Shown: positions 1-64,000 of the stretch, piece after piece
Numbering within the stretch: the stretch's first letter is position 1
Layout: each line of letters opens with the position of its first letter
Assembly: GCF_001548675.1 (NCBI RefSeq)
Contig: NZ_CP010834.1
Location: 1,647,501-1,711,500, forward strand
Direction of reading: 5' to 3'
Length of the DNA: 64,000 nt
Origin: Methanobrevibacter sp. YE315
Lineage (GTDB): Archaea > Methanobacteriota > Methanobacteria > Methanobacteriales > Methanobacteriaceae
Notes under the pieces: generated by a model
Seen by the model: the letters and a program-made list of their open reading frames with translations, nothing else
Told to the model about the DNA's origin: nothing
The model's database searches: none
Position numbers and translations under genes: made by a program

Positions 1-414
1 AATTTCTTCTGTGTTTTCTAATGCACCTTGTATTTTTGCAATAGCTTCAGATTTATTGTACTCTTTAGGAAGGGAAATTTTCCTAGAAAGTTCTTCATCT
101 AAATTATCTGCAAGAACTTCGGTGATTACTTTCAAACCACGAGAAGTTTTTTCATAAGCTCTAATTCCCATTACTACGACCGGAGGTACTTCCAATACAG
201 TAACTGGAGTGAAAATGTCCATACCGTTGGTTGGAGAGTTTTTATCAGTATCAGTGACTAAAGCGTGAGTCATACCGACTTTATAACCTGCGAGGCCGAG
301 TAATTTTGGTTCATCAATTTGAGGCCAAGATTTTACTCTAGGGGTTTCTTTTGCTGCCCTTTTCCTTGGACTAAAAGCAACAGACCCTTTTCTTGGCTGG
401 TGATGTCTTACCAT
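1..414 (-). CDS. rpl3: Ribosomal protein L3 (uL3), N-terminal part, cut by window edge
   Basis: Only the first 138 codons lie in the window; the gene runs off the left edge. The translation begins MVRHHQPRKGSVAFSPRKRA and continues with GLAGYKVGMTHAL, the archaeal/eukaryotic uL3 N-terminus that reaches the peptidyl-transferase region of the 50S subunit. The start is set by an ATG at 412-414 with a GGAGGT ribosome binding site just upstream. In Methanobacteriales this gene opens the large ribosomal protein operon and follows a SPOUT methylase gene, as it does here (760-1587). High confidence. Confidence 0.96.
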   Translation of the reverse strand, partial: MVRHHQPRKGSVAFSPRKRAAKETPRVKSWPQIDEPKLLGLAGYKVGMTHALVTDTDKNSPTNGMDIFTPVTVLEVPPVVVMGIRAYEKTSRGLKVITEVLADNLDEELSRKISLPKEYNKSEAIAKIQGALENTEEI

Positions 415-759
415 TTAATTTAACCTCCTAATTAATATTTTTTCCTTATTTTTTTAAATCAATTTAATTTTTTCAGATTAATAGCTAATTAAATAACTAT
501 TAACGAAGTTTGATAAAATTATAATAAATATAATTCCATCGAATTAATAAATAGCTATAAGAAGACTTATAACTAGATAAATATTAAATTTCAATATATT
601 CCATTGAGTTTAATCTAATTGAAGCACAATTGAGAACATATTTAATGTATAAATCATTCTGCGCTAAGATAATTTTTAGGTGAGTCCTAAAAATATCAAT
701 GTATAAAAAGTTGAGCAAGTTATCTATTAGCAGTGATAAAAACTAATAAATCAAGAGAA
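415..759 (-). promoter_or_regulatory. Leader/promoter region of the L3 ribosomal operon
   Basis: These 345 bases separate the SPOUT methylase gene from rpl3 on the same strand. No plausible gene was found. The region is AT-rich and has several TATA-like stretches, so the exact promoter cannot be fixed by eye. It carries a perfect 9-bp hairpin at 672-694, listed separately. A long leader is plausible for a ribosomal operon, but that is inference. Confidence 0.4.
672..694. other. Perfect inverted repeat, 9-bp arms, ahead of the L3 operon
   Basis: ATTTTTAGG at 672-680 pairs exactly with CCTAAAAAT at 686-694 across a 5-nt loop. It lies between the end of the SPOUT methylase gene and rpl3. No T-run follows it on either strand, so it does not look like a simple intrinsic terminator. 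It may be an operator or an RNA hairpin. Confidence 0.5.
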
Positions 760-1587
760 TTAAAATCTCATAAAGTTAAATAAAGAAAGTGTAGCGACAA
801 CAGCCTCTTCAGTCCTAACGGTTTCAGTACCCTGATTAGGAATAGTATTTACTTTAAATAACTCCCAATTTGGATTTGAAACATCTTCTTGAATTGAAGA
901 ATAAGGGCCACCAAATAAAATAGCAATACTTTTACATTCATCTACTTTAGGTTTTAATTCATCAAAAATAGAATCAATATAATCTCCATATCTTGTAGTT
1001 TCAACAACAAGATCAGGTTTAATTAATTTTAAGCTATTTTTAAGACTCTTATTAGAGGACATTACATTATATCCCCAGTAAACGTCATCTGGTTTATCAG
1101 GTGTGACTATTACTTCTTTCTTAGCAATCTTAGTAATCTTAAAGTCAAAAATTCTTTTGACTGAAAGTTGCTCTTTACAGAATGCAAGTTTATCCATACC
1201 TATGTCAACAAAAGTTCCTTTCTTATTTCTCTTAACAGTGAAACCTTGTCTATAATCACCCACGTCTGGCTGACTATTAACAGGATGATGAGGAGTCCTA
1301 AGCGGTGGAAGAATACCTACATGCTTTAATTCTGGCCTTATAGGAAATGCTTGTTTCCTCAAATATTGAGGAGTATTCATATAACTCAAAATTTCAGCAA
1401 TAAAAGATTCATCCATCTCTCCTTCTTCATTTTTCATATGGTCATCATTATAAATAACCACATTATCTGCTTGAAAAATAGCTAAAGCTCTTCCTAAAAT
1501 ACCCACCTTATAAGTACGAATTTTAAGGTCTTTAGACTCAGAAAGAAATGAATTTGGAATAAATATAGATAGCTCATCTTTATACAT
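760..1587 (-). CDS. SPOUT-superfamily RNA methylase (COG2106, MTH1-like)
   Basis: A 275-residue protein of the family that includes M. thermautotrophicus MTH1 and human C9orf114 (SPOUT1), putative SAM-dependent RNA (uridine) methyltransferases. Family features visible are the PLRTPHHP segment (about residues 92-99), DVGDYRQGF, an OB/RNA-binding-like insert (about 110-175) and a C-terminal trefoil-knot region with LFGGPYSS and VNTIPNQGTETVRTEEA, the likely SAM pocket. It lies directly upstream of rpl3 on the same strand, its usual archaeal neighbourhood. A TATA-like CTTTATATA stretch and an AAGG ribosome binding site precede the start. The RNA target is not evident from sequence. Confidence 0.82.
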   Translation of the reverse strand: MYKDELSIFIPNSFLSESKDLKIRTYKVGILGRALAIFQADNVVIYNDDHMKNEEGEMDESFIAEILSYMNTPQYLRKQAFPIRPELKHVGILPPLRTPHHPVNSQPDVGDYRQGFTVKRNKKGTFVDIGMDKLAFCKEQLSVKRIFDFKITKIAKKEVIVTPDKPDDVYWGYNVMSSNKSLKNSLKLIKPDLVVETTRYGDYIDSIFDELKPKVDECKSIAILFGGPYSSIQEDVSNPNWELFKVNTIPNQGTETVRTEEAVVATLSLFNFMRF

Positions 1588-1837
1588 TACCTTACATTAT
1601 ATAAAATAAAGTATATAAAGATTACCCTACATTTATATAGCTATCACTAAATAGACTTACACATTTACAAAATATTATATCACTTATAATATCCGTAGCT
1701 TCTTTTCATGCTACCAACTTTTTTATACTCAGAGAATATATTAATATAAAGTATAGGTTACCCACTATATAAATGTATTGTTTTTTTGAGTAAAAACTAG
1801 GAAAAATGATCTTTAAAAAATTTATTCAATCATGATT

Positions 1838-2710
1838 TTAATTGCTCGGACAAGTTTTAACGCTGACATCTCTTACTTCAGGCAACTCCAGAATTTTTTG
1901 TTCAACCTGGCATGAAATTTCATACGCTTCCTTAACCGTCAAATCAGCATCGACTTCCACATCCAATGCAACGATTATATATGATGCGAAGTTATCCATT
2001 TTGATATTATGAGCATTTCTTGCACCTGTTGTGTCATCAACTATGCTTTTGATTTTTGAAACTAATTCTTTATTTTCCGGAACAGCACCCATTATTCTCA
2101 ATAAATTTTTTTTACCAATGACATATACTGTTATTAAGATTAAAACTCCAATAAGAAAACCAATAATTGGATCGAGTATTGGAAAACTCATTCTTGCAAC
2201 AACAACACCAATCAGAATGGCTATTGACGTATATATATCTACTCTTTGATGTTGCCCATCAGCTTCAATCGCAGGGCTATTAATTTCTCTTCCGATTTTA
2301 ATGATATATCTGCTGACAACAAAGTTTAGAATTATGCCTAGAATAGCCATTATAACCACATAGTTATCCGGCACCGTAATCATACTTGGATCCACCAGTT
2401 TATGGTATGCCATATCCATAATTTCAAAACTAATGAATGTTAAGAAGATTACAATGACAAGTCCCGCTATTGCATCCGCACGACCGTAACCTATAGGAAA
2501 TCTTTCGTCAGCAGGCCTTTGGCTTACTTTAAACCCAATATATGCAATAATGGAAGTTATAACGTCTGTGAATGTATGCATCCCTTCAGCAACTAATGCG
2601 TAACTTCCACCCATCAATCCCACAACGATATTCAGAACCGTCAATAAACAATTTGAAACTATTGCAACCGTTGATGCCTTTTTTCCCGCTTTACTACGAT
2701 CTTTTTCCAC
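1838..2710 (-). CDS. Cation diffusion facilitator (CDF) efflux transporter
   Basis: A 290-residue inner-membrane antiporter of the CDF/FieF family, expected to export divalent metals (Zn, Fe or Mn) against protons. About six membrane helices occupy the first 200 residues. The paired metal-site residues are visible in helix 2 (EGMHTFTDV) and helix 5 (ADGQHQRVD), and a cytoplasmic ferredoxin-like domain follows (about 205-290). Translation appears to start at a GTG with GGGGT upstream; the aligned start of the paralogue at 22908 supports this. The two copies share most of their framework, so they are paralogues. Metal specificity cannot be read from sequence. Confidence 0.9.
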   Translation of the reverse strand: MEKDRSKAGKKASTVAIVSNCLLTVLNIVVGLMGGSYALVAEGMHTFTDVITSIIAYIGFKVSQRPADERFPIGYGRADAIAGLVIVIFLTFISFEIMDMAYHKLVDPSMITVPDNYVVIMAILGIILNFVVSRYIIKIGREINSPAIEADGQHQRVDIYTSIAILIGVVVARMSFPILDPIIGFLIGVLILITVYVIGKKNLLRIMGAVPENKELVSKIKSIVDDTTGARNAHNIKMDNFASYIIVALDVEVDADLTVKEAYEISCQVEQKILELPEVRDVSVKTCPSN

Positions 2711-2941
2711 TGAATAACCCCATAATATATAACTGTAATAAGATTCCTATAGAATATATGTAATATTTTACATTATATGCAAAAACAATATTCAACTTTA
2801 ACAAGATATTCCATTCATATACAAAATTTGATATATTTCTCACTAACTTATAATAATTTTTAAAATTTATTATTAATATAGTTTAAAAGAATGACAATAA
2901 TTCATTACATGGATAATTCTAAAAAAATGTATTATACAAAA

Positions 2942-3571
2942 TTACAATTCTGCCCGCAACACGATTACACTCACATTTTGATTTTCCCTTGAATGAAAAT
3001 CATAGATTTTAGGAATTGGAAAATCATATCTGAAAATATGAGAAATCTCCAAAGCATTATCCTCATAGAACTTAATTAAAAAATCCTCTGTAGACGCCAT
3101 ATGAAATGAATATAAAACATCAGGCCCTAATTCTATTGCTTTTTTTACAAATTTCAGATCCTGACCCTTATCCGCTTTTTTTTGAGACCCGAAAGGGGGA
3201 TTTTGAAACACAGTATCTACATTTGAACCATTATTAAAATCACAGATGTCGCTGACAATGAAATCTACGTTATCCAATTTCAATTTTCCTGAAACATCGA
3301 TAGCCAAATCAATAGAATCACCATCAATATCCACACCAATTGATGAATGGGCACCCATTAATGCAGAACCAATTGCGAATACACCGGTACCGCAACCCAA
3401 ATCCAAAACATCCTTACCTTCAATATCCCCTAAGCCAAAGGCATTCCAAATCAAATCGGAGGCTATGATGGATGGAGTGGTATACTGTTCAAGACCAACT
3501 TTCGGTTTTGGATGAGACGGAATGTTTTGAAGCCTCATTTCTAAATGTTTTTTACGAGTAATTTTTTTCAT
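2942..3571 (-). CDS. METTL5-like RNA N6-adenine methyltransferase (COG2263)
   Basis: A 209-residue Rossmann-fold methyltransferase. The SAM motif I VLDLGCGTGVFAIG lies near residues 60-73 and the N6-adenine catalytic motif NPPFG near 123-127. This combination and length match archaeal homologues of METTL5, which methylates an adenosine in small-subunit rRNA; that substrate is known for eukaryotic METTL5 and is inferred here. The gene is divergent from pycA at 3643 and appears monocistronic. Confidence 0.83.
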   Translation of the reverse strand: MKKITRKKHLEMRLQNIPSHPKPKVGLEQYTTPSIIASDLIWNAFGLGDIEGKDVLDLGCGTGVFAIGSALMGAHSSIGVDIDGDSIDLAIDVSGKLKLDNVDFIVSDICDFNNGSNVDTVFQNPPFGSQKKADKGQDLKFVKKAIELGPDVLYSFHMASTEDFLIKFYEDNALEISHIFRYDFPIPKIYDFHSRENQNVSVIVLRAEL

Positions 3572-3642
3572 CTAATCAAATATTTAATATATCATTTAAT
3601 ATATAATTATATTATTAAGAAAAAATTTCTCGAGGTTTTCAA

Positions 3643-5136
3643 ATGTTTGAAAAAGTATTAATTGCAAATAGAGGAGAAATTGCAATTAGAGTTATGCGAG
3701 CTTGCCGTGAACTTGACATCAAAAGCGTAGCAATCTATTCTGATGCAGATTCCACTTCTCTTTATACAAATTATGCAGATGAAAGTTATCCATTAGGAAA
3801 TCCTTCACCAGCCAAATCTTATTTGAATATTGAAAAAATCATAGATATTGCAATTGAATCTGGTGCTGATGCTATTCACCCAGGTTACGGATTTCTAGCT
3901 GAAAACTCCAAATTCGGAGAAGAATGTGAAAAAAATGGAATTAAACTTATTGGACCGAGCGGAGATGTAATTAATAAAATGGGAGATAAAATTACATCAA
4001 AAGCTTTAATGAAAAAAGCGGGCGTCCCTGTAATTGAAGGTACTCCCGAAGGCGTAACAGATATTGAAGAAGCAAAAGATATTGCCGCTCAAATTGGTTA
4101 TCCTGTAATTGTAAAAGCTTCTGCAGGAGGTGGGGGAATTGGTATGCGTGCAGTTTACGAAGAAGATGAACTAGTACGTGCAATTGAATCCACACAATCA
4201 GTAGCTTCAACAAATTTCGGTGATTCCACAGTATTCATTGAAAAATATCTTGAAAAGCCACGCCACATTGAATTCCAATTATTGGCAGATGAACATGGAA
4301 ATGTGATTCATGTAGGCGACAGGGAATGTTCAATTCAAAGAAGGCACCAAAAACTTTTAGAAGAAGCACCTTCCCCAATTATGACCGAAGAATTGAGAGA
4401 ACAAATGGGTGGAAGTGCTGTTAGGGCTGCAGAATACATAGGATATAAAAGTGCAGGTACTGTTGAATTCCTGTATGATGACGGCCAATACTACTTCCTT
4501 GAAATGAATACCCGTATTCAAGTAGAACACCCAATCACTGAATTAATCACCAATACAGATTTGATTAAAGAACAGATAAAAATTGCAAATGGTGATGAGT
4601 TAAGCTACGAACAAAAGGATATTCAAATAAACGGTCATGCAATTGAATGCCGTATTAATGCAGAAGACCCACTTAACGACTTTGCACCGAATCCTGGTAA
4701 AATTACAGGTTACAGATCCCCTGGAGGTCCGGGTGTACGTTTAGACAGTGGTGTCTATATGAATTATACCATTCCAACATTCTACGATTCAATGATTTCA
4801 AAATTAATCACCTACGGAAGAGACAGAAACGATGCAATTAATAGAATGAAAAGAGCATTAAGCGAATATATCATATTAGGTGTGAAAACAACAATACCAT
4901 TCCATAAAGCGATTTTAAGAAATCCTAATTTCCTTTCTGGTGATTTGAACACCCACTTTATTGATACCTATAAAAAAGGTATTGAAGCTGAAATGGAAAA
5001 TGTAATGGCTGAAGATTTAGACTATGTAAACAGATTAAAATCCACATTCATGCCTAGCAAAAAAATAGCAGCAATTTCTGCTGCAGTTGGATCTTATCAA
5101 AATATGGCTAAACATAAAAAAATTCAAAAGAAATAA
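3643..5136 (+). CDS. pycA: Pyruvate carboxylase subunit A (biotin carboxylase)
   Basis: A 497-residue ATP-grasp biotin carboxylase. It carries the N-terminal [20 protein letters not shown], the glycine-rich ATP loop [12 protein letters not shown] (about 159-170), [20 protein letters not shown] and the catalytic [11 protein letters not shown]. In methanogens this subunit works with a separate PycB to make oxaloacetate from pyruvate for the incomplete reductive TCA pathway. The biotin ligase gene follows 17 bp later in the same direction, the typical Methanobacteriales arrangement, which favours PycA over an acetyl-CoA carboxylase subunit. pycB is not in the window. Fumarase beta (7641) is a nearby gene of the same pathway. 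Confidence 0.93.
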
Positions 5137-5153
5137 ATTTTGGAGATTCGTCA

Positions 5154-6071
5154 ATGAGACAAGAAATAATCAACTTAATAAAAAAAGAAGGGAAACTTTC
5201 TAGTGAAGCTATTGATGAAATAAAAGAAGTTGACATCCATGACTTTGCAAACTTGGTAAAGGAAATTGGACAACAAGAAACAGAATATATTAAAGCCTCA
5301 GAAATTACAAAAAATCTTAAAACCGAATACATTGGAAGAAACTTATATGTTTTCAATGAAGTAAGTTCAACAAATACTGTAGCGAAATTCCTATCAATGA
5401 ATGAAATTGAAGACGGCAGCGTTGTTATTTCAGAAAAACAAACCCGTGCAAGAGGCAGATCCGGAAAATCATGGGAATCACCTTTAGGTGGTATATGGTT
5501 ATCCATTATCTTAAATCCTCATGTTGACCATTCAAAACTCCCTCTTATAACTTTAGCGACCGGAGTTGCAGTGGCAAAAACCCTCGAGAAAATTGGTATT
5601 GAAAATCCTGAAATCAAATGGCCTAATGACATTATGATTAAGGATAGAAAGGTTTGTGGAATTTTAACAGAAGCAATAGCCAAATTCAACACTATTGAAA
5701 ACGTGATTATTGGTGTCGGTATTGATGCCAACCTCGATGTTGACCAGTTCCCTGAAGATTTGCAAAGCGGAACAACAACACTTAAAGAGGAGCTTGGAAG
5801 AACTGGAGATGAAAATCTTCTAATTCAAATATTCCTGGAAGAATTCGAAAAAATTAGTGAACTCTTCGACCATGAAGGATACGAGGAAATATTGAAAGAA
5901 TGGAGAAAACGTTCATACTCTATTGGAAAAATTGTGGAAGTTAGAGAACCGTTCAACCAATATTACGATGCCTACGTATTGGGCATTAGTAAAGAAGGAG
6001 CATTGGTCGTTGAAAAAATCGACGGAAGCTTAGCAAAAGTAATTTCTGGAGAATGTATAATCAAGAAGTAA
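5154..6071 (+). CDS. birA: Biotin--protein ligase
   Basis: A 305-residue bifunctional-type BirA. An N-terminal segment of about 70 residues precedes the catalytic domain, which shows RARGRSGKSWESPLGG (biotinyl-5'-AMP loop), KWPNDIM and the KVCGILTE strand, followed by a small C-terminal SH3-like domain ending CIIKK. It biotinylates the carrier lysine of pyruvate carboxylase subunit B and is co-transcribed with pycA (GGAG ribosome binding site, ATG at 5154). Whether the N-terminal segment is a functional DNA-binding wing is unclear. Its 3' end overlaps the convergent gene at 6061 by 11 bp. Confidence 0.92.
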   Translation: MRQEIINLIKKEGKLSSEAIDEIKEVDIHDFANLVKEIGQQETEYIKASEITKNLKTEYIGRNLYVFNEVSSTNTVAKFLSMNEIEDGSVVISEKQTRARGRSGKSWESPLGGIWLSIILNPHVDHSKLPLITLATGVAVAKTLEKIGIENPEIKWPNDIMIKDRKVCGILTEAIAKFNTIENVIIGVGIDANLDVDQFPEDLQSGTTTLKEELGRTGDENLLIQIFLEEFEKISELFDHEGYEEILKEWRKRSYSIGKIVEVREPFNQYYDAYVLGISKEGALVVEKIDGSLAKVISGECIIKK

Positions 6072-7215
6072 ATACAATCTCCCTACATTTTTCTTCATTT
6101 GCAATTACTGACTGTAATTTATCAAATGAAGATTCTATTTTTTTATTTAAATCATTTAAATCTAAATTAAAAGCATCTTTTGTAGATAAATCAAATCTTA
6201 TTGTTGCAGATGCACCCGGCATTGAAACCGGAGGAATTGTAATAATTCCATAATCTTTCAATAAAATGAATGAAAACACAAATGCCAAATCTGTATCGGA
6301 CAAATCATGTTTTGCGTCAATTTCATTGCATAACCCTTCAGGAGAAATCATGACTCCTGTAGGTGTTTTTTCAAAATTATCAAATTTTTTAGACAATAAT
6401 TCATATAACTCTTCTTTTCTGGAGAAACTATTTATCAGATTATCTTCATTAAAATTTTTTATACCATTCAACATTGCAAGAACCGCAGGAGGCTGAGCTT
6501 CAAGACCGAATTGATTAACTTTAACTTTGATTTTGTCGATTAACTCCTGTCTACCTGCCATAAGCCCTCCTCTAGGACCTGGCATTAATTTATCGGTGCT
6601 TGTGATGGAAATATCTGCACCCAAATCACAGGCTTTAGCCTGATTAAATATCACTGTTCTAAGCCTTGCACCTGATGCATCATCAACCATTACTGGAATA
6701 TCCCTTTCATGAGCCATTTCAATAACTTTCTTAAATTCTTCTTCATCAATCACCTTATGATCCATTGTAGAACCGGTGACAACAACTAAAGAAGTATTTT
6801 CAGGAATTGAAAATTCATCAAAGACGTCAGTTTCTGAGTAATCAGCTCCAACCAACTTACAACTTCTTGGAATAGATGGATGTGCAGGCAGTTCAGCCAG
6901 ATAATGCACAACATTTGAACCTTTGTTAACTAATGTCAAAATTGTTGCCAAAATACCGGAAGAAGTCCTATTTAAAGCAATGACTTTTTCACCACCCATA
7001 TGCTGAATTCCTGCTTCTTGAAGAGCTTCTTCAAAAATAGCCGGGCCAACATATGTTTCCAATAAGCTAATTTCAGAAGGACTTGCAATAAATCCTCCAG
7101 ATAATCCGGTTAAATCAAATAAAGAAGATCTGCCTTCAGTTTCAACAATATTTTTAATTATTGAAAGGGCATTTTCCCTCTTTTTGACTTCATCTAATGA
7201 GCTATCAACTATCAT
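6061..7215 (-). CDS. SelA-like PLP-dependent enzyme (MJ0158 family)
   Basis: A 384-residue fold-type I pyridoxal-phosphate protein resembling the archaeal MJ0158/UPF0425 family, distant relatives of bacterial selenocysteine synthase SelA. Visible features are SSGILATILTLVNKG, VDDASGARLR (PLP-ring aspartate) and the Schiff-base lysine context TSTDKLMPGPRGGLMAG. MJ0158 itself was reported not to make selenocysteine in vitro, so the cellular reaction remains unknown. Its ATG follows the stop of the upstream small gene directly (TAAATG), implying translational coupling. Confidence 0.82.
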   Translation of the reverse strand: MIVDSSLDEVKKRENALSIIKNIVETEGRSSLFDLTGLSGGFIASPSEISLLETYVGPAIFEEALQEAGIQHMGGEKVIALNRTSSGILATILTLVNKGSNVVHYLAELPAHPSIPRSCKLVGADYSETDVFDEFSIPENTSLVVVTGSTMDHKVIDEEEFKKVIEMAHERDIPVMVDDASGARLRTVIFNQAKACDLGADISITSTDKLMPGPRGGLMAGRQELIDKIKVKVNQFGLEAQPPAVLAMLNGIKNFNEDNLINSFSRKEELYELLSKKFDNFEKTPTGVMISPEGLCNEIDAKHDLSDTDLAFVFSFILLKDYGIITIPPVSMPGASATIRFDLSTKDAFNLDLNDLNKKIESSFDKLQSVIANEEKCREIVFTS

Positions 7216-7545
7216 TTAATCAAGATTATCCAATTCTAATTTATAATCGTCAAAGAATTCTAAAATAGCTTTTAACTGTTTATCAGTAACTGGTATGCTA
7301 GTATATTCCTCATCTTCAGGAATTTGATAGAAATAATCTGCAAATAAAACTTTACCTTTTGGATTTGTGATAATGGTTAAACCATCGGTAAGTTTGTCGG
7401 GATTCTTATTTTGGAATTCAATTTCAAAAGAAGTTCCGAATTTTTCTGAAAACTTCTCTTTTTCAGCAGGATCCCTATTGCATTTTCTGATTTTTGTCAT
7501 TCTTGATTTTAATTTTTTCTCAGCTAGTTCATTAATATCAGCCAT
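7216..7545 (-). CDS. Conserved small methanogen protein, unknown function
   Basis: A 109-residue acidic/basic soluble protein with no recognised domain. A lysine/arginine-rich N-terminal stretch (LAEKKLKSRMTKIRKC) is followed by a strand-rich middle and an acidic C-terminus. The start MADINEL at 7545 is preferred over an upstream GTG because GAGGAAG lies at correct spacing from the ATG. The gene is coupled to the MJ0158-like PLP enzyme that starts at the next base, so a shared pathway or a partner role is plausible but not shown. Confidence 0.6.
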   Translation of the reverse strand: MADINELAEKKLKSRMTKIRKCNRDPAEKEKFSEKFGTSFEIEFQNKNPDKLTDGLTIITNPKGKVLFADYFYQIPEDEEYTSIPVTDKQLKAILEFFDDYKLELDNLD

Positions 7546-7640
7546 AATAAACACTTCCTCATATTACCTCTAAAAAATTTTTTGAATAAAATATAGTATG
7601 AAATAAATTATATATAAGTATTCCTTTTTAATGTGGGAAA

Positions 7641-8162
7641 TTAATCATATAAACTTTTTCCGTTACTGTCCATTGCCACTATAAGCGGGCCAAAATCCTT
7701 TACTTTTAAATTCCACATCGCTTCAGGCATTCCTAAATCTAACCAGTCCACACTTTCGATTTCTTCAACAGCATCAACATATAAGGCAGCACATCCTCCA
7801 GTAGCAACCACATAAATGGCTTTATTCCTGACTAATGCTTCCCTAACAGTATCATCCATTCCACCTTTACCTATAATTATTTTAGGACCCATGTCCAGAA
7901 CATCACTTTCATAGGGATTCATTCTCATGGATGTGGTTGGACCGATAGCTACCATTTCATAGCCATCTTCATTTTCTTTTATAATTGGACCTGCATGAAA
8001 AATAGCTGCACCCCCAATATCTAATGGAGCGCCTTCTTCTATAATCCTTTTATGTGCCTGATCTCTTGCAGTTAAGATATTTCCTGTTAAATAAACAACA
8101 TCACCTGCATTTAACTCATTTAAACTTTCACTAGTTATTGGAACATTTAATTTTCTTTCCAT
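7641..8162 (-). CDS. fumB: Class I fumarate hydratase, beta subunit
   Basis: A 173-residue protein matching the C-terminal half of class I (Fe-S) fumarases/tartrate dehydratases. It contains DVVYLTGNILTARDQAHKR near the N-terminus, GPTTSMRMNPYE and IIGKGGMDD, and ends with LDLGMPEAMWNLKVKDFGP. With a separate alpha subunit (not in the window) it interconverts fumarate and malate in the incomplete reductive TCA cycle, the same route as PycA. The ATG has AGGTG a few bases upstream. The gene is divergent from the DUF2070 gene. Confidence 0.9.
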   Translation of the reverse strand: MERKLNVPITSESLNELNAGDVVYLTGNILTARDQAHKRIIEEGAPLDIGGAAIFHAGPIIKENEDGYEMVAIGPTTSMRMNPYESDVLDMGPKIIIGKGGMDDTVREALVRNKAIYVVATGGCAALYVDAVEEIESVDWLDLGMPEAMWNLKVKDFGPLIVAMDSNGKSLYD

Positions 8163-8272
8163 TTACACACCTTATTAGTAATAATTATTTATTAAAAAAA
8201 ATATAATTATAAATATATAAAATTTTTAGATTTAATAAATTTAATGGCTAAAAAATAATTAAGAGGAAAAAC

Positions 8273-10090
8273 ATGTCAAGCATGAGTAGCGTTGCAGGCT
8301 TATCAAAATATATTACTACATTGCCCGAAACTAAATATTCCATAATCGGAATGTCCATATTAAGTTTTCTTATTGGTTCAACTATCTATTTAATCGATTT
8401 GAATCCTATAGGCATTTTGGAAGAAATATTCTACGGAGGAATATATGGATTTTTGGTTCTTGGGATAACATCAATCATGAGTGGGGCTTTAAACCAGCAG
8501 GTAATTAGTAGCCTTCATGGAATTAACTTAAAGATTAAACATTCAATGTTCCTGTCCGGTCTTTCAATGACCATATTGGGAATTATAATTATTTTGGGAT
8601 GCGTAATCACCCAAATTTTCAAATTCGATATTTATTTAAATTCCATCTTGTTCGGTTGCGTAATTATCTACGGATTTAATACTTTAGTTTTCTGGGCCAC
8701 CTCAAAAGTAAGATTTACAATAGCTGCAACAGCGGGATTAATACAACCTGCACTTATTTTGGCAATGCTGACCTTAATTACATTCCTATTTATAGATACC
8801 AGTTTCATCGGATCTGAAATTTTGCAGATTACATTTAAAGCAATCGTTGCTGCGATAATTTTTGTCATGGCAATTTATGCATTCATTAAAATTATTGCAT
8901 CACCATTCAGCAAAAATCTTGGAATCGGTGTTTTAGACCTATTAAGTTTATTCATTGCACATATGAATGAAGGATCAAATTCCCTTGAAGGGTTATTCGA
9001 AAATATGAGTGAAGCCATAGATACCATTGTTACATTTGTAAGCTTTAAAACTGAAAATGGGATTAAGGCATTGTTTATTTCACCGTCAGTCCATCCGGGA
9101 CCATTAGGTGACCTTGGAGGTTCCAATATGCCAACAATTCTTGCAAACAAGTTTGACCACTTTACAATGGTTGCACATGGACCATCTACCCACGATTTCA
9201 ATCCTATTGCGGTTTCTGAAATTGATAAAATAGAACAATCCGTAAGAAATGGTTTGGAACAAGTTGAATACTCCCCAATTGCCAGCCGTTTTGTAAGGTA
9301 TAACTCTGAAAAAGCGAATATTGGCGTTCAATTCTTTAATGATGGAATGGTAATATTATCCACTTTTGCACCTGAAGCCGTCGATGACATCGAATTTGGT
9401 GTAGGACTCACAATGATGGCCCAAAGCAGAAGCAAATGCAATGTTGAAAATTCAATCATTGTGGACTGTCATAACTCATTTACCCCTGAAAGTGGGGAAG
9501 TCCTTCCTGGAAATTCTGAAGTATTCCAATTAATTGACGTAATCGATACCATCAATCCTAATCAGGACAAATTTGATATCAAAGTAGGCTGCTACGAAGA
9601 TAACATGAAAACACTAGGCAAACATGAAGGAATCGGTGAAAGCGGCTTGAAAACAATGGTTATTGAAGTAGGAAACCAAAGAACCGCATATGTCCTTTTT
9701 GATTCAAATAACATGGAAATCGGATTCAGACAACAGATTATCGATTCCGTTAATGACCTGGATATTGATGAAATAGAAGTGATGACAACTGATACTCATA
9801 CTGTTAATACACTTTCAAGAGGATACAATCCTATTGGAATTGCAAAAAGACCAGAAATTATAGAATACGTTAGATTAAGTATTGTAGAAGCAATAAAAGA
9901 TTTAGAAAAAGTAGAAGTTGGAACTGGAACTGAAAAAATTAAAAACCTCAACACATTCGGACCAAAAAATTCAACAGAATTAATCTCAACAATAAGTTCC
10001 GTTGTGGCTGTAAGTAAAATTATAGCTCCAGTTTTATTAATAACCGCATTATTAATAGTATTTATATGGATATTCTTTGGCGGATTATAA
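8273..10090 (+). CDS. DUF2070 family membrane protein
   Basis: A 605-residue membrane protein of the archaeal DUF2070/COG3356 type. The first roughly 215 residues form six or seven hydrophobic helices. A large soluble domain follows (about 225-570) with the conserved-looking HPGPLGDLGGSNMP and VDCHNSFTPESGEVLPG motifs, and a single C-terminal helix (about 578-603) closes the chain. The His/Asp/Cys-rich motifs suggest an enzymatic or metal-binding domain, but no activity is known to me. The ATG is preceded by GAGGAAA. The end overlaps the convergent gene at 10085 by 6 bp. Confidence 0.8.
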   Translation: MSSMSSVAGLSKYITTLPETKYSIIGMSILSFLIGSTIYLIDLNPIGILEEIFYGGIYGFLVLGITSIMSGALNQQVISSLHGINLKIKHSMFLSGLSMTILGIIIILGCVITQIFKFDIYLNSILFGCVIIYGFNTLVFWATSKVRFTIAATAGLIQPALILAMLTLITFLFIDTSFIGSEILQITFKAIVAAIIFVMAIYAFIKIIASPFSKNLGIGVLDLLSLFIAHMNEGSNSLEGLFENMSEAIDTIVTFVSFKTENGIKALFISPSVHPGPLGDLGGSNMPTILANKFDHFTMVAHGPSTHDFNPIAVSEIDKIEQSVRNGLEQVEYSPIASRFVRYNSEKANIGVQFFNDGMVILSTFAPEAVDDIEFGVGLTMMAQSRSKCNVENSIIVDCHNSFTPESGEVLPGNSEVFQLIDVIDTINPNQDKFDIKVGCYEDNMKTLGKHEGIGESGLKTMVIEVGNQRTAYVLFDSNNMEIGFRQQIIDSVNDLDIDEIEVMTTDTHTVNTLSRGYNPIGIAKRPEIIEYVRLSIVEAIKDLEKVEVGTGTEKIKNLNTFGPKNSTELISTISSVVAVSKIIAPVLLITALLIVFIWIFFGGL

Positions 10091-10357
10091 ATACATTACA
10101 AATAATGTATACGCAATAACCCATGTAAAGTAGAATGGTGAAATTCCATCCCATAACCATTGGGAAAATCCGGAAATTTCATCGCCAGCTATCTTTTGAC
10201 AGAATTGGCCAACAAAATACAATATAATTACTGCAATGAAAAAAGCAAATATATCATTTTTAAATCCAAACCAACCAAGAGTCAAACCGGCTGATAAAAG
10301 AGCAGATATAAGGGCTGCAATAATATGAATAGTTGTAACTTTAATAGTAATGTCCAT
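10085..10357 (-). CDS. Small EMC6-like archaeal membrane protein
   Basis: A 90-residue protein with three predicted membrane helices (about residues 9-30, 32-52, 68-89) and a short polar loop GDEISGFSQWLWDG. Size and layout fit the archaeal EMC6-like family (formerly a DUF), relatives of a subunit of the eukaryotic ER membrane protein complex used in membrane insertion. The family assignment is from memory of its typical length and helix pattern and is moderately secure; a plain small membrane protein is the alternative. Confidence 0.6.
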   Translation of the reverse strand: MDITIKVTTIHIIAALISALLSAGLTLGWFGFKNDIFAFFIAVIILYFVGQFCQKIAGDEISGFSQWLWDGISPFYFTWVIAYTLFVMYL

Positions 10358-10441
10358 TGATATCCTCCATTAAATTAAATATATTAATATAATTTTAGTT
10401 AGTTATAATATATTAAGGTATTGAAAAAAAGGTGGTAAATT

Positions 10442-12448
10442 ATGAAATCCATGTCAAATGTTGACATCTATACAATAAGTGATGAATTAAATAGATTATT
10501 AAGTGGAGCAAGAGTTGACAAATCATTCCAACCTACAAAAGATATTGTAGTAATGAGGTTCCATGTTCCGGGGACCGGAAGAGTTGATTTGGTAATGCAA
10601 TGCGGCTCCAGAATACATATAAGCCAATATCCGCTTGAAAATCCGACTACACCACCTACATTTCCTATGCTTTTAAGAAAAAGAATTAAAGGAGCTCATG
10701 TTGAAAGCATTACCCAGCATAACTTCGATAGGGTTGTTGTAATAAAGGTTAAAAAAGACAAACATTACACAATCATTGTCGAATTGTTTGATAAGGGAAA
10801 CATAATCCTTTTGGATGATGAAAACAATATCATATTGCCGTTGAAACGTAAAAAATGGTCTGACAGAGACATCAGTTCAAAAAGAGAATATGCATTTCCC
10901 GAAGAAAGAGGAATTAATCCTATCACAATCACCGAAGAGGAACTTGAAGAACTATTTGAAACTTCCGATATGGACGTAGTCAGAACACTTGCAATGAACG
11001 GGCTTGGAAGCTTGTATGCTGAAGAAATCATTGAAAGGGCAAATGAAAAAATTGAGTTAGACAAAAATACGCAGACTTGCGAATTGACTAAAGAGCAGAC
11101 ATCTGAAATTTACAATAGCCTTAAATCACTGTTCAGCGATTTGAAAGAAGGATCCATTAAACCCCAAATTGCCAAAAACGATAGAAAAGAAGATGTTGTT
11201 CCTCTAGATTTAATAAAGTATCAGGATTTTGAGAAAACTTATTATGATAATTTCAATGAAGCATGCGATGAGTATTATTCAAAAAAGGTAAATACTGACA
11301 TCAAGGATATTAAAGAAGCAGCCTGGAATAAGAAAGTAAATAAATTTGAAAAACGATTGCGTTTACAACAAGAAACACTTGATAATTTTGAAAAGACAAT
11401 CGAAGATAGTCAACATAAAGGGGAAGTTATCTATTCTAATTACACCACTATAGAAAACATCATAAATGTTGTAAACTCAGCAAGAGGAAAGGACTATTCT
11501 TACAAAGAAATTGGAAAAATATTAAAAAAAGCTAAGGAAGACGGGATGAATGAAGCCCAAATCTATGAATCAATCGACAAGATGGGCGTGTTAACCCTGG
11601 ATATAGACAATACAAAGTTGATTATCGATCCCAAACTGACAATTCCTGAAAATGCTGAAATTTACTACGAAAAAGCTAAAAAAGCCAAACGTAAAAGCAA
11701 AGGCGCCTTAATAGCTATTGAAAATACAAAAAAACAATTAGAAGACATTAAGGCTAAAAAGGATATTGCAATGGAACACATATCCGTGCCTAAAAAGAGA
11801 GTTAAAAAGAATCTCAAATGGTATGAAAAATTAAGATGGTTCTTAAGTTCAGACAATGTTCTTGTGGTTGGAGGTAGAGATGCAAACAGCAATGAAAGCA
11901 TTGTCAAAAAATATCTAGAACCAAATGATATTTATTTGCATGCAGATATACATGGTGCAAGTTCCACGGCCATAAAATTAAACGGAGCTAAATTAAATGA
12001 CAATCTCCTAAAAGAATCAGGGGAGTTTGCGGCATCTTTTTCATCTGCTTGGTCAATGGGTTTCACATCTCAAGACGTATTCTGGGTGCATCCTGACCAA
12101 GTTTCCAAAACACCTGAAGCAGGAGAATATTTGGCTAAAGGATCTTTTGTTATAAGGGGCCACCGTAATTTCATAAGGGGTGCAAGAGTAAAATTAGCTA
12201 TTGGAATCGTTGATTATGAAGGAAAACGAGTAATGGTAGGGCCAATCGATGCTGTTGATGCACATTGTGAAAATTATGTTGTATTAAAACCTGGTTTTAC
12301 AAAAAAAGAAGCGATAGCTAAAAAAATATTGAATAAGATTAATGAAAATGACTTATTGACTCTTGATGACATTATCAGAGTTTTGCCATCTGGAAAATGT
12401 GACATTGACGAAGAATATCACCAAAGAAAAAAATATGAAAAAAATTAA
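10442..12448 (+). CDS. rqcH: Ribosome quality control protein RqcH/Rqc2 (NFACT)
   Basis: A 668-residue NFACT protein. The N-terminal NFACT-N domain begins SMSNVDIYTISDELNRLLSG, followed by HhH-like and long coiled-coil segments (about 300-460). The NFACT-R domain has WYEKLRWFLSSDNVLVVGGRD and NDIYLHADIHGASS (about 460-560). Homologues bind the 50S-peptidyl-tRNA complex after ribosome splitting and recruit tRNA(Ala) to tag stalled chains. Archaeal members are full length like this one. The ATG at 10442 is preceded by AGGTGG. The stop overlaps the convergent hydrolase gene by 4 bp. Confidence 0.9.
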   Translation: MKSMSNVDIYTISDELNRLLSGARVDKSFQPTKDIVVMRFHVPGTGRVDLVMQCGSRIHISQYPLENPTTPPTFPMLLRKRIKGAHVESITQHNFDRVVVIKVKKDKHYTIIVELFDKGNIILLDDENNIILPLKRKKWSDRDISSKREYAFPEERGINPITITEEELEELFETSDMDVVRTLAMNGLGSLYAEEIIERANEKIELDKNTQTCELTKEQTSEIYNSLKSLFSDLKEGSIKPQIAKNDRKEDVVPLDLIKYQDFEKTYYDNFNEACDEYYSKKVNTDIKDIKEAAWNKKVNKFEKRLRLQQETLDNFEKTIEDSQHKGEVIYSNYTTIENIINVVNSARGKDYSYKEIGKILKKAKEDGMNEAQIYESIDKMGVLTLDIDNTKLIIDPKLTIPENAEIYYEKAKKAKRKSKGALIAIENTKKQLEDIKAKKDIAMEHISVPKKRVKKNLKWYEKLRWFLSSDNVLVVGGRDANSNESIVKKYLEPNDIYLHADIHGASSTAIKLNGAKLNDNLLKESGEFAASFSSAWSMGFTSQDVFWVHPDQVSKTPEAGEYLAKGSFVIRGHRNFIRGARVKLAIGIVDYEGKRVMVGPIDAVDAHCENYVVLKPGFTKKEAIAKKILNKINENDLLTLDDIIRVLPSGKCDIDEEYHQRKKYEKN

Positions 12449-13161
12449 TCCTGATACTCTTCAGGATTAAATTCAAAATATTCATCAGGATTCATTACCA
12501 CAACATCAATGTTAGGATTGAATTGACCGACAAAATTTGCAAAAATTGCAGGATCCTGTTCTATTGGTGGGAATGTATTGTAATGCATCGGGATAACCAC
12601 TTTTGGATTTAACCACATTGTAGCTAATGCCGCTTCAAAAGGACCCATGGTAAATTTATCACCAATAGGAACCATGACGACATCAGGTTTATAAATTGCA
12701 CCGATAATATCTTTCATATCACCAAATAATCCAGTATCACCCGCATGGAATATCTTAGTTCCATCTTCAAATGTTATTAAAAAGCTTGCTGCGCTTCCCC
12801 CAGGAACTGTTTCTTCGACCACATCAATGTCTGAAGAGTGTTTTGCATCAAGCATAGTGAACTTAACATTTCTGAAAATGAAAGAACCTCCAATATTAGC
12901 ACTAATGTTCCTAATCCCTTGTTTAGCTAAAAAGAGTGAAATTTCGTGAATACATGCAATAGGAGCATTAGTTCTGTTTGATATTTCCAAAGCATCACCA
13001 AAATGGTCTGAATGACCATGGGTAAGCAATATGATATCTGGATTTAAATCCTCAACTGGAACCTGACAATTAGGATTATTACTAATAAACGGGTCAATCA
13101 AAATTTTTACTTCATCACTAATTATTTCAAATGCGGAATGACCTAACCATCTGATTTCCAT
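12445..13161 (-). CDS. UPF0173 metal-dependent hydrolase (MBL fold)
   Basis: A 238-residue metallo-beta-lactamase-fold protein starting MEIRWLGHSAFEI. It has the metal motif THGHSDHFGD (about residues 50-59), a further ligand in FHAGDTGLFGD and the distal PMHYNTFP histidine. These match UPF0173, a widespread hydrolase family of undefined substrate. Its ATG overlaps the stop of the upstream membrane protein gene (TAATG), so the two are translationally coupled. Confidence 0.87.
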   Translation of the reverse strand: MEIRWLGHSAFEIISDEVKILIDPFISNNPNCQVPVEDLNPDIILLTHGHSDHFGDALEISNRTNAPIACIHEISLFLAKQGIRNISANIGGSFIFRNVKFTMLDAKHSSDIDVVEETVPGGSAASFLITFEDGTKIFHAGDTGLFGDMKDIIGAIYKPDVVMVPIGDKFTMGPFEAALATMWLNPKVVIPMHYNTFPPIEQDPAIFANFVGQFNPNIDVVVMNPDEYFEFNPEEYQD

Positions 13162-14327
13162 TAAGCTGAGCCCCCGGAAACGCCCATGATAATATTTTCA
13201 TCTAAATTAGATGCGATATTCCAAGTTTTCTCAAAGTTAGCTCTGATGCTAGAAATGGAATTCCTATCATCGTAAACTGCACCATATTCCACGTCGCTTG
13301 CTCCGTCAGAGATAATCATAGCATGTGAATCGTCAGTGATTAAGTTAACACTGTGCACCTTAGGAACTGTTCTAATATGAACTCCTTGTTTTAAAAGAGA
13401 TGATATTAAAAACATGTATGACATGTCTGAAACATCAAATTCATCAATGATTACTCTAGAATAACTTGTTGGAACATGGGATAAGAATTTATCAGATAAA
13501 TCATTTAATGAAGGAATTTCCAACATGATTTCTTTTCTGACAGTGTTTGCTAATTGTTCAAAAGCTTCTTGAGAAGTGAGTAATCCGCTATCGGAAATTA
13601 CAAAACTTTTAAGTGAACTTGGAACCGGTAAACTTTCAGGGTTATTAATATCAATTTTAATATCTCTATCCGGAACACTTTCAGCAACAACCTCCGGCCT
13701 AATACTAACAGGTTCTTCGATTACAGGTTCTTCTGATAAAGCACGTCTAATCTCATCAGATTTGTCATTTTCAACAACGAATGGTGGAATTTCTTCAACA
13801 AAATAATCAGTTTGACGTCTTTTAGGAGATCTAGTTACTTTTAAAGGTTTTCCATAGTGAGGGGTGAAAACTAATTGTTTATCAAAATCAACGTCTCTTT
13901 CTTCCCTTTGAACAACGTTTAAGACAGCTTTAGGATTATCTTCAAAAACATCATCATAATATTCCTTAGGAGCTGCATCAGGATATTCTTCAATAACTAA
14001 ATCCTCATAATTCACATCATCATATTCATTAAAATCTCTGCGAACTTTTAAAGGTCCGTTAGATTTATTATCATTTTTCCTTTCAAAACCACCAAATGAA
14101 GGAGAACTAATCTCACCAGATTCTAAAAATTCTTTAATCATATTAGTAGTCTTATCTGCGTTACTATCAACGAAATAGCTGACAATCAATATAACTCCAA
14201 CGATAGAGATGATTAAACCAACTATTAACAAGATATCTAATAAGTTATATACACTTGTCTCATATGCAATGAGAACACCAATTACAAATAAAATAAAACC
14301 TGAAACTAATTTTATTGTATTTCCCAC
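13161..14327 (-). CDS. Membrane-anchored protein with long linker and PLD/TrmB-like C-terminal domain, unknown
   Basis: 388 residues, not firmly recognised. Two N-terminal membrane helices (about 6-24 and 30-53) precede a charged low-complexity linker (about 60-235) and a globular C-terminal domain (about 240-388). The C-terminal pattern HAMIISDG...VYDDRN...FEKTWNIAS resembles the PLD-like effector domain of TrmB-type regulators, though the HKD catalytic motif is absent. The start appears to be a GTG preceded by AGGGTGA. It overlaps the downstream MBL hydrolase start. Function unknown; a membrane-tethered sensor is one reading. Confidence 0.6.
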   Translation of the reverse strand: MGNTIKLVSGFILFVIGVLIAYETSVYNLLDILLIVGLIISIVGVILIVSYFVDSNADKTTNMIKEFLESGEISSPSFGGFERKNDNKSNGPLKVRRDFNEYDDVNYEDLVIEEYPDAAPKEYYDDVFEDNPKAVLNVVQREERDVDFDKQLVFTPHYGKPLKVTRSPKRRQTDYFVEEIPPFVVENDKSDEIRRALSEEPVIEEPVSIRPEVVAESVPDRDIKIDINNPESLPVPSSLKSFVISDSGLLTSQEAFEQLANTVRKEIMLEIPSLNDLSDKFLSHVPTSYSRVIIDEFDVSDMSYMFLISSLLKQGVHIRTVPKVHSVNLITDDSHAMIISDGASDVEYGAVYDDRNSISSIRANFEKTWNIASNLDENIIMGVSGGSA

Positions 14328-14512
14328 GATTTCACCCTAATAAATTTATTATCACTCAATTATTTAACTATTATATTATATCTAACTCACTATTTATAAA
14401 CCTAATGGAAAAAAACACGAAAATACGATGAAAAAAGTCAAAAAGTAATACTTTTTATTAAAATAGTAATATTAATATAGTAAAAAATCCAATTTATAAC
14501 TGGTGAAAAATC

Positions 14513-14719
14513 ATGAAAAACATTCCCAAAATCATCAAAGAAAAATCTGGCCAGGGCGCCGCAGAGTACATTTTGCTGTTTGGAGGAGTACTAGTTATAG
14601 CACTATTAGCTTTAACCATATACAGATCATATATGGAGACAAGTGACGTTAGCCTAAAAGCCAAGGATGACATAATAGATGTTAGAAATACCATACTCGA
14701 CAATAGGACTCATGTTTAA
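14513..14719 (+). CDS. Class III signal peptide pilin-like protein 1
   Basis: A 68-residue secreted/membrane protein with the archaeal class III (type IV prepilin-like) signal. A basic N-terminus MKNIPKIIKEKSG is followed by QGAAEYILLFGG and a hydrophobic helix. In known examples an EppA-type peptidase cuts before the glutamine and the helix packs into a pilus. An AACTGGTGAAAA ribosome binding site precedes the ATG. The second pilin-like gene starts inside its last codons. Promoter-like AT-rich sequence lies just upstream, so the pair probably forms its own transcript. Confidence 0.82.
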   Translation: MKNIPKIIKEKSGQGAAEYILLFGGVLVIALLALTIYRSYMETSDVSLKAKDDIIDVRNTILDNRTHV

Positions 14720-14894
14720 AATAAAAACAGACAACAAAGGGCAGGGAAGTGCTGAATTAATATTGATTATCGGAGGGATAATCGTCGTAGTGCTCCTTGT
14801 AGGAAGTTATATATCAAATATAACTGAAAATACACAGAAAAACATTGAAAATTTGTTAAAAATCGAAAAAGAAAATTTAATAAATAAAATATGA
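14712..14894 (+). CDS. Class III signal peptide pilin-like protein 2
   Basis: A 60-residue pilin-like protein, MFKIKTDNKGQGSAELILII, with the class III signal motif QGSAEL followed by a hydrophobic helix and a short charged tail. The ATG at 14712 overlaps the end of pilin 1 by 8 bp; a longer in-frame reading from 14679 would overlap more and adds unlike residues, so the short start is preferred. The two proteins differ enough to be a minor/major subunit pair. Both are small compared with characterised methanogen pilins. Confidence 0.78.
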   Translation: MFKIKTDNKGQGSAELILIIGGIIVVVLLVGSYISNITENTQKNIENLLKIEKENLINKI

Positions 14895-14913
14895 AAATGG
14901 AGAGAATAACTCT

Positions 14914-15924
14914 CTATTTTCCAATTAAACTAGAATTTAAAATCTCAGTCCATGATTCAGAATTAATATTGGTTAATTTCATGCTGTCCCTAGTTAAACT
15001 TCTGATATCCTGTGGACAAGCAGTAACACAAGCACCACATAAGTTACAGAAATCAAGATTAGTAACAGATTTTCCATCAACAATACTTACTGCATTACAT
15101 GGACAAACATCCATACAAGCATGACAAGAATCGCCCTTACATACTTTTTCTTCAGTTTCAACTAATTCAAGTGTACCGGTAAATGGTTTAGTTACTGTAA
15201 TTGCATCAACAGGGCAAATTTCAGAACACCATGAACATTTTACACAGGTTTCATCAGAAATGAATGTTTTACCAGTAATTTCTGGAATTTCGATTTCATC
15301 TTTTAACATGCATGTAGAACAGACTTGTTTAATTGCATCTTCAGGGCATACTCTCTTACAAACTCCACAGAAAATACATTTAGACAAATCAACTTCAATA
15401 GAATTATTTAAAACATCCACAGTTGATGTTGGAATATTCTTAATTGAAATTGCTCCAGCAGGACATAAATCTGCACAGAATGAACAGTAAATACATTTTT
15501 CTTCATCAATATCTATTTCCCCTCTAACCAAATCGGCAGGGTTCGGAAGTCTTCTTTCGAATAATATTGAATCCCTAGGGCAAATTGAATAACATCTGCC
15601 ACAGTACATACACTCTTCATCATCTACATCTGTTTCAGTTTCCCATAATGGATAAGATTTGTTTTCTTTAATATCTTCACCGTCAATAGATAAAGATAAA
15701 GCATCAAATGGGCAAGCAACTGAACATAACCCGCAAAATACACAAGAATCCTGGTTGACGGAAACTAAATCCATCTCAATTAACCCACGAGCTATAGGAA
15801 CAATAGGTCCTAACTTTAAAGAAGAAGTTGGGCAAACATCAACACAAATTCCACAACCAACACAATTTACATCTTTATAACGTAAATTACGGTATTCATC
15901 ACCATCTCTCTCTATATTAAACAT
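14914..15924 (-). CDS. fwdF: Polyferredoxin subunit of formylmethanofuran dehydrogenase
   Basis: A 336-residue iron-sulfur protein with eight CxxCxxCxxxCP-type motifs (for example CVGCGICVDVCP, CVFCGLCSVACP, CNLCGACVTACP; one is modified, CHACMDVCP). The N-terminal LKLGPIVPIARGLIEMD and the eight-cluster layout match FwdF, which wires electrons to the formylmethanofuran dehydrogenase that fixes CO2 in the first step of methanogenesis. It lies 9 bp downstream of fwdG on the same strand. The catalytic fwd subunits (A, B, C, D) are not next to it. Confidence 0.88.
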   Translation of the reverse strand: MFNIERDGDEYRNLRYKDVNCVGCGICVDVCPTSSLKLGPIVPIARGLIEMDLVSVNQDSCVFCGLCSVACPFDALSLSIDGEDIKENKSYPLWETETDVDDEECMYCGRCYSICPRDSILFERRLPNPADLVRGEIDIDEEKCIYCSFCADLCPAGAISIKNIPTSTVDVLNNSIEVDLSKCIFCGVCKRVCPEDAIKQVCSTCMLKDEIEIPEITGKTFISDETCVKCSWCSEICPVDAITVTKPFTGTLELVETEEKVCKGDSCHACMDVCPCNAVSIVDGKSVTNLDFCNLCGACVTACPQDIRSLTRDSMKLTNINSESWTEILNSSLIGK

Positions 15925-15933
15925 TGTACTCCC

Positions 15934-16125
15934 TCATGCTTTAGATATGGCTTGATTTGGACAATTTTGTATACAAAGATCGCAATCATCACAATTTTCA
16001 GGGACAATAGCTACATCCCCATTCTCCTCAATAATTGCACCTTGTTCACAAAGTTTAATACATAACCCTTGTACAGGACAGTCATTAATATGTCCACATA
16101 GGTTAGAGTCAATTTTAACTGCCAT
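15934..16125 (-). CDS. fwdG: Two-cluster ferredoxin, FwdG-like
   Basis: A 63-residue ferredoxin with cysteine groups CGHINDCPVQGLC...C and CDDCDLCIQNCP, enough for two [4Fe-4S] clusters. Size and position beside fwdF match FwdG of the tungsten formylmethanofuran dehydrogenase. The gene order here is G then F, whereas the Methanothermobacter operon is H-F-G-D-A-C-B. The ATG follows a GAGGTGG ribosome binding site. A general ferredoxin role is the alternative. Confidence 0.8.
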   Translation of the reverse strand: MAVKIDSNLCGHINDCPVQGLCIKLCEQGAIIEENGDVAIVPENCDDCDLCIQNCPNQAISKA

Positions 16126-16207
16126 ATAACCACCTCAAAATTTACCTGAAAAAAATAATTTTATGCCAATTAAATGCTTTAATGAACATATAAATTATTT
16201 TTTCCGA

Positions 16208-16666
16208 TTATTCAATGATATTCCCACTTTGATTAATTTCTCCACGCCTAATGCGTGTTGAAGATATAGGATTACCATCATAGGCCAAAACAAAACTAAC
16301 AACAACAATATCAAGGGGTTTCATACCTTTTGAAATTCTAATCTCATTAATTTCAACTGCCGTAGGTTCTGTCTCCTCACTAACAACAATAGCTTCAAAA
16401 TCGCTATCGAAAATAGTGGTCCCATATGGATCATTTAATGGAATAACTTCAAAATTAGATTTATCTGAAAAAAAAGCTTTTAAATTACTCATTCTTTCTT
16501 TACAGGAATCTATATCTCCTTTTAACCCTCCAAATTCATCAGAAGTTACACCAATCTCAATTTTATTACCAAGTTCAAAAGCGGTTGATAATAATTTTTT
16601 GTGACCATCATGGAATTTGTCAAAAGTTCCACCAACAGCAACTTTATTATATTTCTTAGAATTCAT
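16208..16666 (-). CDS. coaD: Archaeal phosphopantetheine adenylyltransferase
   Basis: A 152-residue nucleotidyltransferase. It opens with VAVGGTFDKFHDGHKKLL (the HxGH-type nucleotide-binding motif) and ends with the ISSTRIRRGEI signature. This is the archaeal/eukaryotic-type CoaD (COG1019), which transfers AMP to 4'-phosphopantetheine in coenzyme A synthesis. It is probably transcribed alone; upstream is the terminator zone of the large secreted protein gene. Confidence 0.92.
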   Translation of the reverse strand: MNSKKYNKVAVGGTFDKFHDGHKKLLSTAFELGNKIEIGVTSDEFGGLKGDIDSCKERMSNLKAFFSDKSNFEVIPLNDPYGTTIFDSDFEAIVVSEETEPTAVEINEIRISKGMKPLDIVVVSFVLAYDGNPISSTRIRRGEINQSGNIIE

Positions 16667-16735
16667 AATATTGTCCTAATAGTTTGCTAATTAAACATTT
16701 ATTAAAACTATTATAAAATATTAGCTATAAAAAAG

Positions 16736-16785
16736 AGAAAAATAAATAATTTAAAAAAAAATTTTAAAAAAATAAAAAATAGTTA
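16736..16785 (-). terminator. T-rich terminator downstream of the large secreted peptidase gene
   Basis: On the minus strand several runs of 6-9 T separated by A-rich bases follow the stop codon at 16787. Archaeal RNA polymerase stops on such U-rich tracts without needing a hairpin. No protein is encoded here. Confidence 0.6.
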
Positions 16786-16786
16786 A

Positions 16787-19720
16787 TTAGAATGAAAGAC
16801 TTGAATAATAGCCGTGAAGACTATAAGAGTTCGTATTCCAATTAGCTATAGTTCCTAACGAATTTCTATTACTAGTTGTATCACTTACAATCCAATAGTT
16901 TCCGACCAATACTTGGGCCCATACGTGACCATAGGTACTTCCACTACTGAATGTACATGTACCGTGCGCATATCTAGCAGGGAGCTTAGCTGCCCTATAC
17001 AATGCTACTGACAAGTGTGCTTGATCTACACAATTTCCAGTTTTTGCACTTAATGTACCTGCGGCACCATATTTGGTATCATAATAGAAACTATATGAAA
17101 TATAATCCCTGACATAGTTATAAATTGCTCTGGCTTTAGCTGCATCACTAGTTAATCCACTAGTTAATTTATTAGCTAACGCTTTAATTTGAGCATTATT
17201 AACTTGACAGTTAGTGGACGCTGCTAAGTACGGTGCTAAATTAGAGATTGTGTTTGGAATTCCTGAAACCGCTGAACTGTCACCATATAAAGCCTTAATA
17301 GCAACATATGATGGCATTACTTTTTCATTACCATAAAATGCAACAACACGTGCGAAAGCATATACAACACCTTCATAACCAATTGTTCCAAGACTGGAAG
17401 GTACTGAATTAGGCATCACACCTGTAGAATCAGCAGTTTTCACAACACTATTAGCAACAGCAAGATAATTATAAAGATTACCTAAAGAATATGCGACTAT
17501 CGGATTTTTAGGATTACCAACCTTTATAATAGGAATTGCAGTAGTTTTACCTGCTTTTAAATTTATAATTGCTTTTGAAGCCAAGTATAAATACTGTGCA
17601 GTAGTTAAGGTATTTGTTCCTACTTTAACTGAAGTAGGCAATTTGTAATTTGCTTCAATATAGGATTTAACTGTTTTAGATGCGGCAATCAATTGGCTAA
17701 TTGTAACGGTATCTAAAACTTCAATTTTAGATGTACCACTATATTTTTCATGAGTATAAGTAATACTATGCACGCCTTTAGATAAAACACCTAAATTAAC
17801 TTTAGCATTACCATTTGAATCAGTTTTTGCATTATAAGTTTTTCCGTCCATTTTAAATACAACATTTGCATTTTGAATTGGCTTGTCATTATAATTCAAC
17901 AACTGAACTGAATAAGTGGCACTGCTTCCAGAAGCTACATAAGTATTTTGAGCTACAAATTTAGTTCCATTAACTATTACATATTCCTTTAATGTAGCAG
18001 AAGTATGATAATCATCATCAACAACTGCAACAGTCGGGTAATAACCGATTACAAGACCGATATTATATATGATTTTACCGTTTGCATCAGTTACCTTAGG
18101 ATAAGTCACTGTATGAATTGTAAATTTAACAGTAGCTCCTTTAAGAGGCTTACCGTCTTTGGTTTTAACTGTGACATTATAAGAAGAACCATCTTTATAG
18201 TTCATGAATAAGTTACCCGCGGATATTAACACAGTTTGTTTAGAAATAGTGATAGTGTTTGAACCACTATTATAATTATCATTACCATAAACACCTGCCT
18301 GGAATTTAACAGTGTAAGTACCAGGTTTTAAATTACCTACAGTCAAATAGGCAACCCCTTTGGAGTTGGTCTTTTGAGCATATGTTTTTCCGTTAAGTGT
18401 AAATTTCACATCAAGGTTAGTTAAAGGTTTGTCGTTCTTATCTTTCACTGTAACTGCAAATTTGGATCCATCACCATATTCCATTTTCAAAGCTGAAGAC
18501 TGGAGTTTTGTTGTTGGATTCCTAACATGTAGTGTTCCGGATCCAGAACCCGGACCAAATAAATGATCCCCTTCAAATTTATAACTAATTTTATAAGTGC
18601 CTATAGAAAGATTAGGAATGGAAAATCTTGCTTTTCCTTCATTATCAGTCTTAGTGACTACTTGTTTATTGTTGAATGTGAAAATAACGGTTTTGCCTGT
18701 AAGTATGGTGTTGTGGTTTGATTTTAAGAGTACAGTATATTTAGACTGAGTGTTAGGGGTTAGATAGGTATCAGCAGCATGTTCTAGAACTGAACCATCT
18801 TTTTTAGATATAACAGTATTAGATGCTTTTTCCAATGAATACGGGTTAACTGTATCAATGGAATAAGTACCTGGAGCTAAATTTACATTTAATGTAGTCC
18901 TACCATTCGCATCAGTGGTTTTTGTATATGTTACACCGTGAATGGTTAATGAAACATTAGTATTTGCTAATGGATCATTATCTTTCCAATATTGTACCTT
19001 ATAAACAGACACATATCCGTAGTATTTTTTAATATCATTACCAATAACAGATGATAAAACATTAACTTTTGTTGCAAGATAAGAGTTTCTGTAGTTAGAA
19101 TTACCTTTATAAGTTATTGCAACATTATAAGCTCCAATAGGCAATGCAGCAGTTTTTATTAATGCAACACCAGCACTATTTGTAACAGCATAATAGGTAT
19201 GCGCCTTAACTGTCAAAGAGATATTTTGATTTTTAACCGCATTACCTTTCTCATCTTTCAAAGTTACTTTGAAAGATGTAGCTGATTTTCCATAATGAGT
19301 ATCAGATACTGTTAAATTTGTTGGTACTTTTGCAGTAGCTGCAAGAGAACTATCTTTGCTTGATGAAGCGGATAAAACATTTTTTCCGCTAGAAACACTA
19401 ATTTTATCAGAGCCTACACTATTATTGGAAGATTGAACTTGCCCGCAATTATCCTCATAACAGCTTTTTAAAACAGCAGTATTAGAATAACTATTTAAAT
19501 CATCATCATGAGAATTAACTAAAATAGTCTCTGAGATAGAATCCTCGCTAGAAACTTCTAATTTATTTTCGGCAGACAATGCCTGAGCATCACCTGATAT
19601 TAAATTTGAATCTTCTGTATTTGAAACATTACCCAAATCCGCTGCAGCAACAACTCCCATTAAACAGACAATTACCAAAACAACAGCAGAAATAAATAAT
19701 GCCCTATTTTTTATCGAAAT
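16787..19720 (-). CDS. Secreted Ig-repeat protein with pseudomurein-binding repeat and transglutaminase-type endoisopeptidase domain
   Basis: About 977 residues. A signal peptide (SIKNRALFISAVVLVIVC...) is followed by a polar segment, six Ig/big-like repeats of about 80 residues (about 120-670), a pseudomurein-binding repeat (near TVTISQLIAASKTVKSYIEA) and a C-terminal transglutaminase-fold domain. The catalytic triad is visible as Cys in GNCVDQ, His in YGHVWAQ and Asp in VSDTTS. The last two domains match the pseudomurein endoisopeptidases PeiW/PeiP, so it may trim the cell's own pseudomurein or act on competitors. No ATG, GTG or TTG sits at the expected start; ATT at 19718-19720 follows GAGGTGG at ideal spacing and restores a full signal peptide. 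A TTG at 19676-19678 would cut that peptide. Confidence 0.85.
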   Translation of the reverse strand: MSIKNRALFISAVVLVIVCLMGVVAAADLGNVSNTEDSNLISGDAQALSAENKLEVSSEDSISETILVNSHDDDLNSYSNTAVLKSCYEDNCGQVQSSNNSVGSDKISVSSGKNVLSASSSKDSSLAATAKVPTNLTVSDTHYGKSATSFKVTLKDEKGNAVKNQNISLTVKAHTYYAVTNSAGVALIKTAALPIGAYNVAITYKGNSNYRNSYLATKVNVLSSVIGNDIKKYYGYVSVYKVQYWKDNDPLANTNVSLTIHGVTYTKTTDANGRTTLNVNLAPGTYSIDTVNPYSLEKASNTVISKKDGSVLEHAADTYLTPNTQSKYTVLLKSNHNTILTGKTVIFTFNNKQVVTKTDNEGKARFSIPNLSIGTYKISYKFEGDHLFGPGSGSGTLHVRNPTTKLQSSALKMEYGDGSKFAVTVKDKNDKPLTNLDVKFTLNGKTYAQKTNSKGVAYLTVGNLKPGTYTVKFQAGVYGNDNYNSGSNTITISKQTVLISAGNLFMNYKDGSSYNVTVKTKDGKPLKGATVKFTIHTVTYPKVTDANGKIIYNIGLVIGYYPTVAVVDDDYHTSATLKEYVIVNGTKFVAQNTYVASGSSATYSVQLLNYNDKPIQNANVVFKMDGKTYNAKTDSNGNAKVNLGVLSKGVHSITYTHEKYSGTSKIEVLDTVTISQLIAASKTVKSYIEANYKLPTSVKVGTNTLTTAQYLYLASKAIINLKAGKTTAIPIIKVGNPKNPIVAYSLGNLYNYLAVANSVVKTADSTGVMPNSVPSSLGTIGYEGVVYAFARVVAFYGNEKVMPSYVAIKALYGDSSAVSGIPNTISNLAPYLAASTNCQVNNAQIKALANKLTSGLTSDAAKARAIYNYVRDYISYSFYYDTKYGAAGTLSAKTGNCVDQAHLSVALYRAAKLPARYAHGTCTFSSGSTYGHVWAQVLVGNYWIVSDTTSNRNSLGTIANWNTNSYSLHGYYSSLSF

Positions 19721-20183
19721 TTTTCCACCTCTTGGTTCTCATTACGAAAATTTTATAGTAAAATATGATATATACTAAAATATAGTAATTCATAATGAGT
19801 GGATAAAGATATATAATTTTATCTTATATAAATGTTTTTAAAACTTTAAAATTTAAAAAAGAGTTTAAAAACAATCAAATTAATCAAAATAAGCTAAAAC
19901 CATGTATTAATTTAAATTAAAAGAAAAATTATATTGAAATTCAATTATATAAGATAAAATAGCTTGAATTTAATCAAAATAAAGAACAATCAAATAAAAA
20001 ATAAAATTTAAATTTAATGAGCTTTTATAATTGAAATAAATGAAAATTCTCTTTCAATAATAAAAATAGATGAATTTTTAAGTCAATTAGAAAAAATAAC
20101 TCGATTCAAGAATATAAAATTAAAAATAACCAATTAAATTCAAAAAAATAAAAAAAGTAAAAAAAGCAAAAAAAGTTGATTCA
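19721..20183. promoter_or_regulatory. AT-rich divergent promoter region
   Basis: About 460 bases between the divergent secreted peptidase and radical SAM genes. Close to the peptidase gene are the ribosome binding site (19725-19733) and TATA-like stretches with partly symmetric TAGTA/TACTA half-sites (about 19755-19790), which may be regulator sites. The remainder to 20183 is almost entirely A/T and holds no credible gene. Confidence 0.4.
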
Positions 20184-21743
20184 ATGCTGTATGAAAAAAA
20201 TATTTATAAAAAAAATCATAAAAAAATCGATATTAAGCTAGGATTAGCCTATCCAAATATTTACCGCACAGCAATGTCCTCGTTAGGTTACAATATATTG
20301 TATAATCAGATTAATGAACGGGAAAACACTTTATGTGAACGGATAATTTTTCCTAGCACAAAATCAATTGAATCAAATACTCCAAGCAAATATTTCGACA
20401 TATTAAGCTTTTCTCTTCAATTTGAAGAAGACTATTTTAACGTATTAGACATGCTTAAAAGGGCAGAAATACCATTGAAAAGAAAAGACCGAACAAAAGA
20501 TGATCCTCTCATTATTGCAGGAGGTCCATGCGCAACCGCAAACCCCATGCCACTTTCAGATTATATTGATATTTTCATAATAGGTGAGGGTGAATATATT
20601 TTGGATAAATTTTTAGACACATATCTTGAAACAGAAGCCGGAAGCCTTGAAGAATTTTTGGACTTGCCCGGAATTTATATTCCCGAATATAACAACAAGA
20701 CAAAAATAAATATTGTGGACGACATGAACAATGCCTACCATATCACTGAACCAATAATCAGCCAAAGCGATGACGAGGAATATCAAACAATTTTCAACAA
20801 CTCAATAATGCTAAATGTTTCAAGGGGATGTACACGAGGTTGCAGATTCTGCATGTCAAGTTATCTTTACAGACCCATGAGGCAGACAGACTATAAAAAA
20901 CTAATTGACCTCGCAATAAAGAACCGTGAAAATACCGGACTGAATAAGGTTACATTAATAGGTGCTGCGGTTTCAGATTATGGTGATTTGGAAAAGTTAA
21001 TACAAGGTTTGGAAAATGAAGGCTTTCAGATTTCAACACCATCTTTAAGAATTGAATCTATTACAAAAGAAACATTAGAATCACTCAAGAGAAGTGGACT
21101 CAAAACAATTACCCTTGCACCAGAATCAATCGGCCGATTGAGAAAAGTCATAAATAAGGAGATACTGGAAGAGCAAATTTTTACAGTAATAAAAAATGCA
21201 ATTGAATTGGATTTTAAAATTAAATTATATTTTTTAATTGGCATACCTGGAGAAACTAAAGAGGACATTGAGGAACTTTGCAGGTACATGAAAAAGATAG
21301 CTAATATGCACACTAACATTCGGAATGTGAAATTTAGCATCAATCCTGTTATTCCAAAACCCCACACTCCTCTACAATGGGAGCCTTATGATTTTAAAGA
21401 TATAAAAAACAAAACCCGATATATTAAGAAGGAAATGAAAAAATATAACATAAAGTGCGAAAGTCCTAAAAAAGGATTGGTTCAGTATATATTGTCTTGT
21501 GGAAATAGGGACATTGGTGCAATTATTGAGAAATCTTTAACAAAACAGCCTACATTGAAAGAATGGAAAGAACATATGCCCAAATATAATATTGATGATA
21601 CACTACCTTGGAACAATATTGATGTGGGCGTGAATGAAAGATTTCTAAAAATAGAAAACAGACGATTGAGAAATTTGAAGCAAACACCATGGTGTGAAAT
21701 CGGTCCATGCTATAACTGTGGTGCATGTGAAAATAATTTCTAG
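20184..21743 (+). CDS. B12-binding-type radical SAM protein
   Basis: A 519-residue protein. An N-terminal cobalamin-binding-like domain (about 10-150, with LIIAGGPCATANP and IIGEGE) precedes a radical SAM TIM barrel. The cluster motif is CTRGCRFC (about residues 213-220), and SAM-binding features such as LIGAAVSDYG and FLIGIPGETKED follow. The C-terminus ends with CEIGPCYNCGACENN, a possible second cluster or zinc site. It belongs to the COG1032 group, whose archaeal members have no assigned reaction that I can name. No strong ribosome binding site precedes the ATG. Confidence 0.78.
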   Translation: MLYEKNIYKKNHKKIDIKLGLAYPNIYRTAMSSLGYNILYNQINERENTLCERIIFPSTKSIESNTPSKYFDILSFSLQFEEDYFNVLDMLKRAEIPLKRKDRTKDDPLIIAGGPCATANPMPLSDYIDIFIIGEGEYILDKFLDTYLETEAGSLEEFLDLPGIYIPEYNNKTKINIVDDMNNAYHITEPIISQSDDEEYQTIFNNSIMLNVSRGCTRGCRFCMSSYLYRPMRQTDYKKLIDLAIKNRENTGLNKVTLIGAAVSDYGDLEKLIQGLENEGFQISTPSLRIESITKETLESLKRSGLKTITLAPESIGRLRKVINKEILEEQIFTVIKNAIELDFKIKLYFLIGIPGETKEDIEELCRYMKKIANMHTNIRNVKFSINPVIPKPHTPLQWEPYDFKDIKNKTRYIKKEMKKYNIKCESPKKGLVQYILSCGNRDIGAIIEKSLTKQPTLKEWKEHMPKYNIDDTLPWNNIDVGVNERFLKIENRRLRNLKQTPWCEIGPCYNCGACENNF

Positions 21744-21796
21744 AAAAAAATAAATTTACTATAATAATTATATATAATATACAAGAGGCAAAATTT

Positions 21797-22915
21797 ATGA
21801 TTAATCCAGCAAATAGAACAAAAACAATTGAATTATCATTGATAAGAAAAATGTTTGAAGTGACAAATCCTAACGCAATCAACTTAGGAATTGGCGAACC
21901 TGATTTTGATGTCCCTAAAAACATTAAGCAAGCTATGAAAAATTCAATCGATGAAAATGATACACATTATACTCCTAACAAAGGATACATTGAATTAAGA
22001 GAAGAGATAGTTAAGAAATTTAAAAATGATAATGGAATCAATACAAATCCGGACAACATCATTGTAACTGCAGGTGCTAGTGAAGGATTATTCCTATGTG
22101 CCCAAGCATTCATAGAAAAAGGTGATGAAGTACTTCTTCCAGATCCAGGTTTTCTGTCATATGAAGCTTGTGTAAAAATAGCTGATGGAACAATCGTTCC
22201 CGTTGACTGCACAATGGAAAATGAATTTAAAATAAAAGCAGAAGATGTTGAAGAAAAAATAACCGATAAGACAAAAGCAATCGTTTTAAATTCACCATCA
22301 AATCCAACTGGAGCAGTTATGGAAAAAGAAGATGTGAAGGCAATAGCTGACTTATCAATGGATAAAAATTTCTTAATCATATCCGATGAGATTTACGAAA
22401 AGATAATTTATGATAAAAAGCATTATTCACCTGCAAAATACAGTGATAATGTAATTACATTAAACGGATTTTCAAAAACATATGCAATGACTGGTCTTAG
22501 AATAGGATATTTGACCGCTAATGAGAATTATATCGAAGAAATGCTCAAGATACACCAATACAACATTGCATGTGCAAGTACAACTTCACAAAGGGGCGCT
22601 TACGAAGCATTAATCGGCCCTCAAGATGAAGTGAATAAGATGGTTGATGAATTCCAAAGAAGACGTGATTTAATAGTTACCCGTTTAAACGACATGGGAT
22701 ATGAAACTGTGAATGCTGAAGGTGCATTTTACGTATTCCCAAAAATTGAAGATGAGAACTTCGTATTGAAAGCAGCAAAAGAAGGCGTAATCACTGTTCC
22801 GGGAATAGCATTTGGATCAAACGGTAAGAATCATGTACGTATGTCTTATGCAAATTCCTATGAAAACATTGAAAAAGCCATGGACATTTTAGAAGAGCGT
22901 GTAGTTAATGGATGA
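21797..22915 (+). CDS. Class I/II PLP aminotransferase (aspartate-type)
   Basis: A 372-residue fold-type I aminotransferase with NLGIGEPDFDVP, NSPSNPTGAVM (substrate/PLP asparagine), SDEIYEKI and the Schiff-base lysine in NGFSKTYAMTGLRIGY. It most resembles archaeal aspartate/aromatic aminotransferases; exact substrate preference cannot be read. GAGGCAAAA lies before the ATG. Its last codons overlap the start of the next gene by 8 bp, implying coupling with the CDF transporter, which is probably incidental to function. Confidence 0.88.
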   Translation: MINPANRTKTIELSLIRKMFEVTNPNAINLGIGEPDFDVPKNIKQAMKNSIDENDTHYTPNKGYIELREEIVKKFKNDNGINTNPDNIIVTAGASEGLFLCAQAFIEKGDEVLLPDPGFLSYEACVKIADGTIVPVDCTMENEFKIKAEDVEEKITDKTKAIVLNSPSNPTGAVMEKEDVKAIADLSMDKNFLIISDEIYEKIIYDKKHYSPAKYSDNVITLNGFSKTYAMTGLRIGYLTANENYIEEMLKIHQYNIACASTTSQRGAYEALIGPQDEVNKMVDEFQRRRDLIVTRLNDMGYETVNAEGAFYVFPKIEDENFVLKAAKEGVITVPGIAFGSNGKNHVRMSYANSYENIEKAMDILEERVVNG

Positions 22916-23822
22916 ATTGAGATATAAAGGCGGGAGAAAAGCGGCGATAGTAGCCATTGTTGCAAATTGCTTTTTGACCTTTTTTAATATACTTGTTGGA
23001 TTAATGTCTGGAAGTTATGCATTGGTTTCTGAAGGAGCCCATACCTTATCCGATGTTGCAACTTCAATCATTGCATTTATTGGCTTTAAAATAGGTCAAA
23101 AACCTGCAGATAAAGAGCATCCTCTTGGCCATGGCCGTGCAGAAGCCATAAGCGGTTTGGTTATTGTATTATTTTTAGCAATGGTTTCCTATGAAATAAT
23201 TACCGGAGCAATAGTTAAAATAATCAATCCATCACTTATCACCATTCCCGATGTTTATGCCGCAATAATGGCCGTTTTTGGAATTTTCGTAAATTATGCA
23301 ATCAGTAATTATATTATAAGTATTGGAAAGGAAATTAATAGCCCCGCCATAATAGCTGATGGAAAACATCAAAAGACTGATATTTTCTCATCAATTGCCG
23401 TTTTGGTTGGTGTAATAGTCTCCAATATAGGATTTCCAATACTTGATCCGATTGTAGGATTGATAATTGGATTATTGATTTTAAAAACTGCCTATGAAAT
23501 AGGAAAAGAAAATATTGATAATATCATGGGCAAAATCCCATCAGAAAAATTAATCAGAAAAATTGAAAGAATAGCCAATTCAACTCCAAATGCACATAAT
23601 GCCCACAACATTAAAGTGGATTATTTAGGTTCTTATGCAACAGTGACACTGCATATTGAAGTTGACGGGAACATGACTGTTGATGAAGCTCATAAAATCA
23701 TTCACATAGTACAGAACAATATTGTAAACAAAATACCAATCATAAAATCAGCTACAGTTCATGCATGTCCAATCGGATTAGAATATAACCATGCCCAAGA
23801 AATAGATGAATCATATAATTAA
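22908..23822 (+). CDS. Cation diffusion facilitator (CDF) efflux transporter, second copy
   Basis: A 304-residue CDF-family metal/proton antiporter, paralogous to the protein at 1838-2710. Metal-site residues are seen in EGAHTLSDV and ADGKHQKTD, and the extra motif HPLGHGRAEAI carries histidines that the other copy replaces (FPIGYGRADAI), so metal preference may differ between the two. A C-terminal cytoplasmic domain (about 205-295) ends with a polar tail. It overlaps the aminotransferase gene. Confidence 0.9.
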   Translation: MDELRYKGGRKAAIVAIVANCFLTFFNILVGLMSGSYALVSEGAHTLSDVATSIIAFIGFKIGQKPADKEHPLGHGRAEAISGLVIVLFLAMVSYEIITGAIVKIINPSLITIPDVYAAIMAVFGIFVNYAISNYIISIGKEINSPAIIADGKHQKTDIFSSIAVLVGVIVSNIGFPILDPIVGLIIGLLILKTAYEIGKENIDNIMGKIPSEKLIRKIERIANSTPNAHNAHNIKVDYLGSYATVTLHIEVDGNMTVDEAHKIIHIVQNNIVNKIPIIKSATVHACPIGLEYNHAQEIDESYN

Positions 23823-23824
23823 AA

Positions 23825-23908
23825 CGCCGGGACCGGGATTTGAACCCGGGTGATCATAAGATCATCGGATTAGCAGTCCGACGCCGTACCTGGCTGGGCC
23901 ATCCCGAC
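23825..23908 (-). tRNA. tRNA-Ser(GCT)
   Basis: An 84-nt cloverleaf on the minus strand. The acceptor stem GTCGGGA pairs with TCCCGGC, with discriminator G. The anticodon stem-loop CGGACTGCTAATCCG has anticodon GCT (AGC at 23872-23874 on the plus strand). A long variable arm TGATCTTATGATCA identifies a serine tRNA, and the T arm contains GGTTCAAATCC. No CCA is encoded; a T-run follows. A TATA-like CATATAA near 23931-23937 is about 26 nt upstream of the 5' end. Confidence 0.97.
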
Positions 23909-23988
23909 AATTAAAAAACAGTATAATAAATTATATGTTAAAACTTATTTATAAACTTAATTATTTATATAAATGGCATGTTCAAAAG

Positions 23989-24282
23989 TGGACTAATCTT
24001 AAAAATATAAGTGATCTAAAAAACTCAACTCCACCCCGGGATTCTACAAGCATTGAAATGTTAATAGTAAAGCTGCTCCCTTCCGGGCCTGACCCGTTCC
24101 TATATCGAAGATGACTTATTTTTACCCTCCAGTAAAAATCTCACCACCACCAATCCTGCAGGACGAGGTTTCTATGCTGTTTTTTCTAGGCTTATATCCT
24201 CTTGAAAAGCCGCCTTTTGAACTTCGACTGCACCAAAGGGGGTGTGTGCTTACAGAGGACCCCTAACCCTCCAGTCTAGCCA
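23989..24282 (-). ncRNA. ffs: Signal recognition particle 7S RNA
   Basis: The minus strand carries the universally conserved SRP domain IV core, GGTCAGGCCCGGAAGGGAGC (near 24080-24100), within a roughly 290-nt structured GC-richer segment. The ends can be placed because GGCTAGACT near 24281 can pair with AGATTAGTCC near 23990-23999, closing helix 1 as archaeal SRP RNAs do. A TATA box at 24304-24312 sits about 26 nt upstream of the proposed 5' end. It lies just upstream of the tRNA-Ser gene on the same strand. End coordinates are good to a few nucleotides. Confidence 0.95.
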
Positions 24283-24303
24283 ATCTAATTTTTGGATTTA
24301 ATA

Positions 24304-24312
24304 TTATATAAA
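24304..24312 (-). promoter_or_regulatory. TATA box of the SRP RNA gene
   Basis: TTTATATAA on the minus strand, 25-27 nt upstream of the 5' end of 7S RNA deduced independently from helix 1. The usual archaeal TATA-to-start spacing supports both assignments. Confidence 0.75.
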
Positions 24313-24460
24313 TGTTATCAAAAAACTAATCTTGGAAATAAAAATAATTACAGTAAATAAATTAAAAATTAAAAATCAAGATTTTCTAGAAAAAAATATT
24401 ATTATAGTAACTAATTATAAAACCTTTAAATTAAAAAAAAGAGAAAAATAATAAATTAAA

Positions 24461-24850
24461 TTATAAAATCTCTTGTATTATATCTCCATCAGAAATAATA
24501 CCTACTAATTTATCATTTTCTAAAACAGGGAGTTGATTTAATATGCCTGAAGAGGAAACACCTTCCTTCATTATCTTAACAGCTTCTTCAAGAGAATCTT
24601 CTGGAGAAACTGTAACTACAGGTTTAATCATTATTTCTTTAACACTTGTGCCTAATTCATACTTATCCAATATCAAATTATGGCCCACATCTGTTGCAGT
24701 AATAATGCCCACAAGCTTATCGTCTTCCACTACTGGAAGAGAGCTGATTTTATGTTTCATCAATTTTTCAAATGCGCATATAACATCAACATCAGGTGTT
24801 GTTGTAATCACATCAGAAGTCATTATTTCTTTAACTTTCTTGTTCAACAT
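24461..24850 (-). CDS. Two-CBS-domain protein
   Basis: A 129-residue protein made of two CBS motifs (KVKEIMTSDVITTTPD... and VKEIMIKPVVTVSPED...), each ending in a LVGIIxxxD strand. Paired CBS domains bind adenine nucleotides or SAM and usually regulate a partner. The start MLNKK at 24850 is chosen because GGAGG sits 7 nt upstream; a longer reading would overlap the upstream gene more. The remaining 20-bp overlap with the 2-phosphoglycerate kinase gene suggests coupled translation, so regulation of that enzyme or its pathway is a reasonable guess. Confidence 0.88.
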   Translation of the reverse strand: MLNKKVKEIMTSDVITTTPDVDVICAFEKLMKHKISSLPVVEDDKLVGIITATDVGHNLILDKYELGTSVKEIMIKPVVTVSPEDSLEEAVKIMKEGVSSSGILNQLPVLENDKLVGIISDGDIIQEIL

Positions 24851-25742
24851 TGTCTTTGCCTCCGAATTTTTCGAGAATATCATTTACCATGATATCTATT
24901 GTTTCATTCATTTCCACATTATCAATTATGCGAGTATCATGAATTTTAGCTTGTTCAACTAAAAATTTTTGAGTTTTTCTTATTGAATCGAAATTATCCA
25001 TATATCTTTCGAGTGGTCGTTTAACCCAAGGTTGCCTACATCTTGAATAGAATCTCTGCTTATGAGATTCCTCATCATCAACAGTTAAGGTGAACATAAT
25101 TATATTATTATTTTCGATTAAATCCTTTCTAATGAATCCTGGAACAATATGCACACCTTCAATAATGGTACTTATCCCTTCCTTTACTGATCTTTCAATA
25201 ATAGCTTCTATGCCAACATTAACAACATCAACATGACTAATAAAACCTTCTATGACAGAATCTATCCTAATTGATGGTGTTCTCATGCTTTCATAAGCAT
25301 CAAAACTAGATTTATGAATAACAGGACTTAATTCCTTAGAAACTATCTTACGCATTACTTCACGAATCATATCCGTACTGATAAGATTCTTTAATCTAAG
25401 CCTGTTAGCCAATTCAAACGCCATGGAAGAGGTACCTACTCCTGAGGCTCCCCCGATTAATATGATAAGTGGTTCTTTAGAAATTCTAAGGGACCTCCAA
25501 TTTTCATATTTATCTGCAACTCTAGAATCGACTTTTTTTAGATGATTTAAAACAACACCAGCTAATTCATAGCTAGGAATTTCACTAATATCATTCATGA
25601 TTAATTCATTTTCAATATCACTAGCTATTTCATATGCTCTTTGAGATCCAATATCTGCAACGTTTAATGAACGAGACATTATCCCTTTAGAAAATGGTTC
25701 CTTGTATTTTTTGCCATCAACTTCTCCAGTAACCCAAATCAT
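24831..25742 (-). CDS. pgk2: 2-phosphoglycerate kinase
   Basis: A 303-residue kinase of the methanogen 2-phosphoglycerate kinase family (COG2074). An N-terminal ATP-cone-like segment (about 1-90, EPFSKGIMSRSL) precedes the P-loop ILIGGASGVGTSS (about residues 93-105) and downstream kinase motifs. It makes 2,3-diphosphoglycerate, precursor of cyclic 2,3-diphosphoglycerate, a solute and phosphate store of Methanobacteriales. The cyclising synthetase is not in the window. It is cotranscribed with the CBS protein. Confidence 0.88.
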   Translation of the reverse strand: MIWVTGEVDGKKYKEPFSKGIMSRSLNVADIGSQRAYEIASDIENELIMNDISEIPSYELAGVVLNHLKKVDSRVADKYENWRSLRISKEPLIILIGGASGVGTSSMAFELANRLRLKNLISTDMIREVMRKIVSKELSPVIHKSSFDAYESMRTPSIRIDSVIEGFISHVDVVNVGIEAIIERSVKEGISTIIEGVHIVPGFIRKDLIENNNIIMFTLTVDDEESHKQRFYSRCRQPWVKRPLERYMDNFDSIRKTQKFLVEQAKIHDTRIIDNVEMNETIDIMVNDILEKFGGKDNVEQES

Positions 25743-25851
25743 AATAATCCCCGTTTAGTATGGATATGGTTTAGTATATAAAATTAATATTTTATAAAAG
25801 TTGTTATTTAATTTAAATTAAGAAAAAAAAGAAAAAAAGGATAATAGATGA

Positions 25852-26541
25852 TTATTCATCTAATGAAATGATATTTATATCATAATTTGAGCCATCTTGA
25901 ATATCTATTAAAACAGCACCATTATCTTTAAGCATACCAGGATTTGCTACATCGGTAGTAGTTCCGATTTTTGAAAGAGATTTTGCTTCATGTATATGGC
26001 CGCAAAGATTGATTTCCGGTTCAAATTCATGAATGGATTTTAAAATTCCAGGACTGCCCACATGTTCTCCGTCTGAAACTCTGTCAGCATCAGTGTTGAA
26101 AGGTGGAGCATGAGTAACTAAAATCCTTACTTTAGGAATTTCAGTATTGTAAACATAATCATAATTAGCTAACAAATCATAGACTGCCCTATAAATTTTG
26201 TCGTCATCCATTTCACCGGGTGTGTCAAATGGGGTGGGATTGGAACCGCCAAATCCAAATAATATTGCATCCCCATATGCAACAATATTGTTATGGAGAC
26301 AGAATGCCACATCATTAATGGCATTGCAAATTCCGTTAGGGTCGCAATTACCTGGAATAGCTATTACGTCAACGCCACAATCTGCAATCTTGTTAATAAA
26401 GGTTTCAACAAAATCTAAAGGACCGAAATTAGTTAAATCCCCAAGAATTAAAACTAAATCAACATCATTATTATTCAAATATGCATACAAATTTTCATTT
26501 TCTTCGCCGTGTGCATCACTAATCGCTAAAATTTTTGTCAT
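25852..26541 (-). CDS. Calcineurin-like metallophosphoesterase
   Basis: A 229-residue phosphoesterase with the full metal-site set: ISDAHGEEN (DxH), LGDLTNFG (GD), PGNCD (GNxD), VTHAPP and LCGHIHEA (GHxH). It is expected to be a soluble dinuclear metal phosphodiesterase or phosphatase; the substrate is unknown. It starts 10 bp after the DUF2096-like gene on the same strand, forming an operon of three with the DUF749-like gene. Confidence 0.88.
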   Translation of the reverse strand: MTKILAISDAHGEENENLYAYLNNNDVDLVLILGDLTNFGPLDFVETFINKIADCGVDVIAIPGNCDPNGICNAINDVAFCLHNNIVAYGDAILFGFGGSNPTPFDTPGEMDDDKIYRAVYDLLANYDYVYNTEIPKVRILVTHAPPFNTDADRVSDGEHVGSPGILKSIHEFEPEINLCGHIHEAKSLSKIGTTTDVANPGMLKDNGAVLIDIQDGSNYDINIISLDE

Positions 26542-26550
26542 AAAATCACC

Positions 26551-27078
26551 TTAATCTTCTAAAAAGAATGATCCCATTTCTTTTAAACCTACCTGAAGGT
26601 CTTCTTTATCACCATGCAATTGGACAGTCACATCATCATCAAATTCAATGATAAGACCGTTCCATTCTGCAATTTCTTGAACTCTTTCTTCAGCTAGAGG
26701 AACTCTTAAATTAATTCTTCCGGTTATTAAACCTGGAGGGGAGTTAACAAGAAATTTTGACCTTGATTTTGCAAAATCAAATACTTCTTCTCCATGCATG
26801 ACTCTTTTCAATAAGTCAAGCCAATGGTCAACATATTCATCGCCTTCTTGTTCTGCAATGATTAGAAGATTTCTTTGAATATTATTTAAAGACATTTCAG
26901 CATTCGCTAAACCATTGATTAAATCTGGATGAGAAGGATCTCTTTTATATGAGCTAATTGAAGATCTGATTAATCCCATCTCAGGGTTAATTCCATCAGG
27001 GATTTTATATCCCTTTTCAGTTAAATCTTTGATAAGATGGTGTAGAACTAACCAATTCTGTTCAGAGGGTAAGCTCAT
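26551..27078 (-). CDS. DUF2096-like methanogen protein
   Basis: A 175-residue soluble protein matching my recollection of DUF2096, a family limited mostly to methanogens. The N-terminal half is helical (LPSEQNWLVLHHLIKDLTEKG...); the C-terminal part is strand-rich with RINLRVPLAEERVQEIAEWNGL. No catalytic motif is seen. Its ATG overlaps the stop of the DUF749-like gene (ATGA), so the two are translated together. Function unknown. Confidence 0.65.
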   Translation of the reverse strand: MSLPSEQNWLVLHHLIKDLTEKGYKIPDGINPEMGLIRSSISSYKRDPSHPDLINGLANAEMSLNNIQRNLLIIAEQEGDEYVDHWLDLLKRVMHGEEVFDFAKSRSKFLVNSPPGLITGRINLRVPLAEERVQEIAEWNGLIIEFDDDVTVQLHGDKEDLQVGLKEMGSFFLED

Positions 27079-27341
27079 AAATGTCCACCTATTATTTTTA
27101 AAGTAGTATGGTTTATTTTTGCATCTGCTTCTTTTAATTCCTGTTCAATTTCAGCAGTATTTTCGTATGAATCTAAGAATAAAACATGATGAGTTGAAGT
27201 ACCGGCAATATTTAAAATAGCCACTTCATCACTAGCTTTAAGTTCTCTTTTATCAATTGTTGCTTTGAATTGTACATAAGGTTCATATTCTTCTGGAAGG
27301 TCAGAATATTTAAATATTCCATCTAATGTCGCTACAAACAT
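27075..27341 (-). CDS. DUF749-like small methanogen protein
   Basis: An 88-residue protein, MFVATLDGIFKYSDLPEEYE, with alternating strands (FKATIDKRELKASDEVAILNIAGT) and an amphipathic C-terminal helix; length and pattern fit the archaeal DUF749 family. A perfect GAGGTG ribosome binding site precedes the ATG. First gene of a DUF749-DUF2096-phosphoesterase operon. Function unknown. Confidence 0.6.
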   Translation of the reverse strand: MFVATLDGIFKYSDLPEEYEPYVQFKATIDKRELKASDEVAILNIAGTSTHHVLFLDSYENTAEIEQELKEADAKINHTTLKIIGGHL

Positions 27342-27441
27342 AAATACACCTCTATAATTTATAATTTATTTTATTAAACTAATGATATATAAATATGATT
27401 ACAAATTATTCGTATATTAACAAACAAAAAAAATCAATCAT

Positions 27442-27470
27442 AAAAAAAATAGTTATCAAATGATAACTAT
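27442..27470 (-). terminator. Hairpin plus T-run terminator after hdrB
   Basis: ATAGTTATCA and TGATAACTAT form a perfect 10-bp inverted repeat with 2 nt between the arms (27449-27470). On the minus strand it is followed directly by a run of T, like a bacterial intrinsic terminator. A second T-rich stretch lies at about 27488-27515, between the hdrB stop and the hairpin. It separates hdrCB from the DUF749 operon; an operator for that operon is the alternative. Confidence 0.6.
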
Positions 27471-27532
27471 AACCGAAATGTGTTTTCAGTGCCTAAAATA
27501 AAAAAAAATAAAAGGATTAAAAATCCTTAAAT

Positions 27533-28420
27533 TTATTCACCTAAAGCTTTTTTAATAGCAGGGGTTGCGTCAATTCTTTGAGCATCGAAAGTTAACTCAT
27601 CAGCAGATAATCCCATTGCTAATCCGTATAATTGAGCTAAGTGGAAAACAGGAATTGCAAAGTCAGTTCCGTATCTTTCGTTAACTTCAATTTGACCTTG
27701 GTCGAATTGTAAGTGACAGAAAGGACATACGTTAACAATTGCGTCTACTCCAGCTTCGGTCATGTGATCGAGTTTTTCTTTAGTGAAACTAGTAGTTACA
27801 TCTAAATCTCTGGATCTTAAACCTCCACCAGCACCACAGCACATCATTTTGTCTTTGTAGTCAATGGATTTTGCACCAGTGATTTCTACAAGGTCATCTA
27901 AGATATCTGGGTCTTCTGCGTTTTCTTCAATACCAATAGTTTTAGTTGGTTTTAAGAAGTGGCAACCATAGTGTACAGCAACATTTAAGTCTAAAGGTTT
28001 TTCGATTAATGAAGCTAATTTTTCGAAACCAACATCGTCTCTTAAAATTTGAGCGAAGTGTTTTACATCAACAGTACCTTTGTATTCTCTGCCGATTTCA
28101 GCTAAGTTTTTGTTAATTTCAGCTTTTTTCTCTTCACTTTCTTTTAACATGTGGTTACATTCGAATAATGAACCGAAACATCCATTACATTCAGTCATGA
28201 TGTCAGCACCCATGTCTTCAGCAATAGTTAAGTTACGAGCAGCAATAGTAGCCCAGGTTTCTTCATCAAAAGAACCGAATACACCAGGAGCAGGACAACA
28301 AGATGCTCCTTCCATATCTTTTAATTCAATATCTAATGCTTCAAATAATTTTCTGGTAGCTTTTTCAATACCAGGATAACGGTTGTTCATGATACAACCT
28401 AAGAAGTATGCAATTTCCAT
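27533..28420 (-). CDS. hdrB: CoB-CoM heterodisulfide reductase subunit B
   Basis: A 295-residue catalytic subunit with two CCG-type cysteine clusters: ASCCPAPGVFGS with upstream YFLGC, and MMCCGAGGG with the downstream CPFCH. These bind the two noncubane [4Fe-4S] clusters that cleave the CoM-S-S-CoB heterodisulfide in the last methanogenic step. HdrB works with HdrC and HdrA, with electrons bifurcated by MvhADG-HdrABC. It follows hdrC by 21 bp. GAGGAGAG precedes the ATG. Confidence 0.96.
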   Translation of the reverse strand: MEIAYFLGCIMNNRYPGIEKATRKLFEALDIELKDMEGASCCPAPGVFGSFDEETWATIAARNLTIAEDMGADIMTECNGCFGSLFECNHMLKESEEKKAEINKNLAEIGREYKGTVDVKHFAQILRDDVGFEKLASLIEKPLDLNVAVHYGCHFLKPTKTIGIEENAEDPDILDDLVEITGAKSIDYKDKMMCCGAGGGLRSRDLDVTTSFTKEKLDHMTEAGVDAIVNVCPFCHLQFDQGQIEVNERYGTDFAIPVFHLAQLYGLAMGLSADELTFDAQRIDATPAIKKALGE

Positions 28421-28441
28421 AATATAACTCTCCTCATAAAT

Positions 28442-29410
28442 CTATTCTTTTAATCCACCGGTTGCTTCGTCGTAACCAATTAATTCATCGAAACCGGTAA
28501 GTTTACAAATTGTTTTAATTTCATCTAATGCTTCTGGGAAAGCATGTGTTGTTGGTGGAATTTCTGGAAGACCAATTTTGGTTCTTAAAGCTTTAGTAGC
28601 ATCGTTAATTGGTACACCGTGACCAGTATTCATTACAAATACACCAGTCATTTTGTGTGGTTTTGCCATGTAACCTGCATGTGCAGCGATGTTACGTGCT
28701 TTTTTGATGATTTCCACAATTTTAACACTTCTGAGACATCTTTCTTGGCAGGTGTAACAGGTAGTACACATCCATAAAGCGTCATCAGTGATAACTTCTT
28801 CTTTTAAACCTAATAAACATTTTCTGACAATTTGTCTTACTTTGTATGGAGTTCTTCTTCCAGATGGGCAACTACCACTACAGGTACCACATTGGAAACA
28901 ATGTTTTACAGTTTCAATTCCAGAATCAATGAATTCAGCAGTGAAATCTGGATCACGATTACTATCAGTCAATAATTCTTTATCAGTCAATAAAGTCATA
29001 GTATCTCTCTCTGTTTCTTTTTTGTTTAATTTTTCTTCAACTTTCTCTTTAACATCTTCTTCAATGGTCTTAACATCCTCTTTGATATGTTCTTCGACTT
29101 CATGAAGTTTTTCAACTTTTTCTTCTAAAGGTGTTTCCTTTATTTCGTGGATTTTTTCATCAACTTCTTCCACTAAAGTTTCGACGTCTTTTTTGAAAGT
29201 TAAATCTTTTTTGTCGTCTGCAGGTTCTTCTTCAGCTACAGGTTCATCAGGAATGGCAGCTTCAGTAGTGGAGACAACATCATCATTTACAATTTCGGAA
29301 GATGTAACTTCGACATCATTAGATGTGTTTGATACATCATTGCTGATGTCTTGCTCTTCTTGTTCATTATCTCCTTTAAATAAGGATTTAAGACGATTTA
29401 TTATAGACAT
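28442..29410 (-). CDS. hdrC: CoB-CoM heterodisulfide reductase subunit C with acidic N-terminal extension
   Basis: 322 residues. The last 185 residues (from MTLLTDKELLTDSNRDPDF) are canonical HdrC with CFQCGTCSGSCP and CTTCYTCQERC, binding two [4Fe-4S] clusters that pass electrons from HdrA to HdrB. Ahead of them is an extension of about 137 residues: a basic/hydrophobic start MSIINRLKSLFKG, a Glu/Asp/Val-rich low-complexity stretch and a predicted charged coiled coil. The start MSIINRL has GAGGTG at proper spacing, while the internal ATG has only a weak site, so the long form is likely made. Known Methanothermobacter HdrC is about 185 residues. Confidence 0.93.
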   Translation of the reverse strand: MSIINRLKSLFKGDNEQEEQDISNDVSNTSNDVEVTSSEIVNDDVVSTTEAAIPDEPVAEEEPADDKKDLTFKKDVETLVEEVDEKIHEIKETPLEEKVEKLHEVEEHIKEDVKTIEEDVKEKVEEKLNKKETERDTMTLLTDKELLTDSNRDPDFTAEFIDSGIETVKHCFQCGTCSGSCPSGRRTPYKVRQIVRKCLLGLKEEVITDDALWMCTTCYTCQERCLRSVKIVEIIKKARNIAAHAGYMAKPHKMTGVFVMNTGHGVPINDATKALRTKIGLPEIPPTTHAFPEALDEIKTICKLTGFDELIGYDEATGGLKE

Positions 29411-29474
29411 TGAAAACACACCTCGGATAATCATTGGACTATTTCCTCAAATCCTTAATAATATTCTTTAAAAG

Positions 29475-29527
29475 ACTATATATAAAGGTTACTAAAATTT
29501 TAGCTTGTGTAACCTAAAAGATTACAC
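29475..29527 (-). promoter_or_regulatory. hdrCB promoter with upstream inverted repeat
   Basis: On the minus strand a TATA box (TTTATATATAG, about 29475-29485) lies about 70 nt before the hdrC start. About 20 bp further upstream GTGTAA (29507-29512) and TTACAC (29522-29527) form an inverted repeat with a 9-nt spacer, a likely regulator site. An upstream position is more typical of activation than of repression in archaea. Confidence 0.5.
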
Positions 29528-29594
29528 TAAATGAAAAATTTTTATTAACCTAAAAAACAAAAAGTAAAATAAACATTAAAATAGGTAGACATAA

Positions 29595-30338
29595 ATGATA
29601 AAAAAATTCGAAATCAAATCACATGACGGACCTGGAAGAATTGGGAAAATTGATGGTGAGCTTACACCTAAAATATTTTTTAAGGATGAATTAAAAATAG
29701 CCCCAAGCGAAGGTTCAGCACATAACATTGACCGTGAAATTGCAGAATTCAACGTGAATGAAACCTTGCGATTGGCCCGAGAAAACGTTGATTCCTATGA
29801 TATTGCTGTAATCCAAGGTTCCAAATATATTGATTTAAGAGTTAAATGTTTAAAGGAACTGGAAGAAATCGGATACAACGGATTTATAATAGCTAACTGT
29901 GATGCATTACTTACAAATCCAAAAGAGTTGGTTGATGTGATTGTATCCCTTAAAAAAGAAGCCAAAAAAACCGACTATTTCATTTTTTCATTTACTGAAG
30001 TTTCATTTATGCCAATCTTGACCTACATGGGAATCGACGGGTTTTTAGCAGACAGCGCCAATTACTACAGTCATTTAAATGTCCTTCAAACACCGACAAA
30101 ATCCTATGATTTGAACGCTTATCCGATTTATGAAAACATTTCCCAAAAGGAACTTGAAGAAAAAAATCTTGAAAATATGGAATTCGTAATCCGTGAAATC
30201 CATGCCCATATGAAAAACAGATCTTTGAGAAATCTTGTAGAGGAACGTTCCGGCACTACACCGCAAAACATCTCTACCTTAAAAATACTCGATAGGAACT
30301 ACATGGATTACCTGCTTGAATACACTCAGCTATTTTAA
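29595..30338 (+). CDS. TGT/ArcS-fold tRNA-ribosyltransferase-like protein
   Basis: A 247-residue protein whose N-terminus, RIGKIDGELTPKIFF, and internal TLRLARENVD...IANCDALLTNPKELVDVI pattern resemble the TGT-type barrel in archaeosine synthase ArcS and tRNA-guanine transglycosylase. It is much shorter than full ArcS or ArcTGT and lacks a PUA domain, so it could be a split subunit of archaeosine synthesis or a diverged paralogue. The AGGTAGAC leader precedes the ATG. Its 3' end overlaps the convergent gene by 9 bp. The assignment is tentative. Confidence 0.5.
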   Translation: MIKKFEIKSHDGPGRIGKIDGELTPKIFFKDELKIAPSEGSAHNIDREIAEFNVNETLRLARENVDSYDIAVIQGSKYIDLRVKCLKELEEIGYNGFIIANCDALLTNPKELVDVIVSLKKEAKKTDYFIFSFTEVSFMPILTYMGIDGFLADSANYYSHLNVLQTPTKSYDLNAYPIYENISQKELEEKNLENMEFVIREIHAHMKNRSLRNLVEERSGTTPQNISTLKILDRNYMDYLLEYTQLF

Positions 30339-30752
30339 GATTTCAAATGTTGAAACTATGTTCTTGAACTCCCTTTCAGATTCACCTGAGATGTCTAAAG
30401 TTCGAAGTTCAAAAATATAAATGTCTCCTTTTTCTATGAACACATAAGTATGGATGTCAAAATTTATTTCAGGCGTGTCCATATTTGCATGGAGCTTAAT
30501 GGCATCCTTGCCTGCAATTTGGATAAAATCCGAAGCGATTATCACGCCGCCATCATCAGTAATGGCATCTTCCATGAAAATCTTATAGTCATCAAGGTTT
30601 GTGGCGGTCGGAAACATGACTGCATTTATTAAATTATCCTGGCCTTTAGATAGAGTTGCAATGCAATCTGGATTGGATAAGATATCTGCTTTTTCCACAT
30701 CCCATTCAATCGGATATTCGAAAGTGATTTTGCCCGTATTAAAGGTTTTCAT
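30330..30752 (-). CDS. PsbP/Mog1-fold-like small protein, unknown
   Basis: A 140-residue soluble protein. The opening ITFEYPIEWDVEKADILSNPDC and closing EREFKNIVSTFEILK are characteristic of PsbP/DUF1795-like domains (FxxPxxW at the start, F-x-I-x-x-S-F at the end). No signal peptide. It ends 3 bp before the reading frame of the upstream coiled-coil gene, with which it is probably cotranscribed. Function unknown. Confidence 0.6.
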   Translation of the reverse strand: MKTFNTGKITFEYPIEWDVEKADILSNPDCIATLSKGQDNLINAVMFPTATNLDDYKIFMEDAITDDGGVIIASDFIQIAGKDAIKLHANMDTPEINFDIHTYVFIEKGDIYIFELRTLDISGESEREFKNIVSTFEILK

Positions 30753-30755
30753 GAA

Positions 30756-31676
30756 TTAATCCTCATCTTTAGGTTTGATTTCAATTGTTTCAGGCACTTC
30801 TTCATCTTCCATAGTGTCAATATATTTAGAGAAAGGTTCTGGAAGCTTTGGCATTACTTCCTTTAAAATTTCAGCGGCATCAAGTTCCAATGCCTGTCCT
30901 GCAAGCAACTGTTCAACGTCAAAGTCGAACTCGAAAGGTTTCAGCAAATCATCAACTGGCACCCTTAAATTGATTTTTCTTTTATTTAATACCATTTTAA
31001 GAGTGCTGGTGTTCCTAATCTGTTCATTCATGTCTTCGACAGTGGTTTTTATATCATAGGCTATAGCTCTATTCTTCTCGTTTACCTCATGTTTGGATTT
31101 TTCAATGGATCTCTCCAAACCTTCAACAAGCTCAGCATTTCTTCTGTTGATATTATCCCTGGCCTCATCGATGACAACATTAATGGCATTCAAAATGGAT
31201 TTGTTTAGCTCTACATTATATGCTAAAATCATCTTGTTTTTATAATCAAGTTCTTTAAAAATAGCAACTCTTTCATCATCAATTTTGGTGATTTTTTTGT
31301 TTAACTCATGAATTTCATCTTTAGCCCTGATAAGTTCATCCTTATCGCTGATTTGTTCTTTAAGGGAACCTACATCATCAAAAAATGAAACTTTAAGAGT
31401 TTGAATTTGGTCTTGTAGATTTGCAATTTCCGCATCTTTCGCTTCAATGGTATGGTAAAATTCATCAAGTTTAGCATCGGAAAATTGATTGTCAAGTAAT
31501 TTTTCATAATCTTCTTGAGACAACACTTTTACCAAATCATCATCTTCAAAAGGGTCCTCTTTTTTAAGACTGACTTGCTTTTGTTGAGATTCCTTTTCAA
31601 CAGTGTTACCCTCTTTATCCTTACTAGTGTATTTTTTGGTATAAACTCTAACAGTTCTAAATTCATCACTTTCCAT
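30756..31676 (-). CDS. Coiled-coil protein, unknown function
   Basis: A 306-residue hydrophilic protein. A basic N-terminus (TVRVYTKKYTSKDKEG) precedes a long coiled coil (about 85-230) and a C-terminal hydrophobic/acidic region (VPVDDLLKPFEFDFDVEQLL...). No enzymatic motif. The ATG (MESDEFRT) is chosen because GGGTG lies 6 nt upstream; an upstream GTG overlaps that site. It forms an operon with the PsbP-like gene. It may be structural or part of a surface/chromosome assembly; this is only inference from shape. Confidence 0.6.
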   Translation of the reverse strand: MESDEFRTVRVYTKKYTSKDKEGNTVEKESQQKQVSLKKEDPFEDDDLVKVLSQEDYEKLLDNQFSDAKLDEFYHTIEAKDAEIANLQDQIQTLKVSFFDDVGSLKEQISDKDELIRAKDEIHELNKKITKIDDERVAIFKELDYKNKMILAYNVELNKSILNAINVVIDEARDNINRRNAELVEGLERSIEKSKHEVNEKNRAIAYDIKTTVEDMNEQIRNTSTLKMVLNKRKINLRVPVDDLLKPFEFDFDVEQLLAGQALELDAAEILKEVMPKLPEPFSKYIDTMEDEEVPETIEIKPKDED

Positions 31677-31760
31677 TATTGACACCCACTCTATAATAAT
31701 AAATAGATTGGCTTAATTTAAATAGTTAATGATTAAAAAAAGAAAAAAAGAGAAAAAAAA

Positions 31761-31919
31761 TTATTTAATATCCTCTTTTTCAATCCATAACAACATTGCT
31801 TCCTCAACAGCTTTTGAATACCATCCTGTTTTGAATAACATCTTACTGGAGGCAATTTTGCGAAAATTCAAATCAACGTCATTATTGATGCTGATGGTTA
31901 CACGTTTGTTTTTAGACAT
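31761..31919 (-). CDS. Small ribbon-helix-helix-like protein
   Basis: A 52-residue ORF, MSKNKRVTISINNDVDLNFR followed by KIASSKMLFKTGWYSKAVEEAMLLWIEKEDIK. The KRVTISIN strand followed by two helices matches the Arc/MetJ ribbon-helix-helix layout of small dimeric DNA-binding proteins. No clear ribosome binding site is seen, so translation may be leaderless. It stands alone between two unknown genes, without an obvious toxin partner. Confidence 0.6.
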   Translation of the reverse strand: MSKNKRVTISINNDVDLNFRKIASSKMLFKTGWYSKAVEEAMLLWIEKEDIK

Positions 31920-32056
31920 ACAATTAGATTGTGCATACTGGTTAATAAATGTTTTAGTGCATTTTTAGAGCAGTTTGATGTCTGAATTTTAATATTGAAC
32001 TATTTGAAAAAACACTGCAAAAATTAGATATATAAAATAAGTTGATAAATGATTTT

Positions 32057-32515
32057 CTACACTAAGGGAAGATTTCTATCCTTAACTTTTTTCTTTAAAC
32101 TGTCCAAATCACTTGAGATAATGGAAATCTTTTCACCGTCAAGATGTGTTGTATAAACCCATGCATCATCAAATGCGATAAGATTATAAGAGTTTTCAAT
32201 TTCCTCAACCTGTGATATAATATCCTTATGAGTTGAAACTTCGACTCCATTAATATCATTTATTGCCAGATAAAAAGGCCGGAATTTGGGATTTCCATCC
32301 CTTCCCTGAATGTATGAATTTAAGGCAATATTCTTATCAACACCCACACTTGATGCCGCTTTAATAAGGGATTTTTCAGTTTTATAAGCATCTAAAACAA
32401 GTAATAATTCTTTATTGGATACTTTAAAAGAATAATTTCCATATTTTAATTGTTCATGCCTTAATTTTGATTTTAAAGAATTATTTCTTTTTTGTAAATT
32501 ATTTAATACATTCAT
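32057..32515 (-). CDS. Unknown protein, possible N-terminal HTH
   Basis: A 152-residue soluble protein. Residues about 33-70 (NKELLLVLDAYKTEKSLIKAASSVGVDKN) could form a helix-turn-helix-like unit; the rest is mixed strand/helix. The N-terminal 25 residues are basic. No family is recognised. It is divergent from the hydroxyacyl-CoA dehydrogenase gene, so a regulatory link is possible but unsupported. Confidence 0.5.
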   Translation of the reverse strand: MNVLNNLQKRNNSLKSKLRHEQLKYGNYSFKVSNKELLLVLDAYKTEKSLIKAASSVGVDKNIALNSYIQGRDGNPKFRPFYLAINDINGVEVSTHKDIISQVEEIENSYNLIAFDDAWVYTTHLDGEKISIISSDLDSLKKKVKDRNLPLV

Positions 32516-32608
32516 CAGTACTATTTATGTATTTCCCCTTTAATAAGATTATCATTTTATATATTAAAAAATACAAAGCCAAATATACAACTAAAAAGAG
32601 GTATAAAA

Positions 32609-33544
32609 ATGAGTATCAAAAAAGTCGTTGTCGCCGGAGGAGGCGTACTCGGAAGTCAAATCGCTTACCAGTCTGCATTTTGCGGATTTGATGTAACTGT
32701 TTGGTTAAGAAGTGAAGGTTCAATTGAAAGAGCCAAACCGAAATTTGAAAGATTGCTAAACATCTATTTAGGCAGCCTCGAACAAATGAAAACTGACAAA
32801 TCTGCATACTGCAGAGGATTCAGTAAAAAAGCTGACTTAAGTGAAGAAGAAATAGATGCCCTAAAAGAGCAAGCTCAAAAAGCATTTGATAGTTTAACCC
32901 TAACTACAAGTTATGAAGAAGCAGCAGATGATGCAGATCTTGTAATTGAAGCAATAGCAGAAGACCCTGCTCAAAAAATTGCATTCTACGAAGAATTAGC
33001 AAAATATCTTCCAGAAAAAACAATAGTTGTGACAAACTCATCCACCTTACTTCCAAGCCAATTTGCAGAACACACAGGAAGGCCTGAGAAATATCTTGCA
33101 TTCCACTTTGCAAATAACATATGGGCTCAAAACACTGCTGAAGTAATGCCACACCCTGGAACCGAACAGGAATACTTTGATGCAATCGTCCAATTTGCAG
33201 AAGACATCAACATGGTCCCTATAAAAGTATTGAAAGAACAGCCAGGATATGTGCTTAATTCATTGCTTGTTCCGTTCCTATCCGCAGGACAGGCCTTATG
33301 GGCTGAAGAAGTTGCAGACCCTGAAACAATTGACTTGACTTGGAGACTTGCTACCGGTTCTCCAAATGGACCGTTCCAGATTCTTGATATTGTGGGACTC
33401 GTAACTGCCTACAACATTATCATTATGGATCCTAGGTCTAAAGACCCTGAGACAACCCAGGGAAAAATTGCTTTAAAACTTAAAGAAAAAATCGATGCTG
33501 GCGAAACCGGTATCAATGCTGGAAAAGGGTTTTACGAATATTAA
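32609..33544 (+). CDS. 3-hydroxyacyl-CoA dehydrogenase family protein
   Basis: A 311-residue NAD-dependent dehydrogenase of the FadB/HbdH type. The Rossmann motif VVAGGGVLGSQIAYQSAFCG is at the N-terminus; the catalytic His region is HFANNIWAQNTAEVM, and the C-terminal dimer domain has GYVLNSLLVPFLSAG and GPFQILDIVGL. It would interconvert 3-hydroxybutyryl-CoA and acetoacetyl-CoA, an odd activity for a methanogen without beta-oxidation. Gut bacteria carry close relatives, so transfer is plausible. An AAGAGG ribosome binding site precedes the ATG. The true substrate is uncertain. Confidence 0.85.
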   Translation: MSIKKVVVAGGGVLGSQIAYQSAFCGFDVTVWLRSEGSIERAKPKFERLLNIYLGSLEQMKTDKSAYCRGFSKKADLSEEEIDALKEQAQKAFDSLTLTTSYEEAADDADLVIEAIAEDPAQKIAFYEELAKYLPEKTIVVTNSSTLLPSQFAEHTGRPEKYLAFHFANNIWAQNTAEVMPHPGTEQEYFDAIVQFAEDINMVPIKVLKEQPGYVLNSLLVPFLSAGQALWAEEVADPETIDLTWRLATGSPNGPFQILDIVGLVTAYNIIIMDPRSKDPETTQGKIALKLKEKIDAGETGINAGKGFYEY

Positions 33545-33660
33545 AATCCTTTTTTATTCTTTTTTTACCAAAATCCAATACAATTCCTTTTTCAACTAAT
33601 TTTATTGAAATTTGAAATTATCAAATAAAAACATTTATATAATATTAAAATATAAGTATT

Positions 33661-33795
33661 ATACGATGTGAAGAAAATTTCATGTCTGATAATGAAGACA
33701 TCAACCATTTTATAATCTCCAAAATGTGGAATATGTTTCATTACGGAAGTAGGAAAAACACAACTACTTCCACTCCCCCCTTTATTTTACGAAAA
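33661..33795 (+). ncRNA. Putative small RNA 1 of a tandem pair
   Basis: No convincing protein is encoded. A TATA box (ATTTATAT, about 33632-33640) sits about 26 nt before a conserved start, ATACGATGTGAA (33661-33672). An internal hairpin ATGTCT/AGACAT lies at about 33682-33701. Near the 3' end GGAAGTAG (33745-33752) pairs with CTACTTCC (33764-33771), followed by ACTCCCCCC and a T-rich stretch that could end transcription. The same order and motifs recur at 33872-34000, which supports a noncoding gene family. Size about 130 nt. Confidence 0.5.
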
Positions 33796-33871
33796 CTCGA
33801 CAATAAGATTGTTATCATTACTAATTTTTAAAAAAATAGAAAGATTTATAAATATTTAAAATAAAAATAAT

Positions 33872-34000
33872 ATACGATGTGAATTAATATACATATCTAA
33901 ACTAAAAATCACTCGGCCTTTTTTAAATGGTAAAAATTTAAAAAATGAACTCATGAAGTAGTATCAAAAATACTACTTCCACTCTCCCCTTATTTTTAAA
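33872..34000 (+). ncRNA. Putative small RNA 2 of a tandem pair
   Basis: A second copy 211 bp downstream of the first. It shares the TATA box (TTTATAAATA, 33845-33854), the same spacing to the start TATACGATGTGAA (33871-33883), a 3' hairpin GAAGTAGTA (33955-33963)/TACTACTTC (33971-33979), then CACTCTCCCC and T-rich DNA. The interior differs almost completely from copy 1 and has no open reading frame. Conservation of promoter, 5' end, hairpin position and C-rich tail but not of the middle points to a functional RNA. It ends next to the convergent dphB stop. Confidence 0.5.
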
Positions 34001-34002
34001 AA

Positions 34003-34794
34003 TTAAACATCATCAAGAATGCTTGAGTCTGCACCAGCGATTTCTACAAGATACTCCGCTTCAACAATGTGAAGTTTGGATGGAATTACAATACAATGTA
34101 GGGGCCCTCCAAAATCAAAACCAAGCAATTCTTTGATTTTACCTGCTTTTACACAGACATCTTTTGAACCTACACGTGCAATGCCCATAGCCAATGTATC
34201 TTCACTAATCAACCCTTCACGCTCCAAGGTATCATGTATATTCATCAAATATTCCAATCCCTGATTAACAGTCATGTACCGGTCTTTATGAGCTTGAATA
34301 TCAAGCAAAACAAGAGTATGCATGTCCATCTTCAAGTTCTCTTCAATCGCTTCATAAGGAGATTTTGGATAAAAGTTATAATCTGGGAAGGGAATTGTAG
34401 TTACCTTACCGAATTTATAGCCTTGAAGACCGGAAATGGCAGGCGCTGAAGACAATATTGATGATCCGTGAATAACTTCATAATCTATTCCTTTTTTAGA
34501 ACATTGAACTAGAAAATCACTATGGGTGGTTGCAATTAAAGGATCTCCACCAGTAATCAAAGCAACATCAGAAGTTTTAGCCTCATCGATAAACTTGCTT
34601 TCTTCTTCCACTTCATTTCTAACCAGAACCTCAATTTTTTGTCCAATCAGTTCTTCGATAGCATCGAAACTTGAACCGAACAACCTTGAAGTGAAAAATT
34701 CAGCATAAATCTTATCAACGTTTTTTAAACATTCCAATCCTTTAAGGGATATGTCTTTCTCATCAAATAATCCCAAACCCACTAAATAAAACAT
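34003..34794 (-). CDS. dphB: Diphthine synthase
   Basis: A 263-residue SAM-dependent tetrapyrrole-methylase-fold enzyme starting MFYLVGLGLFDEKDISLKG. GGDPLIATTHSDFL and the GIARVGSKD segment are typical of DphB/Dph5, which methylates the modified histidine of elongation factor 2 during diphthamide synthesis. Length matches the family. Divergent from trm5. Confidence 0.93.
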   Translation of the reverse strand: MFYLVGLGLFDEKDISLKGLECLKNVDKIYAEFFTSRLFGSSFDAIEELIGQKIEVLVRNEVEEESKFIDEAKTSDVALITGGDPLIATTHSDFLVQCSKKGIDYEVIHGSSILSSAPAISGLQGYKFGKVTTIPFPDYNFYPKSPYEAIEENLKMDMHTLVLLDIQAHKDRYMTVNQGLEYLMNIHDTLEREGLISEDTLAMGIARVGSKDVCVKAGKIKELLGFDFGGPLHCIVIPSKLHIVEAEYLVEIAGADSSILDDV

Positions 34795-34830
34795 ATATTA
34801 TTATATAATAATTTAAACATAAAAAACTTT

Positions 34831-35835
34831 ATGAAATGTGTAAAAGTTCCATTAAAACAGTTAAATGATACTCGCATAAAATTAATGGAAAAGGGTATAA
34901 TGAATATGGAATATAGGATTAAAGCCTGTGATGATTTCGGATATATTCCAATAAACGAAGATATTGACGATTATGAAATTGTAGATATTGAACTGGAACC
35001 GATGAAAAAAGTTGCCCACAGCTTTTCTGAATTGCTCGAAGATGAATTAACCCCTTCAGAAATCGAAAACCTGAAAACATCATTTGACACAATCGGAGAT
35101 ATCGTTATTCTAGAGATTCCAGATGATTTATACGAAAAAAGGCAAATAATCGGAGATGCCGCATTCAAATTTACAAAAAGAAAAGCGGTTTATATGAAAA
35201 GAAGTGCGATTAAAGGAACAATACGCATTCGTGATTTGGAATTCTTGGCAGGAGAGGATGACTCCTTTACTATTCACAAAGAGCATGGAGCCCGCTTAAA
35301 ATTGGATGTTCGTGAAGTCTATTTTTCACCAAGGCTTGCAACTGAAAGAAAAAGAGTGATGGAAAGCGTTAAAGATGGTGAAAAGATTCTTGACATGTTC
35401 TGCGGAATAGGGCCATTTCCAATTGTAATTGCAAAAAACAAAAATGTGGAAATTACCGCAGTTGACATCAACGAAGCGGCCATTGGATATCTAAATGAAA
35501 ATATCGGTCTAAACAAATTAAAAGGTTCTATCAAAACCTATTGCGGAGATGTAAGGGAAGTTAGCGAAGGGTTTAAAACCAAGTTTGATAGAATAATAAT
35601 GAATCTTCCAGGCCTCGCCTATACTTTCCTTGATGTTGCAATAAATCTAATTGAAGATGGCGGGACAATAAACTATTATGAATTCTCCGATTCATATGAA
35701 CAGGGAATAAAACGCCTGGAAAAAGAATGTGAAAAGCAAAATAAAAAAGTAGAAATACTTAACTGCCGTAAAGTAAAATCAATTTCACCGGATGAATGGC
35801 ATGTAGCCATTGACGGGAAAATTACAAACAAATAA
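34831..35835 (+). CDS. trm5: tRNA (guanine37-N1)-methyltransferase Trm5
   Basis: A 334-residue class I methyltransferase. An N-terminal D1/D2 region (about 1-160) precedes the Rossmann core with ILDMFCGIGPFPIVIA (motif I) and the catalytic-loop MNLPG motif. It forms m1G37 (and, in some archaea, contributes to wyosine-type bases) to keep the reading frame. The TATA region is shared with the divergent dphB. No strong ribosome binding site is seen before the ATG. Confidence 0.92.
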   Translation: MKCVKVPLKQLNDTRIKLMEKGIMNMEYRIKACDDFGYIPINEDIDDYEIVDIELEPMKKVAHSFSELLEDELTPSEIENLKTSFDTIGDIVILEIPDDLYEKRQIIGDAAFKFTKRKAVYMKRSAIKGTIRIRDLEFLAGEDDSFTIHKEHGARLKLDVREVYFSPRLATERKRVMESVKDGEKILDMFCGIGPFPIVIAKNKNVEITAVDINEAAIGYLNENIGLNKLKGSIKTYCGDVREVSEGFKTKFDRIIMNLPGLAYTFLDVAINLIEDGGTINYYEFSDSYEQGIKRLEKECEKQNKKVEILNCRKVKSISPDEWHVAIDGKITNK

Positions 35836-35849
35836 GAATAGGATTAAAT

Positions 35850-36173
35850 TTAGAAGATAATCCTATTTCCGGTCCAATCAACATTATCGAAAGCATCAGC
35901 TTTCTTTTCATCTTCAAGATATTGTGCCGCATCCCTGTATAATTTTGCTCTGAAAATATCAGGATAAGCAATATATAGCATGTCACCATTACTTCTGGTT
36001 TCTTTCATATATGTCACTTCAAACTGGATAATGGTATCATCTTCCTTATGAAAATGATGGACCTCGTTAGCACATAATATTTTGAAATGTACAAAATCGT
36101 CTTTTAATAATTCATCAACTAGATCTTCTATCAAAGGAGGTAACTTTGAATCTTTATCATATTTAATTTCCAT
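35850..36173 (-). CDS. Unknown small acidic protein
   Basis: A 107-residue soluble protein, MEIKYDKDSKLPPLIEDLVD, with a histidine cluster NEVHHFHKEDD near the middle and a C-terminal helix. No family recognised. The ATG at 36171-36173 follows a GGGGAC stretch and is preferred over an upstream start that adds 12 unlike residues. Convergent with trm5, 14 bp apart. Confidence 0.5.
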   Translation of the reverse strand: MEIKYDKDSKLPPLIEDLVDELLKDDFVHFKILCANEVHHFHKEDDTIIQFEVTYMKETRSNGDMLYIAYPDIFRAKLYRDAAQYLEDEKKADAFDNVDWTGNRIIF

Positions 36174-36541
36174 AATAATGTCCCCTAATTCCCAATTTAA
36201 GAATTTCAATTTTAGTAGAAATCCCCAATGTTATTATATGATTTAAAAGTAATTCCTTAAATAGTTATAGATTGATAGATTTAAATTAATAATATCTTAT
36301 TTTCTCAATATCTAATCCAATGATACTTATTGGCCATCGAACATCTAATAAATTAGACAAACAAAGTTATAACAACAATATAATCTTAAAAAAAAGTATA
36401 AACGGAACAAATTTTTTACAAACCCTTAAAATTAAGAATTGATTTGAACTTTAAAAAATAATTGAACCATAAAAAGTAGTTTCTTTAAAAAAAAAAGCGA
36501 AATAAATAAAAAAAATAGGAAAAAAGTTAGATATTAAATAT
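36174..36541. other. Non-coding AT-rich stretch
   Basis: About 370 bases between the unknown gene ending at 35850 (which starts at 36173) and the secreted protein gene ending at 36542. It contains the promoter of the former and, at about 36440-36540 on the minus strand, a T-rich tract downstream of the secreted protein gene that could act as terminator. No gene found. Confidence 0.4.
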
Positions 36542-36970
36542 CTAACATAAGTAGTAGTGTTCGTATCCACCGCCACCAAGGCTTCCGCCAAAAGTAGTGT
36601 AGAAGTTATTTGCACTTCCACCACCAATGCTTCCGCCAAGAGTGCTGTGGAAACCACTTCCACCATAGAGGGTTGGTCTTAAGGAAATATCATCGCATAA
36701 TCCTCTAGGGTTTCTTTCATGATGAGTCCAACTTAAGTCTTTAAGGTAACTCCATAAATCAGGTTTTTTAGTTGATTGGAGTACAGCTGGAGAGTCTTGA
36801 ACGATAGGTTGAGGGTCTTGAACGATAGGTTGAACATCCGGTACAATAGGTTGGTCATCTTGAATGATAAGTACGTCAGAAGTGCCAGCATCCACATCGC
36901 TAGCACAAACAAAACTAAAGCCTGCTAAGGCAATAGAAATCAAAAGTAAAGTAAATATAATCTTTCTCAT
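36542..36970 (-). CDS. Small secreted protein with QPIV repeats and Gly-rich tail
   Basis: A 142-residue exported protein. The signal peptide MRKIIFTLLLISIALAGFSF ends before a VCASDVDAG-like cleavage region. Three or four DxQPIV repeats follow (about 39-62), then WSYLKDLSWTHHERNPRG and a glycine-rich C-terminus ending in cysteine (YEHYYLC). No known family. Its promoter carries the palindrome shared with the genes at 39826 and 46418, so all three are probably controlled together. Confidence 0.7.
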   Translation of the reverse strand: MRKIIFTLLLISIALAGFSFVCASDVDAGTSDVLIIQDDQPIVPDVQPIVQDPQPIVQDSPAVLQSTKKPDLWSYLKDLSWTHHERNPRGLCDDISLRPTLYGGSGFHSTLGGSIGGGSANNFYTTFGGSLGGGGYEHYYLC

Positions 36971-37054
36971 AATAATAATCCCTTTTATTTAGTATAATGA
37001 CTGTGAAATATTTTTTCCACATTTCATCATCTACTTATTATTATCTAAAAGACC

Positions 37055-37092
37055 ATATATAAAGTTTTTCGCATGTAAGTGCTTACTTGCAT
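37055..37092 (-). promoter_or_regulatory. Palindrome-BRE-TATA promoter, copy 1
   Basis: On the minus strand a 20-bp imperfect palindrome (plus-strand sequence ATGTAAGTGCTTACTTGCAT, 37073-37092) is followed by GCGAAAAAC (BRE) and TTTATATATGG (TATA). Arms fit RTGNAAGT-N4-ACTTNCAY. It lies about 90-120 nt upstream of the start at 36970. The same unit with the same spacing occurs at 40073-40111 and 46950-46993. Confidence 0.7.
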
Positions 37093-37493
37093 TCTTAAAT
37101 AGCTAAATAAAGACTATAATAACTATTTTTTAAGTTTAAAGTTTAAATTGAATGTTTTTAATCAAATAAAACTTTAAGAATAATTGTTCGCATTACAACA
37201 AAATAATATATGCCACATATTAATTATATGCTAAAATCAGTTATTCGATTGGAAATACTCCCAATAAACTTATTAAAAACTATAAACTGAAATATTTAGA
37301 TAATATGAAAACTAGGATAAATACAACTAGAAATACAACTAAAACATATAATTTTCATGTTTTTGAAAAACATTGTTGGAAATTGGTCTCTTTTAAAAAC
37401 ATGCGCAATTTAATCTTTACTGGGTTTTTGGTTTGAAGTGAAACTTTCACAATCAAACATTCATTTTAAAGAAAAAAAAATAAGAATTATTGT
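37093..37493. other. Intergenic DNA, no gene seen
   Basis: About 400 AT-rich bases between the palindrome promoter and the mtnA stop. A 43-codon frame starting at 37305 on the plus strand has no ribosome binding site or recognisable sequence and is not counted as a gene. Confidence 0.4.
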
Positions 37494-38423
37494 CTAAATC
37501 GGATCAATTATTCCCTTTTCAGTAATAATTCCTGTAATCAGCTCTTTTGGAGTTATATCAAATGCAGGATTTATGACTTCGGTTCCTTCAGGACAGATTC
37601 TTGCCCCTCCATAATACCTTACTTCATCACCATCCCTTTCTTCTATGACAGTATCATAAATATCGATTTCATTGTCAAAAGTGGAGTATGGAGCTGCTAC
37701 ATAAAATGGAATATCATGATATTTAGCGGCTAAAGCAACCATGAAAGATCCGACCTTATTTACAACACCGCCTCGGGCGATTCTATCAGCACCGATGACA
37801 ACCTTGTCAATCTTGCCCTGTGACATTAAAAATCCTGATGCAACATCAGGTATCAATTTAACTGGAATGTTTTCCTGCTGCATTTCCCAAACGCTTAGGC
37901 TGGCTCCCTGTCCGCGCGGACGGGTTTCATCACAGATTACATTAATGTTTTTGCCTTGTTCATGTGCTGCCCTGATTACACCCAATGCGGTTCCATAGTC
38001 AACGCATGCAAGAGCGCCTGCATTGCAGTGGGTTAGGATAGTATCGCCTTCATCAATGACTTCAGCACCGAATTTTCCAATAGCCCTATTGGTGGCCATA
38101 TCTTCTTCATACATTTTTAAGGCTTCAGTTAAAGCATTTTCACTATTAAGAACCCTATCCACTGCCCAAAATAGGTTTACGGCAGTTGGCCTTGCAGCCT
38201 TAATTTCTTCAGCTGCTTTTTCCAAGTCAACACCTTCCATATCTGCTAATGCCATTGCAAAGCCAGCAGATACTCCAATAGCTGGAGCGCCACGAACAAT
38301 CATGTCCTTAATTGCAGTAATAACATCCTGATAATTATCACAATAAACATAGGTCAATTCATCAGGAAGTTTTGTTTGATCAATAAGCTTTAATTTGTTA
38401 TCTTCCCATTCAAGTGTTTTCAT
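37494..38423 (-). CDS. mtnA: S-methyl-5-thioribose-1-phosphate isomerase (aIF2B-like)
   Basis: A 309-residue sugar-phosphate isomerase. It has MIVRGAPAIGVSAGFAMALA, the catalytic cysteine region ILTHCNAGALACVDYGTALG and the catalytic aspartate in VIGADRIARGGVVNKVGS. In methionine salvage it converts methylthioribose-1-phosphate to the ribulose form; archaeal relatives are often mislabelled translation factor eIF-2B. The start MKTLEWEDNK at 38423 has AGGTG upstream and fits the family; an upstream in-frame start adds 30 AT-driven residues. Confidence 0.88.
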   Translation of the reverse strand: MKTLEWEDNKLKLIDQTKLPDELTYVYCDNYQDVITAIKDMIVRGAPAIGVSAGFAMALADMEGVDLEKAAEEIKAARPTAVNLFWAVDRVLNSENALTEALKMYEEDMATNRAIGKFGAEVIDEGDTILTHCNAGALACVDYGTALGVIRAAHEQGKNINVICDETRPRGQGASLSVWEMQQENIPVKLIPDVASGFLMSQGKIDKVVIGADRIARGGVVNKVGSFMVALAAKYHDIPFYVAAPYSTFDNEIDIYDTVIEERDGDEVRYYGGARICPEGTEVINPAFDITPKELITGIITEKGIIDPI

Positions 38424-38572
38424 AATAACACCTAATCTATTAAAAAAAAGTTTAAAAAGTTTGAAAGCATAATTAACGTTAGTTTCTAATTTTTTTAATG
38501 TATAAAAATACAATTAAAGGTTTTATAATTATGCTTTCCCGTCTAATTTAATATCCGAAATGGATTGATTAG

Positions 38573-38593
38573 AGATGTATTAAAAATACATCT
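38573..38593. other. Perfect 9-bp hairpin between ppaC and mtnA
   Basis: AGATGTATT and AATACATCT form an inverted repeat with a 3-nt loop. It lies about 80 bp after the ppaC stop and upstream of the mtnA promoter. No T-run adjoins it on the minus strand. It may be an operator or a processing hairpin. Confidence 0.4.
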
Positions 38594-38674
38594 ACTTATT
38601 ATTTATAAACTAATCATTTATAAATCTTACTTAAAAATGTAAGAAACCCTCATTATTTAGTAATACTAAAATAA

Positions 38675-39595
38675 TTATGCATTATCTGTCATAATAGGGA
38701 CTACTTGTTTTTTACGTGAAACAACACCTACAAGTAAAACAGTGTTATCTTCTAATTCGACGTCATATGCTTTTTCAACAAGACTTGATTGTTCCCCAAG
38801 TACAATTACCTGGGAATTGCTGTTAACAATATCAGTTATCAAAAGCATGAATAAATCTAAATTTTCCTCATCAATTATCCTATTCATCTCTTCTTCAAGT
38901 TCTTCTTTCATTTCCATGACTTCATCGATGTCAGCAGTATTGACTTGATTTACAATTGATTTCACATCTTTAAAGTCAATTTGTTTTGCATCAAGAGATA
39001 GAATTTCTTCAATTGAGAAATCACTTAAATCTGTTCCTGCCTTAAGCATTTCCAGACCATATTCCTCATAGTCAATTTCTGCGATTTTTGCAAGTTTTTC
39101 AACTGCAACTTTGTCGTCTTCAGTGGTAGTTGGAGATTTCAAAAGCAAAGTGTCAGAGATAATAGCAGATAACATTAATGTAGCTATTTCTTTTGTAATT
39201 TCTACACCGTTTTCTTCATATAATTTGCATAAAATAGTTTCAGTACAGCCTACCGGTTCAAATCTTAAAAATAAAGGATATGAAGTTTCTAAAGCTAGTT
39301 TATGGTGATCTACGACTTTCAATATTTTTGCATTCTCTAGGTTATCCACAGATTCTGCAGGGGAATTGTGGTCTACCAAAATAACATTTGCATCATCTTC
39401 AACAGCATCTAAAAGTTCTGGTGCTTCAATATCCAAATAATTTAAAATAAATTCAGTTTCCTTATTGATGCCTCCTAACCTATAGGCTTTAGCATCAGTA
39501 TTTCCTAATTCATTTTCCAAGTTAGCCATTACTAAACTAGAAGTAATTGAATCACTATCGGGACTTTTATGTCCAAAAACATAAGTTTTAACCAT
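38675..39595 (-). CDS. ppaC: Manganese-dependent inorganic pyrophosphatase
   Basis: A 306-residue DHH-family (class II) pyrophosphatase. Metal ligands are visible in GHKSPDSDSITSS, ILVDHNSPAE and KVVDHHKLAL, with the C-terminal DHHA2 substrate domain ending near SRKKQVVPIM. It hydrolyses pyrophosphate to drive biosynthesis. Length is standard. Confidence 0.94.
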   Translation of the reverse strand: MVKTYVFGHKSPDSDSITSSLVMANLENELGNTDAKAYRLGGINKETEFILNYLDIEAPELLDAVEDDANVILVDHNSPAESVDNLENAKILKVVDHHKLALETSYPLFLRFEPVGCTETILCKLYEENGVEITKEIATLMLSAIISDTLLLKSPTTTEDDKVAVEKLAKIAEIDYEEYGLEMLKAGTDLSDFSIEEILSLDAKQIDFKDVKSIVNQVNTADIDEVMEMKEELEEEMNRIIDEENLDLFMLLITDIVNSNSQVIVLGEQSSLVEKAYDVELEDNTVLLVGVVSRKKQVVPIMTDNA

Positions 39596-39776
39596 ATTAT
39601 CGTTTCCTCAAAAAATTGATAAAAATAAAATTAATATCAGTTAATTATTTAATTTTCATCTCTATTTAATATTACTATGAAAAATTAGATTAGTATAAAA
39701 AATTAGATTAGTATAAAAAACTAGAAAAAAAGAACTTAGCAAATATCAATAAACATTCGCTTTCAAACATTATTAT

Positions 39777-39800
39777 TTAAATATACATTATTTCACCTCC
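39777..39800 (-). other. Strong ribosome binding site before a three-codon reading frame
   Basis: GGAGGTGAAATA (39789-39800, minus strand) is followed by ATG TAT ATT TAA (39777-39788). The site is stronger than those of many real genes here. It lies 26 nt downstream of the cysteine-rich peptide gene and probably on its transcript. It could be a minimal translated element, a decayed gene or a ribosome landing site. Confidence 0.4.
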
Positions 39801-39825
39801 AATCATTTTATATGAAATATTGTAC

Positions 39826-39978
39826 CTACATCATCCTGCTTGTGAAGCATTCACATCCTACATCAACAGGAGATAGGCCATCTATTACTGGACAATTGGA
39901 ACATCTTCCATTGTCGGAAAAATTTTCATCAAACTTATAATATTCACAGTTTCCATGTATTTTTATTAAGTTTATCAT
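39826..39978 (-). CDS. Cysteine-rich 50-residue peptide
   Basis: MINLIKIHGNCEYYKFDENF followed by SDNGRCSNCPVIDGLSPVDVGCECFTSRMM. The five cysteines (GNCEYY, GRCSNC, VGCECF) suggest a metal-binding knuckle. There is no signal peptide. A GAGGTG ribosome binding site lies 5 nt before the ATG. The promoter at 40073-40111 carries the palindrome shared with two secreted-protein genes. No family recognised. Confidence 0.7.
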   Translation of the reverse strand: MINLIKIHGNCEYYKFDENFSDNGRCSNCPVIDGLSPVDVGCECFTSRMM

Positions 39979-40072
39979 AATTACACCTCAAATCATAATT
40001 TAATAAATATTACATATGTTGCTTTAAACTTTATTGCAACATACCACACTTACAATTTAGTTTATTAAAAGA

Positions 40073-40111
40073 CATATAAATAGTTTTTCGAGTGCAAGTG
40101 CCCACTTACAT
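40073..40111 (-). promoter_or_regulatory. Palindrome-BRE-TATA promoter, copy 2
   Basis: Plus-strand GTGCAAGTGCCCACTTACAT (40092-40111) adjoins, on the minus strand, CGAAAAACTA (BRE) and TTTATATG (TATA, about 40073-40082). The expected start of transcription near 40050 gives a leader of about 70 nt for the cysteine-rich peptide gene at 39978. Confidence 0.7.
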
Positions 40112-40270
40112 CTTTAAATAATAAAAAAACGAAAAATAATGCAATATTCTGAAGATAAGAACTAATAAAATCCTAAATTAAAAATTAAATAACAAAAATG
40201 AAAAAAAAATATTAAAAGAATGAGTCTGTAAAAATTTACAGACGCAAAAAATAGAAAATATCAAGAATGT

Positions 40271-41137
40271 TTAGTAATGACTTTGTGGTGTCATTCCTAA
40301 ATGATGATCTTCGCTTTTTTTACCAGGTATTCCGTAAGCGTCCGCCCTGCATTGGGTGCATGCCCTGAATACTGGAATAATCTCTTCAACTTCTTCCCTG
40401 ACCTTTTCCATCATCATACAGTCAGGCCTTTCCAAGTCTTTCATTTTTCCCAATGGAATTAAAGGCAATACATTCATCATGGCCGCTCCACGTTTTTCAA
40501 CTTCACGGGCAATTTCAACAATATGCTCATCGTTTACGCCCGGAATTAAAACTGAGTTAACTTTAACAACCAGACCATTAGCAGCTGCCTTTTCAACACC
40601 TTCCAATTGATTTTTGATTAAGATTTCAACAGCTTCCCTGCCTTTGTAAACTTTTCCTTCGTATTTGATGAAAGAATAGATATTTTCAGCGATTGCAGGA
40701 TCAACTGCATTGATGGTTACGGTAACGGAATTTACTCCAAGTTCTGCAAGCTTATCAGCATACTTTGGTAGTAAAAGACCATTAGTACTCATACATTTTA
40801 TTAAATCCGGCTGTTCAGTGGCTAATTTTTCAAAGAATTCAAATGTTTCTTCATTGGCAAGTGAATCACCGGGACCGGCTACTCCTACAACGGCAATAGG
40901 ACCATCTGCAGTAACATCATTAATGTGAGTAATTGCATCATCAGGTTTCATTATGCAGCTTGTAACACCAGGTCTGTCTTCTTCATTGTTAATATCCCTT
41001 GTACAGAAGTTACAAAAGATATTACATTTTGGTGCAACTGGTACGTGTGCTCTTCCGACTTTATCATGCATTTTTTCATTAAAACATGGATGTGCTCTTG
41101 TAATATGTGCGAATCTTGAACCTTTATGTTCATTCAT
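40271..41137 (-). CDS. nifB: NifB-type radical SAM protein (FeS-carbide cluster synthase)
   Basis: A 288-residue stand-alone NifB. The radical SAM cluster motif is CNIFCNFC (about residues 37-44), preceded by HPCFNEKMHDKVGRAHVPVAP, and the C-terminal cysteine pair FRACTQCRADAYG binds one of the precursor clusters. NifB makes the [8Fe-9S-C] L-cluster. No nitrogenase genes are nearby; instead it is the last gene of the mmp3-6-5-15-17 operon, 67 bp after mmp17. That suggests it supplies L-cluster-like centres for MCR activation. The C-terminal NafY/NifX domain of many bacterial NifBs is absent, as usual in methanogens. Confidence 0.9.
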   Translation of the reverse strand: MNEHKGSRFAHITRAHPCFNEKMHDKVGRAHVPVAPKCNIFCNFCTRDINNEEDRPGVTSCIMKPDDAITHINDVTADGPIAVVGVAGPGDSLANEETFEFFEKLATEQPDLIKCMSTNGLLLPKYADKLAELGVNSVTVTINAVDPAIAENIYSFIKYEGKVYKGREAVEILIKNQLEGVEKAAANGLVVKVNSVLIPGVNDEHIVEIAREVEKRGAAMMNVLPLIPLGKMKDLERPDCMMMEKVREEVEEIIPVFRACTQCRADAYGIPGKKSEDHHLGMTPQSHY

Positions 41138-41204
41138 AATACCACTACTCCTAAAATATAACTCCTGTTATTTTGTATTGATACGAACAAATATATAAAC
41201 CTTT

Positions 41205-41765
41205 CTATTTGCCGTTGTTCAATTCGTCAATATACTCATGAGCTTTTTCAATCCATTCATCTTTAATTAACTCGTCAGTAGCTACAACAGTTACAATATC
41301 TTCAGTAGACAAATCTTTAATAATTTTAAAGCCTTCCGGCAATATTCTAAAGATTGCATCGTAAATACGCCTTTGCAAATTAGAATGAGGGTCATCAACA
41401 ACGACTGATTTTAAATCTGTATGGTCCCCATTAAGTTCAAGCTGATACCTATTAGGCTGATAGATTTCATCCCTTGAAAATTCCATCCATAATATCTTTA
41501 GGATGTTTGGAAGATAGTTCTCATTATCAATCAAAATCATAGTTTTATCGTTGGCCTTATCATAGGACAAATTAGCTACATCCTCAAATTTAACTGCAGT
41601 AGAAGTCTTTCTCATTTTAATAGCTAAAACAAATACAGGGTCATCTGGATTAACATAAGCTTTCAAATCATCAACGGAAGCTCCCAAAACTAAATCCTGA
41701 AAGATCTGTTTGATGATGATTTCATAAACTTCTGCACCTCTTTCATCATAGCATTCAACTAACAT
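41205..41765 (-). CDS. mmp17: Methanogenesis marker protein 17
   Basis: A 186-residue protein, MLVECYDERGAEVYEIIIKQ, matching the methanogenesis marker 17 family. In Methanococcus maripaludis Mmp17 copurifies with McrC, Mmp3, Mmp7 and component A2 in the ATP-driven MCR activation complex. The ATG at 41763-41765 is chosen over a preceding TTG. It follows mmp15 by about 20 bp. Confidence 0.85.
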   Translation of the reverse strand: MLVECYDERGAEVYEIIIKQIFQDLVLGASVDDLKAYVNPDDPVFVLAIKMRKTSTAVKFEDVANLSYDKANDKTMILIDNENYLPNILKILWMEFSRDEIYQPNRYQLELNGDHTDLKSVVVDDPHSNLQRRIYDAIFRILPEGFKIIKDLSTEDIVTVVATDELIKDEWIEKAHEYIDELNNGK

Positions 41766-41787
41766 CAAATCAACCCTTTAAAAATAT

Positions 41788-43029
41788 TTATTTATTATCT
41801 TGTCTGTGTCCCATTCCAGAAACCAAAAGGGCTGCTCCTACAGCACCAATGTGTTGGGAATATTCAGGAACAATAACTTCAATTCCACCTAAAGTTTCAC
41901 TTACTGCTTCTACAAGACCTGAAATTAAACTAGTTCCTCCCACTTGGATTAAAGGTTCACGAATGTCAATTTCTTGCAATTGTTGTTCATAAACTTGTTC
42001 AGAAACGGAGTGACATGCTGCAGCAGCAACATCAGCTTTAGAACCCCCTGCCGCAAGTGTGGTAACGAGGTCTTGAATACCAAATACGATACAGTATGAA
42101 TTCAACATAGCTTTTCTCCAGTCACCTTGCACAGCTAACGGACCGAGTTCTGTAATATCCACATCCAATCTGCGGGAAGTCATATCCAAGAATCTTCCGG
42201 ATGCACCTGCACAGATACCACCCATGGTAAAGTTATCCGGAATACCGTTGTTAACGGTAATAACCTTGTTATCCATACCACCAATATCCAATACTGTAGC
42301 TTCGCCTTTTTGGCAATCAGCCAAATATACTGCACCTTTTGCGTTAACGGACAATTCTTCCTGAATGAGTTCTGCATTAAATTCCTGACCCATAGTGAAT
42401 CTACCATAACCAGTAGTTCCAATACCGTCTACATCATCCCATCCATAATCAGTATTTGAAAATGCTTCAGCAGCAGCTGTTTTTGCAGATTCAATGATGT
42501 CCTTAGTAGCTGTCCATCCGGTACCAATAACTTGGTTGTTTTCCATAAGTACAGCTTTTGTAGTGGTTGAACCTGAGTCTAAACCAAGAGTAAGTCCTTC
42601 TTGTTTTTCACGAGCAAGAATGTTTCTACGAGTTACAGTAGTAGCCAATGCTTCCATACGGATGAACAGTTCATCTGCTTTTGTTCTTTCAGTAAATGAA
42701 TAAGTAACTACAGGAATACGTGTATTGTTTTGGATAAATCTCCTGACTTCATTTCTAACTAATGCTGCTTCAGCACATCTAAAACAGGTTGCAATAAATA
42801 CTGCATCCGGTTTGGATCTGCCTTCAACAATAGCCATAGCTCTTGCAATCATTAATTTCAAACTTGAACTTTGAGCTGAAAATCCAAATTTCTCATAAGA
42901 CTCATCAATGTAATCCAAATCAATTTCAGGAAGAACAATTTCAGCACCGAACTTATTTGCCGCTTTTTCAATTTCCTTTTGAATTCCACTATATTCTGTT
43001 CCACATGAAACTAAAGCAATTTTAACCAT
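41788..43029 (-). CDS. mmp15: Methanogenesis marker protein 15 (BcrAD/BadFG-type ATPase)
   Basis: A 413-residue ASKHA-fold ATPase related to activators of 2-hydroxyacyl-CoA dehydratases. It has the phosphate loop [13 protein letters not shown] (about residues 143-155), a second phosphate motif [14 protein letters not shown] and the cluster-type cysteine region [14 protein letters not shown]. Such activators use ATP to drive low-potential electron transfer, so a role in reductive MCR activation is attractive but inferred. GAGGAGG precedes the ATG at 43029; it begins 4 nt after mmp5 ends. Confidence 0.87.
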
Positions 43030-43033
43030 ATTA

Positions 43034-43489
43034 TTATTCCTCCTCGCCAGTTTCTTCAAGAGAATCTACAAATTCGTTAATATCATTTAACATGACATAA
43101 GTTTCATCCTGATTGGTAGGATAATTAAGCTCCAAAACAGGGATGCCTTTTGTTCTAAGCAAAAATATTGATAGTTCATTAGTTCTTGCACAACCGATAC
43201 AACCAAAACCATATGGTGCACCATCAACAAGGATTGCTGCTTCTGCTTCGTCTATAAGAGGGCCAATAATTGCCATTCTACCACGAACACCAGAAGGAAC
43301 CTCAATAGCTGCATATTTAAGTCCTTTAATTGGATCATCTTCTGTAATATTCATTGGAGGAGAATCAATCTCCGGATCTTTAATCTTTTGTCTAATTTGT
43401 TTTTGAAGAACTAAAGGAGTATGACCTTTTCTCTCAAGTAAATCTGCCAATATTAATGAATTTGGAGGATAAATAGCTATTTTAACCAT
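43034..43489 (-). CDS. mmp5: Methanogenesis marker protein 5
   Basis: A 151-residue protein, [20 protein letters not shown], of the methanogenesis marker 5 family. A conserved [15 protein letters not shown] segment holds a cysteine pair that could bind an Fe-S cluster. It sits between mmp6 and mmp15 in a tightly packed operon. The biochemical role is unknown. Confidence 0.83.
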
Positions 43490-43497
43490 ATTTTCAC

Positions 43498-43968
43498 CTA
43501 CTCTTTATTTTCTAAACATTCATTCATGATTTTTTTAAATTCGTCAACGCTAACTGGTTTTTTCTCTTCCAATTCGACTTCTTTAGGATTCTCTAAAGCC
43601 TCAGAAACAAAACCAAGTATTCTATATTCCTTTTCCATTTGATGGAAACCTTCTCTAGGACCAAACCTATGACCTCTACATCTCCTAGGGTCACCTGGAG
43701 CAAATCCTCTTTCTTTAGTGAAAATGTGATTTGGATCTAGTTTTCTAATCTCCTCAATAGCTTTGTAAACATGCTCGCTTTTGCCGCTAATCATAGAACC
43801 ATAGCAAGTATTTTTAATGGTAAGCGGTAAGCCAAGCATATGAAACTCACTGACTATTTGCTGTTCACTTACATGAGCTCCCGGCCCAATAAAAATCATA
43901 CGAGTAATTACATCAGGATCCCAATCTTCTTTACCCAAATCAGGACTCATGGTTAGATTCTGTGACAT
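43498..43968 (-). CDS. mmp6: Methanogenesis marker protein 6
   Basis: A 156-residue protein with [20 protein letters not shown] and [13 protein letters not shown], matching methanogenesis marker 6; [16 protein letters not shown] follows. The start at 43968 has GGGAG upstream and overlaps the end of mmp3 by 29 bp, so translation is likely coupled. Function is unknown but always tied to methanogens with MCR. Confidence 0.83.
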
Positions 43969-45487
43969 ATACTACAACTCCCTCTTTTAATTTTTCAAGA
44001 TGGTCATAATCAGAAGTGATATCCCCAATAATATTTGTTGCTTCAAAACTTTCAGCAGTTGGTCCAAATTCTGTATTATCCTCAAATCTAATACCAATCA
44101 GACCAGCGCTTTTTGAAGCCATATTTGTAATACCAATTTGACCTCTAATAACATTATCAACTGGGTTATTTTCAGGAATTAAACCTTTAGCTAACTTCTT
44201 ATCCCCTTCAAAAATAACAATGTGCATTCCAGGAACTGCAAAATGAACTTTAATTTTGCCAACAGGATTTTCTAAAAGACCTGATAAAAATTTAAAGTAC
44301 CTTACAGATCTAGGTGCGTTATCGACAAACTTAATTGTACATAACTCCTCTTTCTTAACAGCTTTAGTAATTACATTTCCTTCTTTTAGGATATCAATTG
44401 TATGTTTAGGATTCTGTTCAACGATTATCGCATCATCATCAATCAATCCATCGATGAGATGTTCAACACCAACTGCTGACAACATTTCAGTAGCTTCTTT
44501 TTGAGTTTTATTTAACAACATTAATCTTTGCTGTTCGGATTTTACTGTTACAAAGTCATTTTCTTTTGCAATATCAATTATTTCCATACCGTTGACAATT
44601 CTACCTACAGTAGTGTGATTCGGAGACAATACTCTATTTTCACGATAGATAAACAGTTTTCCAACACCCACACCATCGTTTCTTACGGTTATTGTTCCCC
44701 TAGTCCTTTGAGTGGTGTGTTCTTTTGGCTTATCAATACCCTGCAGGTCATAAAAGCCTATAAATGATTCGCTATCAAAAGAGACTTTAATTCTCCTATC
44801 CTTTACAAGTGAGAATAAGTGTTCAACACAGACAGGTGAACTTTCATCTATTTCAAAGGAAATATAAGTGTACAGCTCATTTCCTTCTTCCAGAACAGTG
44901 CTTAAATCGGATACTGAATAACTGTCTGTTGTTGTGCTTCTTTCGATGATTGGCTCAATGCCCGTAACCTTATCATCATCAGTTAAGTTCTCTAAAGTTT
45001 TCCTACCACCAATGACACGGGCAAAAATACCCTTATTATAAGGAGGCACACTATAAACATTAGTTGTATTCCCTTTAAGCATTATTAAATGAGTAGACTC
45101 ATTACTAAAACTAGACAAACTTAAAACTACATCTCCTTCATAGTATTTGTATTCGTCGGAAGTTGGTTCCAAATCAGTCACTATTGGACCAATAGCGACC
45201 TCAGTAGGAGTAGACCACCTGATGTCCAAATCAATGAATTGACTATATTGATTTTTCCAAACATCAATAAGCGGCTTTGCTTCCTCAGATTCATCTAATT
45301 GGATAATAATGGAACCTTTATTAGTTTTGATTTTATATTTGCTAATATTTTTCTCCAGTTCCTTTTTACCCTTAATTAGACAGACAATACTGCCAGGAGT
45401 ATATGGAGCATCAGTTTCATCAATCACGTCTTGGATTGTTGAAGCATCTGCTACATCCATTTCTTCTCCATTAATTTTAATTAACAT
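43940..45487 (-). CDS. mmp3: Methanogenesis marker protein 3
   Basis: A 515-residue protein of the methanogenesis marker 3 family. An N-terminal ubiquitin/ThiS-like stretch (MLIKINGEEMDVADASTIQD) leads into cyclophilin-like segments (GVGVGKLFIYRENR, VHFAVPGMHIVIFEGDKK). Mmp3 is part of the MCR activation complex in M. maripaludis. It is the first gene of the marker operon and has AGGAGA before the ATG. The operon promoter lies in the AT-rich DNA around 45500-45580. Confidence 0.85.
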   Translation of the reverse strand: MLIKINGEEMDVADASTIQDVIDETDAPYTPGSIVCLIKGKKELEKNISKYKIKTNKGSIIIQLDESEEAKPLIDVWKNQYSQFIDLDIRWSTPTEVAIGPIVTDLEPTSDEYKYYEGDVVLSLSSFSNESTHLIMLKGNTTNVYSVPPYNKGIFARVIGGRKTLENLTDDDKVTGIEPIIERSTTTDSYSVSDLSTVLEEGNELYTYISFEIDESSPVCVEHLFSLVKDRRIKVSFDSESFIGFYDLQGIDKPKEHTTQRTRGTITVRNDGVGVGKLFIYRENRVLSPNHTTVGRIVNGMEIIDIAKENDFVTVKSEQQRLMLLNKTQKEATEMLSAVGVEHLIDGLIDDDAIIVEQNPKHTIDILKEGNVITKAVKKEELCTIKFVDNAPRSVRYFKFLSGLLENPVGKIKVHFAVPGMHIVIFEGDKKLAKGLIPENNPVDNVIRGQIGITNMASKSAGLIGIRFEDNTEFGPTAESFEATNIIGDITSDYDHLEKLKEGVVVYVTESNHES

Positions 45488-45612
45488 ACAATCTCCTAAT
45501 AAGAATTTTTAATATTATATATTTATTAGTTTATTATATATTAAAATTATTTATTTGATTTGGAAAAGATTTATTAACACATACTAATAACAATTAAGTA
45601 ATGGTGAAAATC

Positions 45613-46350
45613 ATGGAATTTAATAAAAAACATATTATTTCTTTACTAATTATTCTGATTATAGGACTTGGAGTGATATCCATAGCCAGTGCATATACAG
45701 GAACCGGCTTTTCACACAACATTCCATTTTCAAAATACCATGATTTGTCCAATTCAGAAATCTTAAACAAATACGAAGATACGGACTGCCATATTGAAAG
45801 ATACGGCGTTTGCACACAAGTTGTTGACGGAGATACAATCTATCTGGATAGTGGTGAAAAAGTACGTTTTGTTGGAGTGAATACACCTGAACGGGGAGTT
45901 GAAGGATATATCGCTTCAAAAAACTTTGTTCAGAAATTCTGCTTAAATAAAAAAATCGGATTGGATGTTGATGATTCAAAACACAGCGACAAATACGGAC
46001 GAACATTGGCTGTCGTTATTGTTGATGGAAAAAACCTAAATGAGATGCTTTTAAAAGAGGGCCTTGCAGAAGTAATGTACATACCTCCAAGCGAATTCTA
46101 TCCATTTAACTGGGCAGGCGATTCAACCCACATCCCAAACTCACATACCACTTATTCAAATACTCAAACCGACAGCGATTCTGGATCCGGCGATTCAGGA
46201 AGTTATATCGGCAACTCCAACTCTGGAAAATTCCATAAGAACACATGCAAATGGGGTCAAAAAACAGCGGAGCACAACAGAGTATACTTTAACAGCAGAA
46301 ATGATGCGATAAGCCAAGGATATCAGCCGTGCAAAGTCTGCAATCCATAA
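45613..46350 (+). CDS. Secreted thermonuclease with C-terminal zinc-type cysteine motif
   Basis: A 245-residue exported nuclease. A signal peptide (MEFNKKHIISLLIILIIGLG) is followed by an SNase domain (about 65-165) with VVDGDTIYLDSGEKVRFVGV, NTPERG and DKYGRTLAVV; the calcium and catalytic residues D, R and E can be placed. A Ser/Asp/Gly linker leads to GKFHKNTCKWGQ...CKVCNP, an Ada-like metal-binding tail. It probably degrades extracellular DNA or RNA. The second ATG (45613) is preferred because GGTGAAAA lies correctly before it. Confidence 0.85.
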   Translation: MEFNKKHIISLLIILIIGLGVISIASAYTGTGFSHNIPFSKYHDLSNSEILNKYEDTDCHIERYGVCTQVVDGDTIYLDSGEKVRFVGVNTPERGVEGYIASKNFVQKFCLNKKIGLDVDDSKHSDKYGRTLAVVIVDGKNLNEMLLKEGLAEVMYIPPSEFYPFNWAGDSTHIPNSHTTYSNTQTDSDSGSGDSGSYIGNSNSGKFHKNTCKWGQKTAEHNRVYFNSRNDAISQGYQPCKVCNP

Positions 46351-46417
46351 AATAAGATTCATCAAATAAATTTTTTAAAAAAAAAGTAAATAAAAAAAGA
46401 TAGGTAGGGGAAGTTAC

Positions 46418-46882
46418 CTATCTTCTTTTGAGAGAGCATGCTCCTAAGACTGCGGATACTGCTAATAATGCTAAGATTGGGTTTCCAGTAGCGTGTTGGT
46501 GGACTGGACTGTGTTGTACAGTTGCATTAACAGTTTTGTGGGTTGTGTTATGAGATACGTTTCCCATGTATGGGTGGCGTTCATCGTGATTTGCATCAGG
46601 TGGGATGATGTATCTTGCAGGAGCTGATTCGTTTTTGTATGGGTGTTGTTCGTCATGATTTGCATCAGGTGGGATGATGAATTTATCATGGGTGGAGTTT
46701 GTTCCGTTCATAAGGTCAGTTGTGTTTGTTGTGTTTGTTACGTTGTTGAGATTGTTTGCGCTTATTACTATTTTGTCGTTTCCGATTGTTTGTCCAGCAT
46801 GGTCAGCTGCACATACAGCACCTGCTGAGATAAGTACTAAAAATATTGCCATTATTGATAGAATTTTGCTGTTGAATTTCAT
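46418..46882 (-). CDS. Small His-rich secreted/surface-anchored protein
   Basis: A 154-residue exported protein. The signal peptide MKFNSKILSIMAIFLVLISA ends near VCAAD. Two copies of a 14-residue unit, IIPPDANHDEQHPY and IIPPDANHDERHPY (about 70-105), are followed by an Asn/Thr/His-rich stretch and a C-terminal hydrophobic helix GNPILALLAVSAVLGACSLK ending RR, the form of an archaeal surface anchor. The histidine/aspartate units could bind metal. GGAGGAAT precedes the ATG. Its promoter has palindrome copy 3. Confidence 0.72.
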   Translation of the reverse strand: MKFNSKILSIMAIFLVLISAGAVCAADHAGQTIGNDKIVISANNLNNVTNTTNTTDLMNGTNSTHDKFIIPPDANHDEQHPYKNESAPARYIIPPDANHDERHPYMGNVSHNTTHKTVNATVQHSPVHQHATGNPILALLAVSAVLGACSLKRR

Positions 46883-46949
46883 TTTGATTCCTCCGAATTT
46901 TTTGGATACAGGGAAATTAACTGTCCTCGTACAGTTTAATTATATAAAA

Positions 46950-46993
46950 ACAGTAGTATATAAAGTTTTTCGAGTGTAAGTGCCCACTTGCAC
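46950..46993 (-). promoter_or_regulatory. Palindrome-BRE-TATA promoter, copy 3
   Basis: Plus-strand GTGTAAGTGCCCACTTGCAC (46974-46993) adjoins, on the minus strand, TCGAAAAAC (BRE) and TTTATATACTAC (TATA, about 46952-46964). The unit matches copies at 37055 and 40073 in sequence and spacing. The leader to the ATG at 46882 is about 50 nt. Confidence 0.72.
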
Positions 46994-47345
46994 CTATAAA
47001 CACAAAAATACCAAAAATAAGCAAGTTAAATAAAAAAATAAAAAATATAAAAGAATTATTTGATAATTAAGGTGTTTTTAAAATAGTTTAATGATAAAAA
47101 TTATATAAAATTCTTATCGTTATTGCACACCATTATAAAAAAAATTAAATTAAATCCCTATTCTCCACAGGACAAGTGAAAATTCAGGTAGTTTTCAAAA
47201 ATAATTTATTTAGGTTATATGGAAAAATATTGTTTTGAAATTATATTTTCAGCAAAAATCATAAGGTTTCAAAAGACTATACCTTACCATCAACCTAAGC
47301 ACGTTTAAACAAGTAATCAATCCAAAAAACAAATCGAACTTTAAT
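46994..47345. other. Intergenic DNA, no gene seen
   Basis: About 350 AT-rich bases between the palindrome promoter and the stop of the mmp2-like gene. No ribosome binding site with a sensible reading frame, tRNA or strong repeat was found. Confidence 0.4.
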
Positions 47346-48320
47346 TTATCTAAAGATAAATACCGGATTTCTGTCTTGATTGAATACTTCCGCCTGTTCA
47401 TCTTTATAATTTAATAAAAGTGAATTGGAATCTGTTACCTCTCCGACAACATTGGCCTCAATTGAATATCTTGAAAGGTATTCCTTAATGTAATCACAGT
47501 ATTCTTCTGAAGCTGTGAAAACAAAACCTGAGCCCGGATAAGATCTAAGCCAATCAACCCATTCAACATTTTCATTTCTTGGAATATCCTCAAGATTAAC
47601 TACCGCACCTTTGTTAGATGTTTCAAGCAGCATTTCCAATGTTCCTAAAATTCCCGGATTTGAAATGTCCTTTCCGGATTTTATATAATCATGTTCTGCA
47701 AGGTATTGGACTGCAGTAATCTGGTCGCGTACGATTTGTGCATCTTTATCATATGTTGTATCCCAATTCAGGCTGAACATCTCATGAGGTTTTCCATCCA
47801 AATCAATAGCTACAATGACTTTGTCTCCAACTTCCGCCCCGAAGCTAGTTATGATTTTGTCCTTTTGGGCTATTCCAACAATGGCCACACCCAAAGAATC
47901 GACTTCAGCATCCGGATGCAGATGTCCCCCAACCATCGGAACGCCGAATTTCAAACATCCGTCTTTGATTCCGTTTAATAAATCTTCATAAATATCGTCA
48001 TTGCTTATTGACATTATATTTACCATTGCTAATGGTTTTCCACCCATTGCCGCAATATCATTTACATTTACAAGAACAGAGCAGTATCCTGCCCAGTAAG
48101 GGTTTACATTCATGATGTCTCCCCAGATTCCATCTGCGGCGATAAGCATTACCTGATTATTTCCAATGTCAATAGCTGAAGCATCATCACCAATGTCTAT
48201 GACGACATTGCCTGAAACATTATATGATTCCTTTAAAAGGGAAATCACATTGTCAATGGAGCTTTTGCGTGATACTCCTTTAAATTCCTGAATTTCACGA
48301 ACAAGATTTTTAAAATCCAA
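47346..48320 (-). CDS. mmp2: PurM/AIR synthase-like protein, methanogenesis marker 2
   Basis: A 324-residue PurM-fold ATP-binding protein, with [20 protein letters not shown] near the N-terminus, [20 protein letters not shown] and [18 protein letters not shown]. Length and motifs fit methanogenesis marker 2, an AIR synthase relative (also near HypE/SelD). Its reaction is unknown. It is cotranscribed with DUF2117 and nob1. SelD is disfavoured because no Cys/Sec catalytic start motif is visible. Confidence 0.75.
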
Positions 48321-48336
48321 AGATTACACATCCCAC

Positions 48337-49452
48337 TTATTCAATATAACTAATTTTGTATTTGCAATTAATATTATTTATTATTTCAACAATTTTGTCT
48401 TTAACTTCATCGATGTTTGAGTAACTGCATGATTCCCGTTTGCCCTCAAAGATTATTCTTTTAATATCTTGGCCAACGATGTCATCAAAACCGCTTTCAA
48501 CCTCAAAGATGATAGAATTTTTAACCTTAAATCCATCTTCAACGACCTTGTCCAAATCCCCATCAGTTATTCCAATTATAGGTATATCAAATCTGTATAG
48601 AATGTCTGAAGATATTAGAGTTGTATCATCGCCAACAGTGATTACCACACTAGAATCTCTAAATCTGTAGACGTCTTCACCGGCATGATCCAAAAATGTA
48701 ATTTTAAAATCACGTGGCTTATCGGTTGAAATAACCCTTGGTGTGACTTTGGATTTCCTTAAAAGACCAGTTTTAATAATTGCCGAATCAAGATCAACAT
48801 CACCTAGCTTTTCAAGGCCATGAACCTTAAGTTCACCGCCAACAATATCAACAATGCGATTGTCCTTTGCAATTAAGGTGAGCCTGTCCGAATTTGTTTT
48901 TCCGATGACAACACTGTTAACCATTATATTCTCACCAGGACTTACGCCATGAACAATTCTTTGATTGAAGCCAGGATTATCCTGCCTTATATGATTATCA
49001 TATACCTCTTCAGGTGTGACAATGGCTAGATTCAATTTTTGAGACAATTCCTTAACTATTTTCGAATCATTATTCCAAGGAATGATGCTGCCGTCTTCCT
49101 CACCTGGCCTTTCTATTTGGATTACTGGAATGTCATTGTCAGTTATCTTTTCAGCATAATGATTATACACCTTATAACCGAACACTTGGCCAGTAACATC
49201 GGATTTTCCATAATTCAAAAGAAAAATCATATCAACATTATCATCATGAAATATTTTCAGGGAATCACTTGGAACCAGTTTCTTTGAAATGTCAATTACA
49301 TTTTCTAGACTTGCATCAATGACAGCAGTTCTTCCCATTGTTCCCCCAAGCCTGACTGAGACATCACCATACTCTTTAAGCAATTCGATTAACTTTAACG
49401 CATATCCTGAGTCAATAATGTTTGGACCATGAACTACAATACCAATCCTCAT
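48337..49452 (-). CDS. DUF2117 family archaeal protein
   Basis: A 371-residue soluble protein, MRIGIVVHGPNIIDSGYALK, with GGTMGRTAVIDASLENVID and a C-terminal domain of GLLRKSKVTPRVIS...SDILYRFDIPIIGITDGDLD. The pattern matches my recollection of DUF2117, a methanogen-linked family; the N-terminus looks Toprim/Rossmann-like. The ATG overlaps the nob1 stop by 4 bp (ATGA). Function unknown. Confidence 0.7.
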   Translation of the reverse strand: MRIGIVVHGPNIIDSGYALKLIELLKEYGDVSVRLGGTMGRTAVIDASLENVIDISKKLVPSDSLKIFHDDNVDMIFLLNYGKSDVTGQVFGYKVYNHYAEKITDNDIPVIQIERPGEEDGSIIPWNNDSKIVKELSQKLNLAIVTPEEVYDNHIRQDNPGFNQRIVHGVSPGENIMVNSVVIGKTNSDRLTLIAKDNRIVDIVGGELKVHGLEKLGDVDLDSAIIKTGLLRKSKVTPRVISTDKPRDFKITFLDHAGEDVYRFRDSSVVITVGDDTTLISSDILYRFDIPIIGITDGDLDKVVEDGFKVKNSIIFEVESGFDDIVGQDIKRIIFEGKRESCSYSNIDEVKDKIVEIINNINCKYKISYIE

Positions 49453-49961
49453 CTGTTCACCCTGATTCTCTTTTTAAATATTTTAGATCCACAAATTTCA
49501 CAATCATCAAAGGGATAGTCCTCATCAAATTCCTTTTTGCAACCCTCACAAACCTTTTTCCAGTTGTAAATCTCTTTGATGCCGTCGGTTATAATTCCTG
49601 AATATGGAATTTCCATGATTTTTAAAGTATTTTGAATAGTGTAATCGTCACTGATTACCTTAACGTTTTTACCTTCCTGTTTGAACATGTAGGCAAGTGA
49701 AATCAGTTTTTTGTCAGGCAATGATAACCTTAAAATATCACCAGAATCAGATATAATATCATTGACACAAGTTATATACTTTGATGGTACTTCTTGTATG
49801 ACCAGTTTGCCGTCTTCAAGGGCCATGTCAAAAACCAGCCTGGATTCAAAATCCTTGATTTCAGCGGTGATTTCGGGAACTGTGAAATTATTATATGAAT
49901 TTAATTTAAATCCATTAATAAACGCTGATGCATCCAATACATAACAAATTTCCATATTCAT
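49449..49961 (-). CDS. nob1: Endoribonuclease Nob1
   Basis: A 170-residue PIN-domain ribonuclease with a zinc ribbon. The acidic site is spread over YVLDASAFING, the TAEIKDFESR region and VISDDYTIQN. The C-terminal CEGCKKEF...CEICGSKIF binds zinc. Nob1 cleaves the 3' end of 16S rRNA precursor in 30S maturation. No ribosome binding site is seen; an alternative start two codons later is equally possible. Confidence 0.88.
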   Translation of the reverse strand: MNMEICYVLDASAFINGFKLNSYNNFTVPEITAEIKDFESRLVFDMALEDGKLVIQEVPSKYITCVNDIISDSGDILRLSLPDKKLISLAYMFKQEGKNVKVISDDYTIQNTLKIMEIPYSGIITDGIKEIYNWKKVCEGCKKEFDEDYPFDDCEICGSKIFKKRIRVNR

Positions 49962-50139
49962 ATATTAATTTTATAAACTAATAAATTTTAGTTATTTTTT
50001 TATCTGGGTAAAATATGGAAAAACTCTTGGATATTTACTGAATAACTTTGAAAGAGATTTAGAACAGATATTGGCAAGATTTGGGACATATTTGGAAAAA
50101 TCTATTTAAATTTAGTTGAAATAATCTGATATTATACAA

Positions 50140-50173
50140 AATTCATTGAAAAATTTAATATTTTTGATGAATT
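50140..50173. promoter_or_regulatory. Inverted repeat at the promoter of the first regulator pair
   Basis: AATTCAT-TG-AAAAAT (50140-50154) is mirrored by ATTTTT-G-ATGAATT (50160-50173), giving two 13-base arms around a short AT spacer. It sits just downstream of a TATA-like ATATTATAC (about 50128-50137), where RNA polymerase would start, and 24 nt before the ATG at 50197. Autorepression by the encoded regulators is a reasonable guess. Confidence 0.45.
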
Positions 50174-50196
50174 AAAAAAATGGAGGAAGCTGAAAA

Positions 50197-50988
50197 ATGA
50201 ATATTCATACTGAATTTAATAAGGATATCAAATTTCTTGCAAAATCAGAAATTAGACTAAAAATTCTAAGTGAACTGAACAATCACCCAAACAATGTGCG
50301 AGGAATAGTGAAAAATACGAAAATCACATATAGTTCCGTATCAAGCAACATCAGCAAATTAGAGCAGAACAACCACATTAAAAAGATTAAAAACAAGTAC
50401 TACATCAATCCAATGAGCGAGATTTACTTTAAAACACTGATGGATTTTAAAAACAGTGCTGATTTGATAAGTGATTACGAATCATTTTGGGGAAAGCACA
50501 ACATTAATCAGTTGAACATCGAATCAATAAACAACATCAATGATTTGAAAGATTCAAAACTAATTGAAACAACACCGATTGACATATACAAAACCCACAA
50601 TACCATTAAAAAACAATTGATTGAAACAAACTCCCTAAAAGCGATATTTCCATATATGCACCCAGACTATCCACAATTGATTGAAAATATCCTAAAAAAT
50701 GAGGGGCATGTGGAATTAATAATGCCAAAAGACATTTACCGGGCCATAATGACACATATTACCCGACAAGTGAGAAGAGACGCCCTAAGGCAAAACAGAC
50801 TGGAAGTGGATATTGTTAAAAAAAATCCGCAATTGTATCTGACCATTTGTGATGAATCGATGAGCCTGGGCCTATTTAAAAATGACGGCAGCTTTGATCA
50901 AAATAGGATTCTAATTTCAGACAATGAAAAATCTCAGGATTGGGCCTTGAATTTATTTGAAGACATAAAAAACGAGGTGACAGAATGA
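50197..50988 (+). CDS. Winged-helix regulator with FilR1 domain, type A (pair 1)
   Basis: A 263-residue transcription factor. The winged helix (about 15-85) shows KSEIRLKILSELNNHPNNVR and SSVSSNISKLEQNNHIKK. A FilR1/DUF1724 effector domain (about 95-260) follows, with LKAIFPYMHPDYPQLIEN and MSLGLFKNDGSFDQ. Such proteins are common methanogen regulators with unknown ligands. It matches the protein at 59965-60783 better than its own partner. GGAGG precedes the ATG. Its stop overlaps the type B start (ATGA). Confidence 0.82.
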   Translation: MNIHTEFNKDIKFLAKSEIRLKILSELNNHPNNVRGIVKNTKITYSSVSSNISKLEQNNHIKKIKNKYYINPMSEIYFKTLMDFKNSADLISDYESFWGKHNINQLNIESINNINDLKDSKLIETTPIDIYKTHNTIKKQLIETNSLKAIFPYMHPDYPQLIENILKNEGHVELIMPKDIYRAIMTHITRQVRRDALRQNRLEVDIVKKNPQLYLTICDESMSLGLFKNDGSFDQNRILISDNEKSQDWALNLFEDIKNEVTE

Positions 50989-51776
50989 CTAATCTAGAGA
51001 CCCGAAATGAATTAAACAAAGAATATAAACATGTGAAGTACATTTTAACCTCTGAAATGAGAACCAAATTATTATTAACGCTTTATGAGAATTCAAAAAA
51101 TTTAGAAAAACTGCGAAATGAACTGAAAAAACCATCAGCAACAATATTGCATGGACTTAAAGAACTGGAAAACATAAATCTAGTTAAAAAAGTTCAAAAA
51201 TATTACGAATTGACTTCCAATGGATATCTGCTAACTACAAACCTGATAAAACTGATAGAAAACTGGAATTCTATTAACAAAAGTAAAATGTTCTGGAACA
51301 ACCATGATTTATCGGATATACCTGAAGAAATGTTAAAAAACATCTATCTTTTAAAGGATGCAACATATGTTAATTCAACCACAAGCGATTTGTCTAATGC
51401 ATTTAACAAGTACATTGAATTGATTTCAGATGCATCGAAATTAAGGATAATTCTTCCCATATATTCCGAAAACCATTTCGAACACATAATCGGATTGCTA
51501 AATGAAAACACGTTGAAAAGTTTGGAATTAATCATCAGTGAAGAAATTCTGCATTCAATCAAAAACAATGCAACATTCAACAAATCATTGTTAAAAAACA
51601 AAAAGGTAACTGTCAGGTCCATTAAAAAGAACATAAAAATATTTTTAACATATTCTGATGATTTTATGTCATTGACCCTGTTTTTTAAGGATGGGCACTA
51701 CGATGACTCTCAAATATTAATTGCCAGAGATGAAAATGCTCTAAAATGGGCATTTAATCTATATTCAAATATTTGA
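50985..51776 (+). CDS. Winged-helix regulator with FilR1 domain, type B (pair 1)
   Basis: A 263-residue protein with the same architecture as its neighbour. The winged helix is LTSEMRTKLLLTLYENSKNL and ILHGLKELENINLVKK; the effector domain has LRIILPIYSENHFEHII and MSLTLFFKDGHYDDSQILIA. It corresponds to the protein at 59198-59968. The 4-bp start/stop overlap with type A implies equal, coupled expression, as expected for a heteromeric regulator. Confidence 0.82.
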   Translation: MTNLETRNELNKEYKHVKYILTSEMRTKLLLTLYENSKNLEKLRNELKKPSATILHGLKELENINLVKKVQKYYELTSNGYLLTTNLIKLIENWNSINKSKMFWNNHDLSDIPEEMLKNIYLLKDATYVNSTTSDLSNAFNKYIELISDASKLRIILPIYSENHFEHIIGLLNENTLKSLELIISEEILHSIKNNATFNKSLLKNKKVTVRSIKKNIKIFLTYSDDFMSLTLFFKDGHYDDSQILIARDENALKWAFNLYSNI

Positions 51777-51789
51777 GGATGAAATTAAT

Positions 51790-52113
51790 ATGAAGACTAT
51801 AACGACCAAAAATATGGGCATATGGAAAATAAAAAATAAGGAACTAATTAATTTGATAGTTGGTAGAAAAGGCGGCAAAACTACAACAAAAATAATTGAT
51901 CAAATTCTCACTAAACCATATAATATTAACCAATTGTCAAATATGTTGAACTTAGATTACAAAACAATAACATACCACATTGAAATAATCTACGAACACA
52001 AATATGTGGAAAAGGAGGAGTTTAAAAATTGTACACTATACTATCCAAGTAAAAAATTATTTAATTGTTTAGACGAATATAAATTAATTAAAGAATTTAT
52101 TGAAAACGAATAG
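51790..52113 (+). CDS. Small winged-helix regulator
   Basis: A 107-residue winged-helix protein. After a short N-terminal arm, LIVGRKGGKTTTKIIDQILT and INQLSNMLNLDYKTITYHIE form the HTH, followed by a wing (YEHKYVEKEEFKNCTLYYPS). It resembles ArsR/MarR-like single-domain archaeal regulators. It begins 14 bp after the type B regulator in the same direction, so three DNA-binding proteins share one transcript. Confidence 0.78.
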   Translation: MKTITTKNMGIWKIKNKELINLIVGRKGGKTTTKIIDQILTKPYNINQLSNMLNLDYKTITYHIEIIYEHKYVEKEEFKNCTLYYPSKKLFNCLDEYKLIKEFIENE

Positions 52114-52127
52114 ACAAGGTAGAAAAA

Positions 52128-52634
52128 ATGAAAAGTGAATCATCTCAACAACATCAAAAAGAATCCTCTAAAGATATTACATGTGGAATAATCACTCTCA
52201 GTGATAGTAGAAAATCTAAAAAGGCCGATTTGTCAGGCCAATACATGGCAGAAGAATTAGAATCAAGATACACTTTAAAATCTAGAGATTTGATTCCTGA
52301 TGAAAAAGACGAATTAGTGAATTCTATTGAAAACATGATTCTAGAGGATATTGATGTTATCTTAACAACAGGAGGAACAGGCCTTGATCCTCGCGACATA
52401 ACTGTTGAAACAGTTGAATCACTTTTTGAAAAAAAATTAGATGGCTTTGGAGAAATGTTTAGGGCAAAATCATATGAGGAAATTGGTGCTGCAGCATTAC
52501 TTTCAAGAGCTACCGCTGGAATTTATAAAAAAACTGTTATTTTTTCCATGCCCGGTTCTCCGAATGCTGTTAAAACAGCACTTGGCATAATTATTGACGA
52601 ACTTCCTCATTTTGTCCATCATGTTAAAAAATGA
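52128..52634 (+). CDS. moaB: Molybdopterin biosynthesis protein MoaB/MogA
   Basis: A 168-residue enzyme with CGIITLSDSRKSKKADLSGQ, the signature TTGGTGLDPRDIT and MPGSPNAVKTAL. It adenylates molybdopterin for Mo/W insertion, needed here by formylmethanofuran dehydrogenase. GGTAGAA precedes the ATG. Although codirectional and close to the regulators, it may have its own promoter. Confidence 0.92.
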   Translation: MKSESSQQHQKESSKDITCGIITLSDSRKSKKADLSGQYMAEELESRYTLKSRDLIPDEKDELVNSIENMILEDIDVILTTGGTGLDPRDITVETVESLFEKKLDGFGEMFRAKSYEEIGAAALLSRATAGIYKKTVIFSMPGSPNAVKTALGIIIDELPHFVHHVKK

Positions 52635-52667
52635 TGAAATTAATTTTTCATCATCTTTTTTTTAAAA

Positions 52668-53192
52668 TTAAAAAAATTCACTGACAGAAATCAAAGGTTC
52701 CAATACTATTCCTTCTTTTTTGAACTCTTCAATGGCACCTTCTTCCCTATCAACGACCACAAAAGCCCTTTTTACATTACCGCCATTATCCTTAATAGCT
52801 TTAATGGCCTTTAAAAGAGATCCTCCAGTAGTTGAAACATCCTCAACTACGATGACATCATCACCTTCTAAAAGTTCACCTTCAATCAGTTTGGAAGTAC
52901 CATATCCTTTCTTTTCTTTACGAATCATTAATAATGGCAATCCAGATTCAAGAGAAACTGCAGTAGCAATAGGAACAGCACCTAAAGCAGGACCTGCAAC
53001 TTTGTCAATTTCGTCATCCTTGATTTTTTCAGTAATCAGTTTAGAAATTGTAGATAAAATTTCAGGCTCTGTAATGGCCTTTTTCATGTTAATATAGTAA
53101 TTGCTTTTCTTTCCAGAAGATAATGTAAAATCACCCTCTAAAAATACTTCATTTTCCTTTAATAAATCAATTAAATATTCCTTTGAAAGCAT
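52668..53192 (-). CDS. pyrE: Orotate phosphoribosyltransferase
   Basis: A 174-residue type I phosphoribosyltransferase with [20 protein letters not shown] near the start and the PRPP loop [19 protein letters not shown]. It makes OMP from orotate in pyrimidine synthesis. The ATG at 53190-53192 (MLSKEYL) is preferred over a TTG upstream. It directly follows the PRC-barrel gene and is convergent with moaB. Confidence 0.93.
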
Positions 53193-53201
53193 ATTTATCA
53201 A

Positions 53202-53432
53202 TTAAATATCATCTTCGCCTTTAAGTAAAATCTTATCACCGATAGCTTTTACAAGTTCCATTGGGACAATATTTTCGCTAGCTTTAATCTGTTCGGAAAA
53301 ACCGGATTTTTTAATTACCAAATCAGTAATTTCATAACTTTCCTTATCCATAATAACATCGGCGACTTTTCCAACAATTTGAATTTCACTATCGAGAACT
53401 TCTTTACCAAATAATTCATCTTTGATTCTCAT
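53202..53432 (-). CDS. PRC-barrel domain protein
   Basis: A 76-residue PRC-barrel, MRIKDELFGKEVLDSEIQIV, with GKVADVIMDKESYEITDLVI, the strand order of archaeal single-domain PRC proteins. Relatives pair with CdvB-type or RNA-related proteins; recent work also links archaeal PRC-barrel proteins to cell division. AGGTG sits 6 nt before the ATG. It is cotranscribed with pyrE. Confidence 0.8.
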   Translation of the reverse strand: MRIKDELFGKEVLDSEIQIVGKVADVIMDKESYEITDLVIKKSGFSEQIKASENIVPMELVKAIGDKILLKGEDDI

Positions 53433-53560
53433 AAAAAACACCTATTTTTTATATTGTATCTTCAATTTAAAAATATTTTCCTTAGAAAAACTTTTAAACT
53501 GATGAAAAACTGTATTAAATATAAACAATATAATAACATTATTGATTTTAAGGTGAATAT

Positions 53561-54817
53561 ATGGGAGAGGAAACATTCACGGTATCTCAAATTAATGCCT
53601 ATATTAATAAAAAGTTGAAAATGGATTTTAATTTGAAAAATATTCTTATTAAAGGAGAAATTTCTAATTACAAAACATATAGCAACGGACATAGTTATTT
53701 TACCCTGAAGGATGAAAAATCCCAAATTCCTGGTGTAATGTTTAAAAGCATGAAAGACAGATTCCTTAAGTTTGAACCTGAAAACGGCATGAAAGTAATT
53801 ATTAAAGGAAAGATTGAAGTCTATGAAAGGGACGGGAAATATCAATTATATGCCACTAAAATTACCGAAGATGGAATTGGAAATCTGCATATTGCTTATG
53901 AACAACTAAAGAAAAAGCTTGAAAGAGAAGGATTATTTGATAATGCTCATAAAAAGGAAATACCTAAATATCCTAAAAAAATCGGAGTCGTTACAGCGCA
54001 AACCGGTGCTGCAATACGTGATATTATCACAACCATCAAGCGCAGATATCCAATATGTGAAATCTATGTTTTTTCAACGCTAGTGCAGGGAGAAAACGCC
54101 GCACCCCAAATTGTGCATAAAATAAGGTATGCGCAAAACTTTGACTTGGACATTCTGATTGTCGGCAGAGGCGGAGGCAGCATTGAGGATTTATGGGCTT
54201 TCAATGAGGAAATTGTGGCTCGTGAAATATATGATTGTAAAATACCTATCATAAGTGCAGTTGGACATGAAATTGACTGGACAATATCAGATTATGTGGC
54301 GGATAAAAGAGCTGCAACACCAACAGCGGCCGCTGAAATCGCTGTGCCTGAAATAAGTGAAGTCAAATATAAAGTTAATCAATTATCCCAAAGAGTTAAT
54401 AAAAGCATTAATGATAAATTTATTGAAAATAAAAGAAAAATCGACAATATCTCACAAAAGCAGATTTTTAAAAACCCAGAATCGATTTATGAAATTAAGC
54501 AAATGCATTTGGACAACCTAATAGGTAAACTAAACTTTACATCCAAGGACATCATTTCTGAAAATAGAAACAAATTGATTAAAATCGAGTCAAGGTCCGT
54601 TTTGAGAGACCCTGAAGAGGTAACTAAAGCTAAACGAGAAATATTTTTCAGAAATGTGGATAAACTGAAAATTTTAGATCCTCTCTTGACATTGAAAAGA
54701 GGTTATTCAATAGCTAAAGTTGACAATAAGGTTGTTTCAAGTGCAAAAGATGTTAAAACTGGAGATGAATTGGATATTGAATTTGATGACGGAACCGTTA
54801 ATACAAAGGTGATATGA
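53561..54817 (+). CDS. xseA: Exodeoxyribonuclease VII large subunit
   Basis: A 418-residue subunit of bacterial-type exonuclease VII. An N-terminal OB fold (about 1-105, TFTVSQINAYINKKLK...) leads into the catalytic domain with IGVVTAQTGAAIRDII, ILIVGRGGGSIEDLWAFNEE and AVGHEIDWTISDYVADKRAA, then a coiled coil and a C-terminal segment LKRGYSIAKV. It degrades single-stranded DNA with XseB. Such genes are rare in archaea but known in Methanobrevibacter; transfer from bacteria is likely. AAGGTGAA precedes the ATG. Confidence 0.95.
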   Translation: MGEETFTVSQINAYINKKLKMDFNLKNILIKGEISNYKTYSNGHSYFTLKDEKSQIPGVMFKSMKDRFLKFEPENGMKVIIKGKIEVYERDGKYQLYATKITEDGIGNLHIAYEQLKKKLEREGLFDNAHKKEIPKYPKKIGVVTAQTGAAIRDIITTIKRRYPICEIYVFSTLVQGENAAPQIVHKIRYAQNFDLDILIVGRGGGSIEDLWAFNEEIVAREIYDCKIPIISAVGHEIDWTISDYVADKRAATPTAAAEIAVPEISEVKYKVNQLSQRVNKSINDKFIENKRKIDNISQKQIFKNPESIYEIKQMHLDNLIGKLNFTSKDIISENRNKLIKIESRSVLRDPEEVTKAKREIFFRNVDKLKILDPLLTLKRGYSIAKVDNKVVSSAKDVKTGDELDIEFDDGTVNTKVI

Positions 54818-55035
54818 TGCAGGAATTAAGTTTTGAAGAAAGTTTGGAAAAGCTAGAAGAAATTGTAAACAGATTAGAAAATGGTGATGTGCCGTTAGAC
54901 GATGCCATTGATGAATTTACAAAAGCGATGCAGCTGGTCAAAATATGCAACACAAAACTAAATAATGCCGAAGAAGCTATTGCTAAAATTGTTCAGGATA
55001 GTGGGGAAATAGAAAATTTCAATCTTAATGAATGA
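54814..55035 (+). CDS. xseB: Exodeoxyribonuclease VII small subunit
   Basis: A 73-residue helical protein, LSFEESLEKLEEIVNRLENG, with the family motif DVPLDDAIDEFTKAMQLVK. Several copies wrap the XseA coiled coil. Its ATG overlaps the xseA stop by 4 bp (ATGA), the typical bacterial layout. Confidence 0.94.
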   Translation: MMQELSFEESLEKLEEIVNRLENGDVPLDDAIDEFTKAMQLVKICNTKLNNAEEAIAKIVQDSGEIENFNLNE

Positions 55036-55184
55036 AACATCATGAAAAATAATATATTTTAAAATGAACAAAAATATGAAAATAGCAATAAAAAAACTAT
55101 AAAAACGGGGTAGGTATCATAAACACAAATAGAAAAAAATCATTAATTCGATCAGATGAACTTGATGAGATAGCTATTGATGAT

Positions 55185-56342
55185 ATGAAGCATAAATCAA
55201 AAGTCAGAACTGGATTTAGTGAGTTTTCTAGAAAGTTATATGAAAATAATAAAAATAAGATTTTAAAAGAATTAAATGCAAGCGAGGATGACTGGAATAA
55301 TCCGAAATGGCAACTAAAAAATCGTATTAGTGATGCTGAAGAGATTTTGAAATATGCTGATCTTACACAGGAAGAATTCGAGAACATAAAAAAGGTTAGC
55401 GAAAAGCATAGATTTGCAATAACCCCATATTACTTTTCATTGATTGATTTCAATAATCCGAATTGTCCGATAAAATTACAATCCATTCCGGATATTAGAG
55501 AATTAGACGAAGACGGTCAATTAGATCCAATGAACGAAGAGCAGTCAAATCCATCAGGAAAAATCACCAGAAGATATCCTAACAAATTAATTATTAATGT
55601 CACTAACGCTTGTCCGATGTACTGCAGGCACTGCCAACGCCGCAGACTAATAGGCAAATCTGATAAGAACACTTCTAAAGAATACATTGACGAATCAATA
55701 GACTTCATAAGAGAGCATCAAACAATCAGAGAAGTATTGGTCACTGGAGGAGACGCATTGATGTTATCTAATAATCGATTAGAATACATATTCAATAAGT
55801 TATCTCAAATCGACCATGTTGAAGTAATAAGGGTCGGTACAAGGACAGTGGTGACACTTCCATTTAGAATTGATGATGAACTAGCTACCCTACTTAGAAA
55901 ATATAAAGTTCAACTTTCAACACACTTCAACCATGCTTGCGAGATTACTCCTGAAGCAGTCAGGGCAATCGACACATTGGTCGACCATGGAGTGCTTGTA
56001 AGAAACCAAATGGTGCTGTTGCACAATATCAATGACGACAAGTATTGCATTCAAAAGACCAATGAGGAACTGCAAAACTGTCGCGTAATCCCATATTATC
56101 TGTTCCATCCAAAAGAGGTTAGAAGTACTAAACACTTCCAAGTTGATATCTCAAAAGGTCTGGAGATTATGAAACATTTAGAAGGCAGAACAAGCGGAAT
56201 GTGTAAACCCACCTATGTATACAACTCACCCGGAGGTCTTGGTAAAGTGCCTTTAGTTCCAATAGAGAATATCGAATATGATGAAAACGGATATAAATTC
56301 ACAACATGGGAAAATAAAACATTTACAAAAGATTTCAAATAA
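55185..56342 (+). CDS. KamA-family radical SAM aminomutase
   Basis: A 385-residue protein of the lysine 2,3-aminomutase/EF-P beta-lysine family. The radical SAM motif is CPMYCRHC (about residues 141-148), followed by RRRLIGK and the PLP-region GRTSGMCKPTYVYNSPGG. Methanogens make beta-lysine for N-acetyl-beta-lysine osmolyte, though the exact substrate is uncertain here. The frame stays open upstream of 55185, back to 55119, with family-like residues (NTNRKKSLIRSDELDEIAID) but no ATG/GTG/TTG; an ATA at 55119-55121 lies 8 nt after GGGG. The internal ATG has only a weak ribosome binding site. Confidence 0.85.
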   Translation: MKHKSKVRTGFSEFSRKLYENNKNKILKELNASEDDWNNPKWQLKNRISDAEEILKYADLTQEEFENIKKVSEKHRFAITPYYFSLIDFNNPNCPIKLQSIPDIRELDEDGQLDPMNEEQSNPSGKITRRYPNKLIINVTNACPMYCRHCQRRRLIGKSDKNTSKEYIDESIDFIREHQTIREVLVTGGDALMLSNNRLEYIFNKLSQIDHVEVIRVGTRTVVTLPFRIDDELATLLRKYKVQLSTHFNHACEITPEAVRAIDTLVDHGVLVRNQMVLLHNINDDKYCIQKTNEELQNCRVIPYYLFHPKEVRSTKHFQVDISKGLEIMKHLEGRTSGMCKPTYVYNSPGGLGKVPLVPIENIEYDENGYKFTTWENKTFTKDFK

Positions 56343-56374
56343 TCAAAAGGAAATTGGATTTCACAGAAATGAGT

Positions 56375-57379
56375 TTAAACAAAATTATTAATCCAATGCT
56401 CCAATAATTTTTTTATCGGATAACTGTTGCAATTTTCAATAATTTTGCCCGCCAACATTAAAGCATCCTCTTTTTTAATCAAACCGCATTCGACTTCATC
56501 GATTAGATTTAAAACTGAACTGGTAATGGCTACATTATCCTGTTTTTTCATCTCTTTTTGCAGAAGCCTAATAAATTCCTCTTTATCGCAGTTTAAATTA
56601 TCATAGAATTCATTGATGTCTAATGTATACCTATTTAATCTGACCAATGCATTTGACTGTGATTTTGAGCTAATCCAAACTTGTTTTTTAATAGCTTTTT
56701 TAACTGATTCAGCTACACATTGTCCAATCATTTCACCCAGTTTAGAATGCTTTCCAGCATTTGTCAAAAAGTTGTCAGATTCCAAATTGGAAAAAACGCA
56801 TAAACCATCTGTTCCTGTTCCTGTGGCATATCCATTTGAGTATTGTGAAGGAATTTTCAAGTCATTCAATGCAACTGTTTTTGCTTCAGTTGCGCTCATA
56901 AATGCATCAAGCAATGTTTCATACGCCAAATTAGCATTAATAAGAATTATTGTATTTATTGTGCCGAATTTCCCGTTTTCTTCATAATAAGCTGCAGGAT
57001 CACCTGCTCTTGCAGCATTAGTTCTAACGCCTGCTGTAGTTATTGCAGTGACATCAAGATTTTTATATGTTTTAGTTACAATGCTTACATTTTCCATTTC
57101 GGCCAATGTGGTCAAACCTGTAGAGAAAGTAGGGTCAATATTTACTTGAAGGCAATGTTGAATCAAGTAATCTTTCAAATCATGATTTTCCAAATAATCA
57201 ATACTTTCCTGTGACAAATGATGGTTAAAAACACTTTGAAAATCTGAAGAAAACCCACCGTTCAACTTGGATGTGGAAATTCCATTACGCTTAACATTGA
57301 ATTTAACAAAAATAGTGTCATTTAAATAAAATACTTCATCATCTAGGGATGTCTTAAAAATAAGTCTATTTGAATACAT
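56375..57379 (-). CDS. cbiZ: Adenosylcobinamide amidohydrolase (CbiZ) with C-terminal extension
   Basis: 334 residues. The CbiZ domain covers about 1-235 with ITTAGVRTNAARAGDPAAYY and YATGTGTDGLCVFS. It cleaves adenosylcobinamide to adenosylcobyric acid, salvaging corrinoids for methyl transfer (Mtr). An extra segment of about 100 residues (VRLNRYTLDINEFYDNLNCD...) is helical and not part of the core family; its role is unknown. The gene lies between the KamA-like and thermosome genes and probably has its own promoter. Confidence 0.85.
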   Translation of the reverse strand: MYSNRLIFKTSLDDEVFYLNDTIFVKFNVKRNGISTSKLNGGFSSDFQSVFNHHLSQESIDYLENHDLKDYLIQHCLQVNIDPTFSTGLTTLAEMENVSIVTKTYKNLDVTAITTAGVRTNAARAGDPAAYYEENGKFGTINTIILINANLAYETLLDAFMSATEAKTVALNDLKIPSQYSNGYATGTGTDGLCVFSNLESDNFLTNAGKHSKLGEMIGQCVAESVKKAIKKQVWISSKSQSNALVRLNRYTLDINEFYDNLNCDKEEFIRLLQKEMKKQDNVAITSSVLNLIDEVECGLIKKEDALMLAGKIIENCNSYPIKKLLEHWINNFV

Positions 57380-57425
57380 AAAAAATAAAAAAAGAATAAA
57401 AGAAATTATAAAAATTTCTTTATAT

Positions 57426-59036
57426 CTACATCATTGGAGGCATTCCGCCAGCCATGGATGGGTCCATACCCATGTCTTCAGGGCCTTTAGTGGATGCAAT
57501 TACGTCATCGATTCTTAAAATCATTTCAGCTGCTTCAGATGCAGATTGAATAGCTTGTTTTTTGACACGTTTAGGTTCAATTACTCCAGCTTCTTTCATG
57601 TCTGTAACTTCACCAGTGAATACATCTAATCCCATGTAGAAAGAGTTTTCTTGTGCAGCTCTTAAATCTACTAAGGAGTCAATGCTGTCTAAACCTGCAT
57701 TTTCAGCTAAGGTTTTTGGTACGATTTCTAAAGCTTCTGCAAATGCGTTTACAGCTAATTGTTCTCTTCCAGAAATAGATTCTGCGTAATCTTTGAGTTT
57801 TTTAGCCATTGCGATTTCAGGAGCTCCTCCACCAGCAACAACTTTATCATCTTCAACAGTAGCTGCTACTACACCGATTGCGTCTTCGATTGCTCTTACG
57901 ATTTCTGCAACAATGTGTTTGGTACTTCCTCTTACGAATAAGGTTACGGATTTTGCACCACTGCATTCTTCTACAAAGATCATTTCTTCGCCGGAGATTT
58001 TTCTTTCTTCTACAGTTCCAGCAATACCTAAATCTTCTTCGGTTAAGTCATCTAAGTTAGTGATGACACTTGCGCCGGTTGCTCTGGATAATTTTTGAAT
58101 ATCTGATTTTTTAACTCTTCTTACAGCTAAAACGCCAGCTTTGGATAAGTAGTGTTGTGCTAAATCATCGATACCTTTTTGTGCGAATAATACGTTTGCA
58201 CCAGCATCAACGATTTTGTTTACCATATCTTTAACCATTTTTTCTTCTTGTTCAATGAAAGCTTGCATTTGAGCAGGGTCAGTAATAGTAATTTCTGCAT
58301 CCATTTCAGTTTCTTTAACTTCTAAAGGAGCATTGATTAATGCGATTTTTGCGTCTTTGATTTCAGTTGGCATACCTGGGTGTACTCTTTCTTTGTCTAC
58401 AATTACACCTTCAACTAAGCTGGATTCTTCGACAACAGCACCATCTTTTTTCTCGATTTTAATGTTATCAGTGTCAACACCATCTTCATCAGCAATAGCT
58501 TCTACAGCTTCTACGATTAATTTTGCTAATGGTTCACGTGCTGCTTCAGTTCCTTTACCAGTCATAGCAGTCATAGCTACTTTCATTAAAGTTTCAGAAT
58601 CGACATCTTCAATTGCGATTTCATCTAAGATTTCTTGTGCTTTTTCAGCTGCTTTTCTGTATCCCATAGCTATGATAGTTGGGTGAATGTCAGAGTCAAG
58701 TAAAGTTTCGGATTTTTTTAATAATTCACCAGCAATGATAACTGCAGTAGTAGTTCCATCTCCAACTTCATCTTCTTGGGTTTTTGCTACTTCTACGAGC
58801 ATTTTTGCTGCTGGGTGTTCAATATCCATTTCTTTTAAAATAGTAACACCATCGTTGGTTACTACAATATCTCCAAGTCCGTCAACTAACATTTTGTCCA
58901 TTCCTTTTGGACCTAAAGTAGTTCTTACAGTTTCAGCTAATACTTTACCAGCTAAAATGTTATTTCTTTGTGCATCTCTACCGACAGACCTGTTAGTACC
59001 TTCAGGTAAAATAAAAATTGGTTGTCCTTGTGCCAT
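57426..59036 (-). CDS. Thermosome subunit (group II chaperonin)
   Basis: A 536-residue cytosolic chaperonin. ATP-binding [35 protein letters not shown] and [20 protein letters not shown] are all present, and the tail ends in the typical GGMPPMM. It forms the double-ring folding machine of archaea. Codon use is strongly biased, as in highly expressed genes. The promoter has a TATA box next to a 19-bp perfect palindrome (59160-59178). Two FilR1-type regulators are encoded immediately upstream. Confidence 0.96.
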
Positions 59037-59149
59037 TAATAATCACCTTTTTTAGTTTTTCATAAAATAATTAGATCAGTTTAAATATCAACATGAGAAA
59101 ATGAGTTATAGTGTTGACTAAACCTTTCTACTTAATACATGAGTTTAAG

Positions 59150-59178
59150 GTTATATAAATACTTTATGGTATAAAGTA
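59150..59178 (-). promoter_or_regulatory. Thermosome promoter with 19-bp perfect palindrome
   Basis: TACTTTAT (59160-59167) and ATAAAGTA (59171-59178) are exact inverted arms around GGT. On the minus strand the palindrome runs straight into TTTATATAACC (59150-59159), the TATA box, so it occupies the BRE position. A protein bound there would block TFB. The ATG is about 115 nt downstream. Confidence 0.6.
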
Positions 59179-59197
59179 AATTCAAGTAAGAAAAAGA

Positions 59198-59968
59198 TTA
59201 TTTAATCAAGTCCCTGTAAGAATCAAAAAGCGCCAATGAATTTTCAATATTATCTTCAATCAAAAGCATTTCCCCATCATCAAAGTGATTCTCATCAAAA
59301 AACAAAAATAAAGACGAAAATACATCAGTAGCTGTGAAAAACACCTTAAAATCATTTTCAGATATGAAAATATTAATTTTTTCTTCACTTACCAATTTTT
59401 GAAATATGCCTTCAACATCGTTTTCTTTAATCAAATCCAAAATAATTTCATTTGTTATTAAATTTAAGGTTCCATCATTTTTAATTAATGATTTAATGAA
59501 TATATTAATAAAAACTTTTGAGTATACCGGCAAAATAACATTAATATTGTTGGACTGGGATACTTTTTCAGAGTATACATTAACTGTCTTGACAAATTCC
59601 GCACGGGTAGATTCTATTAACACCCCATTTTTCCATATGTATAAGCTTTTAAAAAAAGGATTTCCCAAATTATCAATACAATGCTTTTTAAAAAAATCGG
59701 CATTATTTTCAATAGAACAAGCATTATCAAACATGGAAATTATATTTAAAGTTATTAAGAATCCAGTTGAAGACAAGAAAAATGATTTTTCAGACTTGTA
59801 AACAAGATCTTTTTCTATTAACTCCTTCAATCCTCTTAAAACAGAGCCATGACTCTTATTTAAATTAGCTTTAAGACTTTCAACATTTTGTTCACTATCG
59901 AATAATTCAAGCAATAGACTTAAACGCATATCCGATGTCAATATAAATCTCATCAAATCAAAAGTCAT
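59198..59968 (-). CDS. Winged-helix regulator with FilR1 domain, type B (pair 2)
   Basis: A 256-residue regulator. The winged helix LTSDMRLSLLLELFDSEQNV and SHGSVLRGLKELIEKDLVYK is followed by an effector domain with INVILPVYSKVFINIFIKS and FSSLFLFFDENHFDDGEMLL. It aligns with the type B protein at 50985. Its start overlaps the type A stop (ATGA). The gene ends 161 bp before the thermosome start on the same strand. Confidence 0.8.
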   Translation of the reverse strand: MTFDLMRFILTSDMRLSLLLELFDSEQNVESLKANLNKSHGSVLRGLKELIEKDLVYKSEKSFFLSSTGFLITLNIISMFDNACSIENNADFFKKHCIDNLGNPFFKSLYIWKNGVLIESTRAEFVKTVNVYSEKVSQSNNINVILPVYSKVFINIFIKSLIKNDGTLNLITNEIILDLIKENDVEGIFQKLVSEEKINIFISENDFKVFFTATDVFSSLFLFFDENHFDDGEMLLIEDNIENSLALFDSYRDLIK

Positions 59969-60783
59969 TTAATAACCTCATAGTCTTCACTCATATATTC
60001 ATATTCTCTGAATACATCATTTGCCCAGTTAATGGCTTCCAAATCCTCAGAGATATACACTGCATTATAATCGAATTTTCCATCATCTTTGTATAATCCC
60101 AAAAACATCTTATTTTCTGTGACCGCTAAGGCGAATTCTATTTTTCTTGAGATTGTTTTAACGGAAATGTTCCCTTTTAGAGAACCGTATTCCTTAATCG
60201 CATCGCGGAATAGATGTGATACCTTTTCATCCAAAATTAGTTTAACATCCACGTCATTTTCAGCCCAATAATCGAGCATTTCAATTAGTTGTGGATGCAT
60301 ATAAGGAAAGATTGTTTTGCTGGATTTAGAAGACAATGCAAGATCCTTTATTATTCTAGTAGTTTTGAATACATCATATGTTGTTGATTCAATTAATTTA
60401 CATCCTTTTAATTGTGATAAGTTAGATAAACCTCTAAATTGATAGTTTTTAACGATATGTGTATTCAGAAAATCCTTATTATCATCGATTAAGTTAATTG
60501 TATCATTTAGATTATAGATGTTAATCAATAAGAGTTTACAGTTATTTGTCAGACTTATAACATCGTTTTTAATTGTTATAAATCCATTCTTTTCTAAATC
60601 ATTTACATTAATTGAAATGGAACTTAAATTTAAGTTGGTTTGGGTTTGAATAGACTTTATAGTCTGTGATGATGAGAATAAACATTCTAAAATTTTTAAA
60701 CGGATTTCTGAATTAATTAAAAATTTAATCTGTTTTTGAATATCCTTCGAAATGCAGCCTTTTTCATCACACAATTTTATCAC
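59965..60783 (-). CDS. Winged-helix regulator with FilR1 domain, type A (pair 2)
   Basis: A 272-residue regulator starting MIKLCDEKGCISKDIQKQIK. The HTH region INSEIRLKILECLFSSSQTI and SSISINVNDLEKNGFITI is followed by an effector domain with SKTIFPYMHPQLIEMLDYW and MFLGLYKDDGKFDYNAVYIS. FPYMHP and GLxKDDGxFDxN are shared with the type A protein at 50197. The N-terminal CDEKGC pair is absent from the other A protein and might sense redox or metal. Confidence 0.8.
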   Translation of the reverse strand: MIKLCDEKGCISKDIQKQIKFLINSEIRLKILECLFSSSQTIKSIQTQTNLNLSSISINVNDLEKNGFITIKNDVISLTNNCKLLLINIYNLNDTINLIDDNKDFLNTHIVKNYQFRGLSNLSQLKGCKLIESTTYDVFKTTRIIKDLALSSKSSKTIFPYMHPQLIEMLDYWAENDVDVKLILDEKVSHLFRDAIKEYGSLKGNISVKTISRKIEFALAVTENKMFLGLYKDDGKFDYNAVYISEDLEAINWANDVFREYEYMSEDYEVIK

Positions 60784-60979
60784 TCAATAAATGTAAAAAA
60801 AATTAATTATAATAATATTTATTAAAAATAAAGATATAAAAAATTTTTTAAAAAAAAGAATATTCAAGAAGAATTATCAATAAGATAATCCTCCTAAAAT
60901 ATTGGAATATAGATGAAAAGACTTGTTTTAAAATATAGTAACAACTTAAATACCCGAGGTGACAAATTGGAAACTGGGC

Positions 60980-61750
60980 TTAAATTGCAGTCCATCCACC
61001 ATCAATATTAATTAATTGACCAGTACAGAAACTAGATGCATCAGATGCTAAATATATTGCAATTCCATCTAATTCTCCTTCTTTTCCCCATCTGCCCATA
61101 GGACAGAATGCTTTAATTAACATGTCAAATTGTTCATCGCCGACAACATCAGCGGTTAATTCTGATTCGAAGTATGCTGGTCCGATTGCATTTACAGTAA
61201 TGTTATATGGAGCCCATTCAGCTGCTAATGTTTTTGTAAGGTTGAATACTCCTCCTTTTGCAGCAACATAACCTGTAATTAATCCGCCGGTCAATGCCAC
61301 TCTGGAGTGGATGGAACCCATGTTAATGATTTTACCGTAGTTTTGTTTAACCATGTATTCCCCAAATGCTTTGCAGCAGTAGAATACTCCGGTTAAGTCG
61401 ATTGCTATATCCTTATCCCATTCTTCAACAGGTTGTTCAATGACAGGAGCCATGAATCCTCTTCCTGCACAGTTTACAAGAATATCAACTCTTCCATACT
61501 CATCAATAATGTTTTTAGCTGCTGCTTCAACATTTGCATAGTCGGTTACATCAACAACTTCATAAGATGCATCTACACCATAAGTTTCTTTAATTTCTTC
61601 AACATTTTCTTTTAATCTGTCTTCTCTTCTTGCTAAAAGAACAACTTTTGCACCTTGGTCAGCATATGCTTTACCTATTTGAAATCCTAAACCAGAAGAT
61701 CCACCAGTAATTACAGCTACTTTATCTTTTATGTCGAAATAATTTTTCAT
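60980..61750 (-). CDS. Short-chain dehydrogenase/reductase (gluconate 5-dehydrogenase-like)
   Basis: A 256-residue SDR. The NAD(P) motif is ITGGSSGLGFQIG (about residues 15-27), followed by NCAGRGF, an active-site serine in NMGSIHSR, YVAAK (YxxxK catalytic pair) and NAIGPAYF. It most resembles the gluconate 5-dehydrogenase/IdnO-like branch, often bacterial, so the substrate is probably a sugar acid or related polyol, and lateral acquisition is possible. It appears monocistronic. Confidence 0.85.
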   Translation of the reverse strand: MKNYFDIKDKVAVITGGSSGLGFQIGKAYADQGAKVVLLARREDRLKENVEEIKETYGVDASYEVVDVTDYANVEAAAKNIIDEYGRVDILVNCAGRGFMAPVIEQPVEEWDKDIAIDLTGVFYCCKAFGEYMVKQNYGKIINMGSIHSRVALTGGLITGYVAAKGGVFNLTKTLAAEWAPYNITVNAIGPAYFESELTADVVGDEQFDMLIKAFCPMGRWGKEGELDGIAIYLASDASSFCTGQLINIDGGWTAI

Positions 61751-62202
61751 TTATAACACATCCTAATAAAATTACAAGTCATACCGTCAAAAAATTTTAA
61801 AAATATAACTTCTAATTCGTTGAAATAAATTATATTAAACAATAGATATATAATTTTCTTTTTTTAATGAATAAACACGACAATTATTTAAAAAAAAATA
61901 AATATAATAACAAAATTTTTAAAAAATGTAAAAAATTTAAATTAATGATAATAATTTTAAATCCTGTTAAAAATTTTAAACCCCGTTGCATAATAAATGA
62001 AAAAATGTAATGACAAATAGTATCACAAATTATTAATGTATGCCCCAATAATTTTAATGGAAATTTATATTTCCATGAGAATAATGTGATGGCCCATAAG
62101 TTATCTTAAAGGTTTATTAAAAAAATATTAAAATCAGATATGGCATATAGATATGACAAGAAAAAAATGAAAAATAAAAAAAGTTAAGAGAGGTAGAATA
62201 AT
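61751..62202. other. Intergenic DNA, no gene seen
   Basis: About 450 very AT-rich bases. It holds the SDR promoter near its left end and T-rich sequence after the coiled-coil gene at its right end (about 62160-62200 on the minus strand). No reading frame with a ribosome binding site was found. Confidence 0.4.
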
Positions 62203-63543
62203 CTACCTTGATTTTTTCTCCAACCTGAATGGAGGAGTTGATTCTAAGGTTTCATAAGCTTCTTGTTCTTCTTGAAGCTCATTAAAGAAAGTGTTAATTT
62301 CTTCTAACCTTTTAATCTTATCATTTTTCCTGTTTAACTCGTTTTCAAGAGTAATATAATCTTCACGAGGAACAGTTTGCTCTCTTAAATAGCGAAGTTC
62401 ATTATCTTTTTCAGTGATTTCACTTTGTAATTGAGTTTTAAGAGAAATGTATTCATCCTTAGGAATGGACCTTTCCTTGATATACTCGAGCTCACTATTA
62501 CGGGCAGAAATCTCAGTTTCAAATTTATTCTGAAGAGAGATATAATCTTCTTTAGGAATGGATCTTTCCTTGATATACTCGAGCTCACTATTACGGGCAG
62601 AAATCTCATTTTCTAATTTGGTTTGAAGAGAAATGTAGTCTTCCTTAGGAACAGATTTTTCTTTGATATATTCAAGTTCACTATTACGTGCGGAAATTTC
62701 AGTTTCAAATTGATTTTTAAGAGAAAGGTATTCATCTTTAGGGATAGAATTTTCTTTAAGGGTAGTAATCTGATTACCTAAATCTTTAATTTCCTCATCG
62801 AATTTGATTTGAAGAGCATCATATTCTTTTTTAGGGATGGAATCTTGTTTTAAGTTAAAAATTTCTGCGTCCATAGCATTAATTTCTGACTCGAATTGAG
62901 TCTGTAGAGAGATATATTCATCTTTAGGGATTGTTTGCTCTTTTAATATATCTATCTCGGTGTCTTTTTTGGAAAGTTCATTTTCCTTAATAAGAATCTC
63001 CTTATTTTTAAATTCAAGTTGTTTTTCAAGTTCTAAAATTTGTGTTTGAGATTCTACATTATTTTCAAGTTTAATAACTTTGATTTTATAATCGTCAATG
63101 GTTCTTGAAAGAGAGTTAATTTCAGCATCTTTTTCAGCCATGCTTCTAAAGGATTCGTTTAATCTTTCATTGACATCAGCCAATTCTTTTTTTTTGTAAT
63201 CCCTTAACTGTTCTGCAAAATATTCTTTAATTTCATCAAGAGAATTGTTAACATAATCTAATTCATAAATTCTGTCCTCTTGATTCTTGATCAAAATGTC
63301 TTTTTCATCAAGTTGTCGTTTCAAAAGGTTAATTTCGTCTTCTGCTTTAAATTTAATCACAGAAACTTCTTTCTCTTTCTCTACAATGTCTTTTTCAAGC
63401 TCTTTTATCCTTAACGGAGTATTATCGTTAGCCCGCTCTACTTCAAGCTCTGTCAAATCTAATTTTAATTTATTTAACTCCAATAGGCAAGAGCGAATTA
63501 AAGATTGTAAAGTATCTTTTTCAGCATCAATTCCTATTTCCAT
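62203..63543 (-). CDS. Long coiled-coil protein with 31-residue repeats
   Basis: A 446-residue, almost wholly helical hydrophilic protein. Residues about 1-195 are a charged coiled coil. Residues about 200-415 hold six or seven units of about 31-35 residues, each beginning (S/T)(I/V)P(K/R)(D/E)(E/D)Y and containing EISARNSELEYIKE-type heptads. A proline at each unit start would kink the coil at regular intervals. No membrane helix or signal. Possibly a cytoskeletal or scaffold protein; function unknown. The adjacent asd gene is not an evident partner. Confidence 0.7.
   Translation of the reverse strand: MEIGIDAEKDTLQSLIRSCLLELNKLKLDLTELEVERANDNTPLRIKELEKDIVEKEKEVSVIKFKAEDEINLLKRQLDEKDILIKNQEDRIYELDYVNNSLDEIKEYFAEQLRDYKKKELADVNERLNESFRSMAEKDAEINSLSRTIDDYKIKVIKLENNVESQTQILELEKQLEFKNKEILIKENELSKKDTEIDILKEQTIPKDEYISLQTQFESEINAMDAEIFNLKQDSIPKKEYDALQIKFDEEIKDLGNQITTLKENSIPKDEYLSLKNQFETEISARNSELEYIKEKSVPKEDYISLQTKLENEISARNSELEYIKERSIPKEDYISLQNKFETEISARNSELEYIKERSIPKDEYISLKTQLQSEITEKDNELRYLREQTVPREDYITLENELNRKNDKIKRLEEINTFFNELQEEQEAYETLESTPPFRLEKKSR
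62340..62950 (-). repeat. Tandem 93-105-bp coding repeats
   Basis: The repeats encode the 31-residue units of the coiled-coil protein. Two neighbouring units are nearly identical in DNA (the segment CTTTCCTTGATATACTCGAG at 62471 recurs at 62564, exactly 93 bp on), which points to recent duplication. Outer units are more diverged. Confidence 0.75.
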
Positions 63544-63773
63544 TCTATCCCTTAGTTAAAATTTTTTCCCAATATCGATTTCAAATTATTAAAAAATTAT
63601 GAATTTGAAAACTCCGATATATTGTACAATATAATTCCTTGATATAAATTATTTATTTCATACTATTTAAATTAAACCCTTAAATTAATCTAAAAATAAA
63701 ATTAGAAAGAATTAGAAAACAGATAGAAAAAATAAAAAAAATTAATAAAAATAAAAAAAATAAATTGATAAAA

Positions 63774-64000
63774 TTAGAGTATTTTATCATTAATTAATTC
63801 AGCATTCAATATAGATGCTCCAGCAGCACCACGAATAGTATTATGTCCAACTAATACATATTTGAAACTATTATCAAATGCTTGGTCTTTTCTCAACCTA
63901 CCAACAGTAACAGCCATACCATTACTTGCATTTCTGTCCATTCTAGGTTGTGGCCTGTCATTTTCCTCTTTGACAATTACAGGATTTTCAGGAGCTGAGA
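63774..64000 (-). CDS. asd: Aspartate-semialdehyde dehydrogenase, C-terminal part, cut by window edge
   Basis: Only the last 75 codons are present. The translation ends [27 protein letters not shown], with upstream [13 protein letters not shown], the C-terminal signature of archaeal aspartate-semialdehyde dehydrogenase. The enzyme reduces aspartyl phosphate on the way to lysine, threonine and methionine. The gene continues past the right edge. Confidence 0.93.

Follow-up and report, generated by a model that had tools for sequence, protein, structure and literature searches.

What function might be served by two related, apparently non-coding units that lie in tandem in the genome of Methanobrevibacter sp. 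YE315? They are found within a stretch of 64,000 nucleotides (hereafter the window, from whose first letter positions are counted), with a 3-hydroxyacyl-CoA dehydrogenase-type gene on their 5' side (32609-33544, + strand) and a tetrapyrrole-methylase-family gene, which we take to be dph5, on their 3' side (34003-34794, - strand). A preliminary description of this DNA had read them as two small RNA genes sharing a TATA box, an equal TATA-to-start spacing, 3' hairpins and C-rich tails, and our analysis bears this out. Two direct repeats, D1 (65 nt, 77% identity, spacing 211) and D2 (44 nt, 80% identity, spacing 209), connect copy 1 to copy 2 and span the promoter, the 5' end and the 3' end of both units. 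A whole-genome search with copy 1 retrieved copy 2 at E 4.9e-12, and the likeness of the two is therefore not due to chance. The sequences TTTATATA (33634, copy 1) and TTTATAAA (33845, copy 2) each begin 29 nt 5' of ACGATGTGAA (counted by hand), and exact TATACGATGTGAA, like exact CTACTTCCACTCYCCC, is limited within the window to the two units. From an architectural point of view, each unit begins with a TATA box and ACGATGTGAA; a middle that varies separates the 5' hairpin from a strong hairpin at the 3' side, after which come a C-rich run and finally T-rich DNA. Both units fold better than shuffled sequences, with z-values of -3.0 (copy 1) and -4.5 (copy 2). The features are as follows (A2 is one of two alignments introduced below; both ends of each RNA gene are predicted).

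33634-33780, + strand: copy 1 unit, from TATA box to tail
33634-33641, + strand: TATA box of copy 1, seen in the sequence and kept in alignment A2
33663-33780, + strand: putative RNA gene of copy 1
33664-33670, + strand: CGATGTG motif of copy 1, a likely regulator site, common to fdhC upstream regions of relatives
33665-33686, + strand: 5' hairpin of copy 1, from folding and pair counts in the alignments
33701-33725, + strand: antisense of the fdhA Shine-Dalgarno sequence and start codon in copy 1, 25 nt, perfect
33745-33771, + strand: 3' hairpin of copy 1, GGAAGTAG/CTACTTCC, from folding and pair counts
33772-33780, + strand: C-rich tail of copy 1, conserved inside the genus only
33845-33989, + strand: copy 2 unit, from TATA box to tail
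33845-33852, + strand: TATA box of copy 2, seen in the sequence
33874-33989, + strand: putative RNA gene of copy 2
33875-33881, + strand: CGATGTG motif of copy 2, seen in the sequence
33876-33897, + strand: 5' hairpin of copy 2, from folding
33910-33950, + strand: diverged interior of copy 2, without fdhA match in YE315
33955-33979, + strand: 3' hairpin of copy 2, from folding
33980-33989, + strand: C-rich tail of copy 2, seen in the sequence

The earlier suggestion that RNA rather than protein is conserved is supported by the genus alignment, in which a complete ATG frame of at least 20 aa is present in only 8 of 46 units. Searches with Rfam 15 returned above threshold just SRP RNA and tRNA for the whole window, both elsewhere than the two units; the two-unit region alone gave two chance matches below threshold (best SpF39_sRNA, 22.2 bits against a threshold of 60). 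The archaeal SRP RNA of the window adjoins a tRNA gene (23825-24286, - strand). C/D-box guide RNAs carry a box C (RUGAUGA) near the 5' end and a box D (CUGA) near the 3' end. None of the 46 units had both boxes, even when a single mismatch in box C was tolerated, and this assignment was rejected.

Copy 1 and the fdhA start site

In a whole-genome search, positions 33701-33725 of copy 1 matched perfectly over 25 nt at one other site, on the opposite strand (G000:C1:205275-205299) and 1.48 Mb away. This target reads ATTTTGGAGATTATAAAATGGTTGA and comprises the Shine-Dalgarno sequence, spacer, start codon and first codons of fdhA, of which copy 1 carries the reverse complement. FdhA is the alpha subunit of formate dehydrogenase (721 aa; NCBIfam TIGR01591, 918 bits with a cut-off of 666), and its gene is the second of the fdhCAB operon, after the formate transporter gene fdhC and ahead of fdhB; the cluster further includes fdhD, FmdE, an ABC transporter, moaA, mobB and an HTH_1 regulator. 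A terminator-like hairpin with a T-run is located between fdhC and fdhA (L003:1454-1480), with similar remnants in relatives, and may set the fdhC:fdhA ratio.

The complementarity exceeds chance. Among 383 predicted start regions, taken from a 464-kb sample (the window and a further 400 kb of the YE315 genome), fdhA ranks first in duplex energy with copy 1 (-38.5 kcal/mol; next -29.6, median -16.7). With G-U pairs included the run extends to 28 pairs, as against a maximum of 14 among the other 382 start sites, and cofolding of copy 1 with the fdhA start site yields a gain of -23.7 kcal/mol. The 17-mer TGGAGATTATAAAATGG has 44 sites in the whole genome at up to three mismatches, versus 14 for a reversed control, and its exact form occurs only at fdhA and in the RNA.

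Conservation and co-change

If copy 1 acts on fdhA, how far does the relationship reach? A copy-1 query matched RNA and/or target in 56 of 60 genus genomes. A covariance search, which the preliminary description had recommended, did uncover further Methanobrevibacter copies: the model, made from 46 units, matched 57 of 67 genus genomes, or 56 after dropping G022, whose match is the fdhA site itself with no RNA gene, and 57 when G021, found by model R2, is included. The homologue of G033 lies at 761759-761898. By hand count, 28 of the 67 have two matches on one contig less than 500 nt apart, and the named records that carry the element (83 stretches) are nearly all Methanobrevibacter. A canonical fdhA start site but no RNA was found in G025, G037, G045 and G051, all of them multi-contig draft assemblies. 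A further TATA-led element, which may encode a remotely related sibling RNA, lies at about 1500-1640 of L468 (G051) and L473 (G005); its 5' hairpin is different (ACAAGTGA...), and one of its segments terminates in ACAATCTCCAAAA.

The interiors of the units had been described as differing. This is true of YE315; among relatives, however, no element is better conserved than one in the interior, which in some of them is present in both copies. In the 46-unit alignment this element is the antisense, the hairpin loops and flanks being variable. Alignment A1 was selected by BLAST to copy 1 and A2 by antisense presence, so that antisense conservation in A2 is partly built in. For the central stem, at whose end the antisense loop sits, pairing averages 6.72 within units versus 6.12 (sd 0.15) when units are crossed, with 0 of 200 crossings as good; this comparison covers 43 of the 46 units (three were skipped, their core not being located), and its Fisher value ignores relatedness.

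Both an RNA and an fdhA start site were available for 52 genus genomes; G007, G019, G030, G052 and G059, for which units and no fdhA start site were available, stand outside this set. The longest Watson-Crick run between the two reaches at least 15 pairs in 44 of the 52 (at least 20 in 40, 15-19 in four) and stays below 15 in eight. Three of these eight keep partial pairing, namely G010 (one-base insertion), G098 (one change) and G021 (17 pairs with one G-U), and five have no useful pairing (G008, G013, G028, G043 and G096). The fdhA start site is altered and the RNA antisense retained in G028 and G043, whereas in G096 the RNA is altered and the start site retained; these three genomes are exceptions to a co-change of RNA and target.

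Outside the genus, models R2 and R3 were each run on 40 genomes and a DNA search covered 34. RNA homologues exist in at least four further genera, convincing ones being found in g9 (G076, G077, G078, G081, G082, G083, G087, G088, G091, G092 and G093), g6 (G068), g3 (G062), g10 (G102) and g8 (G071, G072, G073 and G075), and one homologue in g7 (G069). Tandem pairs are likewise present in G071 and G072. An R3 match in G113 was discounted, as it appears to be coding sequence. The RNA gene sequences of G066 (L461) and G092 (L459), which belong to different genera, are identical; for this reason the G066 match was handled as contamination, which it probably is. Twelve genomes of genera without an FdhA match (g11-g14 and g16) gave only background plus one match in coding sequence, and the R2 and R3 models found no convincing RNA in the fdhA-bearing genomes G061, G063, G064, G065, G067, G133 and G137.

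Judged from these sequences, the RNA loop and the fdhA start site have changed together in some other genera (G062, g8 and g7). The controls cited here are start sites of one genome, reused for RNAs from other genera. For G062, GGAGATTATATAATGG at the start of fdhA is answered by CCATTATATAATCTCC in the RNA; both have shifted by the same base, and they form 17 Watson-Crick pairs, a run attained by 0 of 382 controls. The g8 genomes have GGAGAGTATT as start site and AATACTCTC(T) as RNA loop, which gives nine pairs in G072 and 11 in G075; the same start site and loop are present in G073. That pairing in g8 and g7 is short counts against the antisense reading. The g8 loop alone as query is matched by 0 of 382 controls, and a 100-nt stretch as query is matched as well in 5 of 382 (G072) or 0 of 382 (G075). 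The 11 pairs of G069 lie farther upstream (3 of 382 controls as good with a 100-nt stretch), the 22-bp pairing of G068 has slid toward the coding side, and G102 has no clear pairing (nine with G-U). Co-changing pairs of this kind are a rare natural record of archaeal RNA-target coevolution.

Copy 2 and further candidate targets

Both copies carry the fdhA antisense in several relatives, and the second-best run is at least 15 in 9 of the 28 genomes with two or more units, a count that may take one unit twice, as in G034. Copy 2 of YE315 has diverged, as it has in the closest relatives, and in YE315 the fdhA match is lost; it may represent a retargeted or a decaying sibling. BLAST of copy 2 against the YE315 genome matched no start site, and none stands out in the duplex scan of the 383 start regions (best -27.6, next -26.7 kcal/mol). 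The fdhC start site, which has a 9-nt AUGAGUUCA match to copy 2, came third of the 383 without standing out from the rest, and a comparison by eye did not show this match in other copy-2 units.

The preliminary description had envisaged a C/U-rich segment pairing with ribosome binding sites. Pairing with such a site is what the sequences suggest, but through the interior loop and with fdhA as partner, not through the C/U-rich tail. Its example, CCACTCT of copy 2 with AGAGTGG, does not hold up, AGAGTGG being a chance-level 7-mer that occurs three times in the window on both strands. That the tail nevertheless serves as an anti-Shine-Dalgarno sequence acting on many G-rich sites is very unlikely: ACTCCCCC is well conserved inside the genus, but the tail is absent from the inspected homologues in g6, g8 and g9, and copy 2 has no outstanding start site. 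On these grounds the tail was rejected as the pairing segment.

Alternatively, fdhA might be one among several targets, together with molybdenum-cofactor genes and a gene that we call X. Gene X (L360:1501-2262; in YE315 from 1384959) lies directly 5' of mobA and encodes a conserved membrane protein with no Pfam or NCBIfam match. It is found in 59 of 67 genus genomes, and its start site is close to that of fdhA; in YE315 it is the second-best start-site match of copy 1, with one mismatch in 17. Exact GGAGATTATAAAATG also lies 5' of MobB, TOBE and MoaE genes, in single genomes each. Against this, the gene X spacer varies in length and pairwise identity at -16 to -1 is 0.55 versus 0.93 for fdhA, a conservation control that downgraded gene X as a sure second target. 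The 15-mer GGAGATTATAAAATG moreover lies 5' of argC, rubredoxin and other genes, and may thus be just a common strong ribosome-binding site. Taken together, we consider a wider target set rather unlikely. Start-site conservation was itself downgraded as proof of pairing: fdhC scores 0.80, and the upstream regions of cbiT and trm5 are also conserved.

Proposed mechanism and known systems

How might copy 1 act on fdhA? Methanobrevibacter of the rumen and gut have formate as a main substrate, and fdh expression decides between formate and hydrogen use in these methane producers. Copy 1 has its own promoter apart from the target locus (TATA box 29 nt 5' of ACGATG in both units, kept across copies), and from the promoter, the hairpins, the conserved complementarity and its co-change in other genera we infer that copy 1 is transcribed and that its RNA pairs with and represses fdhA. 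Very probably, its product is an antisense small RNA, trans-encoded and about 120 nt long, that blocks fdhA translation, and it probably switches off formate use. We envision that the central hairpin loop exposes the exact complement of the fdhA Shine-Dalgarno sequence, spacer and start codon, and that pairing would keep ribosomes off fdhA and lower the amount of formate dehydrogenase, while fdhC, the transporter gene upstream on the same mRNA, would be left untouched. Conceivably, pairing at the fdhA start site might instead activate or protect fdhA, for example by shielding it from a nuclease or by altering fdhC-fdhA structure. The fdhC-fdhA gap folds into the terminator-like hairpin and a weak start-site hairpin, so that pairing could alter processing; yet the duplex covers the Shine-Dalgarno sequence and the AUG, which initiation needs single-stranded, and pairing of this kind was judged inhibitory for sRNA162, the one comparable archaeal case considered here (PMC3510493). 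Activation or protection is improbable.

When would a repressing RNA be made? The RNA begins with ACGATRTGAA, a sequence that persists even in g8 despite a different 5' stem there, and CGATRTG recurs at a fixed place about 205 nt upstream of fdhC. It is present within 260 nt in 33 of 54 distinct fdhC upstream regions, with 0.8 expected in shuffles, and in 5 of 372 control genes; these controls are genes predicted in a single genome, among them some internal to operons. In YE315 a degenerate CGATATT takes the place of the motif. A similar element lies in G134 5' of a ferredoxin/polyferredoxin pair, from which a TOBE-type (molybdate-binding-like) gene diverges, and in G085 5' of a Peripla_BP_2 transporter gene that resembles one in the YE315 fdh cluster, in whose promoter CGATRTG was looked for and not found. 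Being common to the RNA start and the fdhC upstream region, the motif suggests one regulator for both, of formate or molybdenum/tungsten genes as far as identity and signal can be guessed from such sites. A first candidate for this regulator is the HTH_1 protein of the fdh cluster (196145-197011 of the YE315 genome). The occurrence of the motif upstream of fdhC, and in G134 and G085 close to where protein genes begin, might also mean that the conserved 5' end is a DNA operator only, that the copies are alike for the sake of promoter function and that the RNA is unimportant. This is highly improbable, as it leaves the 25-nt fdhA antisense unexplained; moreover, the 5' stem varies mostly in ways that G-U pairing tolerates (96.6% of the cells are paired), though two-sided change occurs at only two pairs.

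The motif of fdhC lies upstream of a conserved TATTTAAATA box, whereas that of the RNA gene lies downstream of the TATA box. Long conserved elements (CACGATGTG...CCATCATGATTTATCATTA) are seen upstream of the TATTTAAATA box in fdhC upstream regions such as L124 and L140, and look like activator sites. With less certainty than for the antisense RNA itself, we therefore picture a single CGATRTG regulator that would act on the RNA gene at the transcription start, as a repressor would, and on fdhC from upstream of the TATA box, as an activator would; the RNA would then be produced under conditions in which fdhCAB is to stay silent. On this basis one can tentatively draw up a formate/molybdenum switch whose two outputs are opposed, though we would not count it as probable: the regulator would activate fdhCAB and repress the antisense RNA in a coherent feed-forward loop, and the RNA would stop residual translation of fdhA at times of scarce formate or metal. 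If true, this would be an archaeal metal- or substrate-sparing RNA; one methanogen family would have retained it in several genera that bear fdh, and its tandem duplication would let a spare copy be retargeted. A conserved RNA with a directly readable target, in any case, makes fdh control testable.

Full-text literature searches found no small-RNA regulator of methanogen formate dehydrogenase. In Methanococcus, fdh is reported in a review to increase under hydrogen limitation (PMC3600222). The closest parallel is sRNA162 of Methanosarcina mazei, which pairs in trans with the ribosome-binding site and start of an operon's second cistron, with discordant operon expression being proposed (PMC3510493). 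Copy 1 is predicted to do the same in another methanogen. The two differ in lineage, target and structure (a single-stranded linker for sRNA162 versus a hairpin loop, compared by description). Complementarity in the copy 1 family, unlike that of sRNA162, extends to 20-26 perfect bases in the majority of genomes and is shared by several genera; sRNA162, for its part, is demonstrated, whereas the RNA of copy 1 is predicted. Staphylococcus IsrR pairs over the Shine-Dalgarno sequence and AUG of an fdhA mRNA and has C-rich single-stranded regions (PMC9410917). It resembles copy 1 in its formate dehydrogenase target site and its C-rich regions, but is bacterial, iron controlled and directed at several targets via those regions; the likeness would represent convergence, homology not being expected. 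The kind of RNA is known; the family, the target and the lineage are new.

Follow-up and report, generated by a model that had tools for sequence, protein, structure and literature searches.

A palindrome joined to the BRE and TATA box of many secreted-protein genes in gut methanogens, and its probable TetR-family reader

Three promoters in a 64-kb stretch of the Methanobrevibacter sp. YE315 chromosome carry the same 20-bp palindrome next to their BRE and TATA box. Which genes does this element serve, and which protein reads it? The stretch, called here the window (G000:C1:1647501-1711500), belongs to a genome of 2,273,296 bp assembled in a single contig (G000). An earlier note on this DNA had placed the three palindromes correctly. 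They read on the minus strand, and (T/G)CGAAAAAC and a TATA box come behind each of them. The description that the note gave of the open reading frames downstream also holds. The features are as follows.

37073..37092, minus strand: putative palindromic operator 1, ATGCAAGT-AAGC-ACTTACAT in promoter orientation (sequence reading; genome and genus scans).
37056..37071, minus strand: core promoter of operator 1, BRE CGAAAAAC at 37064-37071 and TATA box TTTATATA at 37056-37063.
36542..36970, minus strand: target of operator 1, a 142-aa secreted protein with QPIV repeats; start codon 102 nt from the palindrome.
40092..40111, minus strand: putative palindromic operator 2, ATGTAAGT-GGGC-ACTTGCAC in promoter orientation (sequence reading; genome and genus scans).
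40073..40090, minus strand: core promoter of operator 2, BRE CGAAAAAC at 40083-40090 and TATA box TTTATATG at 40073-40080.
39826..39978, minus strand: target of operator 2, a 50-aa protein with five Cys; start codon 113 nt from the palindrome.
46974..46993, minus strand: putative palindromic operator 3, GTGCAAGT-GGGC-ACTTACAC in promoter orientation (sequence reading; genome and genus scans).
46957..46972, minus strand: core promoter of operator 3, BRE CGAAAAAC at 46965-46972 and TATA box TTTATATA at 46957-46964.
46418..46882, minus strand: target of operator 3, a 154-aa His-rich secreted protein with the C-terminus TGNPI...KRR.

The spacing, described before as the same throughout, is indeed identical between palindrome and BRE at all three sites, but the TATA box behind the palindrome at 40092-40111 starts 11 nt after it, not 9. 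Within the whole 64-kb window, CGAAAANN[TA]TTATA is found nowhere except at two of the three sites, and operator 2 fits with a 2-nt shift. The QPIV-repeat protein has no match in Pfam or NCBIfam, and the N-terminus of the cysteine-rich protein does not resemble a signal peptide. The same module also fronts genomic paralogues of the His-rich protein. Beside the latter lies a secreted-looking gene (45613-46350), by eye like staphylococcal-type nucleases, without the module; the set is thus not simply that of all secreted proteins.

Scans of the genome and of its relatives show that the module is real and more widespread than the window suggested. It consists of the palindrome RTGYAAGT-RRGY-ACTTRCAY, 1-2 nt, and then BRE CGAAAAAC and a TTTATATA box. 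In G000, RTGNAAGTNNNNACTTNCAY occurs 15 times, against none for the reversed control, and TGNAAGTNNNNACTTNCANNCGNAAA (the palindrome and CGNAAA at fixed spacing, at most one mismatch) gives 21 matches, one of them a site read in reverse, against none for the controls. With up to two mismatches the module is found at about 28 places in the 2.27 Mb, and in nearly all of them CGAAAA and TTTATATA lie at a constant distance behind the palindrome. A matrix built from 120 sites places the BRE at +21..+26 and the TATA box at +29..+36, with T-tracts at -7..-5 and about -18..-12; there, as at the window sites, a purine-rich BRE stands directly upstream of the TATA box at a fixed distance, as expected of archaeal promoters. 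The palindrome is asymmetric at its two central bases: of 141 strong sites, 130 have AG, GG or TG there and one has CT. The module is therefore locked in position and orientation relative to the promoter. Two pairs of palindromes about 60 bp apart lie in intergenic DNA without the usual BRE and TATA box (L048 in G006:C6, and G000:C1:1411773-1411855).

The module is present in 49 of 67 congeners and in two more genera of the family (g23 and g26), and absent from the remaining 14 genera of the sample. Across genomes, the reversed control gave almost no matches. Beyond the family, a single bare palindrome turned up, lacking the promoter part, and viral contigs held no exact match to the module. 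One g23 genome of 3.1 Mb (G121) has 50 matches, more than twice those of any other genome.

What the module fronts seems mostly exported. Among first downstream reading frames with a ribosome-binding site, 53 of 78 look like signal-peptide proteins when judged by a simple rule on hydrophobicity in place of a dedicated predictor, against 7 of 53 genes of the window. This supports the idea of the earlier note that the palindrome recurs as a unit with its promoter and so points to a single regulator, here for envelope or secreted proteins. The targets in G000 are mostly unrelated secreted or surface proteins, several anchored like that of 46418-46882; they include chagasin-type inhibitors (PF09394), proteins with adhesin-like POMP repeats (TIGR01376), a POT-family peptide transporter (PF00854) and a DUF2207_C-type gene, to which relatives add a 60-aa Zn-ribbon gene in a Zn-ribbon/DUF2207_C operon. 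A metal-related theme, also put forward before, finds no support in these families, which bring protease inhibitors, adhesin-like proteins, a peptide transporter and cytoplasmic proteins as well. In G140 and G141 a single multiplied secreted family stands behind most sites. Four intact modules of the YE315 genome (G000:C1 157610, 162133, 175582 and 182162) front no clear reading frame, or one that is very short or degenerate. This suggests that they precede dead or dying secreted-protein genes, and that targets are born and lost fast; Rfam found no match in orphan regions of this kind. At four g23 loci (L266, L268, L269 and L267), where the module lies directly behind the candidate regulator described below, it is followed by a conserved stretch that contains hairpins (GTGTGA...TCACAC; ATTACTGTA...TACAGTAAT) but no convincing reading frame. 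This stretch is perhaps a small RNA; Rfam gave no match for related loci.

Such a pattern could arise without any regulator, if the palindrome had been carried along as a promoter cassette was copied from one secreted-protein gene to another. Some sites do front recent paralogues with common leaders (G000 sites 229314, 230190 and 230992; 175582 and 182162), and to this extent the description of palindrome and promoter as one inherited module stands. Most sites, on the other hand, front unrelated genes and resemble each other in little except the module, which, given the constant spacing, suggests selection on position. The bases of the palindrome and its spacing are kept across three genera, and the palindrome takes a different promoter position in certain TetR genes. 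Mere copying is thus very improbable.

The same TetR genes point to the reader. In G018 (L036) the palindrome immediately precedes the start codon of a TetR gene, and among the four TetR genes of G000 its closest homologue, which we call TetR-S, encodes 196 aa on the minus strand outside the window (G000:C1:1944081-1944668). TetR-S belongs to the TetR family, its TetR_N domain (PF00440) scoring 43.1 bits for a cut-off of 24. Its AlphaFold model (pLDDT 87.3) has nine helices in the all-helical two-domain fold of the family, and the top Foldseek matches are TetR proteins over the full length. Its named close relatives come nearly all from Methanobrevibacter, many of them from ruminants. TetR-S genes form one clade (97/99), whose sister clade holds TetR genes linked to YhgE. 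The helix-turn-helix is conserved (ATTKKIAxEAxVNEVTIFRKF.NK), and most residues that are invariant in the group, down to 35% identity, lie in it. Three TetR-S frames have in-frame stops, from either decay or sequencing error, in genomes that still have sites (G014:C1:1232343-1232915, G002:C71:65045-65614 and G024:C1:21377-21931). In G007, G031 and a named relative (L131, L136, L162), TetR-S lies near genes for a phosphopantetheinyl-transferase-like protein, a large membrane protein and a small ATPase-like protein. This neighbourhood resembles an accessory cluster associated with NRPS in M. ruminantium (PMC2812497); a link to peptide signalling is speculation.

Three lines of evidence tie TetR-S to the palindrome. 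First, 19 of 34 TetR-S genes (counting L276, which also counts as a sister gene) have a palindrome at 1.5 kb or less, often just behind the stop codon, against 3 of 55 other TetR genes (Fisher 1.3e-7), and these three are distant members of the TetR-S group; the remaining 15 TetR-S genes, that of G000 included, have none within this distance. Second, all eight sister TetR genes examined have the palindrome just before the start codon, one of them with two mismatches, where shuffled sequences gave about 0.16 hits per 4 kb. Four of the eight come from genera without the module (G096, G099, G158 and G162). Most are followed by a YhgE/Pip gene (TIGR03061 in L277), which is absent beside TetR-S in G000, so that the latter does not form an operon of this type. 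Third, module sites are found in 36 of 36 congeners with TetR-S and in 13 of 31 without it (Fisher 2e-8), and in g23 in 10 of 10 genomes with TetR-S and 3 of 9 without; both are raw counts, in which related genomes are tallied singly and gaps in MAGs weigh as absences.

Two further ideas were set aside. Autoregulation of TetR-S does not fit, because the palindrome is absent upstream of most TetR-S starts and, where near, usually follows the gene. TetR types like those of L058, L059 and L060 had no palindrome in the 3-kb loci scanned. In three cases a gene of one of the other TetR types has a site at about 2 kb or closer; two of these genes are in G007 and the third is in G141 (L293).

A different DNA-binding protein might read the palindrome, while TetR-S would only often lie near it or belong to the regulon itself. 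The site behind TetR-S serves, in many genomes, the gene that follows and not TetR-S, and sites occur without a detectable TetR-S in several genomes, G026 among them, some of which are nearly complete (G006, with ten matches, G141 and G148). In the latter, TetR-S may be missing from the assembly, recently lost, or replaced; they have no TetR type in common. Such a reader would nevertheless have to account for the palindrome that eight sister TetR genes, which share the helix-turn-helix, have in their own promoters, including in genera without the module, and for an association seen with no other TetR type. We regard it as unlikely. The sequence comparisons favour TetR-S: very probably, this protein reads the palindrome as the operator of a regulon that a few related methanogen genera have in common. 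Our confidence is high and stops short of certainty because nearly complete genomes with sites yield no match to TetR-S.

If TetR-S is the reader, a dimer would bind the 20-bp palindrome by its conserved helix-turn-helix. An AG centre makes a second, overlapping palindrome (GTRAGY/RCTTAC), so that two dimers might bind, as described for QacR and FadRSa (PMC6449355). Since the putative operator lies 1-2 nt upstream of the BRE of a near-consensus core promoter, TetR-S would control the loading of TFB and TBP, and a small molecule on its C-terminal domain would presumably alter DNA binding.

The direction of this control is finely balanced. TetR-S may be an activator that sits ahead of the BRE, always on one face of the helix, and recruits TFB or TBP, while its YhgE-linked sisters repress themselves. 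The spacing is constant and the orientation locked over unrelated genes, known archaeal activators typically bind upstream of BRE/TATA (PMC6737238), and TetR-type activators are known, such as FasR (PMC7382501). The operators of the sister genes, in contrast, are in the classical repressor position, and near-consensus core promoters should not need help. TetR proteins are mostly repressors. Taken as a whole, the activator scheme is plausible and somewhat less than an even bet. On the effect on TFB, we lean slightly towards repression, relieved by the ligand and exerted by blocking TFB, over its recruitment, because of the position of the sister operators and the quality of the core promoters.

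These patterns also suggest a history. The operator would first have served a TetR-YhgE/Pip operon for its autoregulation, from a place between the TATA box and the start codon; in a few gut-associated genera a TetR copy would then have lost its link to YhgE, and many secreted-protein genes would have taken up the operator ahead of their BRE. We give roughly even chances to the idea that a local autorepressor operator was thus rewired into a positional, orientation-locked element, by which a fast-changing repertoire of secreted and adhesin-like proteins of gut methanogens came under one TetR regulator, with TetR-S as a master switch of the cell surface, possibly an activator.

Palindromic operators read by TetR regulators are a familiar theme, in archaea too. 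What is new is the operator, its likely regulator, the dispersed regulon of secreted proteins and the fixed geometry next to the BRE. The literature that we searched, which held few subscription papers, contained no earlier description of this operator, nor any regulator or operator for the secreted and adhesin-like proteins of gut methanogens. A named operator with a named TetR protein makes the control of these proteins directly testable. We may also have here an example of a site of autoregulation turning into a regulon-wide archaeal promoter element. Such surface proteins are regarded as mediators of contact with hosts and partner microbes (PMC13135261), and their control thus bears on gut colonisation and methane mitigation. 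A lauric-acid transcriptome of M. ruminantium has many adhesin-like genes among those with raised expression (PMC5816558); we make no link between these genes and the few sites in that lineage.

Among systems that resemble this one, the TetR-YhgE/Pip operons of Methanobacteriaceae (L138, L168, L274, L276-L278) have the helix-turn-helix of TetR-S and the palindrome of the module. In them the palindrome lies between the TATA box and the TetR start, whereas the regulon has it ahead of the BRE and at other genes; no YhgE follows TetR-S at the loci read. Large dispersed regulons run by TetR-fold proteins are known from Vibrio (LuxR, HapR and SmcR), and the fold matches of TetR-S include LuxR-DNA structures whose labels name repression and activation. 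These proteins are bacterial, with other operators and promoters, and the comparison is one of fold and of dispersed regulons, not of quorum systems. As proposed for TetR-S in the module, Tar (TK0271) of Thermococcus kodakarensis binds a palindrome upstream of BRE/TATA at several promoters. Tar and Ptr2 of Methanocaldococcus are known activators with operators and targets unlike those of the module; the likeness is in promoter position (PMC6737238).

By sequence profile and fold, the best solved relatives of TetR-S are FadR proteins of the Bacillus type (3whb, 5gpa, 6azh), at only about 20% identity. TetR-S is no FadR in the strict sense: it scores 39.7 bits with the NCBIfam FadR equivalog (NF053878), below the cut-off of 200, and no fatty-acid metabolism gene is among the targets read. 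FadRSa of Sulfolobus acidocaldarius, whose structure with lauroyl-CoA (6el2) is also among the fold matches, is an archaeal TetR protein acting on semi-palindromic sites, as proposed for TetR-S (PMC6449355). FadRSa represses one 30-kb fatty-acid cluster through four sites with a 16-bp motif (PMC6449355), whereas TetR-S would serve about 28 dispersed promoters of secreted proteins through another operator.
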